Of a DNA stretch of 64,000 nt, positions 1 through 64,000 are shown piece by piece. Position 1 is the stretch's first letter. Each line of letters opens with the position of its first letter. The notes below the pieces were generated by a model. That model did not search any database and was not told the origin of the DNA. It worked only from the letters and a program-made list of their open reading frames with translations. Origin of the DNA: Pseudobutyrivibrio ruminis CF1b (GTDB lineage Bacteria > Bacillota > Clostridia > Lachnospirales > Lachnospiraceae); the NCBI RefSeq assembly GCF_000424005.1, contig NZ_AUJB01000008.1, positions 372,001-436,000 of the forward strand, in the 5' to 3' direction. The position numbers were made by a program, and so were the translations under genes.

Positions 1-632
1 CAGAGCGTGTAAAGTGGGCAGATTATTATTGGGGAAAGGCTTCAAAGTATAGCAATGTTGCAATGGTTCTCTGGGATAACAATGTATATGACAATAACTC
101 AGCTGGTTCTGACGGTGAGTGTCATAGATACATTGACAGAAACTCTTTGAAGTGGTGTGATCCAGAAATCATCAGCGCTATTATGAAGCATGTTGATGGA
201 ACTCCAGCTACAATCAATGGTAGCTCAGCTCCAACACCAACACCAACACCAAAGCCAACACCAACACCAAAGCCAACACCTACACCAACGCCAAAGCCAA
301 CACCTACACCAACTCCTCAGCCAACAGCAACACCTTCAGCTACAGGTGATTTAAAGGCTGAGTACACAATTAATAGTTGGGGTTCAGGCTATCAGGTATT
401 AATCAAGGTAAAGAATGATTCTTCAGCTAAGGTTAATACATGGACAGTGAAGGTAAATAAGAAAGATGTAAAGATTGATTCAAGCTGGTGTGTAAATGTT
501 GCCGAGGATGGTGACTATTATGTAATCACACCAATGTCATGGAATTCTTCTATAGAAGCGGGAGCGTCGGTAGACTTCGGAATTCAGGGCAATGGTTCAA
601 TTGGTACAACAGTAGATATAACTGTTAAGTAA
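1..632 (+). CDS. GH5 cellulase, C-terminal fragment with linker and CBM2 (5' end outside window)
   Basis: The reading frame is open at the left edge (codon boundary at base 3), so the start and most of the catalytic barrel are missing. The first ~70 residues (WADYYWGKA, then VLWDNN, then a closing helix) match the end of a GH5 endo-beta-1,4-glucanase barrel, most like subfamily 4. A Thr-Pro-Lys linker follows, then a C-terminal CBM2-type cellulose-binding module of ~95 residues with conserved Trp residues (SWGSGYQ, WTVKV, SSWCVNV, MSWNSS). Its module is nearly the same as those in the next two genes. It should be secreted and act on cellulose or mixed-linkage glucan. GH5 is inferred from the tail only; the CBM2 and linker are directly visible. 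Confidence 0.8.
231..336 (+). repeat. Thr-Pro linker-coding repeat
   Basis: Tandem ccaacacc/ccaaagcc units encode a PTPTPKPTP linker between the GH5 domain and its CBM2. Low-complexity protein-coding repeat. Confidence 0.85.
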
Positions 633-647
633 GATTAAAAAATTAGA

Positions 648-692
648 GAATGCGGGTAGATTTTTAGAGTAAATTTTACTCGCATTCCTTTT
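648..692 (+). terminator. Rho-independent terminator after GH5 fragment
   Basis: Arms gaatgcgggt (648-657) and actcgcattc (678-687) pair with one G-U wobble, followed by a short T-rich tract. It separates the upstream gene from the GH9 gene. Confidence 0.65.
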
Positions 693-720
693 AATCAGAA
701 ACTCAAACGTTTAAGTAAAC

Positions 721-747
721 TATGATATCAAGCGCGCGGATATCATA
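721..747 (+). promoter_or_regulatory. Inverted repeat upstream of GH9 gene
   Basis: Perfect 9-base arms tatgatatc (721-729) and gatatcata (739-747) flank a gcgcgc-rich centre. The 8-base palindrome aaacgttt lies just upstream (705-712) and resembles a LacI-family half-site centre. The repeat could be an operator or an mRNA 5' stem; it sits 18 bases before the AAGGAGG ribosome binding site (765-771). Confidence 0.4.
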
Positions 748-781
748 ATATAAAAACAATTTTTAAGGAGGAAAATGTTAT

Positions 782-3277
782 ATGCACAAAAACACAAAAT
801 CTTTTTGCAAAAAGGTTCTGATGTGCTCTCTGTCTGCATCCATGGTGATTGGAGGCTTTAGCCTTCCAACACTTAAGGCTGATGCTGCAAATTACAATTA
901 TGGTGATGCTCTTGCAAAGTCATTATTGTTCTATCAGCTTCAGGAATCTGGAAAGCTTTCAGAGGAAACATTATCAAGAACAAACTGGAGAGCAGATTCT
1001 GCACTTAAGGATGGCGCAGACAACGGACTTGATCTTACTGGTGGATGGTATGATGCTGGTGATAACGTAAAGTTTAATTTACCAATGGCATATTCATCTA
1101 TGGTTCTTGGCTGGTCATACTTAAATAATCCAAAGGCATACAAGGAGTCTGGACAGGAAAAGTGGATGCTTCACGATATTAAGTGGGCAAATGATTACTT
1201 TGTAAAATGTAATCCAGATTCAAACACATATTATTATCAAGTAGGCGATGGTGGAAAGGACCATGGATTCTGGGGCGCACCAGAGCTTGTTGAAACAAAG
1301 ATGTCTAGACCATCCTTTAAGGTAGATGGAACATCTGCAGGTGGTGGTTCTTGTGTAACAGGTGAGGCTGCAGCTTCACTTGCAGTAGCATCTCTTGTAT
1401 TGAAGGATTCAGATCCTTCAAGAGCTGCAACTTATTTAGCTCATGCAAAGACTTTATATAAGATGGCAGAAAGTGCTAAGAGTGATGCTGGTTATACAGC
1501 AGCAAGTGGATTCTACACATCATACAGCGGATTCTATGATGAGCTTGCCTTAGCTGGATGCTGGTTATACAAAGCAACGGGAGATAAAACATATCTTACA
1601 AAGGCTGAGCAGTATGCTGAGAACTTTGGTTCTGAGTTCCAGGGTGGCGATGATATCGCTTATTCTTGGACAATGTCATGGGATGACACACACATGGGTG
1701 CATGCTTACTTCTTGCTGAGTTAACAGGTAAGGATAAGTATTACACACCAATTGAGAATAGTATTGATTGCTGGAATGGCAAGCTTGAAGGTTCTAATTC
1801 AGTAAGAATTACTCCTGGTGGACTTTCATTCTTAAGTGAGTGGGGCTCAGTTCGTTATGCTTGCAACCAGGCATTCATTGATACAATTTATCTTGGTCTT
1901 GATAAAGCAGATAAAGCTCATAAGGATGGAGCAAATGCTTATATCGAAAGAACAATCAATTACACACTGGGAAGCAATGGCCAGAACTTCATGGTTGGCT
2001 ACAATGCTCAGTCACCAAAGAATCCTCATCACAGAGCAGCTCATGGTTGCTGGTCAAACAACCTCAACGCAGCTCCTGAGAATTCAAGACATACACTTGT
2101 AGGTGCTATCGTTGGTGGACCTGGTTCTGCAGACGATTCATACAAGGATGTTCGTAGCGATTATCAGGCTAATGAAGTAGCATGTGATTACAATGCAGGT
2201 TTCACAGGTGCTTGTGCATATCTCTATGAGAAGAATGGATTCGGTACAGTTGTAACTCCATCTGCAATCGAAAAGACAGATGGTGCTGAGTTTGTTCTTA
2301 ACGCTGGTATCAATGCTCAGGATAAGAACAACAAGATTAACTTTGTTGAGCTTAAGACTGTTATCGAGAATCATACAGCTTGGCCAGCAAGAGTTACAGA
2401 CAACTTAAAGCTTCGTATGTACTTTGACCTTAGCGATGTAATTGAACAGGGTTACAGTGCATCTGACATGAAGGTTTCTACAACATACATGCAGCATCCA
2501 GTAAAGATTTCTAGCTTCAAGAAATCTGGAAATGCAGGCCTTTACTATGTTGACCTTGATCTTGCAGGCGCAGAAATCTATCCAGGTGGACAGAGTGAGT
2601 GCAAGTGCGAGCTCCAGGTAAGAATTACAGCTCCTGGTAAGTGGGATTACTCTAAGAGCCCATGTGTTGCAGGTCTTGGCGGAACAAGCAATTCTCAGAT
2701 GTCTACACCTAAGGGAATGCAGTTGTTCGAAGGTTCTACATTAGTACTTGGAGAGAAGACAGTTGACGTTGTTGATGATCCAACACCTACACCAACACCA
2801 AAGCCAACACCTACACCAACACCAAAGCCAACACCTACACCAACACCAAAGCCAACACCTACACCTACACCAGTACCAACACCTACACCAACACCAAAGC
2901 CAACACCTACACCTACACCAGTACCAACACCTACACCAACACCAAAGCCAACTCCAACTCCTACACCAGTTCCAACTCCAGTTCCTTCTGGAAAACTTGG
3001 TGTTAACTACACAGTTAATAACTGGGGTTCAGGCTTCCAGGTACTTATTGATGTAAAGAATGATTCTAAATCAACAGTTAATGGTTGGACTGTAAAGGTT
3101 AAGAAGAGTGAAGTTAATATTGATAATAGCTGGTGCGTAAATATTGATGAATCTGGCGATTATTATGTAATAACTCCTATGTCTTGGAATTCAACTATTG
3201 ATGCTGGACGTGCTGTAAGCTTCGGTATTCAGGGTACAGGTTCAGTAGCGGAAACATTAGACATTACAGTTGAATAG
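782..3277 (+). CDS. GH9 endoglucanase with CBM3c and C-terminal CBM2
   Basis: Secreted cellulase of 831 residues. Order: signal peptide (1 to ~35, cleavage near ADA-AN), GH9 (alpha/alpha)6 catalytic domain (~37-485), CBM3c-type module (~495-640), Thr-Pro linker (~667-735), CBM2 (~740-831). The catalytic acidic pair is in DAGD (D91/D94) and the proton donor is in [10 protein letters not shown] (E465). The GH9-CBM3c arrangement is the processive endoglucanase architecture, in which CBM3c feeds a single chain to the active site; the CBM2 anchors the enzyme to crystalline cellulose. Start fixed by AAGGAGG 10 bases upstream. The next cellulase begins 10 bases after the stop, so the two are probably co-transcribed. 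Confidence 0.95.
2780..2987 (+). repeat. Long Thr-Pro linker-coding tandem repeat in GH9 gene
   Basis: About 210 bases of near-identical ccaacacctacaccaacac units encode roughly 70 residues of [11 protein letters not shown] / PTPVPTP. Such near-perfect repeats can expand or contract by slippage and are shared with the neighbouring genes. Confidence 0.9.
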
Positions 3278-3287
3278 GAGGCTTTCT

Positions 3288-5141
3288 ATGCAAAATAAGA
3301 AAAATGCTTTTTGTAAAAAGGCCTTATCTGCATCGTTAGCTACATTTATGATTTTATCAGGATGCAATCTTGCACCACTTAGTGTAAGAGCAGCAGAGAA
3401 GGAATTAACTACAGCCTATACAATTAATAACTGGGGCTCAGGCTATCAGGTATTGATTAAGGTAAAAAATGATACAACAACAAGAGCTGATTCTTGGGCT
3501 CTTAAAGTTAACAAGAATGATGTTGGAATTGATTCAAGCTGGAATGTTAAGGTAAAAGAGTCTGGTGACTATTATGAAATCACTCCAATGGAGTGGAATT
3601 CAGTTATCGAGCCAGGTAGTACAGTAGAATTTGGCGTTCAAGGTTCAACACATGTTGGTTCTACAGTTGAGATTATTGCAAATGGGGATGGACAGGCTGA
3701 TACTCCAAAGCCAACACCTACACCAGTAGTTACACCAACTCCAACACCGGTTGTAACACCAACACCTACAGCAAAGCCTACACCAACACCTACACCAAAG
3801 CCAACAGTTACACCAACACCAACACCAACTCCTACACCAAAACCTACTCCAACTCCTACAACAGTGGTAGAGGATCCTTCAGTTCAGGGAGATGATTGGC
3901 TTCACACAGATGGCCATAAGATTCTTGATAAGCAGGGACGTGAGGTATTTTTAACTGGTGCAAATTGGTTTGGATTCAACTGTTCTGAAAAGGTATTCCA
4001 TGGTTTATGGAGTGCTAACATGAAGGACGTAGTAGAAGGCATGGCTGATCACGGTATCAACCTTGTACGTGTACCTATTTCTACAGAGCTTCTCCTTGAC
4101 TGGAAGGCTGGTAAGAAAGTAAAGGTTAACGTAAATACCTACGCTAATCCAGAACTTAAGAACGCAGATGGAAGCGATATGGATTCAAGAGAAGTCTTTG
4201 ATACATTCGTAAAGCTTTGCAGACAGAATGGTATCAAGATTATGATGGATTGCCATAGTGCAGACGCTAACAACTCTGGACATAATTACAACGTATGGTA
4301 TGGACCAAAAGGCTTTACAACTCAGGACTGGATCGACGGTTGGACCTGGTTTGTAAAAGAGTATAAGAACGATGATACAATCATCGCTTGCGATCTTAAG
4401 AATGAGCCACATGGCAAGTATTCTACAGGCGAGGAGCCTGCAGCCAAATGGGATGATTCTAAGGATGAGTGCAACTGGCAGTATGCTGCCAGCCGTTGCG
4501 GAAAGGCTATCCTCGATGTAAACCCTAACCTTCTTATCATGGTAGAAGGTATCGAGGAGACACCAAGACCTGGTTATGATTACAACTCAGGATTACAGGA
4601 TCCTAATGCTTCAGAAGATCAGTTGAAGTATTACGGCGGATGGTGGGGTGGAAACCTTAGAAACGCTGGCAAATATCCTGTAGACCTTGGAAAGTATCAG
4701 AATCAGTTAGTATATTCTCCACATGATTACGGTCCACTGGTATACGAACAGACATGGTTCAAGAAAGACTTCACAGAGCAGACATTGCTTGATGATGTTT
4801 GGTATGACAGCTGGTTCTATCTTCAGGATCAGGATATCGCACCTCTCCTTATTGGTGAGTGGGGTGGATTTATGGACGGTGGTTCAAATGAGAAGTATCT
4901 GAATCTTATGTCAGATTTCATCGCTAAGAATCACATTAATCACACCTTCTGGTGCATCAATCCTAACTCTGGTGACACAGGCGGACTTCTTGAAGGCGAC
5001 TGGGTAACATGGGATTCAGCTAAGTACAATATGATGAAGCAGACACTTTGGTCTGATTCAAAGACAGGTAAGTTTGTAGGTCTTGACCACAAGGTTCCTC
5101 TTGGAAGCAACGGTGAGACAGTAACTACATACTACAAATAA
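3288..5141 (+). CDS. GH5 endo-beta-1,4-glucanase with N-terminal CBM2
   Basis: Secreted cellulase of 617 residues with domain order reversed relative to the two upstream genes: signal peptide (1 to ~36), CBM2 (~38-130), Thr-Pro linker (~139-190), GH5 catalytic domain (~200-600, subfamily 1-like). The acid/base is in LKNEP (E373) and the nucleophile in IGEWGG (E524). The ATG at 3288 is preferred over an upstream in-frame TTG at 3270 because AGGAGG lies 6 bases before it and the signal peptide then starts [11 protein letters not shown], like its neighbour. The signal peptide also holds an LSGC lipobox-like motif, so lipoprotein processing is an alternative to cleavage at VRA-AE. The transcript ends at the hairpin at 5158. 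Confidence 0.94.
3703..3860 (+). repeat. Thr-Pro linker-coding repeat in GH5 gene
   Basis: Imperfect repeats encode [11 protein letters not shown] / PTPTPKP between CBM2 and the catalytic domain. Less regular than the GH9 linker. Confidence 0.8.
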
Positions 5142-5157
5142 TCTAATTTAAAAAGAG

Positions 5158-5198
5158 GACTCGACACTAATATTAATTATTGGTGTCGGGTCTTTTTT
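5158..5198 (+). terminator. Rho-independent terminator after GH9-GH5 pair
   Basis: Arms gactcgacacta (5158-5169) and tggtgtcgggtc (5181-5192) pair with G-U wobbles and are followed by a T-tract. Confidence 0.85.
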
Positions 5199-5262
5199 AT
5201 ACATACTGAAAAATTGTAATGGTATAAATCCCATGAATTGTCACAAAGAATAATATGTTATT

Positions 5263-5291
5263 TTGTATAACATTTTTGTAACTAATATGAT
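5263..5291 (+). promoter_or_regulatory. Candidate sigma-A promoter for the anchored surface protein
   Basis: TTGTAT (5263-5268) and TATGAT (5286-5291) are separated by 17 bases, about 70 bases before the start codon and downstream of a terminator. Confidence 0.5.
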
Positions 5292-5361
5292 AAACTTCTG
5301 TAACGTGTGGGTTGGGTATAGTAATTATGAGGAGAATTATGAAAAAAGGAGAGAGTGTGGA

Positions 5362-7101
5362 ATGAAAAAAATTCTAAACTCAAAGCCAGGAAAGGTAATA
5401 GTAACTATTATTGTTATCTTATTACTTCTTTTGGTTGGATTTTTCTACGTAAGCGGCGATAGAAAATCCGAAGTCGCTGATTCTAATGTTGAGATGGAGT
5501 CAGAGGAGACAGTTCAGACTAGCGATCTGGAAGAAGATGATTCTGAGGAAGTAGAGGAGGAGTCATCAGAGGAAGCTACAGAAGAAGAGACAGACGAGGA
5601 AGAGACAACAGAGGAAGCTTCTAATAATACTATCAAGGCTGCTAAGAAGCCAGCAACAAACACTACAGTTGCTCCAGTAGTTGAGGCACCAGTAGTTACA
5701 GAAGAAGAAAACATCGTTGTTGCAGCTAATATCCCAGTAGCAGCACCTGCAGCACAGCAGTCAGCCCCAGCAGCACCAGCTACACAGCAGACAGTTGTTG
5801 CTCAGCCAACACCAACACCTACACCGGAGCCAACTCCAACACCTACACCGGAGCCAACTCCAACACCAACACCAGTACCAACACCAACACCTACTCCAGA
5901 ACCAACACCAACACCTGTAGTTGTTGAGAATGGTACACTTGCTGGAACAGTTCGTTTAGCTTCAGACAGAACTACACCAGTAGAGAACGCTTCAGTAGTT
6001 ATTAAGAACACTGATGGCGAAACATGGAATGTTGTAACTGACAGCGAAGGAAGATTTAACATGGTTCTTCCAGCAGATCAGTACTCAGCAGAGATTAGCG
6101 CAGAAGGCTTCGAAGTTAACCACGTAGACAACGCAGTAGTTCGTCCAAACGAGACATTAAATCTTGCAGTTGTTTATTTGATTGCAAGCGAAGCTGAAGA
6201 GAATGGTATTGCTTCAGGTAACATTACAGATGCTCTTACAGGACGTGGCGTTGCAGGCGCAACACTTAAGGTTCGTAGAGGTTCAAACAATGTTGAAAGT
6301 GGCGATATCGTAGCAACAGCTACTACAGCAGACAATGGTGATTACTCAGTTGAGCTTCCAATCGGTAACTATTGCATGTCAATCGAGAAGGAAGGCTATA
6401 TCAGCGGTTCAATCAACATCATTGTTCAGCAGGGAACAACAGCAAACCAGAATGGCTCAATCACACCAATCGTTTCAGAAAACGATGAGGATGAGTTATA
6501 TAGAATGGTTTTAACTTGGGGTGAGGATCCACGTGACTTAGACTCACACTTAGTAGGAAACCTTTCAAATGGTGAAACTTACCATGTTTACTACTCACAC
6601 AAGACACAGATGGATGGTGAAGAAGAGGCTTGCAAGCTTGATGTAGATGATACAACAAGCTACGGTCCAGAGACTGTTACACTTGATGCAGAGCTTGACT
6701 CACCATACTACTATTACGTACACCTTTACGCTGGTGATGGCACTATCGCAACATCAGGCGCTAAGGTAGAAGTATACAAGGGAACAACTCTTGTTAGAAC
6801 ATTCAATGCCCCTTCTGTAGGTGAGGGAAGGTATTGGAATGTATTTGCACTCACAGATGGACAGATTATCGTAAAAGACGTTATCGAGGCAGAGCCTGAC
6901 ACAGAATATGCAACAAACGGTAGCGCAACAGAATCTGAGCCAACTGACACAACTGACGAAACAGAGTCTTCTGAGACAGAAGAGTCTGAGCCAGCTGAGA
7001 CAGAGGCTACAGAGACAACTGAAGCAACAGAAGCAGAAGCTGAGGAGACTGAGGAATCTGCAGAGACAGAGTCTGAGGACACAGAGGCAGAAGCTGAATA
7101 A
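5362..7101 (+). CDS. Membrane-anchored surface protein with two carboxypeptidase-regulatory-like domains
   Basis: 579 residues, function unknown. An N-terminal hydrophobic segment (~11-30) without a clear cleavage site should anchor it with the rest outside the cell. Then: an acidic Glu/Asp/Thr stretch (~44-85), an Ala/Pro spacer, a TPTPEP linker (~149-186), two beta-sandwich domains resembling carboxypeptidase-regulatory/CNA-B repeats (~191-277 and ~282-370), a C-terminal domain (~378-508) starting LTWGEDPRDLDSHL that recalls the YfaP/DUF2135 type, and a Glu/Thr/Ala tail (~515-579). No catalytic motif seen. Start at 5362 chosen for AAGGAG 10 bases upstream. It lies among the secreted glucanases and shares their linker type, so a role in holding enzymes or substrate at the cell surface is plausible but inferred. 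Confidence 0.8.
   Translation: MKKILNSKPGKVIVTIIVILLLLLVGFFYVSGDRKSEVADSNVEMESEETVQTSDLEEDDSEEVEEESSEEATEEETDEEETTEEASNNTIKAAKKPATNTTVAPVVEAPVVTEEENIVVAANIPVAAPAAQQSAPAAPATQQTVVAQPTPTPTPEPTPTPTPEPTPTPTPVPTPTPTPEPTPTPVVVENGTLAGTVRLASDRTTPVENASVVIKNTDGETWNVVTDSEGRFNMVLPADQYSAEISAEGFEVNHVDNAVVRPNETLNLAVVYLIASEAEENGIASGNITDALTGRGVAGATLKVRRGSNNVESGDIVATATTADNGDYSVELPIGNYCMSIEKEGYISGSINIIVQQGTTANQNGSITPIVSENDEDELYRMVLTWGEDPRDLDSHLVGNLSNGETYHVYYSHKTQMDGEEEACKLDVDDTTSYGPETVTLDAELDSPYYYYVHLYAGDGTIATSGAKVEVYKGTTLVRTFNAPSVGEGRYWNVFALTDGQIIVKDVIEAEPDTEYATNGSATESEPTDTTDETESSETEESEPAETEATETTEATEAEAEETEESAETESEDTEAEAE
5805..5917 (+). repeat. Thr-Pro-Glu linker-coding repeat
   Basis: Repeats encode PTPTPEPTP units, with Glu in place of the Lys used in the cellulase linkers. 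Confidence 0.8.
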
Positions 7102-7137
7102 TCATTGTAATATTTAGTGTAGGGTTACAATAAGAAT

Positions 7138-7177
7138 GCCTGGCACCAATAGAAATATTGGCGCCGGGCTTTTTTTA
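7138..7177 (+). terminator. Rho-independent terminator after the surface protein gene
   Basis: Arms gcctggcaccaat (7138-7150) and attggcgccgggc (7157-7169) followed by eight T. Confidence 0.9.
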
Positions 7178-7226
7178 TAGGTGTGTTATGGCTTTGTAAA
7201 TATTTTTTAAAATTTTATTCATAAAT

Positions 7227-7254
7227 TTGATATTTATTGCATGATTTTTATATC
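7227..7254 (+). promoter_or_regulatory. Possible promoter for GH16 gene
   Basis: TTGATA (7227-7232) and TATATC (7249-7254) at 16-base spacing, ~50 bases before the GH16 start in an AT-rich gap. The gene needs a promoter because a strong terminator precedes it, but the match is modest. Confidence 0.35.
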
Positions 7255-7304
7255 CTCACTTTTCAAGAATAGGGTAATATCCTTTTTAAGAGGAGGTAAT
7301 ATCA

Positions 7305-8573
7305 ATGAAAAGAAAAGTTTTATCAATGGTTCTTGCGTCTTTTCTGACGCTGTCAGGCTGCTTTTTAAATGTGGGTAATGTAAATGCAGCAAATGCCTGG
7401 ACAGGCACACACTTTGGCATGGATTTTGATTACCATGATTCTGGTAAGTATGAAATGTCAAGCTGGTCCAACGGGGGAATGTTCAATTGTACATGGTCAC
7501 CAAACAATGTAGGTTTCGAGAATGGAAAGATGAAGCTGACCATTGGCGGAAACTGGGGCGGTTTTACTGGGGGAGAATACCGTACCAGAGATTACTTTGG
7601 ATATGGTATGTACCAGGTAAACATGAAGCCTATTAAGAATTCAGGAGTTGTTTCTTCATTCTTTACTTACACTGGTGAGTCTGACGGAACAAAGTGGGAT
7701 GAGATTGATATCGAGTTCCTTGGATATGACACAACAAAAGTACAGTTCAACTATTATACAAATGGACAGGGAAATCATGAGTACCTTTATAATTTAGGAT
7801 TTGACGCATCTCAAAGTTTCCATACATATGGATTCAACTGGTATAACGGTGGAATTACATGGTATGTAGATGGCAAGGCAGTATACACAGCTACAAGCAA
7901 TATTCCTGATACACCAGGAAAGATTATGATGAATGTATGGCCAGGTACAGGAGTAGATAACTGGCTTAAGCCATACGATGGAAGAACTAATATCAGTGCA
8001 TATTATGACTGGGCTTCATATGATGCACCTGTGAGCGGCTCTGGTTCTTCTCAGTCATCAAACAATCAGTCGTCAAACAACCAGCCATCTTATAATCCAG
8101 CACCTCAGAATCCATCCACTGGAAATACATCTTCAGCAATGTTTGATTCTTCAAAGGCTTATAAGATTATCAATTACGGAAGCACACATTCTCTTGATGT
8201 GCAGGGAAACAGAAATGCAAATGGAACTAACGTATTACAGTATCCATTTAGAGGCAATGCAAATCAGAAGTGGTATTTTGTAAAAGAGGGAGATTACTAT
8301 ATTATAAAGTCAGCTTCTACAGGCAAGGTTCTTACAGTAGACAATTCAGCTACATGGGACGGAGCCAATGTAAACCAGTGGGATTACTATGGCGGAAATA
8401 ATCAGAAGTGGGAAATCTATCCTGCAGAAAACAACACCTATAAGATAATTAATCACAATAGCGGAAAGTGTTTAAATATCGCCTATGGAAGTAATGATGC
8501 CAATGCAAATGTAGAGCAGTACAAAGATGCAGGCAGCAATTACGAGCGCTGGTGGATAGATGTAGCAAATTAA
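7305..8573 (+). CDS. GH16 lichenase (beta-1,3-1,4-glucanase) with ricin-type lectin domain
   Basis: Secreted 422-residue enzyme. Signal peptide (1 to ~29, VNA-AN), GH16 beta-jelly-roll (~30-245), Ser/Asn/Gln/Pro linker (~246-278), C-terminal ricin-B-like beta-trefoil (~280-420) with repeated NQKW motifs. The active-site signature DEIDIEF gives nucleophile E133 and acid/base E137, and FTGGEYRT is typical of bacterial lichenases that cut mixed-linkage barley glucan (EC 3.2.1.73). The linker is Ser/Asn rich, unlike the Thr-Pro linkers of the cellulases, suggesting a separate origin. AGGAGG (7291-7296) lies 8 bases before the ATG. The signal peptide also contains LSGC, a lipobox-like motif. Confidence 0.93.
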
Positions 8574-8600
8574 TATATATATAGGAAGAAAATGAGAAAA

Positions 8601-8633
8601 CAGCCAGATATCAATTTGATATCTGGCTGTTTT
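8601..8633. terminator. Bidirectional terminator between GH16 and the BASS transporter
   Basis: Perfect 14-base arms (8601-8614 and 8616-8629) with tttt on the right and aaaa on the left, suiting both convergent genes. Confidence 0.85.
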
Positions 8634-8674
8634 GCTGAGAGTTTAAATCTTTAATATAAGGAAGTTAGAACTGA

Positions 8675-9670
8675 TTATGCTAAATTACTTTTTTCTTCTG
8701 CTTCAACGTCAGTAGAAGCATTTATCTTAACATTCTGATCTTTGTCCTCAGTCATTCTGCGGTAAACATTTGCAAGTAATGCGCCTGAGATGTTGTGCCA
8801 TACAGAGAAGATTGCTCCAGGTACTGTAGCCATTGCAAGATCAGGAAAAGCTGAAGCTGCAAGTGAAGTAGCAAGACCTGAGTTTTGCATACCGATTTCT
8901 ACTGAAAGAGCCTTCTTCTTTGAAAGAGGAAGCTTTAATAACTTGCCAAGTAATAATCCGCAGCCATAACCAAGAAGATTGTGAAGGATTACAACAAGGA
9001 AGATAATTGCACCAGTTGTAAGAATCTGCTCTGAGTTGTGAGAAACAACAGCAGCTACAATCATTGTGATTGCAAAAACAGATACAAGTGGAAGTGCTTC
9101 CTTTACCTTTGCTGTGTATTTTCCAAAGAAGTGATTGATAACAAATCCAAGTGCGATAGGTACGATTACTACCTTTATAATAGAAATAAACATTGCAAGC
9201 ACATCGACAGATACTGTTGTGCGAAGGAATAAATATGTAATAACTGGTGTAAGAAGTGGAGCGAGAAGAGTATTTACACTTGTCATTCCTACTGATAAAG
9301 CAACATCACCTTCACTAAGATACGTAATTACGTTACTTGATGTACCGCCAGGGCATGTACCAACGAGAATTACACCTGCTAAAAGTCCTGCTTCAAGACC
9401 AAATGCCTTTCCAAGAAGGAAAGCAAGAATTGGCATGATAGTAAACTGTGCAAGGCAGCCAATTAAAATATCCTTTGGACGAGTGAAGACTGTTACAAAA
9501 TCTTCAGGCTTAATAGTAAGACCCATTCCGAACATAACTATCATAAGAAGATAATTAATCCAGCTAGTCTGAATCCAAAGACAAGTGGCAGGCTTGAACA
9601 AAGCCAATGCTGCAACTACAAGTACAATGATTGCCATGTACTTACCGATGAAACTACTGATTTTTTTCAT
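8675..9670 (-). CDS. Bile acid:sodium symporter (BASS) family transporter
   Basis: 331-residue integral membrane protein with about nine or ten hydrophobic segments. Family hallmarks are visible: MFGMGLTIKPEDF near residue 50, VGTCPGGTSSNVITY around 105-120, and EIGMQNSGLA near the end; the GGTSSN and QNSGLA stretches belong to the two discontinuous helices that bind Na+ in this fold. Bacterial BASS members carry organic anions including bile acids, keto acids and pantoate, so the substrate cannot be named. It is a single-gene unit converging on the GH16 gene and divergent from gltB; aaagga upstream of the ATG may be its ribosome binding site. Confidence 0.88.
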   Translation of the reverse strand: MKKISSFIGKYMAIIVLVVAALALFKPATCLWIQTSWINYLLMIVMFGMGLTIKPEDFVTVFTRPKDILIGCLAQFTIMPILAFLLGKAFGLEAGLLAGVILVGTCPGGTSSNVITYLSEGDVALSVGMTSVNTLLAPLLTPVITYLFLRTTVSVDVLAMFISIIKVVIVPIALGFVINHFFGKYTAKVKEALPLVSVFAITMIVAAVVSHNSEQILTTGAIIFLVVILHNLLGYGCGLLLGKLLKLPLSKKKALSVEIGMQNSGLATSLAASAFPDLAMATVPGAIFSVWHNISGALLANVYRRMTEDKDQNVKINASTDVEAEEKSNLA

Positions 9671-9816
9671 AACTTTAAAAACCGTCCTTTCTGAAATATG
9701 AATTTAGCACTTTAAAGTAATATCGCTTTAAATCACAATATCACTTAATTCCTCATTTTTCAAGGGTTTTTGGACTGTTTGAAACCTGAAAATACACAAT
9801 TTTTGAAAAAATACCC

Positions 9817-9845
9817 TTGCATAAAAATACTAAAAGTTGTATAGT
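9817..9845 (+). promoter_or_regulatory. Promoter of gltBD
   Basis: TTGCAT (9817-9822) and TATAGT (9840-9845) with 17-base spacing. Transcription would start near 9851, so the RNA begins almost directly with the AAAGGC hairpin. Confidence 0.7.
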
Positions 9846-9853
9846 TTTGCACA

Positions 9854-9909
9854 AGACAAAGGCGTCTAAAGAAATACCCAAAGTGGGTACTTCTTTAGGC
9901 GTCTTTTTT
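9854..9909 (+). promoter_or_regulatory. gltB leader: AAAGGC hexaloop hairpin overlapping a terminator
   Basis: An AGAC/GUCT stem closes a hexaloop AAAGGC (9854-9867). Its loop and 3' strand are also the 5' arm of a long terminator stem (9861-9903, with wobbles and one A-C mismatch, apex loop AAAGT) followed by six T (9904-9909). The two folds exclude each other, the layout of a protein-controlled antiterminator. The same hexaloop precedes asnB and glnA. Candidate ligand: the ANTAR protein encoded at 41480. Confidence 0.75.
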
Positions 9910-9939
9910 GTTATGTAAAATGTGGAAGGAGTAGCAGAC

Positions 9940-12900
9940 ATGGATAATGACAATCAGCAGATGGGATTATACAATCCTGCCTTTGAGCATGACAATTGCG
10001 GTATCGGTGCCGTAGTTTCCATCAAAGGAATCAAGACTCATCAGACTGTATCAGATGCTTTGAAGATTGTAGAGAATCTTGAGCACAGAGCAGGTAAGGA
10101 TGCAGCTGGAGAAACAGGTGATGGCGTAGGTATTTTACTTCAGATTTCTCACAAGTTTTTCAAGAAGGCTTGTAAGTCTTTAGGTATTGCCATCGGTGAT
10201 GAGAGAGAATACGGAGTTGGTATGTTTTTCTTCCCTCAGGATGAGCTGAAGAGAAAACAGGCCATGAAGATGTTCGAGATCATTGCTGAAAAAGAAGGCT
10301 TGGAGTTCTTAGGTTGGAGAGAGGTTCCAACTAAGGCTGAAATTCTTGGTAAGCTTGCAGTGGAGTGCATGCCTCATATTATGCAGGGCTTTATTAAGAA
10401 GCCAGAAGACTGTAAAAAGGGACTTGATTTTGATAGAAAGCTTTACGTGGCACGTCGTGTATTTGAGCAGACTGCTGAGGACACATATGTAGCATCTCTT
10501 TCTAGCAGAACTATTGTATTTAAAGGAATGTTCTTAGTAGACCAGCTTAGACTTTTCTTCGAGGATCTTCAGGATCCTGATTATGAGTCAGCTATCGCTA
10601 CAGTTCACTCAAGATTTTCTACTAACACAAATCCATCATGGGAGCGTGCTCATCCAAACCGTTTTATTGTGCATAATGGTGAGATTAACACAATAAAGGG
10701 TAATGCAGACAAAATGCTTTCCCGTGAGGAGACAATGGTATCTCAGGTTCTTGAATCTGAGATGACAAAGATTACTCCAGTATGCAATCAGGCAGGCTCA
10801 GATTCAGCCATGCTTGATAACGCATTGGAGTTCCTTGTAATGAATGGCATGCCATTACCACTTGCCGTTATGATTACAATTCCAGAGCCATGGGTAAAGA
10901 ACAAGGCTATGGAGCAGGCTCGTCGTGACTTCTATCAGTATTATTCTACAATGATGGAGCCATGGGATGGTCCTGCATCAATTCTTTTCTCTGATGGTGA
11001 TATTATGGGTGCCGTTCTTGATAGAAACGGTCTTCGTCCATCAAGATACTACATTACAAATGATGATTACCTTATTCTTTCTTCAGAGGTTGGTGTACTT
11101 CCAATCGAGGAGAGCAGAATCAAGGCAAAGGATAGATTAAAGCCAGGCAAGATGCTTCTGGTTGATACAGTAGAGGGAAGACTTATTGCAGATGATGAGC
11201 TTAAGGCTACATTTGCAGCCCGTCAGCCATACGGCCAGTGGCTTGATGCAAATCTTGCTCACCTTGCAGATATTAAGATTCCTAATGAGTCTGTACCTGT
11301 TTACAGTCAGGCTGAGAGAGATAAGCTTCAGAAGGCATTTGGATATTCATATGAGGAGATAAAGGATTCAATCCTTCCTATGGCGTTAAATGGTGGTGAG
11401 AATACAGGAGCAATGGGTATCGATGTACCACTTGCTGTTTTATCAAAGCATCATCAGCCATTATTCAATTACTTTAAGCAGCTTTTTGCGCAGGTAACAA
11501 ATCCACCAATCGATTCTATTCGTGAGGAGATTGTCACAGCTACAACTATTTATCTTGGAACAGCAGGAAATGTCCTTGAGGAAAAGGAAGAGAACTGCAA
11601 CATGCTCCAGATTAATAACCCAATCCTTACTACAACAGATTTAATGAAGATTAAGTCTATGAAGGTGCCAGGTCTTAAGGCTGAGACAGTACCTATCATT
11701 TACTATAAGAACACTTCTCTTGAGAAGGCTATCGAGCATCTCTTCGTAGAGGTAGACAGAGTAAACAGAGAGGGTGCAAATATCATCATCCTTTCGGACA
11801 GAGGTGTGGATGAAAATCATGTTGCCATTCCATCACTTCTTGCTGTTGCTGCTGTACAGCGCCATTTGGTTCAGACAAAGAAGCGTACAAGCCTTTCAGT
11901 TATCTTGGAGTCAGGTGAGCCAAGAGAGGTACATCACTTTGCAACACTTTTAGGTTATGGTGCGTCTGCAATCAACCCATACCTTGCACAGGAGACTATC
12001 GCTGAGCTTATCCAGAAGGGTCAGCTTCAGAAGGATGTTCACGCAGCAATTGATGCATATAACGAGGCAGTTATTTCCGGCATTATCAAGATTGCATCAA
12101 AGATGGGTATCTCTACAGTACAGTCATATCAGGGTGCAAAGATTTTCGAGGCTATCGGTATCAGCTCTGATGTTATTGACAAGTACTTTACAGGAACTAT
12201 CAGCCGAATTGGTGGAATCACTTTAAAGGATATTCAGGATCAGGTAGACATGCAGCATTCACATGCCTTTGATCCACTTGATTTAGATGTAGATGAGACT
12301 CTTGATTCAAGAGGTCAACATAAGATGCGCTCAGGTGCTGAGGAACATCTTTACAATCCAGCTACAATCCATCTCCTTCAGCTTTCAACAAGAACAGGAG
12401 ATTACAATACATTTAAGGAGTACACTGCTCTTGTAAATGAGGAGGATAATATCAGAAACCTTCGTGGTCTTATTGATTTCAATTATCCTAAGAAGGCTAT
12501 CAGCATTGATGAGGTAGAGTCTGTAGATTCTATCGTTAAGAGATTCAAGACTGGTGCCATGAGTTACGGTTCTATCTCAAAGGAAGCTCACGAGACAATG
12601 GCCATCGCCATGAACATGCTTCACGGAAAGTCAAATTCCGGTGAAGGTGGTGAGGAAGATGAGAGATATGAGATTGGTCCAGATGGATTAAACCGTTGCT
12701 CTGCAATCAAGCAGGTTGCCTCTGGTAGATTTGGTGTTACAAGTAAGTACCTCGTAAGTGCCAAGGAAATCCAGATTAAGATGGCTCAGGGTGCAAAGCC
12801 TGGTGAAGGTGGACATCTTCCAGGAAAGAAAGTTTACCCTTGGATTGCAAAGACTCGTCTTTCTACTCCAGGTGTAGCTCTTATTTCGCCACCACCTCAT

Positions 12901-14472
12901 CACGATATTTATTCAATCGAGGATTTGGCTGAGCTTATCTATGATTTGAAAAATGCAAATAAGGATGCCCGCATTTCTGTAAAGCTTGTATCAGAAGCAG
13001 GTGTTGGTACTATCGCTTCCGGTGTAGCAAAGGCAGGTGCACAGGTAATTCTTATTTCAGGATACGACGGTGGTACAGGTGCAGCTCCTAAGTCATCTAT
13101 CCACAACGCAGGTCTTCCATGGGAGCTTGGTCTTGCTGAGGCTCATCAGACACTTATGATGAATGGCCTTAGAAACAAGGTTGTCATTGAGACAGATGGA
13201 AAACTTATGAGTGGTAGGGACGTAGCTATCGCATGTGCACTTGGTGCAGAGGAGTTTGGTTTTGCAACAGCTCCACTTGTAACTATGGGATGTGTGATGA
13301 TGCGTGTCTGCAACCTTGATACATGTCCAGTAGGTGTGGCTACACAGAACCCAGAGCTTAGAAAGCGTTTTGCTGGTAAGCCAGAGTACGTTGTAAACTT
13401 CATGCGCTTTATTGCTCAGGAGCTTCGTGAGTACATGGCACAGCTTGGCTGCAAGACTGTAGATGAGCTTTGCGGACGTACAGATTTACTTAAAGTTAAG
13501 GACAACTGCAAGAATGGTGCTTATGGCAAGGTAGATATGTCTGCAGTCCTTAACAACCCATTTGAGGGAGAGAAGATTTCTTACGAGAACAAGAATGTAT
13601 ATAACTTTGAGCTTGAGAAGACTGTTGATGAGAAGATTCTTCTTAAGAAGCTCTCTAGCGCTATTAAGTCAGGAAAGCCAGGAGAGCTTTCTGTAGATAT
13701 TTCAAATACAGACCGAAGCCTTGGAACACTTCTTGGTGCAGAGCTTACACGTCACTTTGGTGAGAGCCTTGAGGAGGATACATACAAGGTTAACTGCCAC
13801 GGTGCAGGCGGTCAGTCCTTCGGTGCATTTATCCCAAAGGGACTTACACTTGAGCTTGAAGGTGACTCTAACGACTACTTCGGTAAGGGACTTTCAGGTG
13901 GAAAGCTGGTGGTTTATCCATCAAAGGAAGCTACCTACAAGCAGGATGAGAATATCATCATTGGTAATGTAGCACTTTATGGTGCCACAAGCGGCAAGGC
14001 ATTCATCAACGGTGTTGCCGGTGAGCGTTTTGCAGTTCGTAATTCCGGAGCAACAGCTGTAGTAGAGGGATGTGGTGATCACGGTTGTGAGTACATGACA
14101 GGTGGTCGTGTAGTAGTTCTTGGCACAACAGGAAAAAACTTTGCTGCTGGTATGTCAGGCGGTATTGCATACGTTCTCGATGAGGATGCTACACTTTACA
14201 AGAGACTTAATAAGTCCATGGTAAGCTTGGAGACTGTAACAGATAAATATGACGTATTGGAACTTAAGGAAATTATCAAAGAGCATGTTAAGGCAACAGG
14301 TTCTGTAAAGGGTAAGGAAGTATATGAAAACTTCAGCAAATATCTTCCTAAGTTCAAGAGAATTGTGCCATTTGATTACAAGAAGATGATGCAGACTATC
14401 GTCCAGATGGAGGAGAAGGGCTTATCATCAGAGCAGGCACAAATCGAAGCCTTTAATTTACTGTGCAGATAG
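9940..14472 (+). CDS. gltB: Glutamate synthase large subunit
   Basis: 1,510-residue alpha subunit of NADPH-dependent GOGAT, which makes two glutamates from glutamine and 2-oxoglutarate. Order: class II glutamine amidotransferase (Cys20 in HDNCGIG, the nucleophile exposed after removal of a 19-residue propeptide), central linking domain, FMN-binding alpha/beta barrel (GAMSYGSIS, GEGGEEDERY, GYDGGTGAAP), 3Fe-4S cysteines (CVMMRVCNLDTCPVG), C-terminal GXGXG beta-helix. ATG 9940 is preferred over in-frame GTG 9922 because AAGGAG (9926-9931) is 8 bases before it and the propeptide length is then normal. gltD follows after 10 bases. Transcription is probably controlled by the hexaloop leader. Confidence 0.97.
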   Translation: MDNDNQQMGLYNPAFEHDNCGIGAVVSIKGIKTHQTVSDALKIVENLEHRAGKDAAGETGDGVGILLQISHKFFKKACKSLGIAIGDEREYGVGMFFFPQDELKRKQAMKMFEIIAEKEGLEFLGWREVPTKAEILGKLAVECMPHIMQGFIKKPEDCKKGLDFDRKLYVARRVFEQTAEDTYVASLSSRTIVFKGMFLVDQLRLFFEDLQDPDYESAIATVHSRFSTNTNPSWERAHPNRFIVHNGEINTIKGNADKMLSREETMVSQVLESEMTKITPVCNQAGSDSAMLDNALEFLVMNGMPLPLAVMITIPEPWVKNKAMEQARRDFYQYYSTMMEPWDGPASILFSDGDIMGAVLDRNGLRPSRYYITNDDYLILSSEVGVLPIEESRIKAKDRLKPGKMLLVDTVEGRLIADDELKATFAARQPYGQWLDANLAHLADIKIPNESVPVYSQAERDKLQKAFGYSYEEIKDSILPMALNGGENTGAMGIDVPLAVLSKHHQPLFNYFKQLFAQVTNPPIDSIREEIVTATTIYLGTAGNVLEEKEENCNMLQINNPILTTTDLMKIKSMKVPGLKAETVPIIYYKNTSLEKAIEHLFVEVDRVNREGANIIILSDRGVDENHVAIPSLLAVAAVQRHLVQTKKRTSLSVILESGEPREVHHFATLLGYGASAINPYLAQETIAELIQKGQLQKDVHAAIDAYNEAVISGIIKIASKMGISTVQSYQGAKIFEAIGISSDVIDKYFTGTISRIGGITLKDIQDQVDMQHSHAFDPLDLDVDETLDSRGQHKMRSGAEEHLYNPATIHLLQLSTRTGDYNTFKEYTALVNEEDNIRNLRGLIDFNYPKKAISIDEVESVDSIVKRFKTGAMSYGSISKEAHETMAIAMNMLHGKSNSGEGGEEDERYEIGPDGLNRCSAIKQVASGRFGVTSKYLVSAKEIQIKMAQGAKPGEGGHLPGKKVYPWIAKTRLSTPGVALISPPPHHDIYSIEDLAELIYDLKNANKDARISVKLVSEAGVGTIASGVAKAGAQVILISGYDGGTGAAPKSSIHNAGLPWELGLAEAHQTLMMNGLRNKVVIETDGKLMSGRDVAIACALGAEEFGFATAPLVTMGCVMMRVCNLDTCPVGVATQNPELRKRFAGKPEYVVNFMRFIAQELREYMAQLGCKTVDELCGRTDLLKVKDNCKNGAYGKVDMSAVLNNPFEGEKISYENKNVYNFELEKTVDEKILLKKLSSAIKSGKPGELSVDISNTDRSLGTLLGAELTRHFGESLEEDTYKVNCHGAGGQSFGAFIPKGLTLELEGDSNDYFGKGLSGGKLVVYPSKEATYKQDENIIIGNVALYGATSGKAFINGVAGERFAVRNSGATAVVEGCGDHGCEYMTGGRVVVLGTTGKNFAAGMSGGIAYVLDEDATLYKRLNKSMVSLETVTDKYDVLELKEIIKEHVKATGSVKGKEVYENFSKYLPKFKRIVPFDYKKMMQTIVQMEEKGLSSEQAQIEAFNLLCR

Positions 14473-14482
14473 GAGGATTATC

Positions 14483-15979
14483 ATGGGAAAGCCAACAGGA
14501 TTTTTAGAATATGAGCGTAAAGAGGCTTCTGCAGTAAGTCCTCTTCAGCGAATCAAGAATTTTAATGAATTTCACACACCACTTCCAAAGGAGGAGCAGC
14601 AGAAACAGGCTGCTCGCTGCATGGAGTGCGGTGTTCCATTTTGCCAGGCAGGTATGACAATTAAGGGGATGACTTCAGGCTGTCCTCTTAACAACCTGAT
14701 CCCTGAGTGGAATGATTTAGTATATCAGGGAAATTATGAGATGGCATACAGACGCCTTCACAAGACAAGCAATTTCCCAGAGTTTACCTGCAGAGTATGT
14801 CCTGCTCTTTGTGAGAAGGCATGTACCTGCGGACTTAACGGTGATGCTGTCTCTACAAAGGAAAATGAGATGGCTATTATCGAGTATGCATATGCCAATG
14901 GTCTTGCAGATGCAAAGCCACCAAAGGTTCGTACTGGAAAGAGTGTAGCTGTAATCGGTTCTGGCCCTGCAGGACTTGCTGTCGCAGATCAGCTTAACAG
15001 ACGTGGCCACAGTGTCACTGTATATGAGCGTAATGACAAGGTTGGTGGATTACTTCGCTATGGTATCCCTAACATGAAGCTTGAGAAACAGATTATCGAC
15101 CGCAAGGTAAAGGTAATGGAGCAGGAGGGCATCAGCTTTATCGTAAATGCGAATGTAGGTGAGAATGTTAAGGCTGGTGATGTAGTATCAAAGTATGATG
15201 CTGTAATCCTTTGCTGTGGTTCTTCTAACCCTCGTGATATAGCAGCAACAGGCCGTAAGGAGGCTAAGGGAATACATTTTGCTGTGGATTTCCTTACTTC
15301 AACTACAAAGTGCCTCTGGGCAAACAATATGCAGCTTGTGGATGGTGAGTATATCTCTGCCAAGGGTAAGGATGTAATCATTATCGGTGGTGGTGATACA
15401 GGAAATGACTGTGTTGGTACAGCTATTCGCCATGGCTGCAAGTCTGTAACACAGCTTGAGATGATGCCAAAGGCTCCAGATGAGAGAGCTGAGACTAATC
15501 CATGGCCACAGTGGCCACTTGTGTGCAAGACAGATTATGGCCAGCAGGAGGCTATTGCCAAGTTTGGCCACGATCCACGTATCTACACAACAACTGTAAA
15601 GGAATTTAAGACTGACAAGAATGGTAACCTTAAGTCTGCAGTTTTAGTATCCTTAGAGTCACAGGTGGATAAGAAGACTGGACGTAAGATGATGGTGCCT
15701 GTAGAGGGTACTGAGAAGGAAGTGCCATGCCAGCTTTGTCTTATTGCAGCAGGCTTCCTTGGTTCACAGGATTATGTTACAAAGGCATTTAAGGTAGAGG
15801 TAGATGGACGTACTAACGTTGCATCCGTAAATGCGAATTCTTTCGCCACAAATGTGAAGAAAGTCTTTACTGCTGGAGATATGCATACAGGCCAGTCTCT
15901 GGTTGTAAAGGCCATTCGTCAGGGCCGTGATTGTGCCCGTGAAGTAGATGAATATCTTATGGGATATTCAAATTTATAA
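14483..15979 (+). CDS. gltD: Glutamate synthase small subunit
   Basis: 498-residue beta subunit that passes electrons from NADPH through FAD and iron-sulfur clusters to GltB. N-terminal cysteine clusters for two 4Fe-4S centres are visible (RCMECGVPFC, GCP, CRVCPALCEKACTCG), followed by an FAD dinucleotide fold (GSGPAGLA near 158-165) and an NADPH fold (GGGDTGNDC near 300). The start has AGGAGG just upstream and lies 10 bases after gltB, so the two form one operon. Confidence 0.97.
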   Translation: MGKPTGFLEYERKEASAVSPLQRIKNFNEFHTPLPKEEQQKQAARCMECGVPFCQAGMTIKGMTSGCPLNNLIPEWNDLVYQGNYEMAYRRLHKTSNFPEFTCRVCPALCEKACTCGLNGDAVSTKENEMAIIEYAYANGLADAKPPKVRTGKSVAVIGSGPAGLAVADQLNRRGHSVTVYERNDKVGGLLRYGIPNMKLEKQIIDRKVKVMEQEGISFIVNANVGENVKAGDVVSKYDAVILCCGSSNPRDIAATGRKEAKGIHFAVDFLTSTTKCLWANNMQLVDGEYISAKGKDVIIIGGGDTGNDCVGTAIRHGCKSVTQLEMMPKAPDERAETNPWPQWPLVCKTDYGQQEAIAKFGHDPRIYTTTVKEFKTDKNGNLKSAVLVSLESQVDKKTGRKMMVPVEGTEKEVPCQLCLIAAGFLGSQDYVTKAFKVEVDGRTNVASVNANSFATNVKKVFTAGDMHTGQSLVVKAIRQGRDCAREVDEYLMGYSNL

Positions 15980-15988
15980 AAAAAGTTG

Positions 15989-16017
15989 TTGACAACGAAT
16001 TGTCAAAGTTTTATTAT
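15989..16017 (+). promoter_or_regulatory. Promoter of asnB-glnN, with dyad over the -35 box
   Basis: TTGACA (15989-15994) and TATTAT (16012-16017) at 17-base spacing. A perfect 7-base dyad (ttgacaa/ttgtcaa, 15989-16006) covers the -35 box and could be a repressor site. It begins after the gltD stop. Confidence 0.75.
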
Positions 16018-16040
16018 TCAAATCAATAAAAATCAGTGGA

Positions 16041-16093
16041 ACGACAAAGGCGTCGTGAGAAACACTTAATGTGTTTCTCACGGCGCCTTTTTT
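16041..16093 (+). promoter_or_regulatory. asnB leader: AAAGGC hexaloop hairpin overlapping a terminator
   Basis: Perfect ACGAC/GTCGT stem closing hexaloop AAAGGC (16041-16056). The same bases form the 5' arm of a 20-pair terminator (16046-16065 with 16071-16090, one G-U pair) ending in six T (16088-16093). The second fold would stop transcription before asnB; holding the hexaloop hairpin open-face would prevent it. Same loop and layout as the gltB leader. Confidence 0.8.
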
Positions 16094-16118
16094 GTTTCAT
16101 ACTGGGAAGGTGATTTAT

Positions 16119-17705
16119 ATGTGTTCAATTATGGCTTTAAGCAAATGCCACGTCGACATGAAAGATTTCGAAGCGGCATTCTCTAAAACAGTGTCTAGAG
16201 GACCAGATATGCAAAAGGTGATACGCATAAACGATTCGGTCCTGGGATTCCAAAGATTGTCAATTATGGGCCTTACAGAGGCAGGAATGCAGCCCTTTGA
16301 ACTGAATGGCAATTATGTAATCTGCAATGGTGAGCTATACGGATTCAAACCAGTCAGAGAAGAGCTGAAAGCAGAAGGCTACAAGTTCTTAAGTGACAGC
16401 GATTGCGAAATCATCTTACCGATGTATCGCAAATACGGAACGGAGATGTTCAAAAAGCTGGATGCAGAATTTGCAATGGTCATTTACGACAAAGAGACAG
16501 ACGATTTGGTGGCAGCAAGAGATCCAATCGGAATCAGACCTCTGTTCTATGGATACGATAAAGCTGGTTCAATTATGTTTGCTTCTGAGGCAAAGAACTT
16601 AATAGGTCTTACAGATGATGTCAAGCCATTCCCACCGGGACATTACTACAAGGGTGGTCAGTTCATTTGCTACAGAGATTTGGCTGAGCGCAAGCCTTAC
16701 AGCAAGGATGGTGTAGAGGAAGCGGCAGCCAAGATAAAAGAACTTCTTGTTGCAGGTATTGAGAAGAGACTTGATGCAGATGCACCAGTTGGTTTCCTTC
16801 TTTCAGGTGGACTTGATTCTTCGCTTGTTTGTGCAGTGGCACAGAAGATGATGGATAGGCCAATTAAGACTTTTGCAATCGGAATGAACGAGGATGCAAT
16901 TGATCTTAAATATGCAAAAGAAGTTGCTGATTACATTGGAAGTGAGCATCACGAAATTATCATCAACAAGGACATCGTTCTTGAATCCTTAGAAGAAGTT
17001 GTTGCTGCTCTTGGAACATACGATATCACAACAATCAGAGCAAGCATGGGAATGTATTTGATTTGTAAAGGAATCAAAAAAGAGTTCCCAGATGTGAGAG
17101 TACTTCTTACCGGTGAGATTTCAGATGAGATTTTCGGATATAAATATACTGACTTTGCTCCAAATGCTGAAGAGTTTCAGCTGGAAGCAGAGAAGAGACT
17201 GAGAGAGCTTTACATGTACGATGTACTTAGAGCTGACAGATGTATCTCAGTTCACTCAATGGAAGCAAGAGTTCCATTTGGAGATTTAGCCTTTGTGGAT
17301 TATGTTATGAGCATTAATCCTGAAATAAAAATGAATAAGTATAACAAAGGAAAATATTTATTAAGGCATGCATTCGAGGGAGACGAATACTTGCCTTACG
17401 ACATTCTCTTCAGAGAGAAGGCGGCATTTTCCGACGCAGTTGGACATTCAATGGTTTATTACTTAAAGGAGTATGCAAACAGTATTTATTCAGATGAAGA
17501 CCTCGAGAATGCAAAACGTAAATACGAATACAGAGCACCATTCACAAAGGAATCTCTCCTTTATAGAGATTTATTTGAAAAGTATTATCCAGGTCAGGCA
17601 GAAATGATTGTGGACTTCTGGATGCCTAATAAAAATTGGGAAGGATGTAACGTCAACGATCCTTCGGCAAGAGTATTAAGTAATTATGGAGCTAGTGGAA
17701 TTTAA
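16119..17705 (+). CDS. asnB: Asparagine synthetase, glutamine-hydrolysing
   Basis: 528-residue AsnB: the N-terminal class II amidotransferase domain takes ammonia from glutamine, and the C-terminal ATP-pyrophosphatase domain activates aspartate (EC 6.3.5.4). Starting at ATG 16119 places the nucleophile at Cys2 (MCSI), as the family requires; an in-frame codon at 16071 falls inside the leader terminator and is rejected. The PP-loop SGGLDSS (~230) is intact. Gly3 of the usual MCGI is Ser here. GSIII follows after 16 bases, so synthesis of glutamine and its use for asparagine are probably co-expressed. Confidence 0.94.
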   Translation: MCSIMALSKCHVDMKDFEAAFSKTVSRGPDMQKVIRINDSVLGFQRLSIMGLTEAGMQPFELNGNYVICNGELYGFKPVREELKAEGYKFLSDSDCEIILPMYRKYGTEMFKKLDAEFAMVIYDKETDDLVAARDPIGIRPLFYGYDKAGSIMFASEAKNLIGLTDDVKPFPPGHYYKGGQFICYRDLAERKPYSKDGVEEAAAKIKELLVAGIEKRLDADAPVGFLLSGGLDSSLVCAVAQKMMDRPIKTFAIGMNEDAIDLKYAKEVADYIGSEHHEIIINKDIVLESLEEVVAALGTYDITTIRASMGMYLICKGIKKEFPDVRVLLTGEISDEIFGYKYTDFAPNAEEFQLEAEKRLRELYMYDVLRADRCISVHSMEARVPFGDLAFVDYVMSINPEIKMNKYNKGKYLLRHAFEGDEYLPYDILFREKAAFSDAVGHSMVYYLKEYANSIYSDEDLENAKRKYEYRAPFTKESLLYRDLFEKYYPGQAEMIVDFWMPNKNWEGCNVNDPSARVLSNYGASGI

Positions 17706-17721
17706 AAGGAGGAATAATGAT

Positions 17722-19815
17722 ATGAGCAAGGTAACAGAAATTTTTGGAAGCAAAGTTTTCAATGATGAGACAATGAAGGAACGTCTTCCAAAGGATGCCT
17801 ACAAGGCACTTAGAAACACAGTAGAGGAAGGCAGACCACTTGATAGAGAGCTTGCAAATGTAATTGCACATGCTATGAAGGAATGGGCTATTGAGCTTGG
17901 TGCAACACACTTCACACATTGGTTCCAGCCAATGACTGGTGTAACAGCTGAGAAGCACGATTCATTCATTCAGCCAGAAGAAGGTGGAAAAGTTATTATG
18001 ACTTTCTCAGGCAAGGAGCTTATTAAGGGCGAGCCTGATGCATCTTCATTCCCTTCAGGTGGACTTAGAGCTACATTCGAAGCTAGAGGTTATACAGCAT
18101 GGGATCCAACAAGTTATGTATTCATCAAGGATGATACACTTTGCATCCCAACAGCTTTCTGTTCATACTCAGGCGAGGCACTTGATAAGAAGACTCCACT
18201 TCTTAGATCTATGGAGGCTCTTGATAAGTCAGCTGTCAGAGTACTTAAGCTTTTCGGACACGAAGATGTAAAGAGAGTTATTACAACAGTAGGTCCAGAG
18301 CAGGAATATTTCCTTATTGATTCTGAGATGTACAATAAGCGTCCAGATTTAATTTACACAGGCCGTACACTTTTCGGAGCAAAGCCTCCAAAGGGACAGG
18401 AGCTTGAGGATCACTATTTTGGAACAATCAAGCCTAGAGTATCGGCTTTCATGAAAGAGTTAGACGAGGAGTTGTGGAAGCTGGGAGTTCTCGCAAAGAC
18501 AAAGCACAACGAGGTTGCTCCTGCACAGCACGAACTTGCACCAGTTTTCTCAACCACTAATATAGCTACAGATCATAACCAACTCACCATGGAAATGATG
18601 AAAGTAGTTGCTGGTAGACATGGCATGACATGTCTCCTCCATGAGAAGCCTTTTGCTGGTGTTAATGGTTCTGGTAAGCACAACAACTGGTCTATATCAA
18701 CTGATACCGGAGTAAACCTGTTAGAACCTGGCGCTACTCCTTCCCAGAATGCTCAGTTCTTATTATTCCTCACAGCCGTGATCAAAGCTGTTGATGAATA
18801 TCAGGAGTTACTCCGAGTATCTGTTGCTTCTGCTGGAAATGATCACAGACTTGGCGCAAATGAGGCACCACCTGCAATCATCTCAATGTTCATTGGTGAT
18901 GAGCTTGAGGCAATTGTAGAGTCTATTATCGATGGTAAGGATTATGCAGATATCAAGAAGAAAAAGATGTCAATCGGTGCTGCAGTAATCCCAAGCATTT
19001 CACAGGATACAACAGATAGAAATAGAACATCACCATTTGCATTCACTGGTAACAAGTTCGAGTTTAGATCCCTTGGTTCATCAGCATCTATCTCTGGACC
19101 AAACGTAATCTTAAATACAATCGTAGCTGAAGAACTTGATAAGTTTGCAGATGAGCTTGCTAAGGCAAAAGATTTTGACAAGGCTCTTGATAAACTTATT
19201 AAGAGAGAGCTTACAGCTCACAAGAGAATCATCTTCAATGGAAATGGTTACTCAGAGGAGTGGGTAAAGGAAGCTGAAAAGAGAGGTCTTAAGAATCTCA
19301 AGTCTACAGTAGATGCCCTTCCAGCATTTGTAGATAAGAAGTCAATTGAAGTATTTACAAAGCATAACGTATTTACGGAGCAGGAAATCTTAAGCCGTTA
19401 CGATATCCAGCTTGAGAACTACTACAAGGTAATCGACATCGAGGCTCTTACATTTGACTCAATGGTTAAGAAGGATATCATGGCAGCAGCTTCTGATTAT
19501 CAGTACACACTTGCTGAAACACTTAATGCAAAGGCTGCAACAGGTCTTAAGATTGATTCATCAGTTGAGAAGAAGCATCTTGAGAGAGCTGCCAAGCTTA
19601 CAACAGATATGGATAAGAAGCTTGAGAAGCTTGAGAAAGATATCGAGAAAGGTAAGAAGCTTACTGATACATATGAGCTTGCTAAGTTCCATCATGATGT
19701 AATCTTTGCAGACATGAATGACCTTAGAGAGGTTGTAGATGAGCTTGAGACAGTAGTACCAAGTGACATCTGGCCATATCCAACATATGGAGAAATCTTA
19801 TATTCAGTTAAATAA
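17722..19815 (+). CDS. glnN: Glutamine synthetase type III
   Basis: 697-residue GSIII, the long form of glutamine synthetase common in Bacteroidetes and clostridia, forming glutamine from glutamate, ammonia and ATP in the cytoplasm. Family motifs: an N-terminal barrel-like region (HWFQPMTG), GPEQEYFLID, KTKHNEVAPAQHELAP, NGSGKHNNWS (ATP/glutamate site) and the RNRTSPFAFTGNKFEFR stretch. A helical C-terminal extension (~600-697) is typical. ATG 17722 is chosen over upstream in-frame ATG 17686, which lies inside asnB; AAGGAGG ends 9 bases before it. A second, shorter GS lies at 40219. Confidence 0.95.
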   Translation: MSKVTEIFGSKVFNDETMKERLPKDAYKALRNTVEEGRPLDRELANVIAHAMKEWAIELGATHFTHWFQPMTGVTAEKHDSFIQPEEGGKVIMTFSGKELIKGEPDASSFPSGGLRATFEARGYTAWDPTSYVFIKDDTLCIPTAFCSYSGEALDKKTPLLRSMEALDKSAVRVLKLFGHEDVKRVITTVGPEQEYFLIDSEMYNKRPDLIYTGRTLFGAKPPKGQELEDHYFGTIKPRVSAFMKELDEELWKLGVLAKTKHNEVAPAQHELAPVFSTTNIATDHNQLTMEMMKVVAGRHGMTCLLHEKPFAGVNGSGKHNNWSISTDTGVNLLEPGATPSQNAQFLLFLTAVIKAVDEYQELLRVSVASAGNDHRLGANEAPPAIISMFIGDELEAIVESIIDGKDYADIKKKKMSIGAAVIPSISQDTTDRNRTSPFAFTGNKFEFRSLGSSASISGPNVILNTIVAEELDKFADELAKAKDFDKALDKLIKRELTAHKRIIFNGNGYSEEWVKEAEKRGLKNLKSTVDALPAFVDKKSIEVFTKHNVFTEQEILSRYDIQLENYYKVIDIEALTFDSMVKKDIMAAASDYQYTLAETLNAKAATGLKIDSSVEKKHLERAAKLTTDMDKKLEKLEKDIEKGKKLTDTYELAKFHHDVIFADMNDLREVVDELETVVPSDIWPYPTYGEILYSVK

Positions 19816-19825
19816 TTAGGGTGCA

Positions 19826-19866
19826 ATGGGGCACAGTTTGGAGATACCAGACTGTGCCCCATTTTA
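19826..19866 (+). terminator. Hairpin between glnN and amt
   Basis: 16-base arms (19826-19841, 19847-19862) with one wobble and loop AGATA, followed by only four T. It could terminate partially or set an mRNA boundary between glnN and amt. It lacks the AAAGGC loop. Confidence 0.7.
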
Positions 19867-19892
19867 AATATATGATTTAGGAGGAAAGTATT

Positions 19893-21638
19893 ATGGAAGA
19901 GTATACTAGCATTTTATTTGGTGTGTGGTTCCTGATAGGTGCCGCATTGGTTTTCTGGATGCAGGCAGGTTTTGCGATGGTCGAGGCCGGTTTTACCAGA
20001 GCAAAAAACACAGGAAATATCATTATGAAAAACTTAATGGATTTCTGTATCGGTACTGTAATGTTTATTTTCTTAGGCTTTGGACTTATGTTTGGAGAAG
20101 ATTGTCTCTTTGGTTTAGTAGGAAGACCAACACTTGGAATCTTCACTGATTATGCAAGCTTTGACTGGAGCAATTTTGTATTTAACCTTGTGTTCTGTGC
20201 TACAACAGCAACAATTGTTTCAGGAGCTATGGCTGAGCGTACAAAGTTCGTTAGCTACTGTGTATATTCAGGTGTTATCTCACTTGTTATATATCCAATC
20301 GAAGCACATTGGATCTGGGGTGGCGGCTGGTTAGCTCAGATTGGTTTCCACGATTTTGCAGGTAGCTGTGCAATCCACATGGTAGGTGGTATCTGTGCTC
20401 TTATAGGTGCAAAAATCCTTGGACCACGTATTGGTAAATTTAGTCACGATAGAAATGGTAAGATTACAAAGGTAAATGCTTTCCCTGGTCACAACATCGC
20501 TCTTGGAGCCCTTGGTGTATTTATCCTTTGGCTTGGTTGGTACGGATTTAACGGTGCTGCAGCAACATCATTAGAGCAGCTTGCTTCAATCTTTGTTACA
20601 ACAACAATTGCGCCTGCAGTTGCTACAGTAACAACAATGACATTTACATGGCTCAAGTTTGGTAAACCTGATGTTTCTATGTCACTTAACGCTTCACTTG
20701 CAGGTCTTGTAGCCATTACAGCTCCTTGTGATGTAACAGATGCATTTGGCGCAATTGTAATCGGTGTTGTTTCTGGTTTCCTTGTAGTATTTGGTGTATG
20801 GCTTCTTGATTACAAGCTTCACGTTGATGATCCAGTAGGTGCCGTAGCTGTTCATATGATGAACGGTATCTGGGGCACAATTGCAGTTGGTCTTTTTGCA
20901 ACAACTAGCGCTCCAGCAAGTGAGCTTTCAGGTCTTTTCTATGGGGGCGGATTTAAATTATTAGGTATACAGTTACTCGGTGTTGTTACAGTAGGTGCAT
21001 GGGCAGCAGTAACAATCACAATTACATTCTCAGTTATTAAAGCAGTTATCGGTCTTCGTGCTTCAGCAGAAGAGGAAATCGTTGGTCTTGACAGAACAGA
21101 GCATGGTCTTCCATCAGCATACTCAGGATTTAACATGCTTGATGATGACTTTGATTCAGATGAGTACGATGAGGAGACAGCAAGTCTTATTACAGAGACT
21201 CTTGAGGCAGCTGGTCTTGCAACTCCTGAGGAGGCTATCGAGGTTGAGTACGCACCATCACAGATTACAGCAGCTGGTCGTCCTCGTATGACAAAGGTAG
21301 AAATCCTTTGCAAAGAGCGTAACCTTGAGAAACTTAAGAACGCACTTCTTAAGCTAGGTATTACAGGTATGACAGTATCTCACGTAATGGGTTGTGGTGT
21401 TCAGAAGGGTGCTCCTGAGTACTACAGAGGTGTTGCTTTAGAGCCTTCACTTCTTCCTAAGATTCGTGTAGACGTAGTAGTTTGCAAGGTACCTGTTAAG
21501 GATGTTATTGAGACAGCCAAGAAGGTTCTTTACACAGGTCACATTGGTGATGGAAAGATCTTCGTTTACGATGTAGAACAGGTTGTAAAGATTCGTACAG
21601 GAGAAGAAGATTTTGCAGCTCTTCAGGATGTTGAATAA
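19893..21638 (+). CDS. amt: Ammonium transporter fused to a PII (GlnK) domain
   Basis: 581-residue fusion. Residues ~1-395 form an Amt/MEP/Rh channel with 11 expected membrane helices and both pore histidine regions (AIHMVGG and VHMMNGIWG). An acidic linker (~400-460) leads to a complete PII domain (466-581) with QKGAPEYYRG (T-loop) and TGHIGDGKIFV (B-loop). PII normally plugs the Amt pore when 2-oxoglutarate is low and ATP/ADP favour binding; here the regulator is tethered. The T-loop position of the Tyr uridylylated in enteric PII is Leu (RGVAL), so that modification cannot occur. Good AGGAGG upstream. It probably belongs to the asnB-glnN unit through the hairpin at 19826. Confidence 0.93.
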   Translation: MEEYTSILFGVWFLIGAALVFWMQAGFAMVEAGFTRAKNTGNIIMKNLMDFCIGTVMFIFLGFGLMFGEDCLFGLVGRPTLGIFTDYASFDWSNFVFNLVFCATTATIVSGAMAERTKFVSYCVYSGVISLVIYPIEAHWIWGGGWLAQIGFHDFAGSCAIHMVGGICALIGAKILGPRIGKFSHDRNGKITKVNAFPGHNIALGALGVFILWLGWYGFNGAAATSLEQLASIFVTTTIAPAVATVTTMTFTWLKFGKPDVSMSLNASLAGLVAITAPCDVTDAFGAIVIGVVSGFLVVFGVWLLDYKLHVDDPVGAVAVHMMNGIWGTIAVGLFATTSAPASELSGLFYGGGFKLLGIQLLGVVTVGAWAAVTITITFSVIKAVIGLRASAEEEIVGLDRTEHGLPSAYSGFNMLDDDFDSDEYDEETASLITETLEAAGLATPEEAIEVEYAPSQITAAGRPRMTKVEILCKERNLEKLKNALLKLGITGMTVSHVMGCGVQKGAPEYYRGVALEPSLLPKIRVDVVVCKVPVKDVIETAKKVLYTGHIGDGKIFVYDVEQVVKIRTGEEDFAALQDVE

Positions 21639-21690
21639 AGTAAGATTAATCAATTGCAAATGAGATTATTGCGCAAGATGGAATATAAAA

Positions 21691-21724
21691 AAGCTTAGGG
21701 TGATTCGTCACCCTAAGCTTTTAT
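21691..21724. terminator. Bidirectional terminator between amt and fucO
   Basis: Perfect 13-base arms (21691-21703, 21708-21720) closing a TTCG tetraloop, with A-run on the left and T-run on the right. Serves both convergent genes. Confidence 0.9.
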
Positions 21725-21726
21725 GA

Positions 21727-22875
21727 TTATGCCATAAGCATACGGAACATCTCGATTACCTGCTCCTTTGTAGCCTCACGTGGGTTACCTGGATAGCATG
21801 CATCATTAAGCGCATCTGTTGCAAGAGTATCAAGATCTTCTTCTTTAATCTTATCAAGAGTTGTAGGGATTCCTACATCCTCTGAAAGTTTCTTAACTGC
21901 AGCGATTGCGGCATCACGATATTCTTCCTGTGTCATGTTATCAACACCTTCTACGCCCATTGCTCTAGCTACCTCGCGAAGTCTCTCTCCTGTATACTCG
22001 CGGTTGAATTCCATAGAAATTGGAAGGAACATAGCACAAGCTACACCGTGTGGTGTGTCATAGTGAGCTGAAAGTGTATGAGCCATAGCGTGGTCAATAC
22101 CAAGACCTACGTTTGAGAATCCCATACCAGCAATGTACTGTCCAAGAGCCATGCCTTCACGGCCAGACTTCTTATTTTCTACAGCGTCGCGTAAGTTAGA
22201 AGAGATAAGACGGATAGCTTCAAGATGGAACATATCTGTCATTTCCCAAGCAGCACGTGTTGTGTATCCTTCGATAGCATGTGTAAGAGCATCCATACCA
22301 GTTGCAGCTGTAAGTCCCTTAGGCATTGAGCTCATCATCTCAGAATCAACAATAGCAACGATTGGCATATCGTGTGTGTCAACACATACGAACTTTCTTT
22401 CCTTCTCAACATCTGTGATAACGTAATTGATTGTTACCTCAGCAGCAGTACCAGCTGTAGTTGGAACAGCGATGATAGGTACGCATGGGTTCTTTGTAGG
22501 TGCAACGCCCTCAAGTGAACGAACATCTTCAAACTCTGGGTTTGTGATGATGATACCGATAGCCTTTGAAGTATCCATAGAAGAACCACCACCGATTGCA
22601 ACGATGCAGTCAGCACCTGATTTCTTGAACGCTTCAACACCATTCTTTACATTTTCGATTGTTGGGTTTGGCTTGATGTCTGAGTAGATTTCATAAGGAA
22701 TCTTTGCAGCATCAAGAAGGTCGGTAACCTTTCCTGTTACACCAAACTTGATAAGATCAGGATCAGAAGCTACGAAAGCCTTCTTGAATCCGTTGTTGTT
22801 AATTTCTGTCACTACTTCGTTGATTGCGCCAGCACCATGGTATGATGTGGCATTGAGTGAAATTCTGTTTGCCAT
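21727..22875 (-). CDS. fucO: Lactaldehyde reductase (iron-containing alcohol dehydrogenase)
   Basis: 382-residue group III alcohol dehydrogenase very similar along its length to FucO, which reduces L-lactaldehyde to 1,2-propanediol with NADH after deoxysugar cleavage by RhaD or FucA. Visible: GGGSSMD nucleotide motif (~98), VRSLEG, VPTTAGTAAEVTINYVITD, and metal ligands in the ATGMDALTHAIEGY Asp-His pair and the DHAMAHTL and TPHGVA histidines. rhaB and rhaD lie 14 kb away, giving it a clear metabolic partner. A dyad over its promoter and adjacent tetR genes suggest TetR control. Another Fe-ADH activity cannot be excluded. Confidence 0.88.
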   Translation of the reverse strand: MANRISLNATSYHGAGAINEVVTEINNNGFKKAFVASDPDLIKFGVTGKVTDLLDAAKIPYEIYSDIKPNPTIENVKNGVEAFKKSGADCIVAIGGGSSMDTSKAIGIIITNPEFEDVRSLEGVAPTKNPCVPIIAVPTTAGTAAEVTINYVITDVEKERKFVCVDTHDMPIVAIVDSEMMSSMPKGLTAATGMDALTHAIEGYTTRAAWEMTDMFHLEAIRLISSNLRDAVENKKSGREGMALGQYIAGMGFSNVGLGIDHAMAHTLSAHYDTPHGVACAMFLPISMEFNREYTGERLREVARAMGVEGVDNMTQEEYRDAAIAAVKKLSEDVGIPTTLDKIKEEDLDTLATDALNDACYPGNPREATKEQVIEMFRMLMA

Positions 22876-22904
22876 TTTCTCTATTCTCCTTTTTATTAAT
22901 ACAT

Positions 22905-22939
22905 TGTGTTAAATAATTAACACATCCCTTTGATTACAA
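22905..22939 (-). promoter_or_regulatory. fucO promoter with 8-4-8 palindromic operator
   Basis: On the minus strand TTGTAA (22934-22939) and TTATTT (22911-22916) are 17 bases apart. A perfect palindrome tgtgttaa-ataa-ttaacaca (22905-22924) covers the -10 region, with the size and symmetry of a TetR-family operator. Confidence 0.6.
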
Positions 22940-22995
22940 TTTTATCATTTAGGATATGGAGAATATAAGTTACAGATGTTCAGTTGTGTAACATG

Positions 22996-23541
22996 CTAGA
23001 GAATATGAATTTCTTTAAATAGTTCATGCAGCTTCGGTGGCATGGCATCAATCATCAGGTCTGCCAAGGCTTCTTCTGGCTCCTTCATTCCCTTCATCAG
23101 CCACTGTACAGTCATGTAAATAGAAGACCAACAGTACATTTCTAGCAGTTTTCTGGTTTTAGTGTCAGGTGGGGTGCCAGTTTTCTCGCGAATGATAGCA
23201 CAGTAGAATTCATAAATCATAATGAAATCGTGCTCTTTTAGATTATTTTGATTGTCACCCTTGAAACCGGCGGTGAAGAACAGTTTCTCCTGCTTAATGT
23301 ACTGGAATTTCTTGATGAGGCCTTCTCGAATAGTTTCTCCTTTACCCATTTCCTTGAAGGATTGCTCAAGAAGACGGTCGAAGTACCAGTTTACCAAATC
23401 ATATTTATCTATGAAGTTTCTATAGAAGCTTTGTCTTGAACAACCTGCAGTTTCTACTATCTGTTTTACAGTAATATTTTCAACGGAGGTAGTTCGCATA
23501 CAGGCCTTCATGGCTTCTGCTAATTTATATTTAATATCCAT
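22996..23541 (-). CDS. TetR-family transcriptional regulator
   Basis: 181 residues. N-terminal helix-turn-helix (~18-48) with the TetR signature ITVKQIVETAGCSRQSFYRNFIDKYDLV; the rest is the variable helical ligand/dimer domain, similar to the short DhaS-like type. It lies between fucO and a second tetR gene, all on the minus strand, and ends ~120 bases before fucO. It is the nearest candidate to bind the palindrome at 22905. Ligand unknown. No strong ribosome binding site is visible, and the 20-base gap from the upstream tetR suggests translation from a shared mRNA. Confidence 0.85.
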   Translation of the reverse strand: MDIKYKLAEAMKACMRTTSVENITVKQIVETAGCSRQSFYRNFIDKYDLVNWYFDRLLEQSFKEMGKGETIREGLIKKFQYIKQEKLFFTAGFKGDNQNNLKEHDFIMIYEFYCAIIREKTGTPPDTKTRKLLEMYCWSSIYMTVQWLMKGMKEPEEALADLMIDAMPPKLHELFKEIHIL

Positions 23542-23561
23542 AATTTCATATACCTAATATT

Positions 23562-24122
23562 TTAGTCTGATGTTGTTGCGGTAGTAATATTGTGATTACA
23601 GTGGAAAATGAGTGAAGCCATTTCTGGTATCGACATATCAAAATCATTCATAATCCAGGTTCTTAGTACATTCAACGAACCATTCATTATAAAAACGAAA
23701 ATGTATTTATCTGATTTCATTTCATTAAAATCGGGAACTGATTCCTTAACGTGATTTGCTATTTTTTCTATTATTGAATTTTGAAAATCGATAGTATCTG
23801 ACTGGCAAAGTAGCACGCCAAAGGTTTCCTTATTTGATTTTACATAATTAAGGAAGTTTTCTACCGATTCTATAGTATTAAAATCTCCTCCTAAATCTTC
23901 CAAAGCCTCAAAGGATTTATCTAAAACTTCATTTTCAATATCTTTTAGCAGTTCAAACTGATCCTGATAGTGTAGGTAAAAAGTAGAGCGGCTCATTTCT
24001 GAAAGGTCGCATATTTCTTTAATAGAAATTTTTGTAATAGGTTTTTCTGCCATAAGCGAAAGCAGAGATTCCTTCAAAATTCTCTTTGTCACTAAGGTTC
24101 TTCTGTTGTTTTTGACTGCCAT
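23562..24122 (-). CDS. TetR-family transcriptional regulator
   Basis: 186 residues with an N-terminal TetR helix-turn-helix (~25-60, ISIKEICDLSEMSRSTFYLHYQDQFELL) and a C-terminal domain of the TetR_C_7 type. AAGGAG precedes the ATG. It is transcribed divergently from the SDR gene at 24360, so the shared 240-base gap with its dyads is its probable target. Two adjacent tetR genes of different sequence suggest two signals at this locus. Ligand unknown. Confidence 0.85.
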   Translation of the reverse strand: MAVKNNRRTLVTKRILKESLLSLMAEKPITKISIKEICDLSEMSRSTFYLHYQDQFELLKDIENEVLDKSFEALEDLGGDFNTIESVENFLNYVKSNKETFGVLLCQSDTIDFQNSIIEKIANHVKESVPDFNEMKSDKYIFVFIMNGSLNVLRTWIMNDFDMSIPEMASLIFHCNHNITTATTSD

Positions 24123-24197
24123 TTAATTTCTCCTTAAGAATGTTAACAAAAATTTTAGATTTTTAACGCTACGTGGCAACAGTGCCTTGTTCTTAAG

Positions 24198-24222
24198 ACT
24201 ACACATTGTCGAAAAGTGTAGT
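24198..24222. promoter_or_regulatory. Dyad in the tetR/SDR divergent region
   Basis: 7-base arms actacac (24198-24204) and gtgtagt (24216-24222) with an 11-base spacer, between divergent genes. Candidate TetR operator. Confidence 0.4.
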
Positions 24223-24251
24223 AAACAATACGTTCTAAAAAATATTGCAAG

Positions 24252-24285
24252 TTGTAAACTGTACATTGCGTCTATATTATACAGT
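24252..24285 (+). promoter_or_regulatory. Promoter of the SDR gene
   Basis: TTGTAA (24252-24257) and TATTAT (24275-24280), 17 bases apart, ~75 bases before the start. Short arms actgta (24258-24263) and tacagt (24280-24285) bracket the spacer and -10. Confidence 0.6.
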
Positions 24286-24359
24286 CAAGAGCTCACAAAA
24301 ACAAGCAATCAAAAAAAGGAAGGATTATTTTTAGACATCAAATAAAGAAGGTAAATGAC

Positions 24360-25874
24360 ATGAAAAAAGTATTAGTTACCGGCGCGGCTGGTGGAATGGG
24401 ATATGAGTCTCTCAGACAGATGGCAGAAGATGGATGTGATTACGAGATTGTTGCCTGCGACTTACCAAATGACAAGTCAAAGGAAAGATTACGGGAGTTT
24501 GAGGGCAACAAGCGTGTAACGATTATGCTTGGTGATTTAACAAATTACAGATTTGTAGTTGAGGCTGTGAGAGGTTGTGACCTTATTATTCACATAGCTG
24601 CTTTTGTTTCTCCGGCTGCAGATTACTTCCCTAAGAAGGCAATGGAAGTAAATTATGGCTCTACAAAGAACTTCGTAAATGCGTTATATGAGTTGGGTCA
24701 GCAGGATGCTACAAAGTATGTTTCTATTGGAACTGTTGCTGAAACTGGAGACAGAATGCCTCCTATCCATTGGGGTAGAGTTGGTGATCCAATCAAGCCT
24801 AGTATGTATGACTATTATGCAGTGTCTAAGGTTGCGGCAGAGCGTCTTGTTGTAGAGTCTGGTCTTAAATATTGGGTAAGCCTTAGACAGACAGGAATTA
24901 TGGGAACTGCAATGGCAAAGGTTAGAGACTCTATTCAGTTCCACAACTGCTTGGATAACGTACTTGAGTATGTCTCAGATAGAGATAGCGGTAGAGCCAT
25001 GAGAAACCTGGCAGCATTTGATAATGACGGAAGTTTAGCAGAGGATTTCTGGGGACATATATACAACATCGGTGGAGGCGAAAGCTGCCGTGTTGCCACA
25101 ATTGATATGTACAAAATCATGTATGGTGAAATGGGCTTTACTTCATTAGATTCAGTTATCGAGCCAAAGTACAATGCCACAAGAAATTTCCATGGGCAGT
25201 ATTATTTGGATTCAGATAAATTAGAGGACTATTTACATTTTAGATCAGATTCAATGCAGTATTTTTATGATGCATATCTGAAAGAAGTAGGGGCTGCAAA
25301 GCCATTTGCTAAGGTTATCAATAGGCTTCCTGGTGGACAGAAGTTTATGGGATGGATTATTAGAAAGACCTTCTTAAAGCTTCAGATGGGACAGAATGGA
25401 ACACGAAGATGGATTCAGGATAACGATGAGGCTCACATTGATGCATTCTGGGGCAGCAAGAAAGCATGGAAGGCAATTCCTGACAAGGTAAGTGATATTA
25501 ACGGATTTACGGATTGGGATACAGTAGTAAATATTGACCATGGTTATGATGAGACTAAGCCTGAGTCAGAGCTTACTCTCGAAGATATGAAGGGGGCTGC
25601 AGAATTTAGAGGTGGTACCTGCGACTCTACAGAAATGACTACAGGTGATTGGAAAACTCCACTTAAGTTCACCTGCCAGTATGGTCATCACTTCACTGGA
25701 AGCCCAAGACTTATTCTAGAGGGTGGCCACTGGTGCGACGAGTGCGAGCGCAAATCTTGGAATTATGGCAACAGAGCTAAGAAAGATAAGTTCTTTGCGC
25801 AGGTTTGGAATCCACTTCATGACGAGGATGAACTTAGGGAATATCCAAAAATTGTTAATGAATTAGAGGTGTAG
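24360..25874 (+). CDS. NAD(P)-dependent epimerase/dehydratase with C-terminal Cys-rich domain
   Basis: 504 residues. N-terminal extended SDR Rossmann domain (~1-300) with GAAGGMG dinucleotide motif and catalytic YYAVSK (Tyr-x-x-x-Lys). A further ~200 residues are not part of standard SDRs and contain Cys421, Cys439 (next to QYGHH), Cys459 and Cys462 (WCDECE), spaced like a zinc ribbon. Substrate unknown; the location beside glycoside transporters and a rhamnosidase suggests a sugar or glycoside oxidation-reduction step. The end is suspect: a further 42 codons lie just after the stop in another frame (25871-25999), so the protein may be truncated by a frameshift. Confidence 0.78.
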   Translation: MKKVLVTGAAGGMGYESLRQMAEDGCDYEIVACDLPNDKSKERLREFEGNKRVTIMLGDLTNYRFVVEAVRGCDLIIHIAAFVSPAADYFPKKAMEVNYGSTKNFVNALYELGQQDATKYVSIGTVAETGDRMPPIHWGRVGDPIKPSMYDYYAVSKVAAERLVVESGLKYWVSLRQTGIMGTAMAKVRDSIQFHNCLDNVLEYVSDRDSGRAMRNLAAFDNDGSLAEDFWGHIYNIGGGESCRVATIDMYKIMYGEMGFTSLDSVIEPKYNATRNFHGQYYLDSDKLEDYLHFRSDSMQYFYDAYLKEVGAAKPFAKVINRLPGGQKFMGWIIRKTFLKLQMGQNGTRRWIQDNDEAHIDAFWGSKKAWKAIPDKVSDINGFTDWDTVVNIDHGYDETKPESELTLEDMKGAAEFRGGTCDSTEMTTGDWKTPLKFTCQYGHHFTGSPRLILEGGHWCDECERKSWNYGNRAKKDKFFAQVWNPLHDEDELREYPKIVNELEV

Positions 25875-25999
25875 AAGAAGGCGCTGAAAAGCTTGGCGTT
25901 CAGGCAGATGATATTGAAGGCGCTATTGCTGATTCAATGAAGCTTTGCAAAGACATCATGGATAAGAAAGTAAATTCTATTTCAATGCGAGGAGAATAA
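25862..25999 (+). pseudogene. Out-of-frame C-terminal remnant of the SDR gene
   Basis: The stretch after the SDR stop encodes, in frame 2, EEGAEKLGVQADDIEG followed by a helix and a TAA stop at 25997, with no start codon at its head and no ribosome binding site. Removing the two bases ta at 25872-25873 would join it in frame to the SDR (GAG-GTG-GAA-GAA). It reads as the detached last ~42 residues of a longer SDR. Either a real frameshift or a sequence error. Confidence 0.5.
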
Positions 26000-26002
26000 T
26001 CT

Positions 26003-27487
26003 TTGGTTACTAAAGTAAATAAGATTTTTGACAGCCATTTTTTGGCTTCAAGAATTAGCTCGGAAGATACAACTAAAAAAGAGAAATATTTAGGCTATTT
26101 ATTGGGCCCCACAGGAGCGCTACTTCTGAATGGTGTCCTTGCCTCATACTTAAATGTTTTTTACACGGATGTATTGAATCTTACTGTGGTTGGGGCGGGT
26201 TTGTTTTTGGCGATTTTTCCAATTGTATCAAGAATGTTAGGCGCATTCATAAATATTGTAATTGGAAGATGGATTGATAAGACAAAGACTAAAGAAGGGA
26301 AAGCCAGACCTTGGCTTTTGATGTCAGCTCCGCTAATAACCATAAGTGGAATACTGCTTTGTATGGTACCAAGCAGCAATGTGACTGTGCAGGCAATCTG
26401 GGTGGTGGTCTCATTCAATTTGTTTTATGGATTGGCCTTTAATTTATTTAATATGAGCCATAACCTTATGGTTCCTCTTTCTACTAGAAAGATTGAGCAG
26501 AGAGGAAATTTATCTGTATTAAATAATATCTCTAATACTATGATGACGGGAATTCTTGCGGCCCTATTTTTCCCAGCAGTAATACTTCCTGTCATTGGTG
26601 CTAATCAAAAGTTGTGGTTAATTACTATATCGACACTTTCGATTATCGCATTTCCGCTAATAGTTTTAGAGTACTACTTCACAAGAGAGAGAATTACTTT
26701 AGAGGATGCAGGAAAGGCAGAGGATTTAGAAAAGCAACAGCCTACAGGAAGACAGCAGTTAAAAGCAATCTTTTCAGATAAATACTGCCTTATTATTTTT
26801 GCCTATTTTGCGATAAATCTAGTTGCAGCTCAGTTGAAAAACACATCTCTCGTTTATTACTGCAATTATGTCCTTGGAACTTACAATGATGGTTACACTC
26901 AATCATTAGTCTCTATTTTAGGGGGCTTACCTATGGGAATTGGACTATTTGCTGTGTGGCCTATAGCAAAGAAGTTTGGTAAGAAGAATACCACTGTGGC
27001 AGGATTTATTCTTATGGCAGTTGGCAGTTTAATTTGTTTTATTGCTCCTAAGAGTCTTCCAATAGTTCTTGGTGGTCAATTCATTAAGAACATAGGTGCA
27101 TTGCCATCTGCATATATTTTCATGGCTTTATTTGCAGATGTGTTAGATCACTTAGAATGGAAGCACCATTTTAGATGTGATGGAATGGCAATGTCCATTT
27201 ATTCAATAGTATTTACTGTCGCTGCAGGTGTTGCTACAGGCGTTTTAAACCTTGGCCTTAGTCTATCAGGCTATGTGGCACCAGTATTCGATGGCGCTAC
27301 AGGAGTTACTATAGGGGCAGTCCAGTCAGGGACCACTCAATCCGTAATTACGTTTTTCTTTGTGGGATTAGAGGCAATCACAGGTTTAATCTGTGCCGGA
27401 TTGTTACATTATCTTGATGTTGAAAAGGTAATTGAAAAGGAACAGGAAGAAATTCTTCAGCGAAAGAGCGCTGAAGCTGTTTGTTAG
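26003..27487 (+). CDS. GPH-family glycoside/cation symporter (MFS)
   Basis: 494-residue membrane protein with ~12 hydrophobic segments. The N-terminal [12 protein letters not shown] and the loop [18 protein letters not shown] are typical of glycoside-pentoside-hexuronide cation symporters (MelB superfamily). It uses a TTG start with GAGGAG (25989-25994) 8 bases upstream, lying inside the SDR remnant. It is followed by a small membrane protein and a GH78 rhamnosidase, so a rhamnose-containing glycoside is a reasonable but inferred substrate. Confidence 0.87.
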
Positions 27488-27502
27488 AAATGAGGTTTTA
27501 TT

Positions 27503-27865
27503 ATGTTATTAGGAAACATGTATATTTTGACTGGTATTGTAAGCATGATGATGGTGGACTGTCATTTTGGCAGAGGAAGCGAAGTCTTACTTGTTTTAAT
27601 TGTGATGCTTACTGAAATTATTGGAGCAATCTTCTATGCGCGAGAAGCTATGAAAAGAGGAGAGACTTTATCTATTCAGAATAAACTGATAGTAGTTTTA
27701 GGCGCTTTTTCTATTCTTGTAGGTTATCTTTTCTCATTAATTACAAGCAATATTTTAGGAATTATGTTTGGTGCAACAGTAGCAATCATTGGTGCAATTA
27801 TTAAAATGGAATTTTTACTTCCAATTATACATGAAAAGATGGAAAGAAAGATAAGAAGAAAATAG
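27503..27865 (+). CDS. Small four-helix membrane protein, unknown function
   Basis: 120 residues with four hydrophobic segments (~5-18, 26-44, 62-80, 86-106) and a basic C-terminus (EKMERKIRRK), so the tail is probably cytoplasmic. No recognised family. It starts 16 bases after the transporter stop and precedes the rhamnosidase. Its place suggests a helper for the transporter, but nothing in the sequence proves this. Confidence 0.65.
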   Translation: MLLGNMYILTGIVSMMMVDCHFGRGSEVLLVLIVMLTEIIGAIFYAREAMKRGETLSIQNKLIVVLGAFSILVGYLFSLITSNILGIMFGATVAIIGAIIKMEFLLPIIHEKMERKIRRK

Positions 27866-27966
27866 TAGAACACATATATACAATATATTTCACATATCTA
27901 CAATAAGTCGTCTGTGACAAAAGGTAGAATTCATAGAAAAATGTATCTATAGAAGTGGAGAAGGTA

Positions 27967-30558
27967 ATGAAAGCAATTAACTTAAAAACTGAATACTTAA
28001 CAAATCCTATTGGGATTGATGTCACAGAACCAAGATTTAGTTGGAACTGTGAGGGTGGAATTAGACAGAGTGCTTACCAGATTATAGCTTATAATTCAGA
28101 TGGAAATGAAGTGATGAACACAGGAAAGGTTACATCTAACCAGATGCATCTTATCCCGTGGAGCGGAAATAAGCTAAAAAGTCGTGATTATATTCAGTGG
28201 CAGGTGCAGCTTTGGGATGAAAATGATGAGGCTGGTGAAGTAAGCGACTTAGCTACTTTTGAAATAGGATTACTTGATGCAGATGACTGGAGAGCAGAGT
28301 GGATTACTGGCAATTATGAAGTAGATAAAAAGAAAAGATATCCAGTGGACTGCTTCAAAAAGTCATTTCTGATTCCAAGTGATAAAAAGGTAAAATCTGC
28401 AAGAGCATATATGACTGCCTGCGGTATTTATGAAGGTCAGATTAATGGAGAAAAGATTGGTGATTTCTGTCTAGCTCCAGGAATCACAGATTATAGAAAG
28501 AGAATCCAGTATCAGACAGTAGATATAACATCGCAAATACGTAGTGGTGAAAACCAGCTGTGCTTTATGTTAGCAGATGGCTGGTACAGAGGCTCTGTAG
28601 GTGCATGGGGCATGAAGAACTATTATGGTTCTGAGACAAAACTTATTGCACAGATAGAAATCAGATATACAGATGGAACAGTGGGTTATGTTGTGACTGA
28701 TGATAAATGGCAGTGGACAAATGAAGGTCCTATTAGATTCGCTGATAACAAAGATGGAGAAATTTACGATGCCCGATTAGATGACTTCGTAAAGACGAAT
28801 TGGGCATTTGCCAAGATTACAAATCATAATATAACACCTTCTGCTTCAAACAGCTTGTCTCTTACAGAAAACGAGAGATTATCAAATCCTAAGCTGATTA
28901 AGACTCCAACAGGAAAAACTGTTCTTGATTTTGGTCAAAATATTGCAGGTTATATAGAATTCAATGTGACAGCCAAGGCAGGACAGAGTATCTTTATGCG
29001 TTTTGGAGAAAAGCTTGATAGTGATGGAGAATTTACCCAGAAGAATATTCAGTGCGTGAAGAAGGACTACATCACTCCTCTTCAGCAGATAGAGTATTTC
29101 TGTAAGGAGGGAGTCAATAATTACAAGACTCGTTTCGCAATCTTTGGATTTCAGTATGTGTTAGTAGAGGCTGATTTTGAGATCAATCCTGAAGACTTCA
29201 CTGCCATTGCAGTTTATTCAAATTTTGAAAGAACCTTCAGATTTGATAGTTCAAACAAGCTTCTAAATCAGTTCGTGGAAAACACATTATGGTCTTTAAA
29301 GAACAATTCAGCCGACCTTCCTACTGATTGTCCTACACGTGAGCGTCATGGATGGTCTGGTGATGCACAGCTTTTTGTTAATACCGCAAGTTACATGGTG
29401 AATTACGAACCATTTGCACTTAAATATCAGAATGATTTATGTGATTGGCAGACAGAGGATGGCTGCTTCCCTCAGATTGCACCAGAAGGTGGAACAGATT
29501 CCTATATGCGTGTTATGAACGGGTCTACTGGCTGGTCTGATGCTGGTATTATGATTCCATACCGTTTGTGGAAAAAGTACGGAGATAAACAGATTATCGA
29601 AAAGTACTATGAGAATATGAAAAAGTATGCTCATTACATGATAGGCAGAACTGGCAAAACCAAATTTATGAATTCTGAAAAGGTAAAGCTTAGTAAGGAG
29701 GATAGAAAATACCTCTACAACATTGGGCAGCATTATGGTGAGTGGGCTGAGCCAGCAGAGGTTCATTCTATGAGCTGGAAGGATTTCATAAAATCACAGC
29801 CTGAGGTTGCTACTGCATATTTATCATATGTAATGTCTCTTATGATAGAAATTGCAGAGGAGCTTGGAAGAGTGGATGACATTCCAAAGTTCAAGGAATA
29901 TCGAGATGGTGCAAAGCGTACATATCAAAAGCTTGTAGAAACAGATGGCTTTAAGCTTGATACTGAAAGACAGGCGAAGCTTGTACGCCCATTATATTTC
30001 AATCTTTTAAATGAGGATCAAACCGTATTTGCGAAGCACAGACTAATTAAAGCACTTGAGAAATACAATTGGAGAGTTGGAACCGGATTTTTATCTACAC
30101 CATTAATTCTCTATGTGCTCCAGCAGATTGATATCGAATATGCCTATAAGCTTCTTGAAAATGAAGAGAAGCCAGGCTGGCTTTATATGCCTAAAACTGG
30201 TGCTACAACAATTTGGGAAGATTGGGATGGACCAACATCAGATAATGGTAAAGGTGGTGGAATAGCCTCACTTAATCATTATTCAAAGGGTGCAGTATGT
30301 GAATGGGTATTTGATGAAATGTGCGGTGTGAAGATGGATGGAGAGAATCATTTTGTGATTGCACCACATCCAGGCGGAAGCTTTACAAATGCAAGCTTTA
30401 GTTATGACAGTATATATGGAACTGTAACCAGCAGCTGGAAAAAGAAGGAGGATGGCACATATGAGTACCACATAGAGATTCCTTCTAATACAACAGCGCA
30501 GATTATTCTTCCAGGCCAGGATACCAGAGTTTTAGAATGTGGCTCCTACGACTTATAA
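27967..30558 (+). CDS. Alpha-L-rhamnosidase, GH78
   Basis: 863-residue enzyme removing terminal alpha-L-rhamnose (EC 3.2.1.40). N-terminal Fn3-like and beta-sandwich domains (~1-420) with FGQNIAGY, then an (alpha/alpha)6 barrel with the GH78 signature DCPTRERHGWSGD (D454, general acid E459) and a C-terminal beta-sandwich. There is no signal peptide, so it acts in the cytoplasm on imported substrate. ATG 27967 is preferred to an in-frame GTG at 27955 because ggag and aagg lie just before it. Its stop overlaps the convergent araC gene by 6 bases. Confidence 0.93.
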   Translation: MKAINLKTEYLTNPIGIDVTEPRFSWNCEGGIRQSAYQIIAYNSDGNEVMNTGKVTSNQMHLIPWSGNKLKSRDYIQWQVQLWDENDEAGEVSDLATFEIGLLDADDWRAEWITGNYEVDKKKRYPVDCFKKSFLIPSDKKVKSARAYMTACGIYEGQINGEKIGDFCLAPGITDYRKRIQYQTVDITSQIRSGENQLCFMLADGWYRGSVGAWGMKNYYGSETKLIAQIEIRYTDGTVGYVVTDDKWQWTNEGPIRFADNKDGEIYDARLDDFVKTNWAFAKITNHNITPSASNSLSLTENERLSNPKLIKTPTGKTVLDFGQNIAGYIEFNVTAKAGQSIFMRFGEKLDSDGEFTQKNIQCVKKDYITPLQQIEYFCKEGVNNYKTRFAIFGFQYVLVEADFEINPEDFTAIAVYSNFERTFRFDSSNKLLNQFVENTLWSLKNNSADLPTDCPTRERHGWSGDAQLFVNTASYMVNYEPFALKYQNDLCDWQTEDGCFPQIAPEGGTDSYMRVMNGSTGWSDAGIMIPYRLWKKYGDKQIIEKYYENMKKYAHYMIGRTGKTKFMNSEKVKLSKEDRKYLYNIGQHYGEWAEPAEVHSMSWKDFIKSQPEVATAYLSYVMSLMIEIAEELGRVDDIPKFKEYRDGAKRTYQKLVETDGFKLDTERQAKLVRPLYFNLLNEDQTVFAKHRLIKALEKYNWRVGTGFLSTPLILYVLQQIDIEYAYKLLENEEKPGWLYMPKTGATTIWEDWDGPTSDNGKGGGIASLNHYSKGAVCEWVFDEMCGVKMDGENHFVIAPHPGGSFTNASFSYDSIYGTVTSSWKKKEDGTYEYHIEIPSNTTAQIILPGQDTRVLECGSYDL

Positions 30559-31365
30559 AGTCTGATTTCGATATTCTTTAGGAGTCATTCCGTATTTAGC
30601 TTTAAATACATTTTGAAAATAGCTCTGACTAGAGAAGCAAAGATACTCACTAATTTCGCTGATAGTTTTATCAGTGTAGTGAAGGAGGCTCTTTGCTTCT
30701 TCTAATTTACGGCGCATGATATAGGTACTGATGTTAAATCCTAGCTCGCGCTTGAACTTTTTGGATAGAGTACTTCTGTCCATGTGAAGCTCATCAGCGA
30801 TTTGTTCAACAGTAATATTCGTATTTACGTGATTAGATATGTATTGAATAACAGAAAAGATTTCCTTTGACATACCCATAGGAACCTTAGCTTCGGAAAC
30901 ACGTTTTGCGAAATCAATGATGCAGGTCATATTTAAAATATTAATGGCATTAACATCAGACATTTTCTCAGCTTCTAAGATATATGAGTCAGATAATTGA
31001 TAAGCTGTTTCTATGTCTAAACCACCATCTATGGCACGTCTGGTGATAAGAGTAGTAGAAGCAATAAAAAGATTCTTAGCCTGTCTAATTGAATCTGTCG
31101 CAGTTCGGCCAACATTCATATTTGGAATCCTTTTTATGAACTCTTTTAATCCCTCTACATCACCTTTTTCTACATAGGAATAGTATTCCTGCTCGAAGTA
31201 GTAGGTGTCGTGGTATAGTTCATTTTCTTTGTTTTCCATTAATTGGTCGGAATGATGTTTGCCAATTTTCTTTTCAGTTAATCTGTTGTGTTCTTCAAGA
31301 TCACTAAGAATTTTATCAAGCATTCCGGCAATATTAAGTTCAATAATTGATGAATCCGATGCCAT
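30553..31365 (-). CDS. AraC-family regulator
   Basis: 270 residues. Two C-terminal helix-turn-helix motifs of the AraC/XylS DNA-binding domain (~170-265; ITVEQIADELHMDRSTLSKKFK and ISEYLCFSSQSYFQNVFK, ending GMTPKEYR). The N-terminal helical region has no cupin and resembles the domain of YSIRK-type AraC regulators. GGAGGG precedes the ATG. It is divergent from a GPH transporter-GH3 unit and convergent with the rhamnosidase; direct repeats lie in the divergent gap. Probably activates the glycoside genes. Confidence 0.87.
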   Translation of the reverse strand: MASDSSIIELNIAGMLDKILSDLEEHNRLTEKKIGKHHSDQLMENKENELYHDTYYFEQEYYSYVEKGDVEGLKEFIKRIPNMNVGRTATDSIRQAKNLFIASTTLITRRAIDGGLDIETAYQLSDSYILEAEKMSDVNAINILNMTCIIDFAKRVSEAKVPMGMSKEIFSVIQYISNHVNTNITVEQIADELHMDRSTLSKKFKRELGFNISTYIMRRKLEEAKSLLHYTDKTISEISEYLCFSSQSYFQNVFKAKYGMTPKEYRNQTL

Positions 31366-31388
31366 AGCGCCCTCCGGTTAAACATAGT

Positions 31389-31429
31389 ATTACGACACGA
31401 TATTACAACATTTTTCACGTGATTACAAC
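31389..31429. promoter_or_regulatory. Direct repeats attacRac in the araC/GPH divergent region
   Basis: attacgac (31389-31396), attacaac (31402-31409) and attacaac (31422-31429) run in the same direction, the last two 20 bases apart (about two helical turns). Direct repeats of this kind suit AraC-family binding. A weaker attacagt lies at 31459. Confidence 0.45.
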
Positions 31430-31511
31430 AAAATAAGTCTGTCACTCTTTAAAATACAATTACAGTTTAGGGCTAGGGAGAAAAGCCTTGTATTTTAAGG
31501 AGGATTGAAAA

Positions 31512-32915
31512 ATGTCAAAGAAACCATTGGGGAAGGATCATGATGGAATTCAAAAGGTTATGAGAACGGGGGATTATTTTGCAGATTCCCTTGGCCAGTT
31601 TGCTTTAAATGCAATGTCAGGTCTTATTGCGCAGATTGCGTATTTTTACACAGATAAAGTTGGCGTTGCAGCTGCTACAGTAACTGCAGTATTGATGATT
31701 TGTAAAGTTATTGATGCTTTTACAGACATCATCATGGGTAATATTATTGACCATACAAAGCCAGGTAAAGAAAAGTACAGACCTTGGTTACTTAAGATGG
31801 CAATTCCAGCAGCGGTTGTAATCGTAGCATTGTTTACAGTTCCAGCTAATGCATCAGAAGGATTGAAACTTGCTTACATGCTTGTAACTAACATACTTCT
31901 AACTGCTATCGTTTATACAGCAATTGCAATTCCTTATAGTTCACTGATGGTAGTTAGAACAAACAGCCAGCAGGAGCGAGGAGTTATGGGAACTTGGCGA
32001 GCTGCAGCAGGATATGTATCAGGAATGATTATCTCCATCGGCATCATCCCAATTACAAATGCACTTGGTGGAAATCAGAGTGCTTGGGTTAAGTTCGGCG
32101 TGGGTTTTGCATTAATGGTTGTTCTTACAATGTTAATCTGCTATGCCCGCTCTAAGGAAACAGCAGTTGAATCTGGAAAAGAAGCTGAAATGACTTTTGT
32201 ACCAGACGATGAAGAGGCAGTTCCTTTCAAAGAAGCCATTGGAAATCTTTTCAGAAATAAATACTGGGTCATGATTCTTGTTATGGGATTCCTTTCACAG
32301 TTATCTTATGGAATCACAAGTGGTGCAGGAGCTTATTATTGCAAGTGGATTTATGGTGATGATAACCTTACAGCTGTTCTTGGAGGTGTGGGATTAATTC
32401 CAACAGTTATCGGATTTGCGGTAATTGGTCCAATGATTAAAAAGCTCGGTGTTACAAAATCCCTTAAGGTATCGTTCTTTATTGGTATGGTGACAACAGC
32501 ACTTAGAATTATTGATCCTACAAACTTTATGTACAACACAGCTCTTGGATGCTTTGCAACTTTTGCAAATATCCCAATGATGTGTTTGCTTGGCGTTATG
32601 ACAGCCATGACAATTGATTTCAATGAATATAAGTATGGCAAGAGAATGGTTGCTACATCTCAGGCAGCATCAGGTTTTGGTGGTAAGATTGGCTCAGGTG
32701 TTGGATCATCAGTGATTGTTTTCTGCCTTGCACTTGCTAACTATGATGGATTTGCAACAGTGCTTACACCAGCCGTTAGACAGGCGATTTACACATTTAG
32801 TATCTATATTCCATTAGCACTATTTATTATAATGTTTGTAATAACACTTAAGTTTGATCTAGAGGAAAAATTACCGGAGTATAGACAAGAAATAGAAAAA
32901 AGAAAGAGAGCATAA
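31512..32915 (+). CDS. GPH-family glycoside/cation symporter (MFS)
   Basis: 467 residues, ~12 membrane segments, with the GPH loop NIIDHTKPGKEKYRPWLL after helix 2 and a typical N-terminus (GDYFADSLGQFALNAMSG). AAGGAGG precedes the ATG. The GH3 glucosidase starts 4 bases after its stop, so import and intracellular hydrolysis of a beta-glucoside are directly coupled. It is clearly different in sequence from the transporter at 26003. Confidence 0.9.
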   Translation: MSKKPLGKDHDGIQKVMRTGDYFADSLGQFALNAMSGLIAQIAYFYTDKVGVAAATVTAVLMICKVIDAFTDIIMGNIIDHTKPGKEKYRPWLLKMAIPAAVVIVALFTVPANASEGLKLAYMLVTNILLTAIVYTAIAIPYSSLMVVRTNSQQERGVMGTWRAAAGYVSGMIISIGIIPITNALGGNQSAWVKFGVGFALMVVLTMLICYARSKETAVESGKEAEMTFVPDDEEAVPFKEAIGNLFRNKYWVMILVMGFLSQLSYGITSGAGAYYCKWIYGDDNLTAVLGGVGLIPTVIGFAVIGPMIKKLGVTKSLKVSFFIGMVTTALRIIDPTNFMYNTALGCFATFANIPMMCLLGVMTAMTIDFNEYKYGKRMVATSQAASGFGGKIGSGVGSSVIVFCLALANYDGFATVLTPAVRQAIYTFSIYIPLALFIIMFVITLKFDLEEKLPEYRQEIEKRKRA

Positions 32916-32918
32916 ATT

Positions 32919-35330
32919 ATGCAACTGTATGAAAAGAACCATTTAGATTTTGTACTTAATAACGCAGCAGAGTGTGCTGTACTTCTTAAGTCAAATGGAG
33001 ATTTTCCAATTGAGAAACCGGGAAAGCTTGCAGCCTTCGGAGCAGGACTTCGCTACACAATCAAAGGTGGTACAGGTTCTGGTGAGGTAAATTCAAGATT
33101 TAAGTACACTATCGAGGAAGGACTTGAGCAGGAAGGTTTTGAGATTACATCCAAGGGCTGGCTTGACCAGTATGATGAAGTTCGCGCAAAAGCCAAAAAG
33201 GATTTCTATAAAAGAGTTCGTAAAGAATTAAAGGGCAATTTCCTTGCAATTATGGGCAAGACCATGAGGGAACCTGAACATAATCTTACACTTAGTGGCG
33301 AAGGTGATGTTGCTATCTATGTACTTAGTCGTAATTCTGGCGAAGGCTCAGATAGAGAAGTGGTAGAAGGAGAGGTAAAGCTTAACAACTCTGAGATTCG
33401 AGATATTTTAGAGCTAAACAAGAGTTATCAAAAGTTTATGCTTGTTCTTAATGTTGGCGGTGCTGTAGACCTTACACCAGTTATGGATGTTGATAACATT
33501 CTTCTTATTTCTCAGCTTGGTGTAAATATTGGAAAAGTTCTTGCTGATATTTTAGTGGGCAAGCAGAATCCATCAGGAAAGCTTACTACCACATGGGCTA
33601 CTTGGGACCAGTACAGCAATGAGGGAACCTTCGGTGAGTGGAATGAGACTAAGTACACAGAGGGTATTTATGTAGGATATCGTTACTTTGATACCTTTGG
33701 AAAGAAAGCTCTTTTCCCATTTGGATATGGTCTTTCTTATACTAATTTTGAAGTTGGCGAGACAAAAGTTCAGGCAAAGGCTTCAGAGATTATCGTAAAT
33801 ACGGTAGTAAAGAATACTGGCGTATGTGCTGGTAAGGAAGTAGTTCAGGTTTACTTATCAAAGCCTACTGGCAAGCTTGACCAGCCATATCAGGAGCTTG
33901 TTGCTTTTGCAAAGACTAATAATCTTGCAGCAGGTGAGGAGCAGGAGCTTCAGCTCACCTTTGATTTACAGGATGTTGCTTCTTATGATGAGGAGACAGC
34001 CAGCTACATTCTTGAAGTAGGCGATTATTTAGTTCGCGTAGGCAATAGTTCAGTAGCTACAAAGATTGCTGCTGTAGTATCACTTGATGCTACTGTTACA
34101 TGTCTTAAGGCAAAGAACTGCCTTGGAGATCCAGGCTTTAAGGATATTAAGGCACCAGCAAGAAACGCTGAAGCTGTTCCAGCTGAGGCTGCCAGACTTC
34201 AGATTCTTGCGGCAGAGCTTCAGAGCCAGTCAGTAAGCTATGACACTAAATACGATATCGCAGATCAGGCAAAGAAGATGACTGATGAGGAGCTTATCTA
34301 TATGGGTATCGGTGGATTTAATCCAGATGCCAAGATGTTCTCTGCAGTTGGTAATGCAGGTTCCCATGTGGCAGGCGCAGCAGGTGAAACCACTTCTCAG
34401 GTGAAGGGCGTAAAGCCAATGATCATGGCTGATGGCCCTGCAGGTCTTCGTCTTTGCAGAACTTATTTTGAGGATGAAAAGGGAGCTCACGACGCATCAG
34501 GAAAAGGCAGCATGCCTGAAAGCGTAACTGACGCTATGGGACCTGTTGTTAGATTCATTGCAAATCTTGTGGTTGGAAAGACAAAGGTGCCAAAGGATGC
34601 TGTAATTAAAGAGCAGTCATGCACAATGATTCCTATTGGAACAGCTATTGCTCAAAGCTTTAACTATGATTTGGCAAAGAAGTTTGGCGATATTGTTGGA
34701 ACAGAGATGGAAATGTTTGGAGTTCATTTATGGCTTGCACCAGCTCTTAACATTCATAGAAGTATACTATGCGGACGTAACTTTGAGTACTATTCAGAAG
34801 ATCCATTTGTTTCAGGTATGATTGCTTCTGCTATTACAGAAGGTGTACAGCAGCACAAGGGCTGTGGCACCACAATCAAGCATTATGCTGCAAACAATGC
34901 AGAGACAAACAGATACAACAACGACAGTCAGGTTAGTGAGCGTGCTATGAGAGAAATCTATTTAAGAGGTTTCGGACTTTGCGTTAGAAAGACTCAGCCC
35001 AAGGCAATCATGACCAGCTACAACCTTTTGAATGGCGTTCATACAGCTGAGCACAGAGGCTTGATTGAGGATATCTTAAGATGCGAGTATGGCTTTAAGG
35101 GTATCGTAATGACGGATTGGATTCTTGAAATGATGGCAGACAAAAACTCTATCAACAGAATTGCTCTTTCAAATGAAGTGGCAAAGGCAGGTGGCGATTT
35201 ATTTATGCCAGGCTGCAAGGGAGACTTCAATAGGATGAAGGCCGCAATTGAAGATGGCTCACTTTCAAGAGAGCAGCTTCAGATTAACGCAACTAGAGTA
35301 CTTAGAATGATTGATACCTTAGTTGGCTAA
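32919..35330 (+). CDS. GH3 beta-glucosidase with permuted domain order
   Basis: 803 residues, no signal peptide, so cytoplasmic. Domains are in reverse of the usual GH3 order: the (alpha/beta)6 sandwich domain comes first (~1-260), then an Fn3-like domain (~270-380, FGYGLSYTNFE at its head), then the TIM-barrel domain (~430-800) with MADGPAGLR, KHYAANN and the nucleophile Asp733 in IVMTDW. The same permutation is known from Butyrivibrio and Ruminococcus beta-glucosidases. Substrate probably a beta-glucoside left after rhamnose removal. Only a weak ribosome binding site (agaaagaga); tight spacing suggests coupling to the transporter. Its stop overlaps the convergent araC gene by 12 bases. Confidence 0.92.
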   Translation: MQLYEKNHLDFVLNNAAECAVLLKSNGDFPIEKPGKLAAFGAGLRYTIKGGTGSGEVNSRFKYTIEEGLEQEGFEITSKGWLDQYDEVRAKAKKDFYKRVRKELKGNFLAIMGKTMREPEHNLTLSGEGDVAIYVLSRNSGEGSDREVVEGEVKLNNSEIRDILELNKSYQKFMLVLNVGGAVDLTPVMDVDNILLISQLGVNIGKVLADILVGKQNPSGKLTTTWATWDQYSNEGTFGEWNETKYTEGIYVGYRYFDTFGKKALFPFGYGLSYTNFEVGETKVQAKASEIIVNTVVKNTGVCAGKEVVQVYLSKPTGKLDQPYQELVAFAKTNNLAAGEEQELQLTFDLQDVASYDEETASYILEVGDYLVRVGNSSVATKIAAVVSLDATVTCLKAKNCLGDPGFKDIKAPARNAEAVPAEAARLQILAAELQSQSVSYDTKYDIADQAKKMTDEELIYMGIGGFNPDAKMFSAVGNAGSHVAGAAGETTSQVKGVKPMIMADGPAGLRLCRTYFEDEKGAHDASGKGSMPESVTDAMGPVVRFIANLVVGKTKVPKDAVIKEQSCTMIPIGTAIAQSFNYDLAKKFGDIVGTEMEMFGVHLWLAPALNIHRSILCGRNFEYYSEDPFVSGMIASAITEGVQQHKGCGTTIKHYAANNAETNRYNNDSQVSERAMREIYLRGFGLCVRKTQPKAIMTSYNLLNGVHTAEHRGLIEDILRCEYGFKGIVMTDWILEMMADKNSINRIALSNEVAKAGGDLFMPGCKGDFNRMKAAIEDGSLSREQLQINATRVLRMIDTLVG

Positions 35331-36314
35331 TCTATAATCTCTAGGAGACATGCCATAGGCTTCCTTGAATTTGCGGTAGAAGTAACTACTGTTATCGTAC
35401 CCAATGTAGGTATAAATATCTTCAATGGTAAGAGTGGTGTGGCTGAGGAGATAGGCCGCCTGTTGAAGACGACGTGTCATCAATTGTTCTTTAAAATTTT
35501 TACCAGTGTGCTTTTTAAGCAGTCTACTTATGTAATAGGTAGGCTGCTTTGTTTGTTCAGCAATTGCTTCAAGGGTGCCATGCTTATAGTGAGCATCAAT
35601 ATATTTCAAAACAGTAAGTAAAAGGTTTTGTTCATACTGAGATGGTGTGCCTTGGTTAACCAAAGAAACATATACTGAAAGGGTCTGTAATAGTAGACCC
35701 ATTGTGGTCTTATTTATATTATTGATAATTGTTTCTGAATCCTGTTTTAGCATAGTGAAAATCATATTTTCCATAAGATTTTGCACAGGAAGAATATCTG
35801 CAGTAGGAAAGTGCAGATAAGTAAGGAAGGATGATTCTGGAGACAGTGTGGAAATCAAAAAGTCTCTAAGTAAGTCTCCTTCTGGAATCATTTGTAATGC
35901 TTCATCAAAAAACTCAGGAAGCAGGATAAAGTTAATTGCAACATCACCCTCTGATGCTGGAAGAATTTCCTGAGTAGCATTTTGGTTCAAGAATAAAAGT
36001 TCACCGGCTTTTAGTGTGATTTCATCAGTTCCATTTAAAATATGATGAGTTTCCCCTGAAACCATATAAACGAATTCAACATAGTTATGGGTGTGCTTTG
36101 GAAAGTGCACAAAACGAGTATGAGGACGTATCTCTATGAGACGTCCTTTTTTTAATAGCTTCTCGCTGTCGATGACAAAACTGTTGCCGCTGGAGTACCT
36201 ATTTTTGTCAATGACACCGCCCTTTAAAATTTCTTGTTCTTCCTCTGTCAGCTGTGATAGCTGCTGTAATAAACTCTTTTCCATAGATAAATTATATAAT
36301 GAATCTAGCTGCAA
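35319..36314 (-). CDS. AraC-family regulator with cupin sensor domain
   Basis: 331 residues. The N-terminal cupin barrel (~55-150; HFPKHTHNYVEFVYMVSG metal-site-like motif, then HHILNG and GELLFLN) is the sugar-sensing type of RhaR/RhaS and AraC. C-terminal AraC helix-turn-helix pair (~235-330, ending GMSPRDYR). The start is uncertain: TTG at 36314 has a weak agga upstream, and ATG 30 bases in has no ribosome binding site. Divergent from rhaB, so it most likely governs the rhamnose genes. Confidence 0.87.
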   Translation of the reverse strand: MQLDSLYNLSMEKSLLQQLSQLTEEEQEILKGGVIDKNRYSSGNSFVIDSEKLLKKGRLIEIRPHTRFVHFPKHTHNYVEFVYMVSGETHHILNGTDEITLKAGELLFLNQNATQEILPASEGDVAINFILLPEFFDEALQMIPEGDLLRDFLISTLSPESSFLTYLHFPTADILPVQNLMENMIFTMLKQDSETIINNINKTTMGLLLQTLSVYVSLVNQGTPSQYEQNLLLTVLKYIDAHYKHGTLEAIAEQTKQPTYYISRLLKKHTGKNFKEQLMTRRLQQAAYLLSHTTLTIEDIYTYIGYDNSSYFYRKFKEAYGMSPRDYRLAN

Positions 36315-36397
36315 ATAAAGTCCTATTTTTGATTATTTTACGACCTTAAAAGTTAGCTTATCAGGATATATACTCATATCATAAACGAGGTGAAACT

Positions 36398-37819
36398 ATG
36401 AGTAACTATTATTTGGCAGTAGACATTGGGGCCTCAAGTGGCCGTCATATGCTATTTACAATTGAAGACGGTAAGATTCAGATGGAAGAAATCTACCGTT
36501 TCGAAAATGCCATGACAAATGTAGGGGGAAAGCTTCTTTGGGATACAAAAAAGCTTTTTAACGAAATCAAAAATGGCATGAAGGAATGCAAAAGACTTGG
36601 TAAGATTCCATGTTCTATGTCCATTGATACTTGGGGCGTTGATTACGTGCTCCTAAATGAAGAGGGACAGGTTCTTGGTGATACATACGGTTATCGTGAT
36701 CACAGAACTGATGGAATGGATGAGGAAGTTTATAAAATCATCTCTGAAGAAGAATTGTATAAGCGAGTTGGAATTCAAAAAGCAATTTTCAACACAATAT
36801 ATCAATTGACAGCAGATAAGCTTCAAAGACCAGAGGTGTTAAAAGAAGCAAAGACTTTGCTTATGATTCCGGATTATCTAAATTTCCTTCTTACAGGTGT
36901 TAGAGCATCAGAGTATACCAACGCGACAACAACAGGTCTTGTTAATCCTCATACCAAGCAGTGGGATTATCAGTTAATAGAAATGCTTGGTCTTCCTAGA
37001 GAAATCTTCTTAGAGCTTAAGCTTCCTGGTAATGAAGTGGGTAATCTAAGAGATGAAATCAAAGAGGAAGTAGGCTTTGATTTAAAGGTGCTTCAGTGTG
37101 CCAGCCATGATACAGCTTCTGCTGTAATGGCAATGCCTCATTTAGGCAACGAGGGGCTTTACATCAGCTCTGGCACCTGGTCACTAATGGGTGTGGAAAA
37201 TACAGAAGCCCTCACCCGCGATTGCGACAGAAAGAGTAACTTCACAAATGAGGGTGGTTACGATTATAGATACAGATATTTGAAAAATATCATGGGTCTT
37301 TGGATGATTCAGCAGGTTCGCCATGAGGCAAACGATGCGCTTAGCTTTGCAGAATATGCAGAGTTGGCAGCAAGAGCAAACAGCTTCCCATCTCTGGTGG
37401 ATGCCAACGATGAGCGATTCCTTTCGCCAAAGAACATGACAGAGGAGATCAAGCAGGCCTGCGCTGACACTAGACAACAGATTCCAACAACCTCAGGAGA
37501 GCTTGCTGCAGTTATCTACAAGAGTTTGGCAGCTTGCTACGGAAATACAATAAAAGAGATTAGCGCAAATACAGGCAAACAGTACAAGGTGCTTCATATT
37601 ATCGGTGGAGGTTGTAAAAACAGGTATTTAAATCAGCTTACAGCAGATGCCACAGGACTTACAGTCCTTGCAGGCCCATCAGAAGCAACAGCCATCGGAA
37701 ATGCAATGGTGCAGATGATTGAAGATGGTGCGTTGGCAGATCTTTTGGCAGCTCGTGAGGCGGTACATAGGTCATTTGATATAGAGGTTTTTAATCCAAA
37801 AGGAGGAGAAAGATGTTAG
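36398..37819 (+). CDS. rhaB: Rhamnulokinase
   Basis: 473-residue FGGY-family sugar kinase that phosphorylates L-rhamnulose to rhamnulose-1-phosphate (EC 2.7.1.5). N-terminal phosphate loop AVDIGASSGRH, SIDTWGVDY, YRDHRTDGM (rhamnulokinase signature), SSGTWSLMG and the second-domain IIGGGCKNRYLNQLTADA are visible. First gene of a rhaB-isomerase-rhaD run; its stop overlaps the next start by 7 bases, with AGGAGG inside its final codons. Confidence 0.94.
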   Translation: MSNYYLAVDIGASSGRHMLFTIEDGKIQMEEIYRFENAMTNVGGKLLWDTKKLFNEIKNGMKECKRLGKIPCSMSIDTWGVDYVLLNEEGQVLGDTYGYRDHRTDGMDEEVYKIISEEELYKRVGIQKAIFNTIYQLTADKLQRPEVLKEAKTLLMIPDYLNFLLTGVRASEYTNATTTGLVNPHTKQWDYQLIEMLGLPREIFLELKLPGNEVGNLRDEIKEEVGFDLKVLQCASHDTASAVMAMPHLGNEGLYISSGTWSLMGVENTEALTRDCDRKSNFTNEGGYDYRYRYLKNIMGLWMIQQVRHEANDALSFAEYAELAARANSFPSLVDANDERFLSPKNMTEEIKQACADTRQQIPTTSGELAAVIYKSLAACYGNTIKEISANTGKQYKVLHIIGGGCKNRYLNQLTADATGLTVLAGPSEATAIGNAMVQMIEDGALADLLAAREAVHRSFDIEVFNPKGGERC

Positions 37820-39234
37820 TAAATACAAAAGCTAAGGTGGGAGTTTTTTCAATTGCACTTGGAGCATACCTTCCACAGTTTCCAAGCTTAGTTCCAGAGT
37901 TTAATAAACAGTTTGAGAATTTCAAAGCGTCAATTCCTGACACAGTTGAAATCATTGATGGTGGTGTAGTTACCACAAAGGAGCAGTCACAGGCTGCAGG
38001 AGATTTGTTCAGGGCAGCAGATGTTGATTTAGTATTCATGCAGCTTCTTACTTATGCTACATCTTACAACATGCTTCCAGCAGTAAAGGATTTAGATGTA
38101 CCAGTTGTACTTGTAAATCTTCAGAAGCTTAAGGCTCTTGATTACGATACAGCCGGCACAGCAGAGTGGCTTGGTGAAGCATATGCATGTGGTGCAGTTG
38201 GTGAGATGGTAGCTGACTTAAATCGTTACGGAAAGCGCTCTGCTGTTATCACAGGTGTAGTAGAAGGCGGCGATGCAGCTGTTGCAAAGGAAATTGACCA
38301 GTGGTGTCGCGCAGCACAGTGTCGTAGAAGATTTAGAGAGACAAATCTTGCTCAGATTGGTCGTCCTTATCCTGGTATGATGGACCTTTATATTGATGAG
38401 TCAAATCTTTACAGAAGAATGCACGTATATACAAAGCAGTTCGATTGGGAGAAGATTTGGGCTATTGCAGATGATATTACAGATGAGGCTGCTATCAAGG
38501 CAAAGGCTGATGATATCATTGAGACCTTTGAGGTAGTTGGTGGTGTTGATGAAGAGAAGCTTCACGAGATGGCAAAGTACGTTGTTGCCTTCGAGCAGTG
38601 GGTTAAGGATGAGAAGCTTGGTTTTGTAGCATCTCACTACGATGGATTCGCAAAGGGGCAGGCAGGAGTTGTTGACAGTATTCTTATTCCAGCCTTCTCA
38701 ATGTTAATAAAGCAGGGCACAGCATGTGCTGTAGAAGGCGATATCAAGGTTGCCATGGCAATGAGTATCTTAAAGACAATTGCAGGCTCTGGTCAGCTTT
38801 CAGAGATGTACACAATTGATTTCAATGATGGAGTAACTCTCATAGGACACAGCGGTTCTGGTGATGCAGATTTCTCTCAGGCTAAGAAGCCTACTATGAA
38901 GATTGTAGATGTATTCCACGGCAAGACAGGTGGTGGATATCTTACACAGTTTTATCCACCAGAGGGAGATATTACATATCTTGCAATTACTCAGGATGGT
39001 GAAGGTCACTTCAAGTTCGTTTGTGCTGAGGGTGTAAATGTACCAGGAAAGATTCTTCAGAATGGTGACACAATGATGCGTACAGAGTTCGCAATTTCAC
39101 CAGCTGAGTTCGTAACAAAGTGGAGCGAGGCAGGTCCTACGCATCACTTTGCAGCGGCAATCGGTCGTCACATCGATGTAATTGAAAAGGTAGCAAAGAT
39201 TTTTGATGTACCAGTGGAAATCATCACAAGATAA
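37813..39234 (+). CDS. L-fucose/L-arabinose isomerase-like protein, probable rhamnose isomerase
   Basis: 473 residues of the FucI/AraA isomerase superfamily: N-terminal Rossmann-like domains (FMQLLTYATSYNMLP, VPVVLVNLQ), then conserved HYDGFAKGQAGVVDS, ACAVEGDIKVAMAM and GHSGSGD in the metal-binding C-terminal part. It lies between rhaB and rhaD, exactly where rhaA would be expected, and no RhaA-type gene is seen in the window. It therefore probably interconverts L-rhamnose and L-rhamnulose, although its family members are usually annotated for fucose or arabinose. Function is inferred from position. Start overlaps rhaB by 7 bases. Confidence 0.8.
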   Translation: MLVNTKAKVGVFSIALGAYLPQFPSLVPEFNKQFENFKASIPDTVEIIDGGVVTTKEQSQAAGDLFRAADVDLVFMQLLTYATSYNMLPAVKDLDVPVVLVNLQKLKALDYDTAGTAEWLGEAYACGAVGEMVADLNRYGKRSAVITGVVEGGDAAVAKEIDQWCRAAQCRRRFRETNLAQIGRPYPGMMDLYIDESNLYRRMHVYTKQFDWEKIWAIADDITDEAAIKAKADDIIETFEVVGGVDEEKLHEMAKYVVAFEQWVKDEKLGFVASHYDGFAKGQAGVVDSILIPAFSMLIKQGTACAVEGDIKVAMAMSILKTIAGSGQLSEMYTIDFNDGVTLIGHSGSGDADFSQAKKPTMKIVDVFHGKTGGGYLTQFYPPEGDITYLAITQDGEGHFKFVCAEGVNVPGKILQNGDTMMRTEFAISPAEFVTKWSEAGPTHHFAAAIGRHIDVIEKVAKIFDVPVEIITR

Positions 39235-39246
39235 GGAGATATAGAA

Positions 39247-40074
39247 ATGAAGATAACAGAAGTAAAGTTTGTAGAAGGTTTTATTAGAATGGCAAATGAT
39301 GGATGGGAGCAGGGCTGGCATGAGCGTAACGGCGGTAACCTCTCATATAGAATGAAGGATGAGGATGTTGCAGCTGTTAAGGAATTCCTTTCAGAAGATG
39401 GTGAGTGGAAGGAAATCGGCACAGAGGTTCCAGGTCTTGCAAATGAGTACTTCATGGTAACAGGTAGTGGAAAGTATTTCCGCAACGTTATCATTGATCC
39501 AGAGGATTCTATCGGTATCATCAAGGTAGATGAGACTGGTACAAAGTATCAGATTCAGTGGGGCTTCGTAAATGGTGGAAGACCAACATCAGAGCTTCCT
39601 TCACACCTTATGAATCTTGAAGTAAAGAAGCGTGTTACAAATGGTAAGTACAGAGTTGTTTACCACGCTCACACTACAAATACAATCGCTCTTACATTTG
39701 TACTTCCGCTTAAGGATGAGGTATTTACAAGAGAGCTTTGGGAGATGGCTACAGAGTGTCCAGTAGTATTCCCATCAGGAATTGGCGTTGTGGACTGGAT
39801 GGTTCCAGGCGGAAAGGATATTGCAGTAGCAACATCTAAGCTTATGGAGCAGTATGATGTAGCTATCTGGGCTCATCATGGTATGTTCGCATCAGGTGAA
39901 GATTTTGATCTTACATTTGGTCTTATGCACACTGTAGAAAAGGCTGCAGAGATTCTTGTAAAGGTCCTTTCTATTACACCTAACAAGCTTCAGACAATCA
40001 CACCAGATCAGTTTAGACACCTTGCAAATGATTTTAAGGTTGAGCTTCCTGAGAAGTTTTTATACGAAAAGTAA
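39247..40074 (+). CDS. rhaD: Rhamnulose-1-phosphate aldolase
   Basis: 275-residue class II aldolase cleaving rhamnulose-1-phosphate to dihydroxyacetone phosphate and L-lactaldehyde (EC 4.1.2.19). Family features: NGGNLSYR, VTGSGKYFRN, RPTSELPSHLMN (catalytic Glu), zinc histidines in VVYHAHTTNTIAL and in AIWAHHGMFASG. AAGGAG precedes the start. Lactaldehyde produced here is the substrate of the FucO-type reductase at 21727. Confidence 0.94.
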   Translation: MKITEVKFVEGFIRMANDGWEQGWHERNGGNLSYRMKDEDVAAVKEFLSEDGEWKEIGTEVPGLANEYFMVTGSGKYFRNVIIDPEDSIGIIKVDETGTKYQIQWGFVNGGRPTSELPSHLMNLEVKKRVTNGKYRVVYHAHTTNTIALTFVLPLKDEVFTRELWEMATECPVVFPSGIGVVDWMVPGGKDIAVATSKLMEQYDVAIWAHHGMFASGEDFDLTFGLMHTVEKAAEILVKVLSITPNKLQTITPDQFRHLANDFKVELPEKFLYEK

Positions 40075-40111
40075 AATGGTTCTAGATTAATAAAAAACAC
40101 TTTACAAAAGG

Positions 40112-40154
40112 ATACGCCTGTTGTACTCTAGATGAGTACAAAGGCGTATTTTTT
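40112..40154 (+). promoter_or_regulatory. glnA leader: AAAGGC hexaloop hairpin overlapping a terminator
   Basis: Terminator stem: atacgcct plus ttgtactc (40112-40128, one bulged G) pairs with gagtacaaaggcgtat (40134-40149), ending in six T (40149-40154). The 3' arm can instead fold as an AGTAC/GTATT stem with hexaloop AAAGGC (40135-40150). This is the same loop as in the gltB and asnB leaders, but on the opposite arm. No convincing -10/-35 pair was found between rhaD and this hairpin. Confidence 0.7.
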
Positions 40155-40218
40155 GAGCAATAGAAGGCTTAAAAAGTGCGCCATTTTTTTACATAAAAGG
40201 ATTTATCTAGGAGGGAAT

Positions 40219-41466
40219 ATGTCACAGTTTACAGTTGAAGATGTAATTGAGTTTATTGAAGAAAATGACGTTAAATTTATCCGTCTAGCATTTTGCGATT
40301 TATATGGTATTCAGAAGAATATTTCCATAATGCCTGGAGAGCTTCGTTCAGCTTTTGAAAAGGGAATTAATTTTGATTCCTTCCTTATAAATGGATATGA
40401 AAAAATCGAGAATCAGGATTTATTCTTAAAGCCAGATCCTGACACACTTCATATATTACCTTGGCGTCCACAGTCTGGCCGAGTAGTTAGATTATACTGC
40501 GATATCGTTCTTGCTGATGGCACACCATTTGCATACGACTATCGTCACTTTCTTAAGGAGACTTTAAAGGAGTGTGAGGCAGAGGGATTTAATACAAGAA
40601 TGGGATTAAAGTCTGAGTTCTATCTTTTCAAGACTGATGAAGATGACAATCCTACAAACATTCCATTTGATAATGGTAGTTATTTTGATGTTGCTCCTAA
40701 TGACAAGGGTGAAAATATTCGAAGAGAAATCTGTCTTACACTTGAGGAGATAGGTATCAAGCCACAGTCATCTCATCACGAGAGAGGACCAGGACAGAAT
40801 GAGATTGATTTCATGCCAGATGATGTACTTACAACAGCAGACAATTTTGTTACATATAAAAATGTAGTTGAAAACATTGCTGCAAGAAATGGTGTATATG
40901 CATCCTTTGATCCAATGCCACTTGAGGACAAGCCAGGAAACGGTCTTCATATTAAGATGGCTAATTATAAGAAGGGAGAGAATCTCCAGATTACAGATAA
41001 GGAATTTTCAGAGAGCTTTATAGCAGGAATTCTCAACAGAATGAGAGACATCACTCTCTTCCTTAACTGTAGAAAAGATTCGTATAACCGTTTTGGAATT
41101 ACTGAAGCACCAAAGTATATTACATGGTCTTCCCAGAACAATTCCAGACTTTTAAGAGTGCCTGAGATTAATGGTCACAGTGAGCATTTCATCTTACGTT
41201 CACCTGATTCATGTATTAATCCATATCTTGCAAGTGCTATTGTTATTCAGGCTGGCTTGGCAGGTGTTAGAAATAAAGAACAATTGCCACCACCTCTTGA
41301 TATTAATTCAAGATTATTAACGGAGGATAGAACAGCAAATTTGGCAACACTGCCTCTTACTATTGAGGATGCCATTGAATGTGCTTCGAATAGTGAATTT
41401 ATTAATAATTCCAATTTCAAGGATATTGCAACTCATTACATTGAGACAATTAAGAGCAGAGTTTAA
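40219..41466 (+). CDS. glnA: Glutamine synthetase, class I short form
   Basis: 415 residues, somewhat shorter than typical GSI-alpha (~440). Contains the N-terminal beta-grasp (RLAFCDLYGIQKN), KSEFYLF, the ammonium/glutamate site SSHHERGPGQNEIDF, GNGLHIKM and the NRFGITEAPKYITWS ATP/metal region. The in-frame start at 40132 lies inside the leader hairpin; ATG 40219 has AGGAGGG 5 bases upstream. A GlnR-type or adenylylation site was not recognised. Followed after 13 bases by the ANTAR regulator, making a two-gene unit. Confidence 0.92.
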   Translation: MSQFTVEDVIEFIEENDVKFIRLAFCDLYGIQKNISIMPGELRSAFEKGINFDSFLINGYEKIENQDLFLKPDPDTLHILPWRPQSGRVVRLYCDIVLADGTPFAYDYRHFLKETLKECEAEGFNTRMGLKSEFYLFKTDEDDNPTNIPFDNGSYFDVAPNDKGENIRREICLTLEEIGIKPQSSHHERGPGQNEIDFMPDDVLTTADNFVTYKNVVENIAARNGVYASFDPMPLEDKPGNGLHIKMANYKKGENLQITDKEFSESFIAGILNRMRDITLFLNCRKDSYNRFGITEAPKYITWSSQNNSRLLRVPEINGHSEHFILRSPDSCINPYLASAIVIQAGLAGVRNKEQLPPPLDINSRLLTEDRTANLATLPLTIEDAIECASNSEFINNSNFKDIATHYIETIKSRV

Positions 41467-41479
41467 GGAGTATTAATAA

Positions 41480-42043
41480 ATGGATAGGGCACTAATTGTG
41501 TGCGATAACGAAAAGGGAACTTCCTTTTACAAATCCTTCCTAAAAGAAAATGGCTATATTGACATAGTGGCAGTTACAAGTGGCCCTATGGCAAAGCGAG
41601 CTATTTTGGACTATGATTTTGAGATTTGCATTATTAATGGTCCTATAGGAGGAACCAGTGGAGAAGAACTTTCCATAGATATCGCTGAAAAGAATATGTG
41701 TCAGGTAATACTGTTTGTTAAGGCTGAGCGTTTGGAGGAGATTTCTGCCCAGGTAGAAGACTATGGCGTAATCACCGTAGGCAAGCCTATTAATAAGCAA
41801 CTCTTTTGGCAAGCGCTAAAGCTTGCGAAGGTTGCCCAAAGACGTATTAACATGGCACATAAAGAAAATGAAAAGCTTGAGAAAAAACTTGAGGATATGA
41901 AAGTTATTTCCAGAGCAAAAATACTCCTTATGGTGGAGAAAAATATCTCTGAGGAAGAGGCTCATAAGCTGATAGAAAAGCAGGCTATGGACCGAAGGAT
42001 GACCCGAATAGAAGTGGCCAGAGAGATAGTAAAAAATGCATAA
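41480..42043 (+). CDS. ANTAR-domain antiterminator with degenerate receiver
   Basis: 187 residues. N-terminal receiver-like domain (~1-120) in which the phospho-accepting Asp is replaced by Asn53 (EICIINGPIG) although the conserved Lys102 (VGKPI) remains; a coiled-coil linker (~122-142); and a C-terminal ANTAR domain (~143-187) with the pattern SRAKILLM...SEEEAHKLIEKQAMDRR...EVAREIV. ANTAR proteins such as AmiR, NasR and EutV bind hexaloop RNA hairpins and prevent termination. Encoded directly after glnA, it is the obvious candidate to bind the AAAGGC hairpins before gltB, asnB and glnA. Control by phosphorylation is unlikely; the signal is unknown. Confidence 0.88.
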   Translation: MDRALIVCDNEKGTSFYKSFLKENGYIDIVAVTSGPMAKRAILDYDFEICIINGPIGGTSGEELSIDIAEKNMCQVILFVKAERLEEISAQVEDYGVITVGKPINKQLFWQALKLAKVAQRRINMAHKENEKLEKKLEDMKVISRAKILLMVEKNISEEEAHKLIEKQAMDRRMTRIEVAREIVKNA

Positions 42044-42062
42044 AAATACATGATTATTTAAT

Positions 42063-42115
42063 AATAAATTCCTATATCGAAGTATAAAAAAAAACTATAT
42101 AGGAATTTATTTTAA
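42063..42115 (+). terminator. Terminator after glnA-ANTAR unit
   Basis: Perfect 15-base arms (42063-42077 and 42097-42111) around an A-rich loop, followed by tttt-containing sequence. Confidence 0.65.
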
Positions 42116-42202
42116 ACTTCTTGACTTTAACACTTGAAAGTGATATCAATTTAAATTAGTACTGTTTATTAAACATAGTTTTATTTTTTGAGTAGAGAAG
42201 AT

Positions 42203-42835
42203 ATGGCAAAAGTTGAATTTACTGAGGTTACAACAGATTCATTTGTAGGAAATAATTTAGACAAACAGGAACAGGATACCACAATCAATAAAGATGAGTT
42301 AGGTATATCTGAAGGTACAAATAGTGATGCTGTTGTGCATGCTTATATCGTATTTACGAATGACATTTCTATTGATGAAGGCATTGGTACTATTGAAGAA
42401 AAGGTTTGTAATGGTCAAACCCTTAAAGTTATCAGAAGAGATGATTCTGGCAATGCAGTAGTAGCTGTTATTTCACAGGCAGAAGCTAAATCAATTGAAC
42501 AGTTATCGCTAGTGTCATCTGTAAAGATTGATACAGGTGTAGAGACTACAAATACTGATAAAAAAAAAGATGCTACAAATGAAACAGTAGAGACAGCAAA
42601 TAAGACAGAAGAGAAGACAGATGAGAAGGTAGAAGCACAAGAAACAGAAGAGACATCAAATACTGATTCACAATCAGTTATAAGCAACGATATTACTTCA
42701 GAGACAACAACTGAAGTTCAGGACAACAATTTAGATACTAGTATTAAAACAGGGGTCACTTTTCCAATTGTAATAGCGGCACTTTTAGCTGTAGCTATTC
42801 TAATCGGAATTATTATAAAGAAAACCAATAGATAG
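42203..42835 (+). CDS. Tail-anchored acidic protein with possible protease-propeptide-like domain
   Basis: 210 residues. No N-terminal signal peptide, a ~75-residue folded-looking part (~33-108, AYIVFTND ... VVAVISQAEAKSIEQLSLVSSVKID), a long Thr/Glu/Asn low-complexity region (~110-175) and one C-terminal membrane helix (~183-204) ending KKTNR. The folded part loosely resembles the I9-type propeptide/inhibitor fold of subtilases, including the final valine-rich strand, and the next gene is a subtilase; this is inference. ATG 42203 is preferred to TTG 42188, though neither has a strong ribosome binding site. The lack of a signal peptide in front of a surface-like region suggests the N-terminus may be lost. 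Confidence 0.6.
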   Translation: MAKVEFTEVTTDSFVGNNLDKQEQDTTINKDELGISEGTNSDAVVHAYIVFTNDISIDEGIGTIEEKVCNGQTLKVIRRDDSGNAVVAVISQAEAKSIEQLSLVSSVKIDTGVETTNTDKKKDATNETVETANKTEEKTDEKVEAQETEETSNTDSQSVISNDITSETTTEVQDNNLDTSIKTGVTFPIVIAALLAVAILIGIIIKKTNR

Positions 42836-42839
42836 AAAT

Positions 42840-42876
42840 ACGTATCTGACTGTATAAGGTTGGGTACGTTTTTTTA
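42840..42876 (+). terminator. Terminator directly upstream of the subtilase gene
   Basis: Arms acgtatctgac (42840-42850) and gttgggtacgt (42859-42869) pair throughout with three G-U wobbles and run into a T-tract. Only 28 bases separate it from the subtilase start. Confidence 0.7.
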
Positions 42877-42904
42877 TAAATAATATTAAGGGAGGACTCA
42901 TTAT

Positions 42905-45900
42905 ATGAGAAGGAACTGGATACCTAAAAAGGTATTGTCTGTAATTCTGGCAGCCGCCATGACAATGTCGCCAGCACTTACAGCACTTGCTAGTCCAGTT
43001 GACGAGTCAGCAGAGGTAGCCGTCGAAGCAGCTGCTTCAGAGGAGGCTGTTGAAGCCGCTTCAGAAGAGTCAGATGAGGCCGAAGATGTTGAAGCATCAG
43101 AGGAAGAGACTGCAGAGGTTGAAGAGACATCAGATGCTGAGGAGCCACTGTTTGAGGAAGTAGATCCTCAAGAAGAAGGTCTTGTTGATCCTAAGGAAGC
43201 TATCGCAGGGGAGGAAGTTGAAGCACCTGTAGAAGCTCAGGATCCAGAAGAACAGACCAGAGTTATTATTGTTATGGAGGGCGACAGCGTCCTCGACAAG
43301 GGATTCGACACAGCAGATTTAGCAGACAACAAGGCTGCTATGAAGGCCGCTGATAAAATCGAAGCTCAGCAGGAGAATGAAGTAAAGAAAATCGAGAGAG
43401 AAGCTCTTGACGGAGAAGCTCTTGAGGTTAACTACAATTTCTCTATCTTAACAAATGCTATTTCAGCTGATGTAGCATTTAAGGACATTGAGGAGATTGA
43501 AAAGGTTGACGGAGTTGCAGCTGTATATGTAGCAGCACAGCATGACCCACAGGTAGAGGCAGAGCCTAATACAATCACTTCAGGTGACATGGTAGGCAGC
43601 TACAACACATGGACAGCTGGTTACACAGGAGCAGGAACAAGAATCGCTGTAATCGATACAGGTCTTGATATTGATCATCCATCTTTTGATGGCGGTGCAT
43701 TCGATGCTCACCTTAAGGAGACAGCAGAAGCTGCAAGCAAGACTGTAGCTGATTATGATCTTCTTGATAAGGAAGAAATTGATAACGTATTACCAAATCT
43801 TAATGCGTTCAAGAGAGATGCTGATATCACAGCAGATACTCTTTACAACAACGAGAAGGTAGCATTTGCATTTAACTATGTAGATTCAAACCTTGATATT
43901 ACACATGACAATGATGATGAGGGAGACCATGGTACACATGTAGCTGGTATTTCTCTTGCAAACACTTATGTACCAAGTGCAACTTCAGCAACAGGTTATG
44001 ATAAGCAGGCAGCAGGCGTTGTAGGTATCGCTCCAGATGCACAGCTTATTGTAATGAAGGTTTTCGGTACAAACGGTGGTGCATACACAGATGATTATAT
44101 GGCAGCTATTGAGGATGCAATTCTCCTTAAGGCTGATGCTGTAAACCTTTCACTTGGTTCTTCAGCTGCTGGTGAGTCATCTGATGTAGAAGGTTATATC
44201 AATGATATTTTCAAGAAGCTTGAAGGAACAAGTACTGTAGTTTCTATCTCAGCTGGTAACTCAGGTCGCTGGTCAGATAGCTCTCAGTATGGAGTAAACT
44301 TAAGCAAGGATGTAAACCTTGATACAGTTGGCTCACCAGGTTCATACTTCAATGCTCTTACAGTAGCTAGTGCTGTTAACTCAGGTTTAACATCTTTCTA
44401 TTTTGCTACTACAGATGATAAGCATGTATTCTTTGCAGATGGTTCAGATTCACTTGCACCACATTTCTATGAGCTTGATACAACAGCTGATCAGAGTGGT
44501 GTTGAGTATCCATTCGTATACTTTGATGGTATCGGTGAAGCTTCTGATTATGAAGGTGTAGATGTTAAGGATAAGGTAGTACTTGTATCTCGTGGTTCTA
44601 TCACATTTGCTCAGAAGCACATGAACGCAGCAGCAGCTGGTGCTAAGGCTTGTGTAATTTACAATAACCAGCCAGGTACAATCAGCATGACAATGCAGGG
44701 CTCTGATGCAACTATTCCAGTATGTTCTATCACACAGGCTGATGGACAGGCTGTAGCTGCAACAGGTAAGCAGGTCGCTGAGGGCGTTTACGAAGGAACA
44801 ATCAAGGTAACATCACTTCCTGAGACAGTAAGAGATGTTGCAGATGGTTACACAATGAGTGATTTCTCATCAGTTGGTGTTCCTGGTACACTTGATCTTA
44901 AGCCAGAGATTACAGCTCCTGGTGGAAATATCTTCTCAACAAGAGATAATGGTTCTTACGGACTTATGAGTGGTACTTCAATGGCTGCTCCATCAATCGC
45001 TGGTCAGAGTGCACTTGTTCAGCAGTACATTCGTGAGAATGATCTTGCAGAGTTAAATGGTGTTTCTGTACGTACACTTGCTCAGTCACTCCTTATGAGT
45101 ACAGCATCACCATTATATGAAGGAAATGACAGAGAAAACGGTCTTGAGTATTCTCCACGTGCACAGGGTGCAGGTCTTGCAAACGTTCAGGATGCTGTTT
45201 CATCACCTTCATATATCCTTGTTGGTGACAAGGAAGGAAATGATGGTAAGGTAAAGGCTGTTCTTGGTGATGATCCATCAAAGACAGGTTCTTACTCATT
45301 CGACTTTGACATTTACAACATGGAGGTTGAGCCACAGTACTATGTACTTGATTCAACAGTATTAACAGAGGAGCTTTATGATAAGCAGGGTACAACATAC
45401 TTCTCTGGCACATCACATAAGCTTAACCCAGCTGTAACACTTACAGCTGATGATACAAAGCTTGTATATGACCTTAACGATGATGGTAAGGTAAATGCAA
45501 AGGACCGCAAGGTTCTTCTTCAGGTAGTAAATGGTACAAAGTCAGTAGCAATTGTTGAGAGCAACGAAGAATACTTCGATTTCAACAAGGATGGCGTTGT
45601 AAATACAAAGGATGTTTACACCTTTGCTAAGGCAATCAAGGGTAACGCAGATGTAAATCTTGGCCTTGAAGTTGTTGAAGTTAAGGACAGCACAAAGATT
45701 TCTGTTAACATCAACCTTTCAGAGGAGGATAGACAGTATCTTGCAGGCTTCGAAAATGGTATGTATGTAGATGGATTCATCTATGTAAATGGTACTGTAG
45801 ATCTTTCAGTTCCATTCCTTGCTTTCTATGGAAGCTGGGCTGATTCTCCAATGTATGAAGACTTTGATTTCATGGAGTACTGGCACAATGAAGATTATGA

Positions 45901-47158
45901 TGCAGTTACATACTCTGGTGTTCAGAGAACAAACTTCCTTTCAATCTTCCCACTTGGAATGAATAATGAGAACTACTACGTTCCTAACTACTTCACAGAT
46001 GATGCTAAGTACATTGCTGATAGAAATGCAATCAGCTCAGAGAATGGCACATACCTTGGTTCTCAGTACTACACATTAATCAGAAATGCTAGCAGAGTTG
46101 TTCTTACAATTAAGGATAAAGAGACTGGCGAGAAGTACTTTGAGAAGGTTTCAAAGGGCGAGAATTTCGCTGAGTTCTATTATGCAAGCAAGGGTAGATG
46201 GATGGAAACTCTTGCAGCGCAGGAACTTAACTGGGCTGGTACAGATGCTGAAGGCAACCCACTTCCAGATGGAACACAGGTTGATATTACACTTCAGGCA
46301 ATTCCTGCATACTATGATGATGTTGAGGATGTAACAACACTTACAGCTCCAGGCATGTACCTTACAACTCCAATGACAATTGATAACACAGCTCCAGCTG
46401 TTGTAGATGCTGTTAAGGGTGAGGATGGCAAGTATGACCTTACATTATATGATAATCGTTATACTGCTTCTGTACTTGTAATTGGTAGCGATAAGGAAAC
46501 AATCATCGGCAAGTATGCAGTAAATCAGGAGACACCAGATGAGGATATTACAATCTCTATCGATGCTCCAGAAGATGTATTCTATGTAGACGTTATTGAC
46601 TACGCTATGAATAAGTCAGTATATCGTTTCAACAATACTGGTCACGCTGATACAAAGTATGTTTCAGAGCTTACAGTAGATAAGGATGAAGTTGAGCTTC
46701 AGGTAGGCGAGAAGGCACAGGTTACAGCTACTGTTGGTCCTAAGTGGTTAGCAGAGGGCTACAATCGTGTTGTTTGGATTAGTGATGACAGCCGCGTTGC
46801 TTCTGTTTCTCAGTCAGGTGTAATCACAGCTAAGAAGGCTGGAGAGACAACACTTACAGTTTATACTGTAGCTACAGATAAGAGAGGTAAGCACCTTACA
46901 GCTGAAGTAAAGGTAAAGGTTGTTGATTCAAAGGATGAAGATGCTGAGGACACAAAGGCTTCTGAAGATGAGAAGAAGGCTGATGATGTTAAGGCAGAAG
47001 AGAAGGTAGATTCTAAGAAGTCAGAGTCAGATGATGATGAGACAAAGGAAGAAGCTACAGAAGAGACTACAGATGATGCTACAGAAGAAGAGACAGAGGA
47101 ATCAGAAGAGGATTCTGAAGTAGTAGAGGACCAGTTAGGAGGAGAGAATGATGAATAA
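42905..47158 (+). CDS. Large secreted subtilisin-family (S8) protease with internal dockerin-like module
   Basis: 1,417 residues. Signal peptide (1 to ~29, LAS-PV), acidic Glu/Ala region (~32-115), propeptide (~118-215, VIIVMEGDSV ... GVAAVYV), S8 catalytic domain (~228-745) with Asp251 (VIDTGLD), His342 (DHGTHVAG) and Ser692 (SGTSMAAPS), and a protease-associated insert (~495-630), the lactocepin/C5a-peptidase layout. Fn3-like sequence follows, interrupted by two dockerin-type calcium loops, DLNDDGKVNAKD (856-867) and DFNKDGVVNTKD (892-903). Further: more beta-sandwich sequence, a BIG2 domain (~1252-1340) and a long acidic tail without LPXTG or membrane helix. The next gene overlaps it by 11 bases and encodes a cohesin-like protein. 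AGGGAGG precedes the ATG. Confidence 0.93.
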   Translation: MRRNWIPKKVLSVILAAAMTMSPALTALASPVDESAEVAVEAAASEEAVEAASEESDEAEDVEASEEETAEVEETSDAEEPLFEEVDPQEEGLVDPKEAIAGEEVEAPVEAQDPEEQTRVIIVMEGDSVLDKGFDTADLADNKAAMKAADKIEAQQENEVKKIEREALDGEALEVNYNFSILTNAISADVAFKDIEEIEKVDGVAAVYVAAQHDPQVEAEPNTITSGDMVGSYNTWTAGYTGAGTRIAVIDTGLDIDHPSFDGGAFDAHLKETAEAASKTVADYDLLDKEEIDNVLPNLNAFKRDADITADTLYNNEKVAFAFNYVDSNLDITHDNDDEGDHGTHVAGISLANTYVPSATSATGYDKQAAGVVGIAPDAQLIVMKVFGTNGGAYTDDYMAAIEDAILLKADAVNLSLGSSAAGESSDVEGYINDIFKKLEGTSTVVSISAGNSGRWSDSSQYGVNLSKDVNLDTVGSPGSYFNALTVASAVNSGLTSFYFATTDDKHVFFADGSDSLAPHFYELDTTADQSGVEYPFVYFDGIGEASDYEGVDVKDKVVLVSRGSITFAQKHMNAAAAGAKACVIYNNQPGTISMTMQGSDATIPVCSITQADGQAVAATGKQVAEGVYEGTIKVTSLPETVRDVADGYTMSDFSSVGVPGTLDLKPEITAPGGNIFSTRDNGSYGLMSGTSMAAPSIAGQSALVQQYIRENDLAELNGVSVRTLAQSLLMSTASPLYEGNDRENGLEYSPRAQGAGLANVQDAVSSPSYILVGDKEGNDGKVKAVLGDDPSKTGSYSFDFDIYNMEVEPQYYVLDSTVLTEELYDKQGTTYFSGTSHKLNPAVTLTADDTKLVYDLNDDGKVNAKDRKVLLQVVNGTKSVAIVESNEEYFDFNKDGVVNTKDVYTFAKAIKGNADVNLGLEVVEVKDSTKISVNINLSEEDRQYLAGFENGMYVDGFIYVNGTVDLSVPFLAFYGSWADSPMYEDFDFMEYWHNEDYDAVTYSGVQRTNFLSIFPLGMNNENYYVPNYFTDDAKYIADRNAISSENGTYLGSQYYTLIRNASRVVLTIKDKETGEKYFEKVSKGENFAEFYYASKGRWMETLAAQELNWAGTDAEGNPLPDGTQVDITLQAIPAYYDDVEDVTTLTAPGMYLTTPMTIDNTAPAVVDAVKGEDGKYDLTLYDNRYTASVLVIGSDKETIIGKYAVNQETPDEDITISIDAPEDVFYVDVIDYAMNKSVYRFNNTGHADTKYVSELTVDKDEVELQVGEKAQVTATVGPKWLAEGYNRVVWISDDSRVASVSQSGVITAKKAGETTLTVYTVATDKRGKHLTAEVKVKVVDSKDEDAEDTKASEDEKKADDVKAEEKVDSKKSESDDDETKEEATEETTDDATEEETEESEEDSEVVEDQLGGENDE

Positions 47159-47951
47159 GAATTTAAGAAGAGCAGTCGTTCTCGGTATGGCAGCAATTAC
47201 ATTACTTACTGGAATACCTGCTACACCAGTTTTAGCTGCAGAGAAGGCACCTGTTCATACATTAGTGCAGTCTACAGGTAAGGGCGACAGCCAGAAAGTT
47301 ACTGTAAAGGTAACTTTAGATAAGACAACTGTTACAGATGGTAGAGTTGCTGTTGAATATGATCCAGCTGTTCTTGAGCTTAAGAGCGATTCAGAGGGAA
47401 TCAAATTCGCTGATGCAGATGTTAACAAAGCATTTGAGGATGGAGCTTCAAAGGGAGTTGCATATGCCTTCGTTGGTGATGCTCCAAAGTCTGTTAAGGG
47501 AACTCTTATGACTGTACAGTTTACAGTTAAGAAGGGACTTCAGTCTCAGAAGACAACAATTGGAACAAAGGTTTATGGCATTAATAATGAAGAGGCAGCA
47601 GTTGTTGAAGAGACAGTTTTAGAGGATGTAGTAGAGGTTGGAAGACCGAAGCTTAAGAAGCCTTCAATCAGTGGAATAGATCAGACACTTCTTGGCGTTC
47701 TAGTAAGGTGGAATAAGGATGCTAACGCTGATGGATATGTTGTATATCGCAGCACATCAAAGAATGGTAAGTACACAAAGCTTGCTACTGTAAGTGGTGT
47801 TAACGGTTATTGGAATCTTTCAGTAGAAAATAACAAGACATACTACTACAAGGTGGTTTCATACCAGGGAAGTGGCAAAGACAGAGTATATTCAGAGGAG
47901 TCTGCACCTGTTTCAATTAAGGTAAAGAAGTTCTTCGGATTATTCGGCTAA
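47148..47951 (+). CDS. Secreted cohesin-like plus Fn3 protein
   Basis: 267 residues: signal peptide (1 to ~30, PVLA-AE), a ~130-residue domain (~36-166) with the cohesin pattern VTVKVTLDKTTV, VAVEYDPAVLELKS and GTLMTVQFTVKKG, then an Fn3 domain (~172-258; VRWNKDANADGYVVYRS ... YYYKVVSY). No anchor or enzyme motif. It overlaps the subtilase gene by 11 bases with AGGAGG inside that gene, so the two are translationally coupled. The natural reading is that this protein binds the dockerin-like module of the protease. Cohesin assignment rests on motif pattern, and other members of that beta-sandwich superfamily are possible. Confidence 0.75.
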   Translation: MMNKNLRRAVVLGMAAITLLTGIPATPVLAAEKAPVHTLVQSTGKGDSQKVTVKVTLDKTTVTDGRVAVEYDPAVLELKSDSEGIKFADADVNKAFEDGASKGVAYAFVGDAPKSVKGTLMTVQFTVKKGLQSQKTTIGTKVYGINNEEAAVVEETVLEDVVEVGRPKLKKPSISGIDQTLLGVLVRWNKDANADGYVVYRSTSKNGKYTKLATVSGVNGYWNLSVENNKTYYYKVVSYQGSGKDRVYSEESAPVSIKVKKFFGLFG

Positions 47952-47961
47952 GTAAAAAATG

Positions 47962-47993
47962 CGGCTGGGACATTTAAGTCCCAGCCGTTTTTT
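47962..47993 (+). terminator. Terminator after the protease-cohesin pair
   Basis: Perfect arms cggctgggac (47962-47971) and gtcccagccg (47978-47987), then TTTTTT. Confidence 0.9.
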
Positions 47994-48002
47994 ATTGTTT
48001 TT

Positions 48003-48386
48003 TTATTTATGTCCTGTAGCTTTTTGCATAAATTTTTCGTTATTGATAATGAAGCGCTCGTGGGTACCCATTCCCACCATTCCGTTCTCGTCGGAGCAAA
48101 CTACTTCGAATGTAATCTTGCGTCCATCAATATTGATGAGAGTTGCTTCGCACATGACTGTGGAGCCAATAGCGCTTGGTGCCATGTGACTTACATCAAC
48201 CTTTGTACCTACGGTGCCCAGGCCTTCCTCAAGCTCTGGCTGTACCATTTTCCAACATGTTTCCTCCATAAGAGAAATCATGGCTGGTGTTGCAAAAACC
48301 TCCAGAGCTCCACTTGTAAAAGCTTTGGCAGTGTTGTCCAGAGTGACGACTGTTTCTGCATTTCCCTTCATTCCGATTTCTAACAT
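48003..48386 (-). CDS. Hotdog-fold thioesterase, FlK-like
   Basis: 127-residue single hotdog domain similar to the fluoroacetyl-CoA thioesterase (FlK) family: FTSGALEVFATPAMISLMEETC near the start, then VGTKVDVSHMAPSAIGSTVMCEATL, and GTHERFIIN near the end. The family hydrolyses acyl-CoA esters; without fluoroacetate metabolism in view the substrate is probably a small housekeeping or toxic acyl-CoA. GGAAGGAG precedes the ATG, and TATAAT on the minus strand (48424-48429) is a likely -10 box. Confidence 0.85.
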   Translation of the reverse strand: MLEIGMKGNAETVVTLDNTAKAFTSGALEVFATPAMISLMEETCWKMVQPELEEGLGTVGTKVDVSHMAPSAIGSTVMCEATLINIDGRKITFEVVCSDENGMVGMGTHERFIINNEKFMQKATGHK

Positions 48387-48489
48387 ATTTAGATGCTCCT
48401 TCCTCTAAAAAGTTCATAGAAATATTATACTCTTTTTATGAATAAAGTGGTAAAATTATTCTAAACTCTAGACAGAAAGGGGAATAAGC

Positions 48490-48861
48490 ATGATTAGCGA
48501 AGAAAATATTATCGACTTATCTGATTTTGCAGAACGTGATATTAAAGAAGAGTTTACACGGCTGAAGGACAGTATCTCTGTGCTTGAAAAGCTTATTGAT
48601 TCCAAAGATCTAGAACAGCCTGGTGAGAACAACGGAAATATCGCTAAGCAATTAAAGAGCTCAATTCGTGAGAACATTGAAGAGGTAACTCTGCCTTTAG
48701 AGCAGAAATGCGATGTTCTTGAGACTAAGCTAAACGGAATACAGGAAACACTTAATCAGGTAAAGCTCAGACAGGAGACCAGAGAAAAGTTACTGATTCT
48801 TAACTCAATCGGTCTGGGTATTATTCTTGTGATTTATATCTTGAATTATATTGGTATATAA
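48490..48861 (+). CDS. Small coiled-coil protein with C-terminal membrane helix
   Basis: 123 residues: a charged helical region with heptad character (~20-100) and one hydrophobic helix at the C-terminus (~101-121). No recognised family or catalytic motif. aaagggg lies upstream of the ATG. It is a single-gene unit with its own terminator. The layout suggests a cytoplasmic coiled coil tethered to the membrane. Confidence 0.7.
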   Translation: MISEENIIDLSDFAERDIKEEFTRLKDSISVLEKLIDSKDLEQPGENNGNIAKQLKSSIRENIEEVTLPLEQKCDVLETKLNGIQETLNQVKLRQETREKLLILNSIGLGIILVIYILNYIGI

Positions 48862-48875
48862 TCCTTGATTTATTG

Positions 48876-48906
48876 AGAATCCCGCGATTGTGGGATTCTT
48901 TTTTTT
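48876..48906 (+). terminator. Terminator after the coiled-coil gene
   Basis: Arms agaatcccgc (48876-48885) and gtgggattct (48890-48899) with one wobble, then a T-run. Confidence 0.85.
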
Positions 48907-48958
48907 ATGGTATAATCAAGCACCGTGGGTTTGACTTATTTTAAGTTAATTTTATAAA
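48888..48958 (+). promoter_or_regulatory. Two overlapping promoter candidates for argS operon
   Basis: Option 1: TTGACT (48931-48936) with TATAAA (48953-48958), spacing 16. Option 2: TTGTGG (48888-48893) with TATAAT (48911-48916), spacing 17, whose -35 box lies in the terminator stem. Both are downstream of the previous stop and upstream of argS. Confidence 0.55.
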
Positions 48959-48981
48959 TAGATTTTATATGGAGGATAAGA

Positions 48982-50742
48982 ATGAAAGCAATTCTTCAGC
49001 AGATTAAGGAAGAAGTTGTAGCTGGTTTTACAGCCTGTGGCTATGACGAAAAATACGGAATGGTTTCTCTTTCAAACCGTCCAGACCTTTGCCAGTTCCA
49101 GTGTAATGGAGCTCTTGCAGCTGCAAAGGAATACAAGAAGGCTCCTATCGCCATCGCAGGCGAGGTAGCAGAGAAGCTTGCTGCAAACAGCATGTTTTCA
49201 AAGTGTGAGGCTTGCCCTCCTGGTTTCATTAACATGAATCTTTCAGACGAATTCATCGCTGAGTTCGTTTCAAATATGGCTAATGATACAGAACGTTTTG
49301 GTGTAGACAAAGTTTCTTCACCAAAGAAGGTTATGATAGATTACGGCGGACCAAATGTTGCAAAGCCACTTCACGTTGGTCATCTTCGTTCAGCTATCAT
49401 TGGTGAGTCTATTAAGCGTACAGCACGTTTCATGGGCGATGAAGTAATCGGTGATGTTCATCTTGGAGACTGGGGTCTTCAGATGGGTCTTATCATCACA
49501 GAGCTTAAGCTTCGCAAGCCAGAGCTTGTTTACTTTGATGAGAATTACGATGGAGAATATCCTTCAGAGCCTCCATTTTCTATTACAGAGCTGGAGGAGA
49601 TTTATCCATGTGCATCAGGAAAATCAAAAGAGGATCCTGCATATAAGGAAGCAGCCATGACAGCTACATTCGAGCTTCAGCACGGACGTAAGGGCTATCA
49701 GGCACTTCTTACACACATTCTTAATGTTTCAGTTACTGACCTTAAGAGAAACTATGAGAAGCTTGATGTAGATTTCGATCTTTGGAAGGGTGAGTCAGAT
49801 GCGCAGCCTTACATCCCTGATATGGTTCAGAAGATGAAGGACGACGGATTTGCTTACATTTCAGAGGGCGCTCTTGTAGTAGATGTTAAGGAAGAGACAG
49901 ATACAAAAGAGGTTCCACCATGTATGATTCTTAAGTCAGATGGTGCATCTCTTTACAATACAACAGACCTTGCAACACTTGTATGGCGTATGAAGGATTA
50001 CAATCCAGATTCAATCATCTACGTTGTAGATAAGCGTCAGGAGCTTTACTTTACACAGGTATTCCGCTGTGCAAAGAAGACTGGCATTGTTCCAGCAGAT
50101 AAGAATCTTTATTTTGTGGGATTTGGTACTATGAATGGCAAGGACGGCAAGCCATTTAAGACACGTCAGGGTGGCGTTATGCGTCTTGAGTATCTTCTTC
50201 AGGAAGTAGAGGAGAAGATGCTTGAGAAAATTCGAGAGAATGGTACTATGAATGAGGAAGAGGCAGAAAAGACTGCACAGATTGTTGGTCTTTCAGCTGT
50301 TAAGTATGGTGACCTTTCAAATCAGGCATCAAAGGATTATATCTTTGATATCGATCGTTTCACTTCAGCAGAAGGAAACACAGGCCCATATATTCTTTAC
50401 ACAATCGTACGTTGTAAATCAATCCTTACAAAAGCAGGAGTTAGCTCATTTGATGGAGCAATCTTACCTGCACATTCTGAGTCTGAGCGTGCACTTCAGC
50501 TTGAGCTTACTAAGTTCATGGCTGCTCTTTCATCAGCTTATGAGGAGATGGCACCACACAAGATTTGCGCTTATATCTACGATTTAGCAAATGCATTCAA
50601 CAGATTTTATCATGACACAAAGATTTTGGCTGAGGAGGATGAGACAGTTAAGGCCAGCTACCTGAAGCTTTTATGGCTTACAAGGGGCGTTCTTGAAAAG
50701 GCCATTGACCTTCTCGGTTTCAATGCACCGGAGCGTATGTAA
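48982..50742 (+). CDS. argS: Arginyl-tRNA synthetase
   Basis: 586-residue class I synthetase charging tRNA-Arg. N-terminal additional domain (~1-110), catalytic Rossmann fold with the HIGH-type motif HVGHLRSA (~134) preceded by GPNVAKPL, and the C-terminal DALR anticodon-binding domain (from ~465, NTGPYILYTIVR). First gene of a four-gene run, followed with no gap by the rRNA methyltransferase. Confidence 0.97.
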   Translation: MKAILQQIKEEVVAGFTACGYDEKYGMVSLSNRPDLCQFQCNGALAAAKEYKKAPIAIAGEVAEKLAANSMFSKCEACPPGFINMNLSDEFIAEFVSNMANDTERFGVDKVSSPKKVMIDYGGPNVAKPLHVGHLRSAIIGESIKRTARFMGDEVIGDVHLGDWGLQMGLIITELKLRKPELVYFDENYDGEYPSEPPFSITELEEIYPCASGKSKEDPAYKEAAMTATFELQHGRKGYQALLTHILNVSVTDLKRNYEKLDVDFDLWKGESDAQPYIPDMVQKMKDDGFAYISEGALVVDVKEETDTKEVPPCMILKSDGASLYNTTDLATLVWRMKDYNPDSIIYVVDKRQELYFTQVFRCAKKTGIVPADKNLYFVGFGTMNGKDGKPFKTRQGGVMRLEYLLQEVEEKMLEKIRENGTMNEEEAEKTAQIVGLSAVKYGDLSNQASKDYIFDIDRFTSAEGNTGPYILYTIVRCKSILTKAGVSSFDGAILPAHSESERALQLELTKFMAALSSAYEEMAPHKICAYIYDLANAFNRFYHDTKILAEEDETVKASYLKLLWLTRGVLEKAIDLLGFNAPERM

Positions 50743-52062
50743 ATGGATACATCTTTTTTACCAATTGATTTTGTTAATCGCATGGAGCAGGACTTAGGTC
50801 CTGACTTCCATGCGTTTTTGCGTTCTTATGAGGAAAATAAGATATCTGCACTTAGATTTAATCCTGTAAAAGCAGATGATTCTGCAGTGGAAGCTATGTC
50901 TTCAATGCTTACAGGAAAGGTGGAGTGGAGCCAGAATGGCTACTACTATGATGACGACTCCAGACCGGGGCTTCATCCTTACCATGCTGCAGGTGTATAT
51001 TATATTCAGGATGCATCAGCACAGCTTCCTGTAGAGATGTTATCGCCTGTTCCAGGGGACATCTGTCTTGATTTGTGTGCTGCTCCTGGAGGAAAGTCTA
51101 CCCAGATTGCAGGATATTTAAATGGCGAAGGAATATTGATTTCCAATGAGCCTATGAAAAATCGTGCAAAAATTCTATCTGAAAATGTGGAAAGACTTGG
51201 CATTAGAAATTGCATTGTCACATCAGAATATCCAGATAAGCTTGCAGAAACATTTCCTGAATATTTTGATAAGATAATGGTAGATGCACCATGCTCGGGC
51301 GAGGGCATGTTTAGAAAGAATCATGATGCCTGTGCTGAATGGTCTTTAGATTCTGTTCAGATGTGTGCTGACAGACAGGCAGAGATTTTAGACAGAGCCT
51401 ATGAGATGCTTATTCCTGGTGGAAGAATGTGTTATAGCACATGTACTTTTGCCAGATTAGAAGATGAGGAAGCAGTGGCTGCTTTTATCAGTCGTCATCC
51501 GGATATGACTCTTATTGAGGAAAGGCGTTTGTGGCCTCATGAGGTTAAGGGAGAGGGGCATTACGCAGCTCTCCTGGAAAAATCAGATGCTCAGTCCCGC
51601 AGAGAAGAATGTGCTGAGGATAGAGCCATATACGACTTAAAAAAAATAAATAATAAAATACTAAATGATTATTTAGTATTCGCTAAAGATACACTGGAGG
51701 GAAGCTTAAACAGCAATTTGTTATTACTTGGAGATTTGCTTTACAGTCTTCCAAACAACTGTCCAGATTTTAGCGGACTTCATGTACTTAGAGGAGGACT
51801 TTTCCTTGGTACTTTGAAGAAAAACAGATTTGAACCTAGCCATGCATTGGCATTGGCACTTACCAGAGATGAAGTGAAAAACAGCTATAACTTATCGGCT
51901 GATAGTCAGGATATTCAGAATTACCTTAGAGGGCAGTCAGTGATGGCTGATGTGTCTGATGGGTGGACACTTATCTCTGTAGATGGATATTCTGTAGGAT
52001 GGGGTAAGGCTGTTAAGGGTCAGATAAAAAATCATTATCCGAAGGGGTTACGTTTATTATGA
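50743..52062 (+). CDS. RsmF/RsmB-type rRNA cytosine-C5 methyltransferase
   Basis: 439 residues. N-terminal region and SAM-dependent methyltransferase fold with DLCAAPGGKST (SAM binding), DAPCSGEGMFRK (Pro-Cys motif) and YSTCTFARLEDE (catalytic Thr-Cys). The C-terminal ~130 residues form a PUA/RsmF-like RNA-binding domain (LPNNCPDFSGLHVLRGG ... HALALAL). Methylates C5 of a cytosine in 16S rRNA; the exact position cannot be told. Starts at the base after the argS stop and overlaps the next gene by 4 bases. Confidence 0.92.
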   Translation: MDTSFLPIDFVNRMEQDLGPDFHAFLRSYEENKISALRFNPVKADDSAVEAMSSMLTGKVEWSQNGYYYDDDSRPGLHPYHAAGVYYIQDASAQLPVEMLSPVPGDICLDLCAAPGGKSTQIAGYLNGEGILISNEPMKNRAKILSENVERLGIRNCIVTSEYPDKLAETFPEYFDKIMVDAPCSGEGMFRKNHDACAEWSLDSVQMCADRQAEILDRAYEMLIPGGRMCYSTCTFARLEDEEAVAAFISRHPDMTLIEERRLWPHEVKGEGHYAALLEKSDAQSRREECAEDRAIYDLKKINNKILNDYLVFAKDTLEGSLNSNLLLLGDLLYSLPNNCPDFSGLHVLRGGLFLGTLKKNRFEPSHALALALTRDEVKNSYNLSADSQDIQNYLRGQSVMADVSDGWTLISVDGYSVGWGKAVKGQIKNHYPKGLRLL

Positions 52063-52925
52063 TTCATAAAATTTACATGCACAAACAGGATATTTACGAA
52101 TATATCATGTTTACAATAGCATCCGCTGTTATGGTTATTGGAATCTATTTCTTTAAATTCCCTAACCACTTTTCATTCGGCGGTGTCAGTGGTATTTCTA
52201 TCGTACTTGCTGAGCTTTTACCTAGAACACCGGGAAATATCAACTTAATCATTAATATGATTCTGCTTGTAATCGGATTCCTTGTATTTGGAAAGAAATT
52301 TGGGTTAAAGACTACATATATTACTTTGCTTGTTTCCTTTGGACCTAGAATTTTGGAGATGGTTTGTCCTATGGATGGCCCTCTCACAAACCAGCCAGTC
52401 CTGGAGCTTTTATTTGCTGTAGGACTTCCAGCTTTTTCATCTGCAATATTCTTCAACCTTGGTGCATCCTCAGGTGGAACAGATATTGTGGCTATGATTT
52501 TAAAGAAATATACAAAGGTAGATATTGGTACAGCACTTTTGATGTCTGATATTTTCATCGTTGCATGTGCCTGCCTTGTATTTAATGTACAGACAGGTCT
52601 CTTTTCACTGGTTGGCCTTTTGGCTAAGTCTCTTGTAGTGGATGAGACCATTGAAAATATTAATCTTGCAAAGTATTTTACTATAATTTGCAGTGACCCA
52701 GAGCCTATAGTCAATTTCATTATGAATGACTTGGGAAAGGGTGCTACTGTTTACAAGGCAGAGGGAGCCTATGGTCATCAGGAGAAGACAGTAATTCTTA
52801 CAATTCTTAAGAGACAGCAGGCAGTTGAGCTGAAGAATTTTATCAGAAGAAACCAGCCTTCTGCATTTATAGCAATTACCAATTCCAGCGAAATTATTGG
52901 TAAAGGATTTAGAGGTTATAATTAA
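52059..52925 (+). CDS. YitT-family membrane protein
   Basis: 288 residues: five or so N-terminal membrane helices (~15-200; GGVSGISIVLAELLP and FNLGASSGGTDIVAMIL) and a C-terminal soluble DUF2179 domain (~220-285; ATVYKAEGAYGHQEKTVI, ending GFRGYN). YitT proteins are widespread in Firmicutes and of uncertain transport function. Overlaps the previous gene by ATGA and the next by one base (TAATG), so translation is coupled. Confidence 0.9.
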   Translation: MIHKIYMHKQDIYEYIMFTIASAVMVIGIYFFKFPNHFSFGGVSGISIVLAELLPRTPGNINLIINMILLVIGFLVFGKKFGLKTTYITLLVSFGPRILEMVCPMDGPLTNQPVLELLFAVGLPAFSSAIFFNLGASSGGTDIVAMILKKYTKVDIGTALLMSDIFIVACACLVFNVQTGLFSLVGLLAKSLVVDETIENINLAKYFTIICSDPEPIVNFIMNDLGKGATVYKAEGAYGHQEKTVILTILKRQQAVELKNFIRRNQPSAFIAITNSSEIIGKGFRGYN

Positions 52926-55468
52926 TGAAAACAGTGTGGGGAATAATGGCACATGTAGATGCGGGAAAAACTACATTGTCTGAAGCAATTCTGTATAACG
53001 CAGGCCAGATAGCGTCCATTGGTCGAGTAGACCATGGGGACGCTTTTTTGGATACTGATTCTCAGGAAAAGGCCAGGGGAATCACTATCTTTTCAAAGCC
53101 TGCAGTTTTTAATTTTAACAATCAGTCGATTACTCTTTTGGACACACCAGGCCATGTGGATTTTGCTACTGAGGTGGAGAGAGCTATCTGGGCTCTTGAT
53201 TATGCAATCCTACTGATTTCTGGTACTGATGGTGTTCAGTCTCATACCAAAACCATTTTTAGGCTTTTGGAAAAGAACAATATTCCTACTATTATATTCG
53301 TAAATAAAATGGATATGGAAGCTGCCAGTCTGGAGGATGTGCTTGTTGATTTAAAGGCACAGCTTTCTGATAGATGTGTTCTCTTTTCTGACAAGGAATC
53401 TATGTCCATGGAAGATGAGGCAGCCATGGAGGAGTTTCTTGAGACAGAGGATTTATCGCAGGAGACAATTAGCAGGCTGGTTGTTGAACGAAAAGCATTC
53501 CTGGTATTTTCAGGTTCGGCCATGAAAAATGAAGGTGTAACTGAGCTGATGACATTTATGTCATTACTGTCAGAGAGCCTTGAAAGGGTGCAGGATTTTG
53601 GTGCACGTATTTATAAAATAGAAAGTCTTGGCAGAGATTCAAGACTTACCTTTACAAAAATAACAGGGGGCCAACTTAAAGTTAAAGAGGTTCTTCCAAA
53701 TGGAGAAAAAGTAAACGAGCTTCGTATTTATTCCGGTCTTAAATACCAGCAGGTAGAAATGGCAGAAGCCGGTGATGTGGTAGCCATTGTGGGACCAAAG
53801 GAAACATTTCCAGGTCAGGGACTTGGTATGGAAGATAATAGAATGGAGCTTATGCTTCGTCCTGTTCTCCAATATAAGCTTGTGTTCACAGATGGAACGG
53901 TGCCAAAGCTGGCGTACCCAAAGCTTCTGGCACTTAATGAGGAAGACCCATCTTTAAATGTAAGCTGGGATTCCCATCAGGAAGAGATAAAAATGAATCT
54001 CATGGGCGAGGTTCAGACAGAAATCCTTATTAATAAAATCAAGCGAGAGCTAAATTATGATATAGAGTTTGAAGAATCTGGAGTTCTTTACAAAGAGACC
54101 ATAGCAGGACCCGTGGAGGGCGTTGGACATTTCGAGCCACTGAGACACTATGCGGAAGCTCATATTATGATGGAGCCTTTGGCGGCTGGCAGTGGAATAG
54201 TTGTGGAATCGGATGTGGCTACAGATGATTTGGCATTAAACTGGCAAAGACTTATAGAGACTCATATTCTAGAGAAGGAACATTTAGGAGTAGAAATAGG
54301 TGCTCCCTTAACTGATATAAAGTTTACCATTGTAGGAGGACGTTCTCACATCAAGCATACTGAAGGTGGAGATTTCAGAGAGGCTACTTACAGGGCTATA
54401 AGACAGGGCCTTATGGAGGCAGGCTCAGTTATTCTGGAGCCCTACTATAAATTCGAGCTTCTGGTTCCAGCAGATGCTATAGGAAGAGCCATGACTGATA
54501 TCGAGACCATGTCAGGCTCATTTGAGGTGCCAGAGGATGTGAATGGCATGTCAAAGCTTTCAGGTATAGCACCAGCTTCAGAAATCAGAAACTATCAGTC
54601 AAAGCTCATTACCTACACCAAGGGTGAGGGCCAGCTGGCACTTACATTCCATGGTTATATGCCTTGTCACAATATCCAGGAGGTAAAAGAACAGATAGGA
54701 TATAATCCTGAATCTGATGTGGAAAATCCAGCTTCATCAGTCTTTTGTTCACACGGCAGTGCTGTTATTGTAGGCTGGGATGAGGTTAAAGAAAAATGTC
54801 ATGTGCCTTGTCGCAGTGAAAAATCAGCAGCAGAAGATGAAATGGTTGTCACTAAGAGAATGAATCATTCTGTTGATGAATGGCTTGATCCAGATGAGAT
54901 AGATAAAATCCTTCACATGGCTACCCACAGTAATCATGGGAAGAATCCTAAAAAGGGTTGGCACTATGGAGACAGCAGTCGTCCTAGACGAGTAGATTCG
55001 GATTATGTCTACACAGCTCCAAAGGAAGTAAAGGCAAAGGAAAAATATCTTCTTGTGGACGGCTACAATCTTATTTATGCATGGCCAGAGCTGAAGGCTG
55101 TTTTGGATGTTAATTTAGACGGTGCCAGAGGAAAGCTTTTAGATATTCTTAGTAACTATAAGGCTATGACAGACTACAATGTCATTGCAGTTTTTGATGC
55201 TTACAGAGTTAAAGGTCATGAGGTAACCTACTCAGATTATCTTAATATTCATCAGGTATTTACAGCAGAAGCTCAGACAGCTGATGCATATATTGAGAGA
55301 TTTACCCATGAACATGGAAAGAAGTACGATATTTCTGTTGTTACCTCAGATGGATTGGAGCAGGTAATCATCAGAGGTGCAGGAGCAAGACTTATATCTT
55401 CCAGAGAATTTATTGAGGAAGTGGAGAGAAGAGCCCAAGAACTTCGCGAACAGTTTGATATTAAATAA
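52925..55468 (+). CDS. EF-G/TetM-like translation GTPase fused to a YacP/Rae1-type NYN nuclease
   Basis: 847 residues. Residues ~1-650 follow the EF-G/ribosomal-protection layout: P-loop AHVDAGKTT, DTPGHVDF, NKMD, domain II (GRDSRLTFTKITGG), and domains III-V. In domain IV the loop that carries Tyr-Ser-Pro-Val-Ser in TetM is here GGRSHIKHTEGGDF, so drug displacement by the TetM mechanism is not supported. Residues ~705-847 are a complete NYN domain (LLVDGYNLIYAW, FDAYRV, AQTADAYIERF, VVTSDGLEQ) of the YacP/Rae1 family, whose Bacillus member cuts mRNA in the ribosomal A site. The fusion places a nuclease on a ribosome-binding GTPase. Last gene of the argS unit. Confidence 0.88.
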   Translation: MKTVWGIMAHVDAGKTTLSEAILYNAGQIASIGRVDHGDAFLDTDSQEKARGITIFSKPAVFNFNNQSITLLDTPGHVDFATEVERAIWALDYAILLISGTDGVQSHTKTIFRLLEKNNIPTIIFVNKMDMEAASLEDVLVDLKAQLSDRCVLFSDKESMSMEDEAAMEEFLETEDLSQETISRLVVERKAFLVFSGSAMKNEGVTELMTFMSLLSESLERVQDFGARIYKIESLGRDSRLTFTKITGGQLKVKEVLPNGEKVNELRIYSGLKYQQVEMAEAGDVVAIVGPKETFPGQGLGMEDNRMELMLRPVLQYKLVFTDGTVPKLAYPKLLALNEEDPSLNVSWDSHQEEIKMNLMGEVQTEILINKIKRELNYDIEFEESGVLYKETIAGPVEGVGHFEPLRHYAEAHIMMEPLAAGSGIVVESDVATDDLALNWQRLIETHILEKEHLGVEIGAPLTDIKFTIVGGRSHIKHTEGGDFREATYRAIRQGLMEAGSVILEPYYKFELLVPADAIGRAMTDIETMSGSFEVPEDVNGMSKLSGIAPASEIRNYQSKLITYTKGEGQLALTFHGYMPCHNIQEVKEQIGYNPESDVENPASSVFCSHGSAVIVGWDEVKEKCHVPCRSEKSAAEDEMVVTKRMNHSVDEWLDPDEIDKILHMATHSNHGKNPKKGWHYGDSSRPRRVDSDYVYTAPKEVKAKEKYLLVDGYNLIYAWPELKAVLDVNLDGARGKLLDILSNYKAMTDYNVIAVFDAYRVKGHEVTYSDYLNIHQVFTAEAQTADAYIERFTHEHGKKYDISVVTSDGLEQVIIRGAGARLISSREFIEEVERRAQELREQFDIK

Positions 55469-55476
55469 TTATAAAA

Positions 55477-55524
55477 AATAATGAATTGAATGTTTTTTTA
55501 ACAGTTAATTCATTATTTTTTTTT
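55477..55524 (+). terminator. Terminator of the argS operon
   Basis: Arms aataatgaatt (55477-55487) and aattcattatt (55507-55517) followed by a long T-run. Confidence 0.8.
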
Positions 55525-55587
55525 ATACTGACTTTTAGTAGGTGATTCAAGCTATTTGTTTTGAAATGAAAAAGGGGTTATTCCAAA

Positions 55588-57744
55588 ATGGACAAGTATA
55601 ACTTTGATGAATCTGAAAAAAGAGTTTTAGAACGACTTAATATTGCCATGGCAATATATCAGTATATAGATAAGCGCGTAGTGACAGTATTAGTTACCGA
55701 TGGAATGTGTAAGCTTATGGGGATGGAGCGAGAGGATGTCATTGCACTTTTAGATGAGGACATGTATAAAGACACTCATCCCGATGATAAAGCCAGAGTA
55801 GCTGATGCAGCTTTGAAATTCGCTGCTGGTGGTGATAACTACGATTGTGTATACAGAACAATGTCAAAGTATACTAATGACTATGTTATTTTACATGCCC
55901 ATGGAGAGCATTTCTTTACCCCAAGCGGACTTATGCTTTCAGCTACCATTTATATGGTAGAGGGATTAAATGGGGATAATCCACTTACAGAAAAGCTGGC
56001 TTCTAATTTCAATGATATTATGACAAAGGAAAGTCTGATAAGGGATAATTTTTATGATACGCTTACAGGCTTACCAAACATGTCTTATTTCTTACAACTT
56101 GCAGAGGCAGGCGGTCGAAGATATCGTAAAGACGGATATACTCCGGCTATGGTATTTTTTGATTTGACAGGTATGAAATACTTTAATGAAAAGTATGGAC
56201 TTCGAGAAGGAGATAATCTTTTAATAGCCACATCAATAATTTTAAAAAAGTATTTTTCAAATGAGAATTGTGGACGAATGGGTTCTGACCATTTTGCCGT
56301 ATATACGAAAATGGAAGGACTAGAGGAAACATTAAATAAGATATTTGAAGATATGAAATATGCCAATGAGGGCAGAAGTGTTCCTGTTCATGTTGGTATT
56401 TATTCTGATGCATTTGAAGAAATATCTGCAGCCAGTGCCTTTGATAGGGCAAAGATTGCCAGCGATAAGGAAAAGGGGGCCTATGTTTCAAAGTTTTCTT
56501 ATTATGACGTAAACATTCATGCATCCTCAACTAACTATGAGTATGTAATTAATAATTTCGAAAAAGCCATGGAGGAGGGGTGGATTCGTCCATACTATCA
56601 GCAGATTATAAGAGCAATAAATGGTCAGGCTTGCGATGAAGAAGCTTTGGCCAGATGGATTGATCCTGTTAAAGGATTAATTCCTCCACAGCACTTTATA
56701 TACATATTAGAAGATATAAAGCTTATTCATAAGCTGGATTTATACATTCTTGAATGTGTATTGCGAGATTTAGAGGAGGTTGAAAGAAAGGGCTATCCTA
56801 TAGTTCCTGTTTCAATCAATCTTTCAAAATACGATTTCCAGTTATGTGACATAGTAGAAGAAATAGCAAAGAGGGTAGAAGCATCATCAATTACTCCAGA
56901 TAAAATAACCATTGAAATTACAGAAAGTGTATCATCACTGGAAACAGAATTTGTAATAGAACAAATTAGAAGATTCCACAATGCTGGCTTTAAGGTTTGG
57001 ATGGATGATTTTGGCAGTGGATATTCTTCCCTCAACATGCTGCAGAAATTCGATGTTGATTTGATTAAGTTTGATATGAGTTTTATGCGTGAGTTTGCAA
57101 CCTCTAAAAAAACTCATGTCATTATTACCCAGCTTATTCAGATGGCACGAAAGCTTGGAATTGATACTGTTGTAGAAGGAGTGGAAACAGCAGATCAGGT
57201 CAAGTTCCTAAGAGAAGTAGGTGCAGGAAAACTACAGGGATTTCATTTTGCAAAGCCTATTCCTTTGGAAGAGTGGTATACAATTATTGAGGCAAATGTA
57301 GGAAATATAATCGAGCATGAGGCTGAAGTAGAATATTATGATGCAATAACCCGCACTAATGTAATGAGTCCAGATGTGACCGCAGATGTTAACTGGACTG
57401 GAAATGAATTTTTAGGACAGATTCCTACTGGAATACTTGAGCTCAGGGCAGATAGTTTATTTGTTGTTCGTTACAATAAAGCTTTTGCACAGTTTCTTGT
57501 GAAGCTTGGATATATAGAGCAAAGTGATCTTGGTCATATTATGATTAAACAAAAGTCCCTTCCATCTCAAAGATTTTTAGATACTGTTTCTGTTACGGAT
57601 ACAAAAGATTGGGTTCTTGTAGAAAATGCCTGTGAGGCTGGACTTTTGATGGATGTTTTTATAAAGCGAATTGGTCAGAATCCAGTTAACAATAATATCG
57701 CATTTGCGGTATCAGTTATTTCTATTAAGAATGACAGTGCATAA
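55588..57744 (+). CDS. PAS-GGDEF(degenerate)-EAL cyclic-di-GMP phosphodiesterase
   Basis: 718 residues without membrane segments: N-terminal PAS-like domain (~15-125), GGDEF domain (~150-300) with the active loop changed to RMGSDHF, so cyclase activity is unlikely, EAL domain (~315-565) with EALAR, SINLS, EITES, DDFGSGYSS, KFD, EGVET and LQGFHF all intact, and a C-terminal ~120-residue region that looks like a second sensor (PAS-like) domain. It should hydrolyse c-di-GMP in response to cytoplasmic signals. A TTGACA promoter for the cobalamin unit starts directly after its stop. Confidence 0.9.
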   Translation: MDKYNFDESEKRVLERLNIAMAIYQYIDKRVVTVLVTDGMCKLMGMEREDVIALLDEDMYKDTHPDDKARVADAALKFAAGGDNYDCVYRTMSKYTNDYVILHAHGEHFFTPSGLMLSATIYMVEGLNGDNPLTEKLASNFNDIMTKESLIRDNFYDTLTGLPNMSYFLQLAEAGGRRYRKDGYTPAMVFFDLTGMKYFNEKYGLREGDNLLIATSIILKKYFSNENCGRMGSDHFAVYTKMEGLEETLNKIFEDMKYANEGRSVPVHVGIYSDAFEEISAASAFDRAKIASDKEKGAYVSKFSYYDVNIHASSTNYEYVINNFEKAMEEGWIRPYYQQIIRAINGQACDEEALARWIDPVKGLIPPQHFIYILEDIKLIHKLDLYILECVLRDLEEVERKGYPIVPVSINLSKYDFQLCDIVEEIAKRVEASSITPDKITIEITESVSSLETEFVIEQIRRFHNAGFKVWMDDFGSGYSSLNMLQKFDVDLIKFDMSFMREFATSKKTHVIITQLIQMARKLGIDTVVEGVETADQVKFLREVGAGKLQGFHFAKPIPLEEWYTIIEANVGNIIEHEAEVEYYDAITRTNVMSPDVTADVNWTGNEFLGQIPTGILELRADSLFVVRYNKAFAQFLVKLGYIEQSDLGHIMIKQKSLPSQRFLDTVSVTDTKDWVLVENACEAGLLMDVFIKRIGQNPVNNNIAFAVSVISIKNDSA

Positions 57745-57746
57745 GT

Positions 57747-57775
57747 TTGACATAGTAGGGTAAATGTGTTAACTT
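57747..57775 (+). promoter_or_regulatory. Promoter of the cobalamin riboswitch transcript
   Basis: TTGACA (57747-57752) and TAACTT (57770-57775), 17 bases apart, ~25 bases before the riboswitch P1 stem. Confidence 0.55.
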
Positions 57776-57800
57776 TTCTTAGAATTAAATATGTTTTAAG

Positions 57801-57975
57801 AAGTATAGGTGCCTATAGATTTCGTATTTGCGAAATTGGTATGGGTGAAAAGGGAATCTGGTGAGAATCCAGAACGAAGCCGTCACTGTGTCAGGGAGTT
57901 TGTATTCATGTCACTGAGCATTGCTTGGGAAGAGAATGCAGATGATGATCGAAGTCAGGAGACCTGCCTATTCTT
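57801..57975 (+). promoter_or_regulatory. Cobalamin riboswitch
   Basis: P1 is formed by aagtatagg (57801-57809) and cctattctt (57967-57975) with one mismatch. The conserved core is clear: gggaatctggtgagaatcc (57852-57870), agccgtcactgtg, and the 3' box gaagtcaggagacctgcc (57951-57968). It is followed by a terminator-like hairpin at 58028 and sits before the tetrapyrrole uptake genes, so adenosylcobalamin or a relative should shut the operon off. Confidence 0.93.
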
Positions 57976-58027
57976 AAATTAATGATTTGCGGACTTTCGA
58001 ATCTTAATTCTTGTTTTTGTAGAATTG

Positions 58028-58052
58028 AGGGTCGCACTATGCGACCCTTTTG
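58028..58052 (+). terminator. Riboswitch-controlled terminator
   Basis: Perfect 9-base arms agggtcgca (58028-58036) and tgcgaccct (58040-58048), then a short T-run. Lies between the riboswitch and the start codon at 58091, so it is the likely expression platform. Confidence 0.75.
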
Positions 58053-58090
58053 ATTTGTTGTCCGCCTGAAAAATGGAGGTATAATAAAAA

Positions 58091-59302
58091 ATGAAGAAAA
58101 AAGTTTTAAGTGTTTTACTTGTTGCGGCTATGTCTTTAAGTCTTGTAGCTTGTGGAACTAGTGAAGAGGCTAAAACTGAAACAGCCGAATCAACAGAAAG
58201 TAGTGATGCAGTTTTTGAAGAGCCCAATGGAGATGCAAACGTAAACAGAGCAATGGAAGTAGCAAAATTAATTGATGCAATTTATGTTCAGGAGTGGACA
58301 GAGGACACAGAAGCACAGTGTAAGGCAGCTAAGGAAGCTTGGGATGCACTTACTGATGAGGAAAAGGAATTAGTTGAGGGAGAGGAAGCTGATCCAGATT
58401 ACTTTGGTAGAGATACAGGTGATGCATCTAAGGATGATCCTTTAAATCAGGATGAAATCGGTGAGAACGAAATTCTTGTAGTAAGCTTTGGTACATCATT
58501 CAATGATAGCCGTGTAAATGATATCGGTGGTGTAGAAAAGGCTATCGCAGAGGCTAATCCAGATTGGTCAGTAAGACGTGCATTTACAGCACAGATTATC
58601 ATCAATCACATTTTAGCTCGTGATAATGAAAAGATTGATAATGTAAAGCAGGCTCTTGATAGAGCAGTAGATAATGGTGTTAAGAACCTTGTTGTTCAGC
58701 CTACACATCTTATGCACGGTGCAGAGTATGATGAGCTTATGGAAGCAGTTGATGCATATGCAGATAAGTTCGATTCAGTAAAGGTTGCAGAGCCACTTCT
58801 TGGTCAGGTTGGAAAGGATGCAGCTGAGGTAAACAAGGATAAGGAAACAGTAGCAAAGGCTGTAGTAGCAGAGGCTGTTTCTGTAGGTGGTTTTGACAGT
58901 CTTGATGCTGCAGCTGATGAAGGTGTTGCATTTGTATTTATGGGACATGGAACAAGCCACACAGCAAAGGTTACATATTCACAGATGCAGACACAGATGA
59001 ATGACCTTGGTTATAAGAACGTATTTATTGGTACAGTAGAAGGTGAACCAGAGGAGACATCTTGCGAGAATATTATTGCAGCTGTTAAGGAAGCAGGATT
59101 CAAAAAGGTAGTTCTTCGTCCACTTATGGTTGTTGCTGGTGATCACGCAAATAACGATATGGCTGGTGACGATGATGACTCTTGGAAGTCTATGTTTACA
59201 GCAGATGGAAGCTTTGAGTCAGTTGATTGTCAGATTTCAGGACTTGGTGGAATCGAAGATGTTCAGAAGATTTACGTTGAGCATACAAAGGCAGTATTAT
59301 AG
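58091..59302 (+). CDS. CbiK-like sirohydrochlorin cobaltochelatase, surface lipoprotein
   Basis: 403 residues. Lipoprotein signal peptide with lipobox LVAC (Cys21). Residues ~50-100 form a helical segment (AKLIDAIYVQ ... AWDALTDEEKELV) of a type common in clostridial surface proteins. From ~130 on it is a CbiK-type class II chelatase: VSFGTSFNDSR, QPTHLMHG, and the two metal-site histidines His286 (FMGHGTSH) and His352 (AGDHANNDMAG). CbiK inserts cobalt into sirohydrochlorin in the anaerobic B12 pathway, but that happens in the cytoplasm; this form would sit outside the membrane. A role in capturing metal or tetrapyrrole for the adjacent importer is inferred. First gene under the cobalamin riboswitch. 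Confidence 0.88.
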   Translation: MKKKVLSVLLVAAMSLSLVACGTSEEAKTETAESTESSDAVFEEPNGDANVNRAMEVAKLIDAIYVQEWTEDTEAQCKAAKEAWDALTDEEKELVEGEEADPDYFGRDTGDASKDDPLNQDEIGENEILVVSFGTSFNDSRVNDIGGVEKAIAEANPDWSVRRAFTAQIIINHILARDNEKIDNVKQALDRAVDNGVKNLVVQPTHLMHGAEYDELMEAVDAYADKFDSVKVAEPLLGQVGKDAAEVNKDKETVAKAVVAEAVSVGGFDSLDAAADEGVAFVFMGHGTSHTAKVTYSQMQTQMNDLGYKNVFIGTVEGEPEETSCENIIAAVKEAGFKKVVLRPLMVVAGDHANNDMAGDDDDSWKSMFTADGSFESVDCQISGLGGIEDVQKIYVEHTKAVL

Positions 59303-59314
59303 GAGATTTATTAA

Positions 59315-59875
59315 ATGAAAAGCAGATTTTTAGCATTAGCATTAGTATTGACAATGGCGGCAGCTCTTGCAGGCTGTGGTAATAAAACAGCAGAGGTTAC
59401 AGAAGAACAGACTGTAGTAGAGGAGACAGTAGCTCCTGAAACTGAGCAGGTGGAAGATACTGTTGAGGATACTGAGGCAGAGGCTACTGAGGTAGCTGAA
59501 ATCGATCTTGAGGATGGAGTATATCAGGTAGATTTTAATACAGATAGCAGCATGTTCCATGTAAATGAGGCTATGAATGGTCACGGTACTCTTACAGTTA
59601 AGGATGGTCAGGCTACAGTTCACATTTCACTTGTTTCTGACAAGATTCAGAATCTATATGTAGGTCTTGCGGCTGATGCTGAGAGTGATGAGGCTAATTG
59701 GCTTCAGTCTACAGATGACGAAGTGACATATGACGATGGCACTTCAGAAATGGTTCATGGCTTTGATGTTCCAGTAGCTGCTTTAGATACAGAGTTTGAT
59801 CTTGCTCTTATTGGAGAAAAGGGTGTTTGGTACGACCACAAGGTTAGTGTTACAAACCCAGTCGTAGAAGAATAG
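59315..59875 (+). CDS. Small acidic lipoprotein of the cobalamin-regulated operon
   Basis: 186 residues: lipobox LAGC (Cys21), a Thr/Glu spacer (~25-65), then a ~115-residue beta-rich domain (~70-182; GVYQVDFNTDSSMFHV ... MVHGFDVPVAALDTEFDLALI). The same domain pattern appears at the N-terminus of the next protein. No enzyme motif. It starts 12 bases after the chelatase-like gene. Probably a ligand-binding surface component handing substrate to the importer; function not established. Confidence 0.7.
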   Translation: MKSRFLALALVLTMAAALAGCGNKTAEVTEEQTVVEETVAPETEQVEDTVEDTEAEATEVAEIDLEDGVYQVDFNTDSSMFHVNEAMNGHGTLTVKDGQATVHISLVSDKIQNLYVGLAADAESDEANWLQSTDDEVTYDDGTSEMVHGFDVPVAALDTEFDLALIGEKGVWYDHKVSVTNPVVEE

Positions 59876-59910
59876 ATCCGGGACTGCAATAGCAGTTGTA
59901 GAGGTGTTTT

Positions 59911-61449
59911 TTGAAAAAATTTGGTTTAATAGCTGCAGTGCTGGCTTTGAGTCTTACAGCCTGCAGCTTTTTTAATAAGGACAATTTAATAGAGAATAAT
60001 GTTGTAGAATCCAGGCAGGAAAGTGCAGTTTATAGCTGTCAGGTCACCTTGGAAGGTGGCAGCGGCAAGGCTACGGTGGAATCTCCTGCGGAGGTTTCAG
60101 TAACAGGAGAGAACAAGACAGTTAAGCTTGTTTGGTCCAGCTCTCATTATGACTATATGGTTGTTGATGGCGTAAGATTTGATAATGAGGCTACACCTGA
60201 GGAGCATTCCGTATTTACGATACCATTTTCACAGTTTGATAAAGCATTTACTGTAATTGGTGATACTACAGCCATGAGTACTCCTCATGAGATAGAGTAC
60301 ACGCTTACTGTATATTCACCTGATAATGAAAATAATGATGCTGCGGCAGAGAAAGAGGTATTATCAGGATCAGCTTCCATAAAGCCAGACCTGAGTGGGT
60401 ACACATATGTATCTTCTTTAAAGCTTCAGTATGCCACTGAGTATTCTGTTGATTTCTATCAGGATGAAAATGGAAATCAATTTTCATTTATCACTATTGG
60501 TGAGGGAAATGCGGCCCAATATTTTATATACCCTGAAAAAGCAGGAACCTTTAAAGGAAATGTAAAGGGGGCAACAGTCCTTGGTGCAATTGATAAGACA
60601 TATCTTGTATCTACATCTGTGATGGATTTATTAGCATCCATTGATGCCTTATCAAATGTAAGACTTTCTGGTACGGACGTTAATGATTGGTATATTCCAC
60701 AGGCGAAGAAGCTTATGAAAAGTAAAGATATTCTTTATGCCGGAAAGTATTCAGCGCCTGATTACGAGCTGCTTCTTACAGAAGGCTGCAATCTTGCCAT
60801 TGAGAATACCATGATTTATCACAAGCCTTCCGTTAAGGAAAAGCTGGAATCATTGGGAATACCTGTTATTGTAGAGCAGTCCAGTTATGAAAAAAATCCA
60901 CTGGGACGACTTGAGTGGATTAAGCTTTATGGTCTTTTATATAACAAAATAGATGTAGCTAACGATGTTTTTGAAAAACAGGTTAAAAGAGTTAGCAAAG
61001 TGGAGGAAAATTCCAATACTGGACTAAAAGTCGCAGTATTTTCTATCTCATCTAATGGTCAGGTGGTGGTACGACGCCCAGGAGATTACATTTCTACTAT
61101 GGTAGGGATGGCCGGTGGTAACTACGTACCAACAAACATTGAGGATACAGAAGATAGTGCTGTATCTACCATTAAGATTACAATGGAGGATTTCTACCTT
61201 CAGGCCGCAGATGCAGATGTGCTTTTATATAACAGCACAATAGAAGGCGAGCTTTCATCTATTGATGAGCTTGTTGCCAAGTCAGAGGTTTTAGCAAATT
61301 TCAAGGCTGTTAAGGAAAACAGAGTGTACTGTATTGAAAAGAGCTATTTTCAAAGGACCAGTGATGTGGCAGAATTAATAGAGGATATACATAATATTTT
61401 AGTTAAAGAAGATGAGTCGTTATCATTTATTTATCAGCTAGAGGATTAA
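59911..61449 (+). CDS. ABC transporter substrate-binding lipoprotein (BtuF/FepB type) with extra N-terminal domain
   Basis: 512 residues, TTG start with gaggtg upstream. Lipobox LTAC (Cys18). Residues ~38-150 repeat the beta-rich domain of the preceding lipoprotein (YSCQVTLEGGSGKATVE ... HSVFTIPFSQFDKAFTVIG). Residues ~200-505 form a class III two-lobed binding protein for siderophores, heme or corrinoids (VLGAIDKTYLVS, GIPVIVEQSSYEKNPLGRLEWIKLYG, ADADVLLYNS). With the permease and ATPase that follow it forms a complete importer. Cobalamin, cobinamide or a related tetrapyrrole is the likely cargo, inferred from the riboswitch and cobQ. Confidence 0.85.
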   Translation: MKKFGLIAAVLALSLTACSFFNKDNLIENNVVESRQESAVYSCQVTLEGGSGKATVESPAEVSVTGENKTVKLVWSSSHYDYMVVDGVRFDNEATPEEHSVFTIPFSQFDKAFTVIGDTTAMSTPHEIEYTLTVYSPDNENNDAAAEKEVLSGSASIKPDLSGYTYVSSLKLQYATEYSVDFYQDENGNQFSFITIGEGNAAQYFIYPEKAGTFKGNVKGATVLGAIDKTYLVSTSVMDLLASIDALSNVRLSGTDVNDWYIPQAKKLMKSKDILYAGKYSAPDYELLLTEGCNLAIENTMIYHKPSVKEKLESLGIPVIVEQSSYEKNPLGRLEWIKLYGLLYNKIDVANDVFEKQVKRVSKVEENSNTGLKVAVFSISSNGQVVVRRPGDYISTMVGMAGGNYVPTNIEDTEDSAVSTIKITMEDFYLQAADADVLLYNSTIEGELSSIDELVAKSEVLANFKAVKENRVYCIEKSYFQRTSDVAELIEDIHNILVKEDESLSFIYQLED

Positions 61450-61452
61450 ACA

Positions 61453-62475
61453 TTGAACAACAAAAAAAGATATTACTTGATTAAATTTTTGGGAATGACA
61501 ATATTGCTTTTTGCTATTTTTGTGCTGAGCATTGGTATGGGCAGCGCAGATATTACTATGCCACAAATCTTAAAAGCACTCTTTAATTCAGGAGATGCTT
61601 ATCTCGATAAAATCATTATTTCTATAAGGCTTCCTAGAATTCTCGCGGCCATAATTCTAGGTGGAGCCTTGGCTGTTTCAGGCTTTTTACTTCAAGTTTT
61701 CTTTGGCAATCCAATTGCAGGACCTTATGTCCTTGGTATTTCATCAGGGGCAAAGCTTTTTGTAGCTCTCACAATGGTAGTTTATTTAGAGCAGGGAAGA
61801 ATTATGAGCTCTGCTGGAATGGTTATAAATGCTTTTGCAGGTTCACTGATTTCCATGGGAATTGTTTTGCTGTTATCCAGAAAAGTAAGAAATATGTCTA
61901 TGCTTGTAGTATGCGGCGTAATGATTGGATATATCTGTTCCGCAATTACGGAATTTATTATCGCATTTGCGGATGACTCAAATATTGTCAATTTACACAA
62001 CTGGTCTTTAGGCAGCTTTTCTGGTGTTAGATGGGAAAATGTCTATATATCAGCGATTTTTATTTCAGCATCCCTGTTTTTTTCATTCTTTTTATCAAAG
62101 CCAATAGGGGCTTATCAGTTAGGTGAAAACTATGCAAGGAATATGGGTGTAAATATTAGTGCACTTAGAATTTCACTTATTATGCTTTCAAGTGTGTTAT
62201 CAGGTACAGTAACAGCTTTTGCCGGACCAATTTCTTTTGTAGGAATAGCAGTGCCTCATATTATGAGAGGTCTCATGAGGACTTCGAAACCTATAGTAAT
62301 GATTCCAGCATGTTTTTTAGGTGGAGCTATTATCACATTGGTTTGTGACGGTATTGCACGTACTGCCTTTGCACCAGTGGAGTTAAGTATCAGTGCAGTA
62401 ACAGCTATCGGACTTGCGCCTGTAGTAATTTATCTTTTAATAAAGCGTAAGGAGGCGGGACATGGAACAAATTAG
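61453..62475 (+). CDS. ABC transporter permease (BtuC/FecCD family)
   Basis: 340 residues with about ten membrane helices. Family motifs: IRLPRILAAIILGGALAVSGFLLQVFFGNPIAGPYVLGISSGA is spread over ~57-100, and the cytoplasmic coupling region near GPISFVGIAVPHIMRGL (~260). TTG start 4 bases after the previous stop; overlaps the ATPase gene by 14 bases. Forms the pore for the substrate delivered by the lipoprotein upstream. Confidence 0.93.
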   Translation: MNNKKRYYLIKFLGMTILLFAIFVLSIGMGSADITMPQILKALFNSGDAYLDKIIISIRLPRILAAIILGGALAVSGFLLQVFFGNPIAGPYVLGISSGAKLFVALTMVVYLEQGRIMSSAGMVINAFAGSLISMGIVLLLSRKVRNMSMLVVCGVMIGYICSAITEFIIAFADDSNIVNLHNWSLGSFSGVRWENVYISAIFISASLFFSFFLSKPIGAYQLGENYARNMGVNISALRISLIMLSSVLSGTVTAFAGPISFVGIAVPHIMRGLMRTSKPIVMIPACFLGGAIITLVCDGIARTAFAPVELSISAVTAIGLAPVVIYLLIKRKEAGHGTN

Positions 62476-63238
62476 TGCAAGGGATTTAACAGTCGGATAT
62501 GGAAGGGCTGTTATTTCAGATGCGACTTTTCAGGTTTTGCCAGGAGAAATAATAGCATTAATTGGTCCAAATGGTTCTGGAAAATCTACAATACTAAAAA
62601 CTATAACAAGACAGCTTAAAAAGATGTCAGGAAAGCTATTTATAGGTGAGGATATAGATGATTCACTTACTGAAGTTGAGCTTGCCAAAAAGATGTCTAT
62701 GTTAATGACAGAAAGAATCCATCCGGAGCTGATGACATGCTTTGAGGTGGTGGCCATGGGAAGATATCCATACACGGGCCGACTCGGATTGCTTACTGCT
62801 GAGGATAAGAAAAAGGTAGAAGAGGCAATCGCCCTTGTTGGAGCTGAGGATGTAGCTAACAAGGACTTTATGAAGATAAGTGATGGACAGCGTCAGAGAG
62901 TCATGCTTGCCAGAGCAATTGCTCAGGAGCCAGAGATAATGATTCTCGACGAGCCTACCTCCTTCCTTGATATTCAGTATAAGATCGATATTTTATCTGT
63001 TATCAAGAAGCTGGCTGTGGAGCGAAATATTGCCGTATTAATGTCTATTCACGAACTTGAATTTGTACCTGCCATTGCAGATAAGGTTATTGGAATCTGT
63101 GATGGAAGTATTTATAAAATCGGAACTCCAGAGGAGATTTTTACAGGGGAGAATTTGGAGAAAATGTACAGGATGAAACCGGGAACCGGAGACAGAATAA
63201 TATCTGGATTATTGGAGTATTCAAAATGTCTAAAGTAA
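62462..63238 (+). CDS. ABC transporter ATP-binding protein (BtuD/FecE family)
   Basis: 258 residues. Walker [11 protein letters not shown]-loop, signature [14 protein letters not shown] (Asp replaces the usual Gly of SGGQ, a common variant in this family), Walker [10 protein letters not shown], switch His in MSIHELE. Overlaps both neighbours (14 bases with the permease, 13 with cobQ), so the operon is translationally coupled. Confidence 0.94.
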
Positions 63239-64000
63239 TCATGGTCCAGGGCACCATGTCCAATGTAGGTAAAAGCCTTCTGGTGGGTGGCCTGTGCAGA
63301 ATTTTTAAACAGGATGGTCTAAAGGTGGCACCATTTAAATCTCAGAATATGGCGCTGAATTCCTTTGTGACTGCAGATGGTCTGGAGCTTGGAAGAGCCC
63401 AGGCTATGCAGGCAGAGTGCGCAGGTGTGGCACCATCCGTATATATGAATCCTATTTTGCTGAAACCTACAAATGATGTGGGCAGCCAGGTGATTGTAAA
63501 TGGTGAAGTGGTGGGCAATATGTCTGCCAGAGATTATTTCGCTTATAAGAAAAAACTTGTGCCTGATATTCTAGCAGCTTTTCACAAGCTTGAAGAGTGG
63601 GCAGATGTGATTGTAATAGAGGGAGCAGGCTCTCCGGCAGAGATTAATTTAAAGTCAGATGACATTGTAAATATGGGAATGGCAGCCCTTGTGGATGCTC
63701 CTGTTCTTTTGGTGGGAGACATCGACAGAGGTGGTGTTTTCGCACAGCTTCTTGGTACTTTGGAGCTTTTGGAAGAAGATGAAAGAGCCAGAGTAAAAGG
63801 GCTAGTTATAAATAAATTTAGAGGAGATAAGAGTCTCCTTGATTCTGGAATTGAAATGATTGAGCAGATGGGTAAAGTGCCGGTGATTGGCACAGTGCCT
63901 TATGTGCGATTAATGATAGATGATGAGGATAGCCTGAGTGAAAGACTTAGCAATTCCTTTGATTACGGTGATAACGTAAATACGGTAGAGTTGGCGGTGA
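63226..64000 (+). CDS. cobQ: Cobyric acid synthase, N-terminal part (runs off window)
   Basis: 258 codons are visible before the right edge. It reads [19 protein letters not shown], then [58 protein letters not shown]: the dethiobiotin-synthetase-like ATPase domain of CobQ/CbiP (EC 6.3.5.10), which amidates adenosylcobyrinate a,c-diamide. The glutamine amidotransferase domain lies outside. ATG overlaps the ATPase gene by 13 bases. Its presence in the importer operon argues that the imported molecule is a corrinoid or precursor completed inside the cell. Confidence 0.93.

Follow-up and report, generated by a model that had tools for sequence, protein, structure and literature searches.

What does a dockerin do inside a secreted protease, and what is the role of the cohesin-like protein encoded by the very next gene? 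The question is raised by a locus of Pseudobutyrivibrio ruminis CF1b within a window of 64,000 nucleotides (the whole stretch of DNA that was analysed). Cohesin-dockerin pairing is best known from cellulose-digesting complexes. Judging from sequence comparisons, we consider it probable that the two modules form a private, one-to-one, non-cellulosomal pair which retains the secreted protease, most likely on the surface of the cell. The protease gene, its main domains and the gene preceding it are as follows.

42188 to 42835, + strand: preceding gene, which may belong to the locus, encoding an I9-propeptide-like domain, an acidic linker and a C-terminal membrane helix
42905 to 47158, + strand: S8 subtilase gene, 1417 aa (open reading frame, Pfam, closest solved relatives)
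43628 to 45175, + strand: S8 catalytic domain, residues 242-757 (Pfam, motif reading)
45467 to 45625, + strand: dockerin inside the A-domain, residues 855-907 (Pfam, pattern, alignment)
46661 to 46864, + strand: Big_2 domain, residues 1253-1320 (Pfam)

The protease comprises a signal peptide (recognised by eye), a propeptide with a weak I9 match (E 0.13, under the Pfam cut-off), the S8 domain with a PA insert (residues 534-616, Pfam), an A-domain carrying the internal dockerin, the Big_2 domain and an acidic C-terminal tail. It has the features of S8 cell-envelope proteases, namely the Asp-His-Ser motifs (DTGLD at 251, HGTHVAG at 342, GTSMAAP at 690), the PA domain and fn3_5, the last assigned via alignment with relatives only and not listed by Pfam for the window protease. 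The nearest solved structures are the C5a peptidase and chemokine protease C (7edd at E 5e-50), with the same S8-PA-A-domain plan, and the nearest named relatives are from Pseudobutyrivibrio sp. 49, P. xylanivorans DSM 14809 and 'Butyrivibrio fibrisolvens 16/4'. A predicted structure of residues 215-1250 (12 rows) reached a pLDDT of 46.9 and was set aside. To our knowledge, the C5a peptidase and the cell-envelope proteases have no dockerin in the A-domain, and their wall anchors are on the protease itself. No wall or membrane anchor was found on the window protease, whose C-terminus is acidic (..EDQLGGENDE) and by eye free of a membrane helix. The upstream gene has no signal peptide by eye, and only some relatives have an I9-like gene 5' of the protease.

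The preliminary description of this DNA had reported two calcium loops of the dockerin type, and both lie where it placed them: DLNDDGKVNAKD at residues 856-867 (45470-45505) and DFNKDGVVNTKD at residues 892-903 (45578-45613). Both fit the pattern D-x-N-x-D-G-x-x-N-x-K-D with their ligands intact, and a six-frame search of the window gives no third strict match. Dockerin_1 (PF00404) matches residues 855-907 at E 4.2e-7, with 30.5 bits against the Pfam cut-off of 22.9. When the dockerin sequence was compared with solved structures, the nearest were true dockerins (6kg9 at E 5.9e-6, 4fl4 at E 2.6e-5), and EF-hand proteins ranked behind them at E 0.08 and above. The module had also been described as internal rather than terminal and as interrupting a beta-sandwich, and alignment with relatives bears this out, as it sits in the A-domain. 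In the relatives the dockerin occupies a single A-domain site, at which dockerin-free relatives keep an unbroken loop. Pfam finds fn3_5 flanking the insert on one or both sides in nine relatives (L089, L090, L092, L093, L097, L099, L100, L175, L176), some of these flank matches being under the cut-off, and finds fn3_5 whole in L091.

Positions 10-11 of each dockerin repeat are non-calcium-binding sites, and in type I dockerins they face and recognise the cohesin. In repeat 2 they are Thr-Lys in 32 of the 34 Pseudobutyrivibrio/Butyrivibrio-type rows (two of which, L043 and L050, are one locus), and in repeat 1 they vary among the rows of the clade. Thr-Lys conserved in repeat 2 together with a variable repeat 1 suggests one preferred binding face. 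Repeat 2 of the fused forms discussed below mostly has Thr/Ser-Tyr at these positions.

The gene that follows the protease supplies the candidate partner.

47137 to 47144, + strand: AGGAGGAG, likely ribosome-binding site for the cohesin gene, within the last codons of the protease
47148 to 47951, + strand: gene of the cohesin protein, 267 aa, or 266 if read from 47151 (open reading frame, Pfam, model, profile)
47250 to 47642, + strand: cohesin domain, about residues 35-165 (Pfam, model, profile)
47655 to 47933, + strand: Fn3-like domain, about residues 170-262 (model, profile)

The two genes overlap by 11 bases (47148-47951 against 42905-47158), as had been described, and the second ATG, at 47151, may be the real start. 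Among nine relatives, the same eight letters of AGGAGGAG recur in five and a close variant in three, with none in L049. Translation of the two genes may be coupled.

The encoded protein had been described as a secreted cohesin-like domain plus Fn3, and each part of that description has a counterpart here. It consists of a signal peptide (by eye), a cohesin, an Fn3-like domain and a short basic-aromatic tail, VKKFFGLFG. Pfam Cohesin (PF00963) matches at E 2.2e-5, its 25.1 bits narrowly over the cut-off of 24.1, and the remote counterpart in L049 reaches 40.1 bits with the same family. A profile of ten orthologs, compared with the PDB, matches the scaffoldin cohesin 3kcp (E 7.7e-4, positions 46-174) and the Fn3-like protein 3mpc (E 5.3e-7, positions 183-238); Fn3 is not listed by Pfam for the window protein. 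Structure prediction had been proposed as a check on this protein, and the AlphaFold2 model (10 rows, pLDDT 77) is cohesin-like, with nine strands in the first domain. Its top match in a PDB fold search is 2w1n (E 1.2e-8). Ranks 2-30 are non-cohesin two-domain proteins, mostly animal Fn3 pairs, and a further cohesin, 2vn5, stands at rank 31 (TM 0.60 by target, rmsd 4.9). The entry 2w1n is the cohesin-FnIII double module of Clostridium perfringens GH84C, in which a cohesin is likewise followed by FnIII. There the cohesin is a module of a glycosidase and pairs with further secreted glycosidases, whereas here it is part of a stand-alone secreted protein adjoining a protease with an internal dockerin.

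Could the pair belong to a cellulosome? The two module families are the same as in type I cellulosomes, the dockerin being nearest to true dockerins and the cohesin profile matching a scaffoldin cohesin. However, no multi-cohesin scaffoldin with a large set of dockerin enzymes was found: one dockerin and one cohesin over the cut-off were found genome-wide. PF00404 matches the genome (3.27 million bases) once at E<=1, in the protease, and the cellulases therefore carry no dockerins, in agreement with the preliminary description. PF00963 has one genome match over its cut-off, the neighbouring gene, and two weaker ones elsewhere, at 15 and 14 bits. With one cohesin and one dockerin, the complex formed would be of two proteins and not multi-enzyme.

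A search for the gene pair in other genomes, also proposed earlier, found the two genes side by side in two genera. In the genus of the window, 12 of 29 genomes have the dockerin-protease and the same 12 have a full-length cohesin, with the two genes adjacent on one contig and one strand in all 12. No other dockerin was detected in these 12 genomes at E<=0.01 (a second match in G001 overlaps its first). Different dockerin proteins occur in three further genomes of the genus (G008, G018, G025), where PF00963 finds nothing at E<=0.01; left out of the cohesin count are weak partial matches in G018 and G021 and an additional one in G019. In the genus of Butyrivibrio XPD2002, the protease occurs in 20 of 79 genomes and a cohesin adjoins it in all 20 (L044 and 19 further loci). 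At E<=0.01, the sole PF00404 match is the dockerin of the protease in 18 of the 20 genomes, and there is none in the remaining two, where the dockerin was found by a custom model. When PF00963 was applied to ten of these 20, the neighbour was over the cut-off in three, under it in five and unseen at the locus in two (G833, G876). Beyond these genera, related post-catalytic regions occur in 17 of 397 sampled genomes of the family and in 36 of 391 of the class, many of them without a dockerin; 16 regions from 12 genomes were used from the class, where most other matches begin past the dockerin position and the locus of G772 seems to be identical with that of G816.

The history of the pair was followed on a tree of 66 protease catalytic domains, a quick tree with some long branches on which dockerin and cohesin states were set by hand. 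Where the dockerin is internal and the flanks are readable, a cohesin adjoins the protease or lies within its chain in 47 of 48 cases, as against 0 of 16 where there is no internal dockerin. L048 and L105 are on the tree and outside these counts, as they end at contig edges; partial sequences (L040, L053, L087, L100, L106, L107, L164), repeats of L043 and L047 (L050 and L086, respectively) and G004 are off the tree. L182 and L184 start no more than about 400 bases from the end of a contig, and PF00963 matches nothing in their genomes at E<=0.1.

The 48 comprise the locus of the window with its closer kin (31) and 17 remote proteases. The remote cohesins are over the Pfam cut-off in six cases (L088, L089, L091, L092, L095 and the first protease of L096), under it in two (L176 and the second protease of L096) and called by the custom model alone in seven (L090, L097, L099, L172, L175, L178, L180). 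The cohesin of L179 was recognised by its likeness to the cohesin region of L178 (48% identical, E 1e-36), and an initial score of L179 as lacking a cohesin was dropped on this ground. L093 has an internal dockerin and no cohesin near. The custom cohesin model was built from 22 sequences and its weakest accepted call is 16.7 bits; among 1664 reversed or shuffled ORFs, the best decoy reached 7.5 bits with the cohesin model and 5.4 bits with the dockerin model. Results for single loci differed between scans: the L089 cohesin scored 27.6 bits in one Pfam scan and was not listed by hmmscan in two others, and whole-chain Pfam scans missed the cohesins of L092, L095 and L096. Many of the remote module calls are thus weak, and this is counted against a private pair as the best reading.

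On the tree the dockerin state changes once. The association is therefore one independent pair, and the correlation, which has no statistical weight of its own, points to co-retention rather than to repeated co-gain. The association carries weight because the link survives rearrangement. The cohesin lies downstream in 34 cases, upstream in three and is fused in nine (ten with L179), and the arrangement changed at least twice. L091 has an uninterrupted A-domain, and two dockerin-like repeats (18.2 bits, under the Pfam cut-off) lie in the catalytic domain instead, with a cohesin of 32.2 bits next door; L091 had been considered as a counter-example, a cohesin without an A-domain dockerin, and was dropped as such in view of these repeats.

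The single change of state is also compatible with two modules that do not bind each other at all. The dockerin would then be an insert stabilised by calcium, and the cohesin protein would be a surface protein in its own right that happens to share the operon. Some dockerins have degenerate loops, which fits this explanation: those of L090, L097 and L172 are degenerate and without a Pfam match, that of L095 is degenerate at 14.9 bits with two loop matches that overlap each other, and by pattern five of 53 dockerins have one or zero intact calcium loops. We regard it as quite improbable, however, since both modules are single in the genome, the link is kept through fission or fusion and relocation, and the non-calcium residues of repeat 2 are conserved. 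Taken together, the relatives make a link between protease and cohesin likely.

The fused forms suggest another use of the same contact. There are ten fused protease-cohesin chains on the tree, plus the partial L100, and several hundred residues separate the dockerin from the cohesin. A C-terminal cohesin of this kind might bind the internal dockerin of its own chain, as a calcium latch folding the stalk back, or that of the next molecule, giving head-to-tail chains; in the split forms the same contact would be intermolecular. Two fused chains (L092, L175) carry a membrane helix of their own and L100 has SLH domains, so that a tether would be needless, and the fact that fused forms need no tether is counted against the cohesin protein being a receptor. 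However, only three of the ten fused cohesins exceed the Pfam cut-off (L092 with 28.0, L095 with 42.6 and the first protease of L096 with 39.0 bits), with dockerin and cohesin both over their cut-offs in one chain in L092 and the first L096 protease, and the clade of the window consists of split forms. We therefore give the latch or chain tentative standing, as possible and on balance doubtful. Its broadest form, held just as tentatively, is that the internal-dockerin proteases might be a self-complementary family, in which a calcium-dependent latch or chain contact would control the shape or assembly of the enzyme independently of cellulosomes, and in which splitting or fusing of the gene would, in the Butyrivibrio lineage, convert the contact into a separable receptor or the reverse.

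For the split forms, a private pair at the cell surface remains the preferred reading, and the tails of the cohesin proteins bear on it. Seven split loci fall outside the Butyrivibrio-like clade. In six of them (L088, L089, L090, L091, L097, L172) a membrane helix with basic residues forms the C-terminus of the cohesin protein, and the corresponding proteases have no membrane helix. No membrane helix was found on the cohesin protein in L049 and the clade of the window, the latter having a short tail such as VKKFFGLFG where the remote split loci have the helix. Surface anchoring in the window's own clade is thus only faintly suggested, because its cohesin protein has no such helix. The same lack of a helix, the overlapping genes with their internal ribosome-binding site and the I9-like gene upstream in some relatives would suit a cohesin protein that assists folding or secretion of the protease through cohesin-dockerin recognition, rather than serving as its surface receptor. 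This seems unlikely to us, given the membrane helices at six of the seven other split loci and the cell-bound activity published for Butyrivibrio proteoclasticus B316.

That activity was attributed to Bpr_I2629, and the family member of the presumed B316 genome in our set (G818) appears to be this published cell-bound protease. Its computed mass of 153.3 kDa is the one printed for Bpr_I2629 in the accessible part of the source. The computed pI is 4.05 and the printed one 3.8, a mismatch that is counted against the match. The same part of the source gives Bpr_I2629 as up 5.8-fold on xylan versus xylose. In the accessible portion of the B316 genome paper the strain is described as without cohesin components, whereas a divergent cohesin gene adjoins the protease in G818; divergent cohesins of this kind may have been missed there. 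No report of the protease-cohesin pair was found in searches of the open-licence literature of PubMed Central, and protease terms had no match in PMC6344614.

Peptidases have been linked to cohesins or dockerins in other systems. ScaO/ScaP of Acetivibrio cellulolyticus and Bacteroides cellulosolvens carry peptidase modules on the same chain as a cohesin and a dockerin, and a figure legend for A. cellulolyticus names an S8 peptidase. They differ in having PPC modules and in coming from cellulosome producers with many cohesins, and the available part of their description mentions no A-domain insertion. In Ruminococcus flavefaciens FD-1, according to the accessible part of the report, a peptidase dockerin binds the surface cohesin ScaE and internal dockerins are as active as C-terminal ones; however, that peptidase is of the cysteine type, carries its dockerin at the C-terminus and is part of a large cellulosome. 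Compared with these, the present locus is a candidate variant of non-cellulosomal cohesin-dockerin pairing, in which a single protease has a single partner, the plug is internal, and split as well as fused forms occur.

The events at the locus can then be pictured as follows. The protease would be secreted, the dockerin in its A-domain loop would fold with two calcium ions and plug into the cohesin made from the overlapping next gene, and the cohesin protein would act, most likely on the cell surface, as receptor for the anchorless protease. In this way the proposal of a protease pair rather than a cellulosome, made in the preliminary description, is upheld by the genome uniqueness of the modules, their co-occurrence and adjacency, the two-module chains and the cohesin-like fold and profile, which suggest that the two proteins would bind one to one and in a calcium-dependent manner.

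If the pair does bind, it would offer a testable account of how an anchorless rumen protease stays on the cell, as well as a small natural 1:1 affinity pair, and the fused forms would show the cohesin-dockerin contact in a novel role outside cellulosomes. The finding suggests that bacteria thought to lack cohesins use one private pair for a major protease.

Dockerins were found at E ≤ 0.001 in 144 of the 397 Lachnospiraceae genomes, many of which hold a single one. G168 has at least 15 dockerins, and at its locus L093, which codes for a remote relative of the protease, the internal-dockerin protease gene is flanked by two more genes with C-terminal dockerins; the three cohesin matches of this genome all lie on contigs other than that of L093. 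Dockerin-like repeats are also present in another remote relative:

L091:1370-7903, residues ~386-482: protease with dockerin-like repeats

Here the insertion site of the repeats, which a long linker separates, is the part of the S8 catalytic domain that runs from the His motif to the Ser motif, and the A-domain is uninterrupted.

Another adjacent gene pair occurs in Lachnospiraceae, in which a gene for a C-terminal-dockerin protein is followed by one for a cohesin protein:

L115 (G047), L082 (G091), L084 (G348), also L081, L085 and L083: loci with the second pair

Pfam cohesin matches score 26.8 (L082), 26.2 (L084), 23.0 (L115) and 16.9 bits (L083), with none listed for L081 and L085. Most of these cohesin proteins contain a Cadherin-like domain, and the L082 dockerin protein has a weak Glucosaminidase match.

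The cohesin proteins encoded beside the protease in the window and its clade end in short basic-aromatic tails:

47928-47948: basic-aromatic C-terminal tail of the cohesin protein

A GH16 enzyme of L047 (L047:215-3598) has a longer, aromatic C-terminal tail, and both kinds of tail may bind membranes.

The window also includes a riboswitch:

57790-57985: cobalamin riboswitch, 93.3 bits

The gene preceding the protease may belong to its locus:

42188-42835, forward strand: I9-propeptide-like gene upstream of the protease

Counterparts lie upstream of the protease at L039, L041, L042, L044, L048, L049, L156, L157, L160, L162, L163, L166, L169 and L170, and this type of gene is present at 8 of the 19 Butyrivibrio-type loci. 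In profile comparison the domain of its product resembles the propeptide region of the adjoining protease (single-comparison E ~1e-5, probability 69-81%; four control domains, ≤0.14%). No signal peptide was seen by eye in the product, and longer forms carry a C-terminal membrane helix. Such a protein could possibly act as a stand-alone inhibitor or chaperone.
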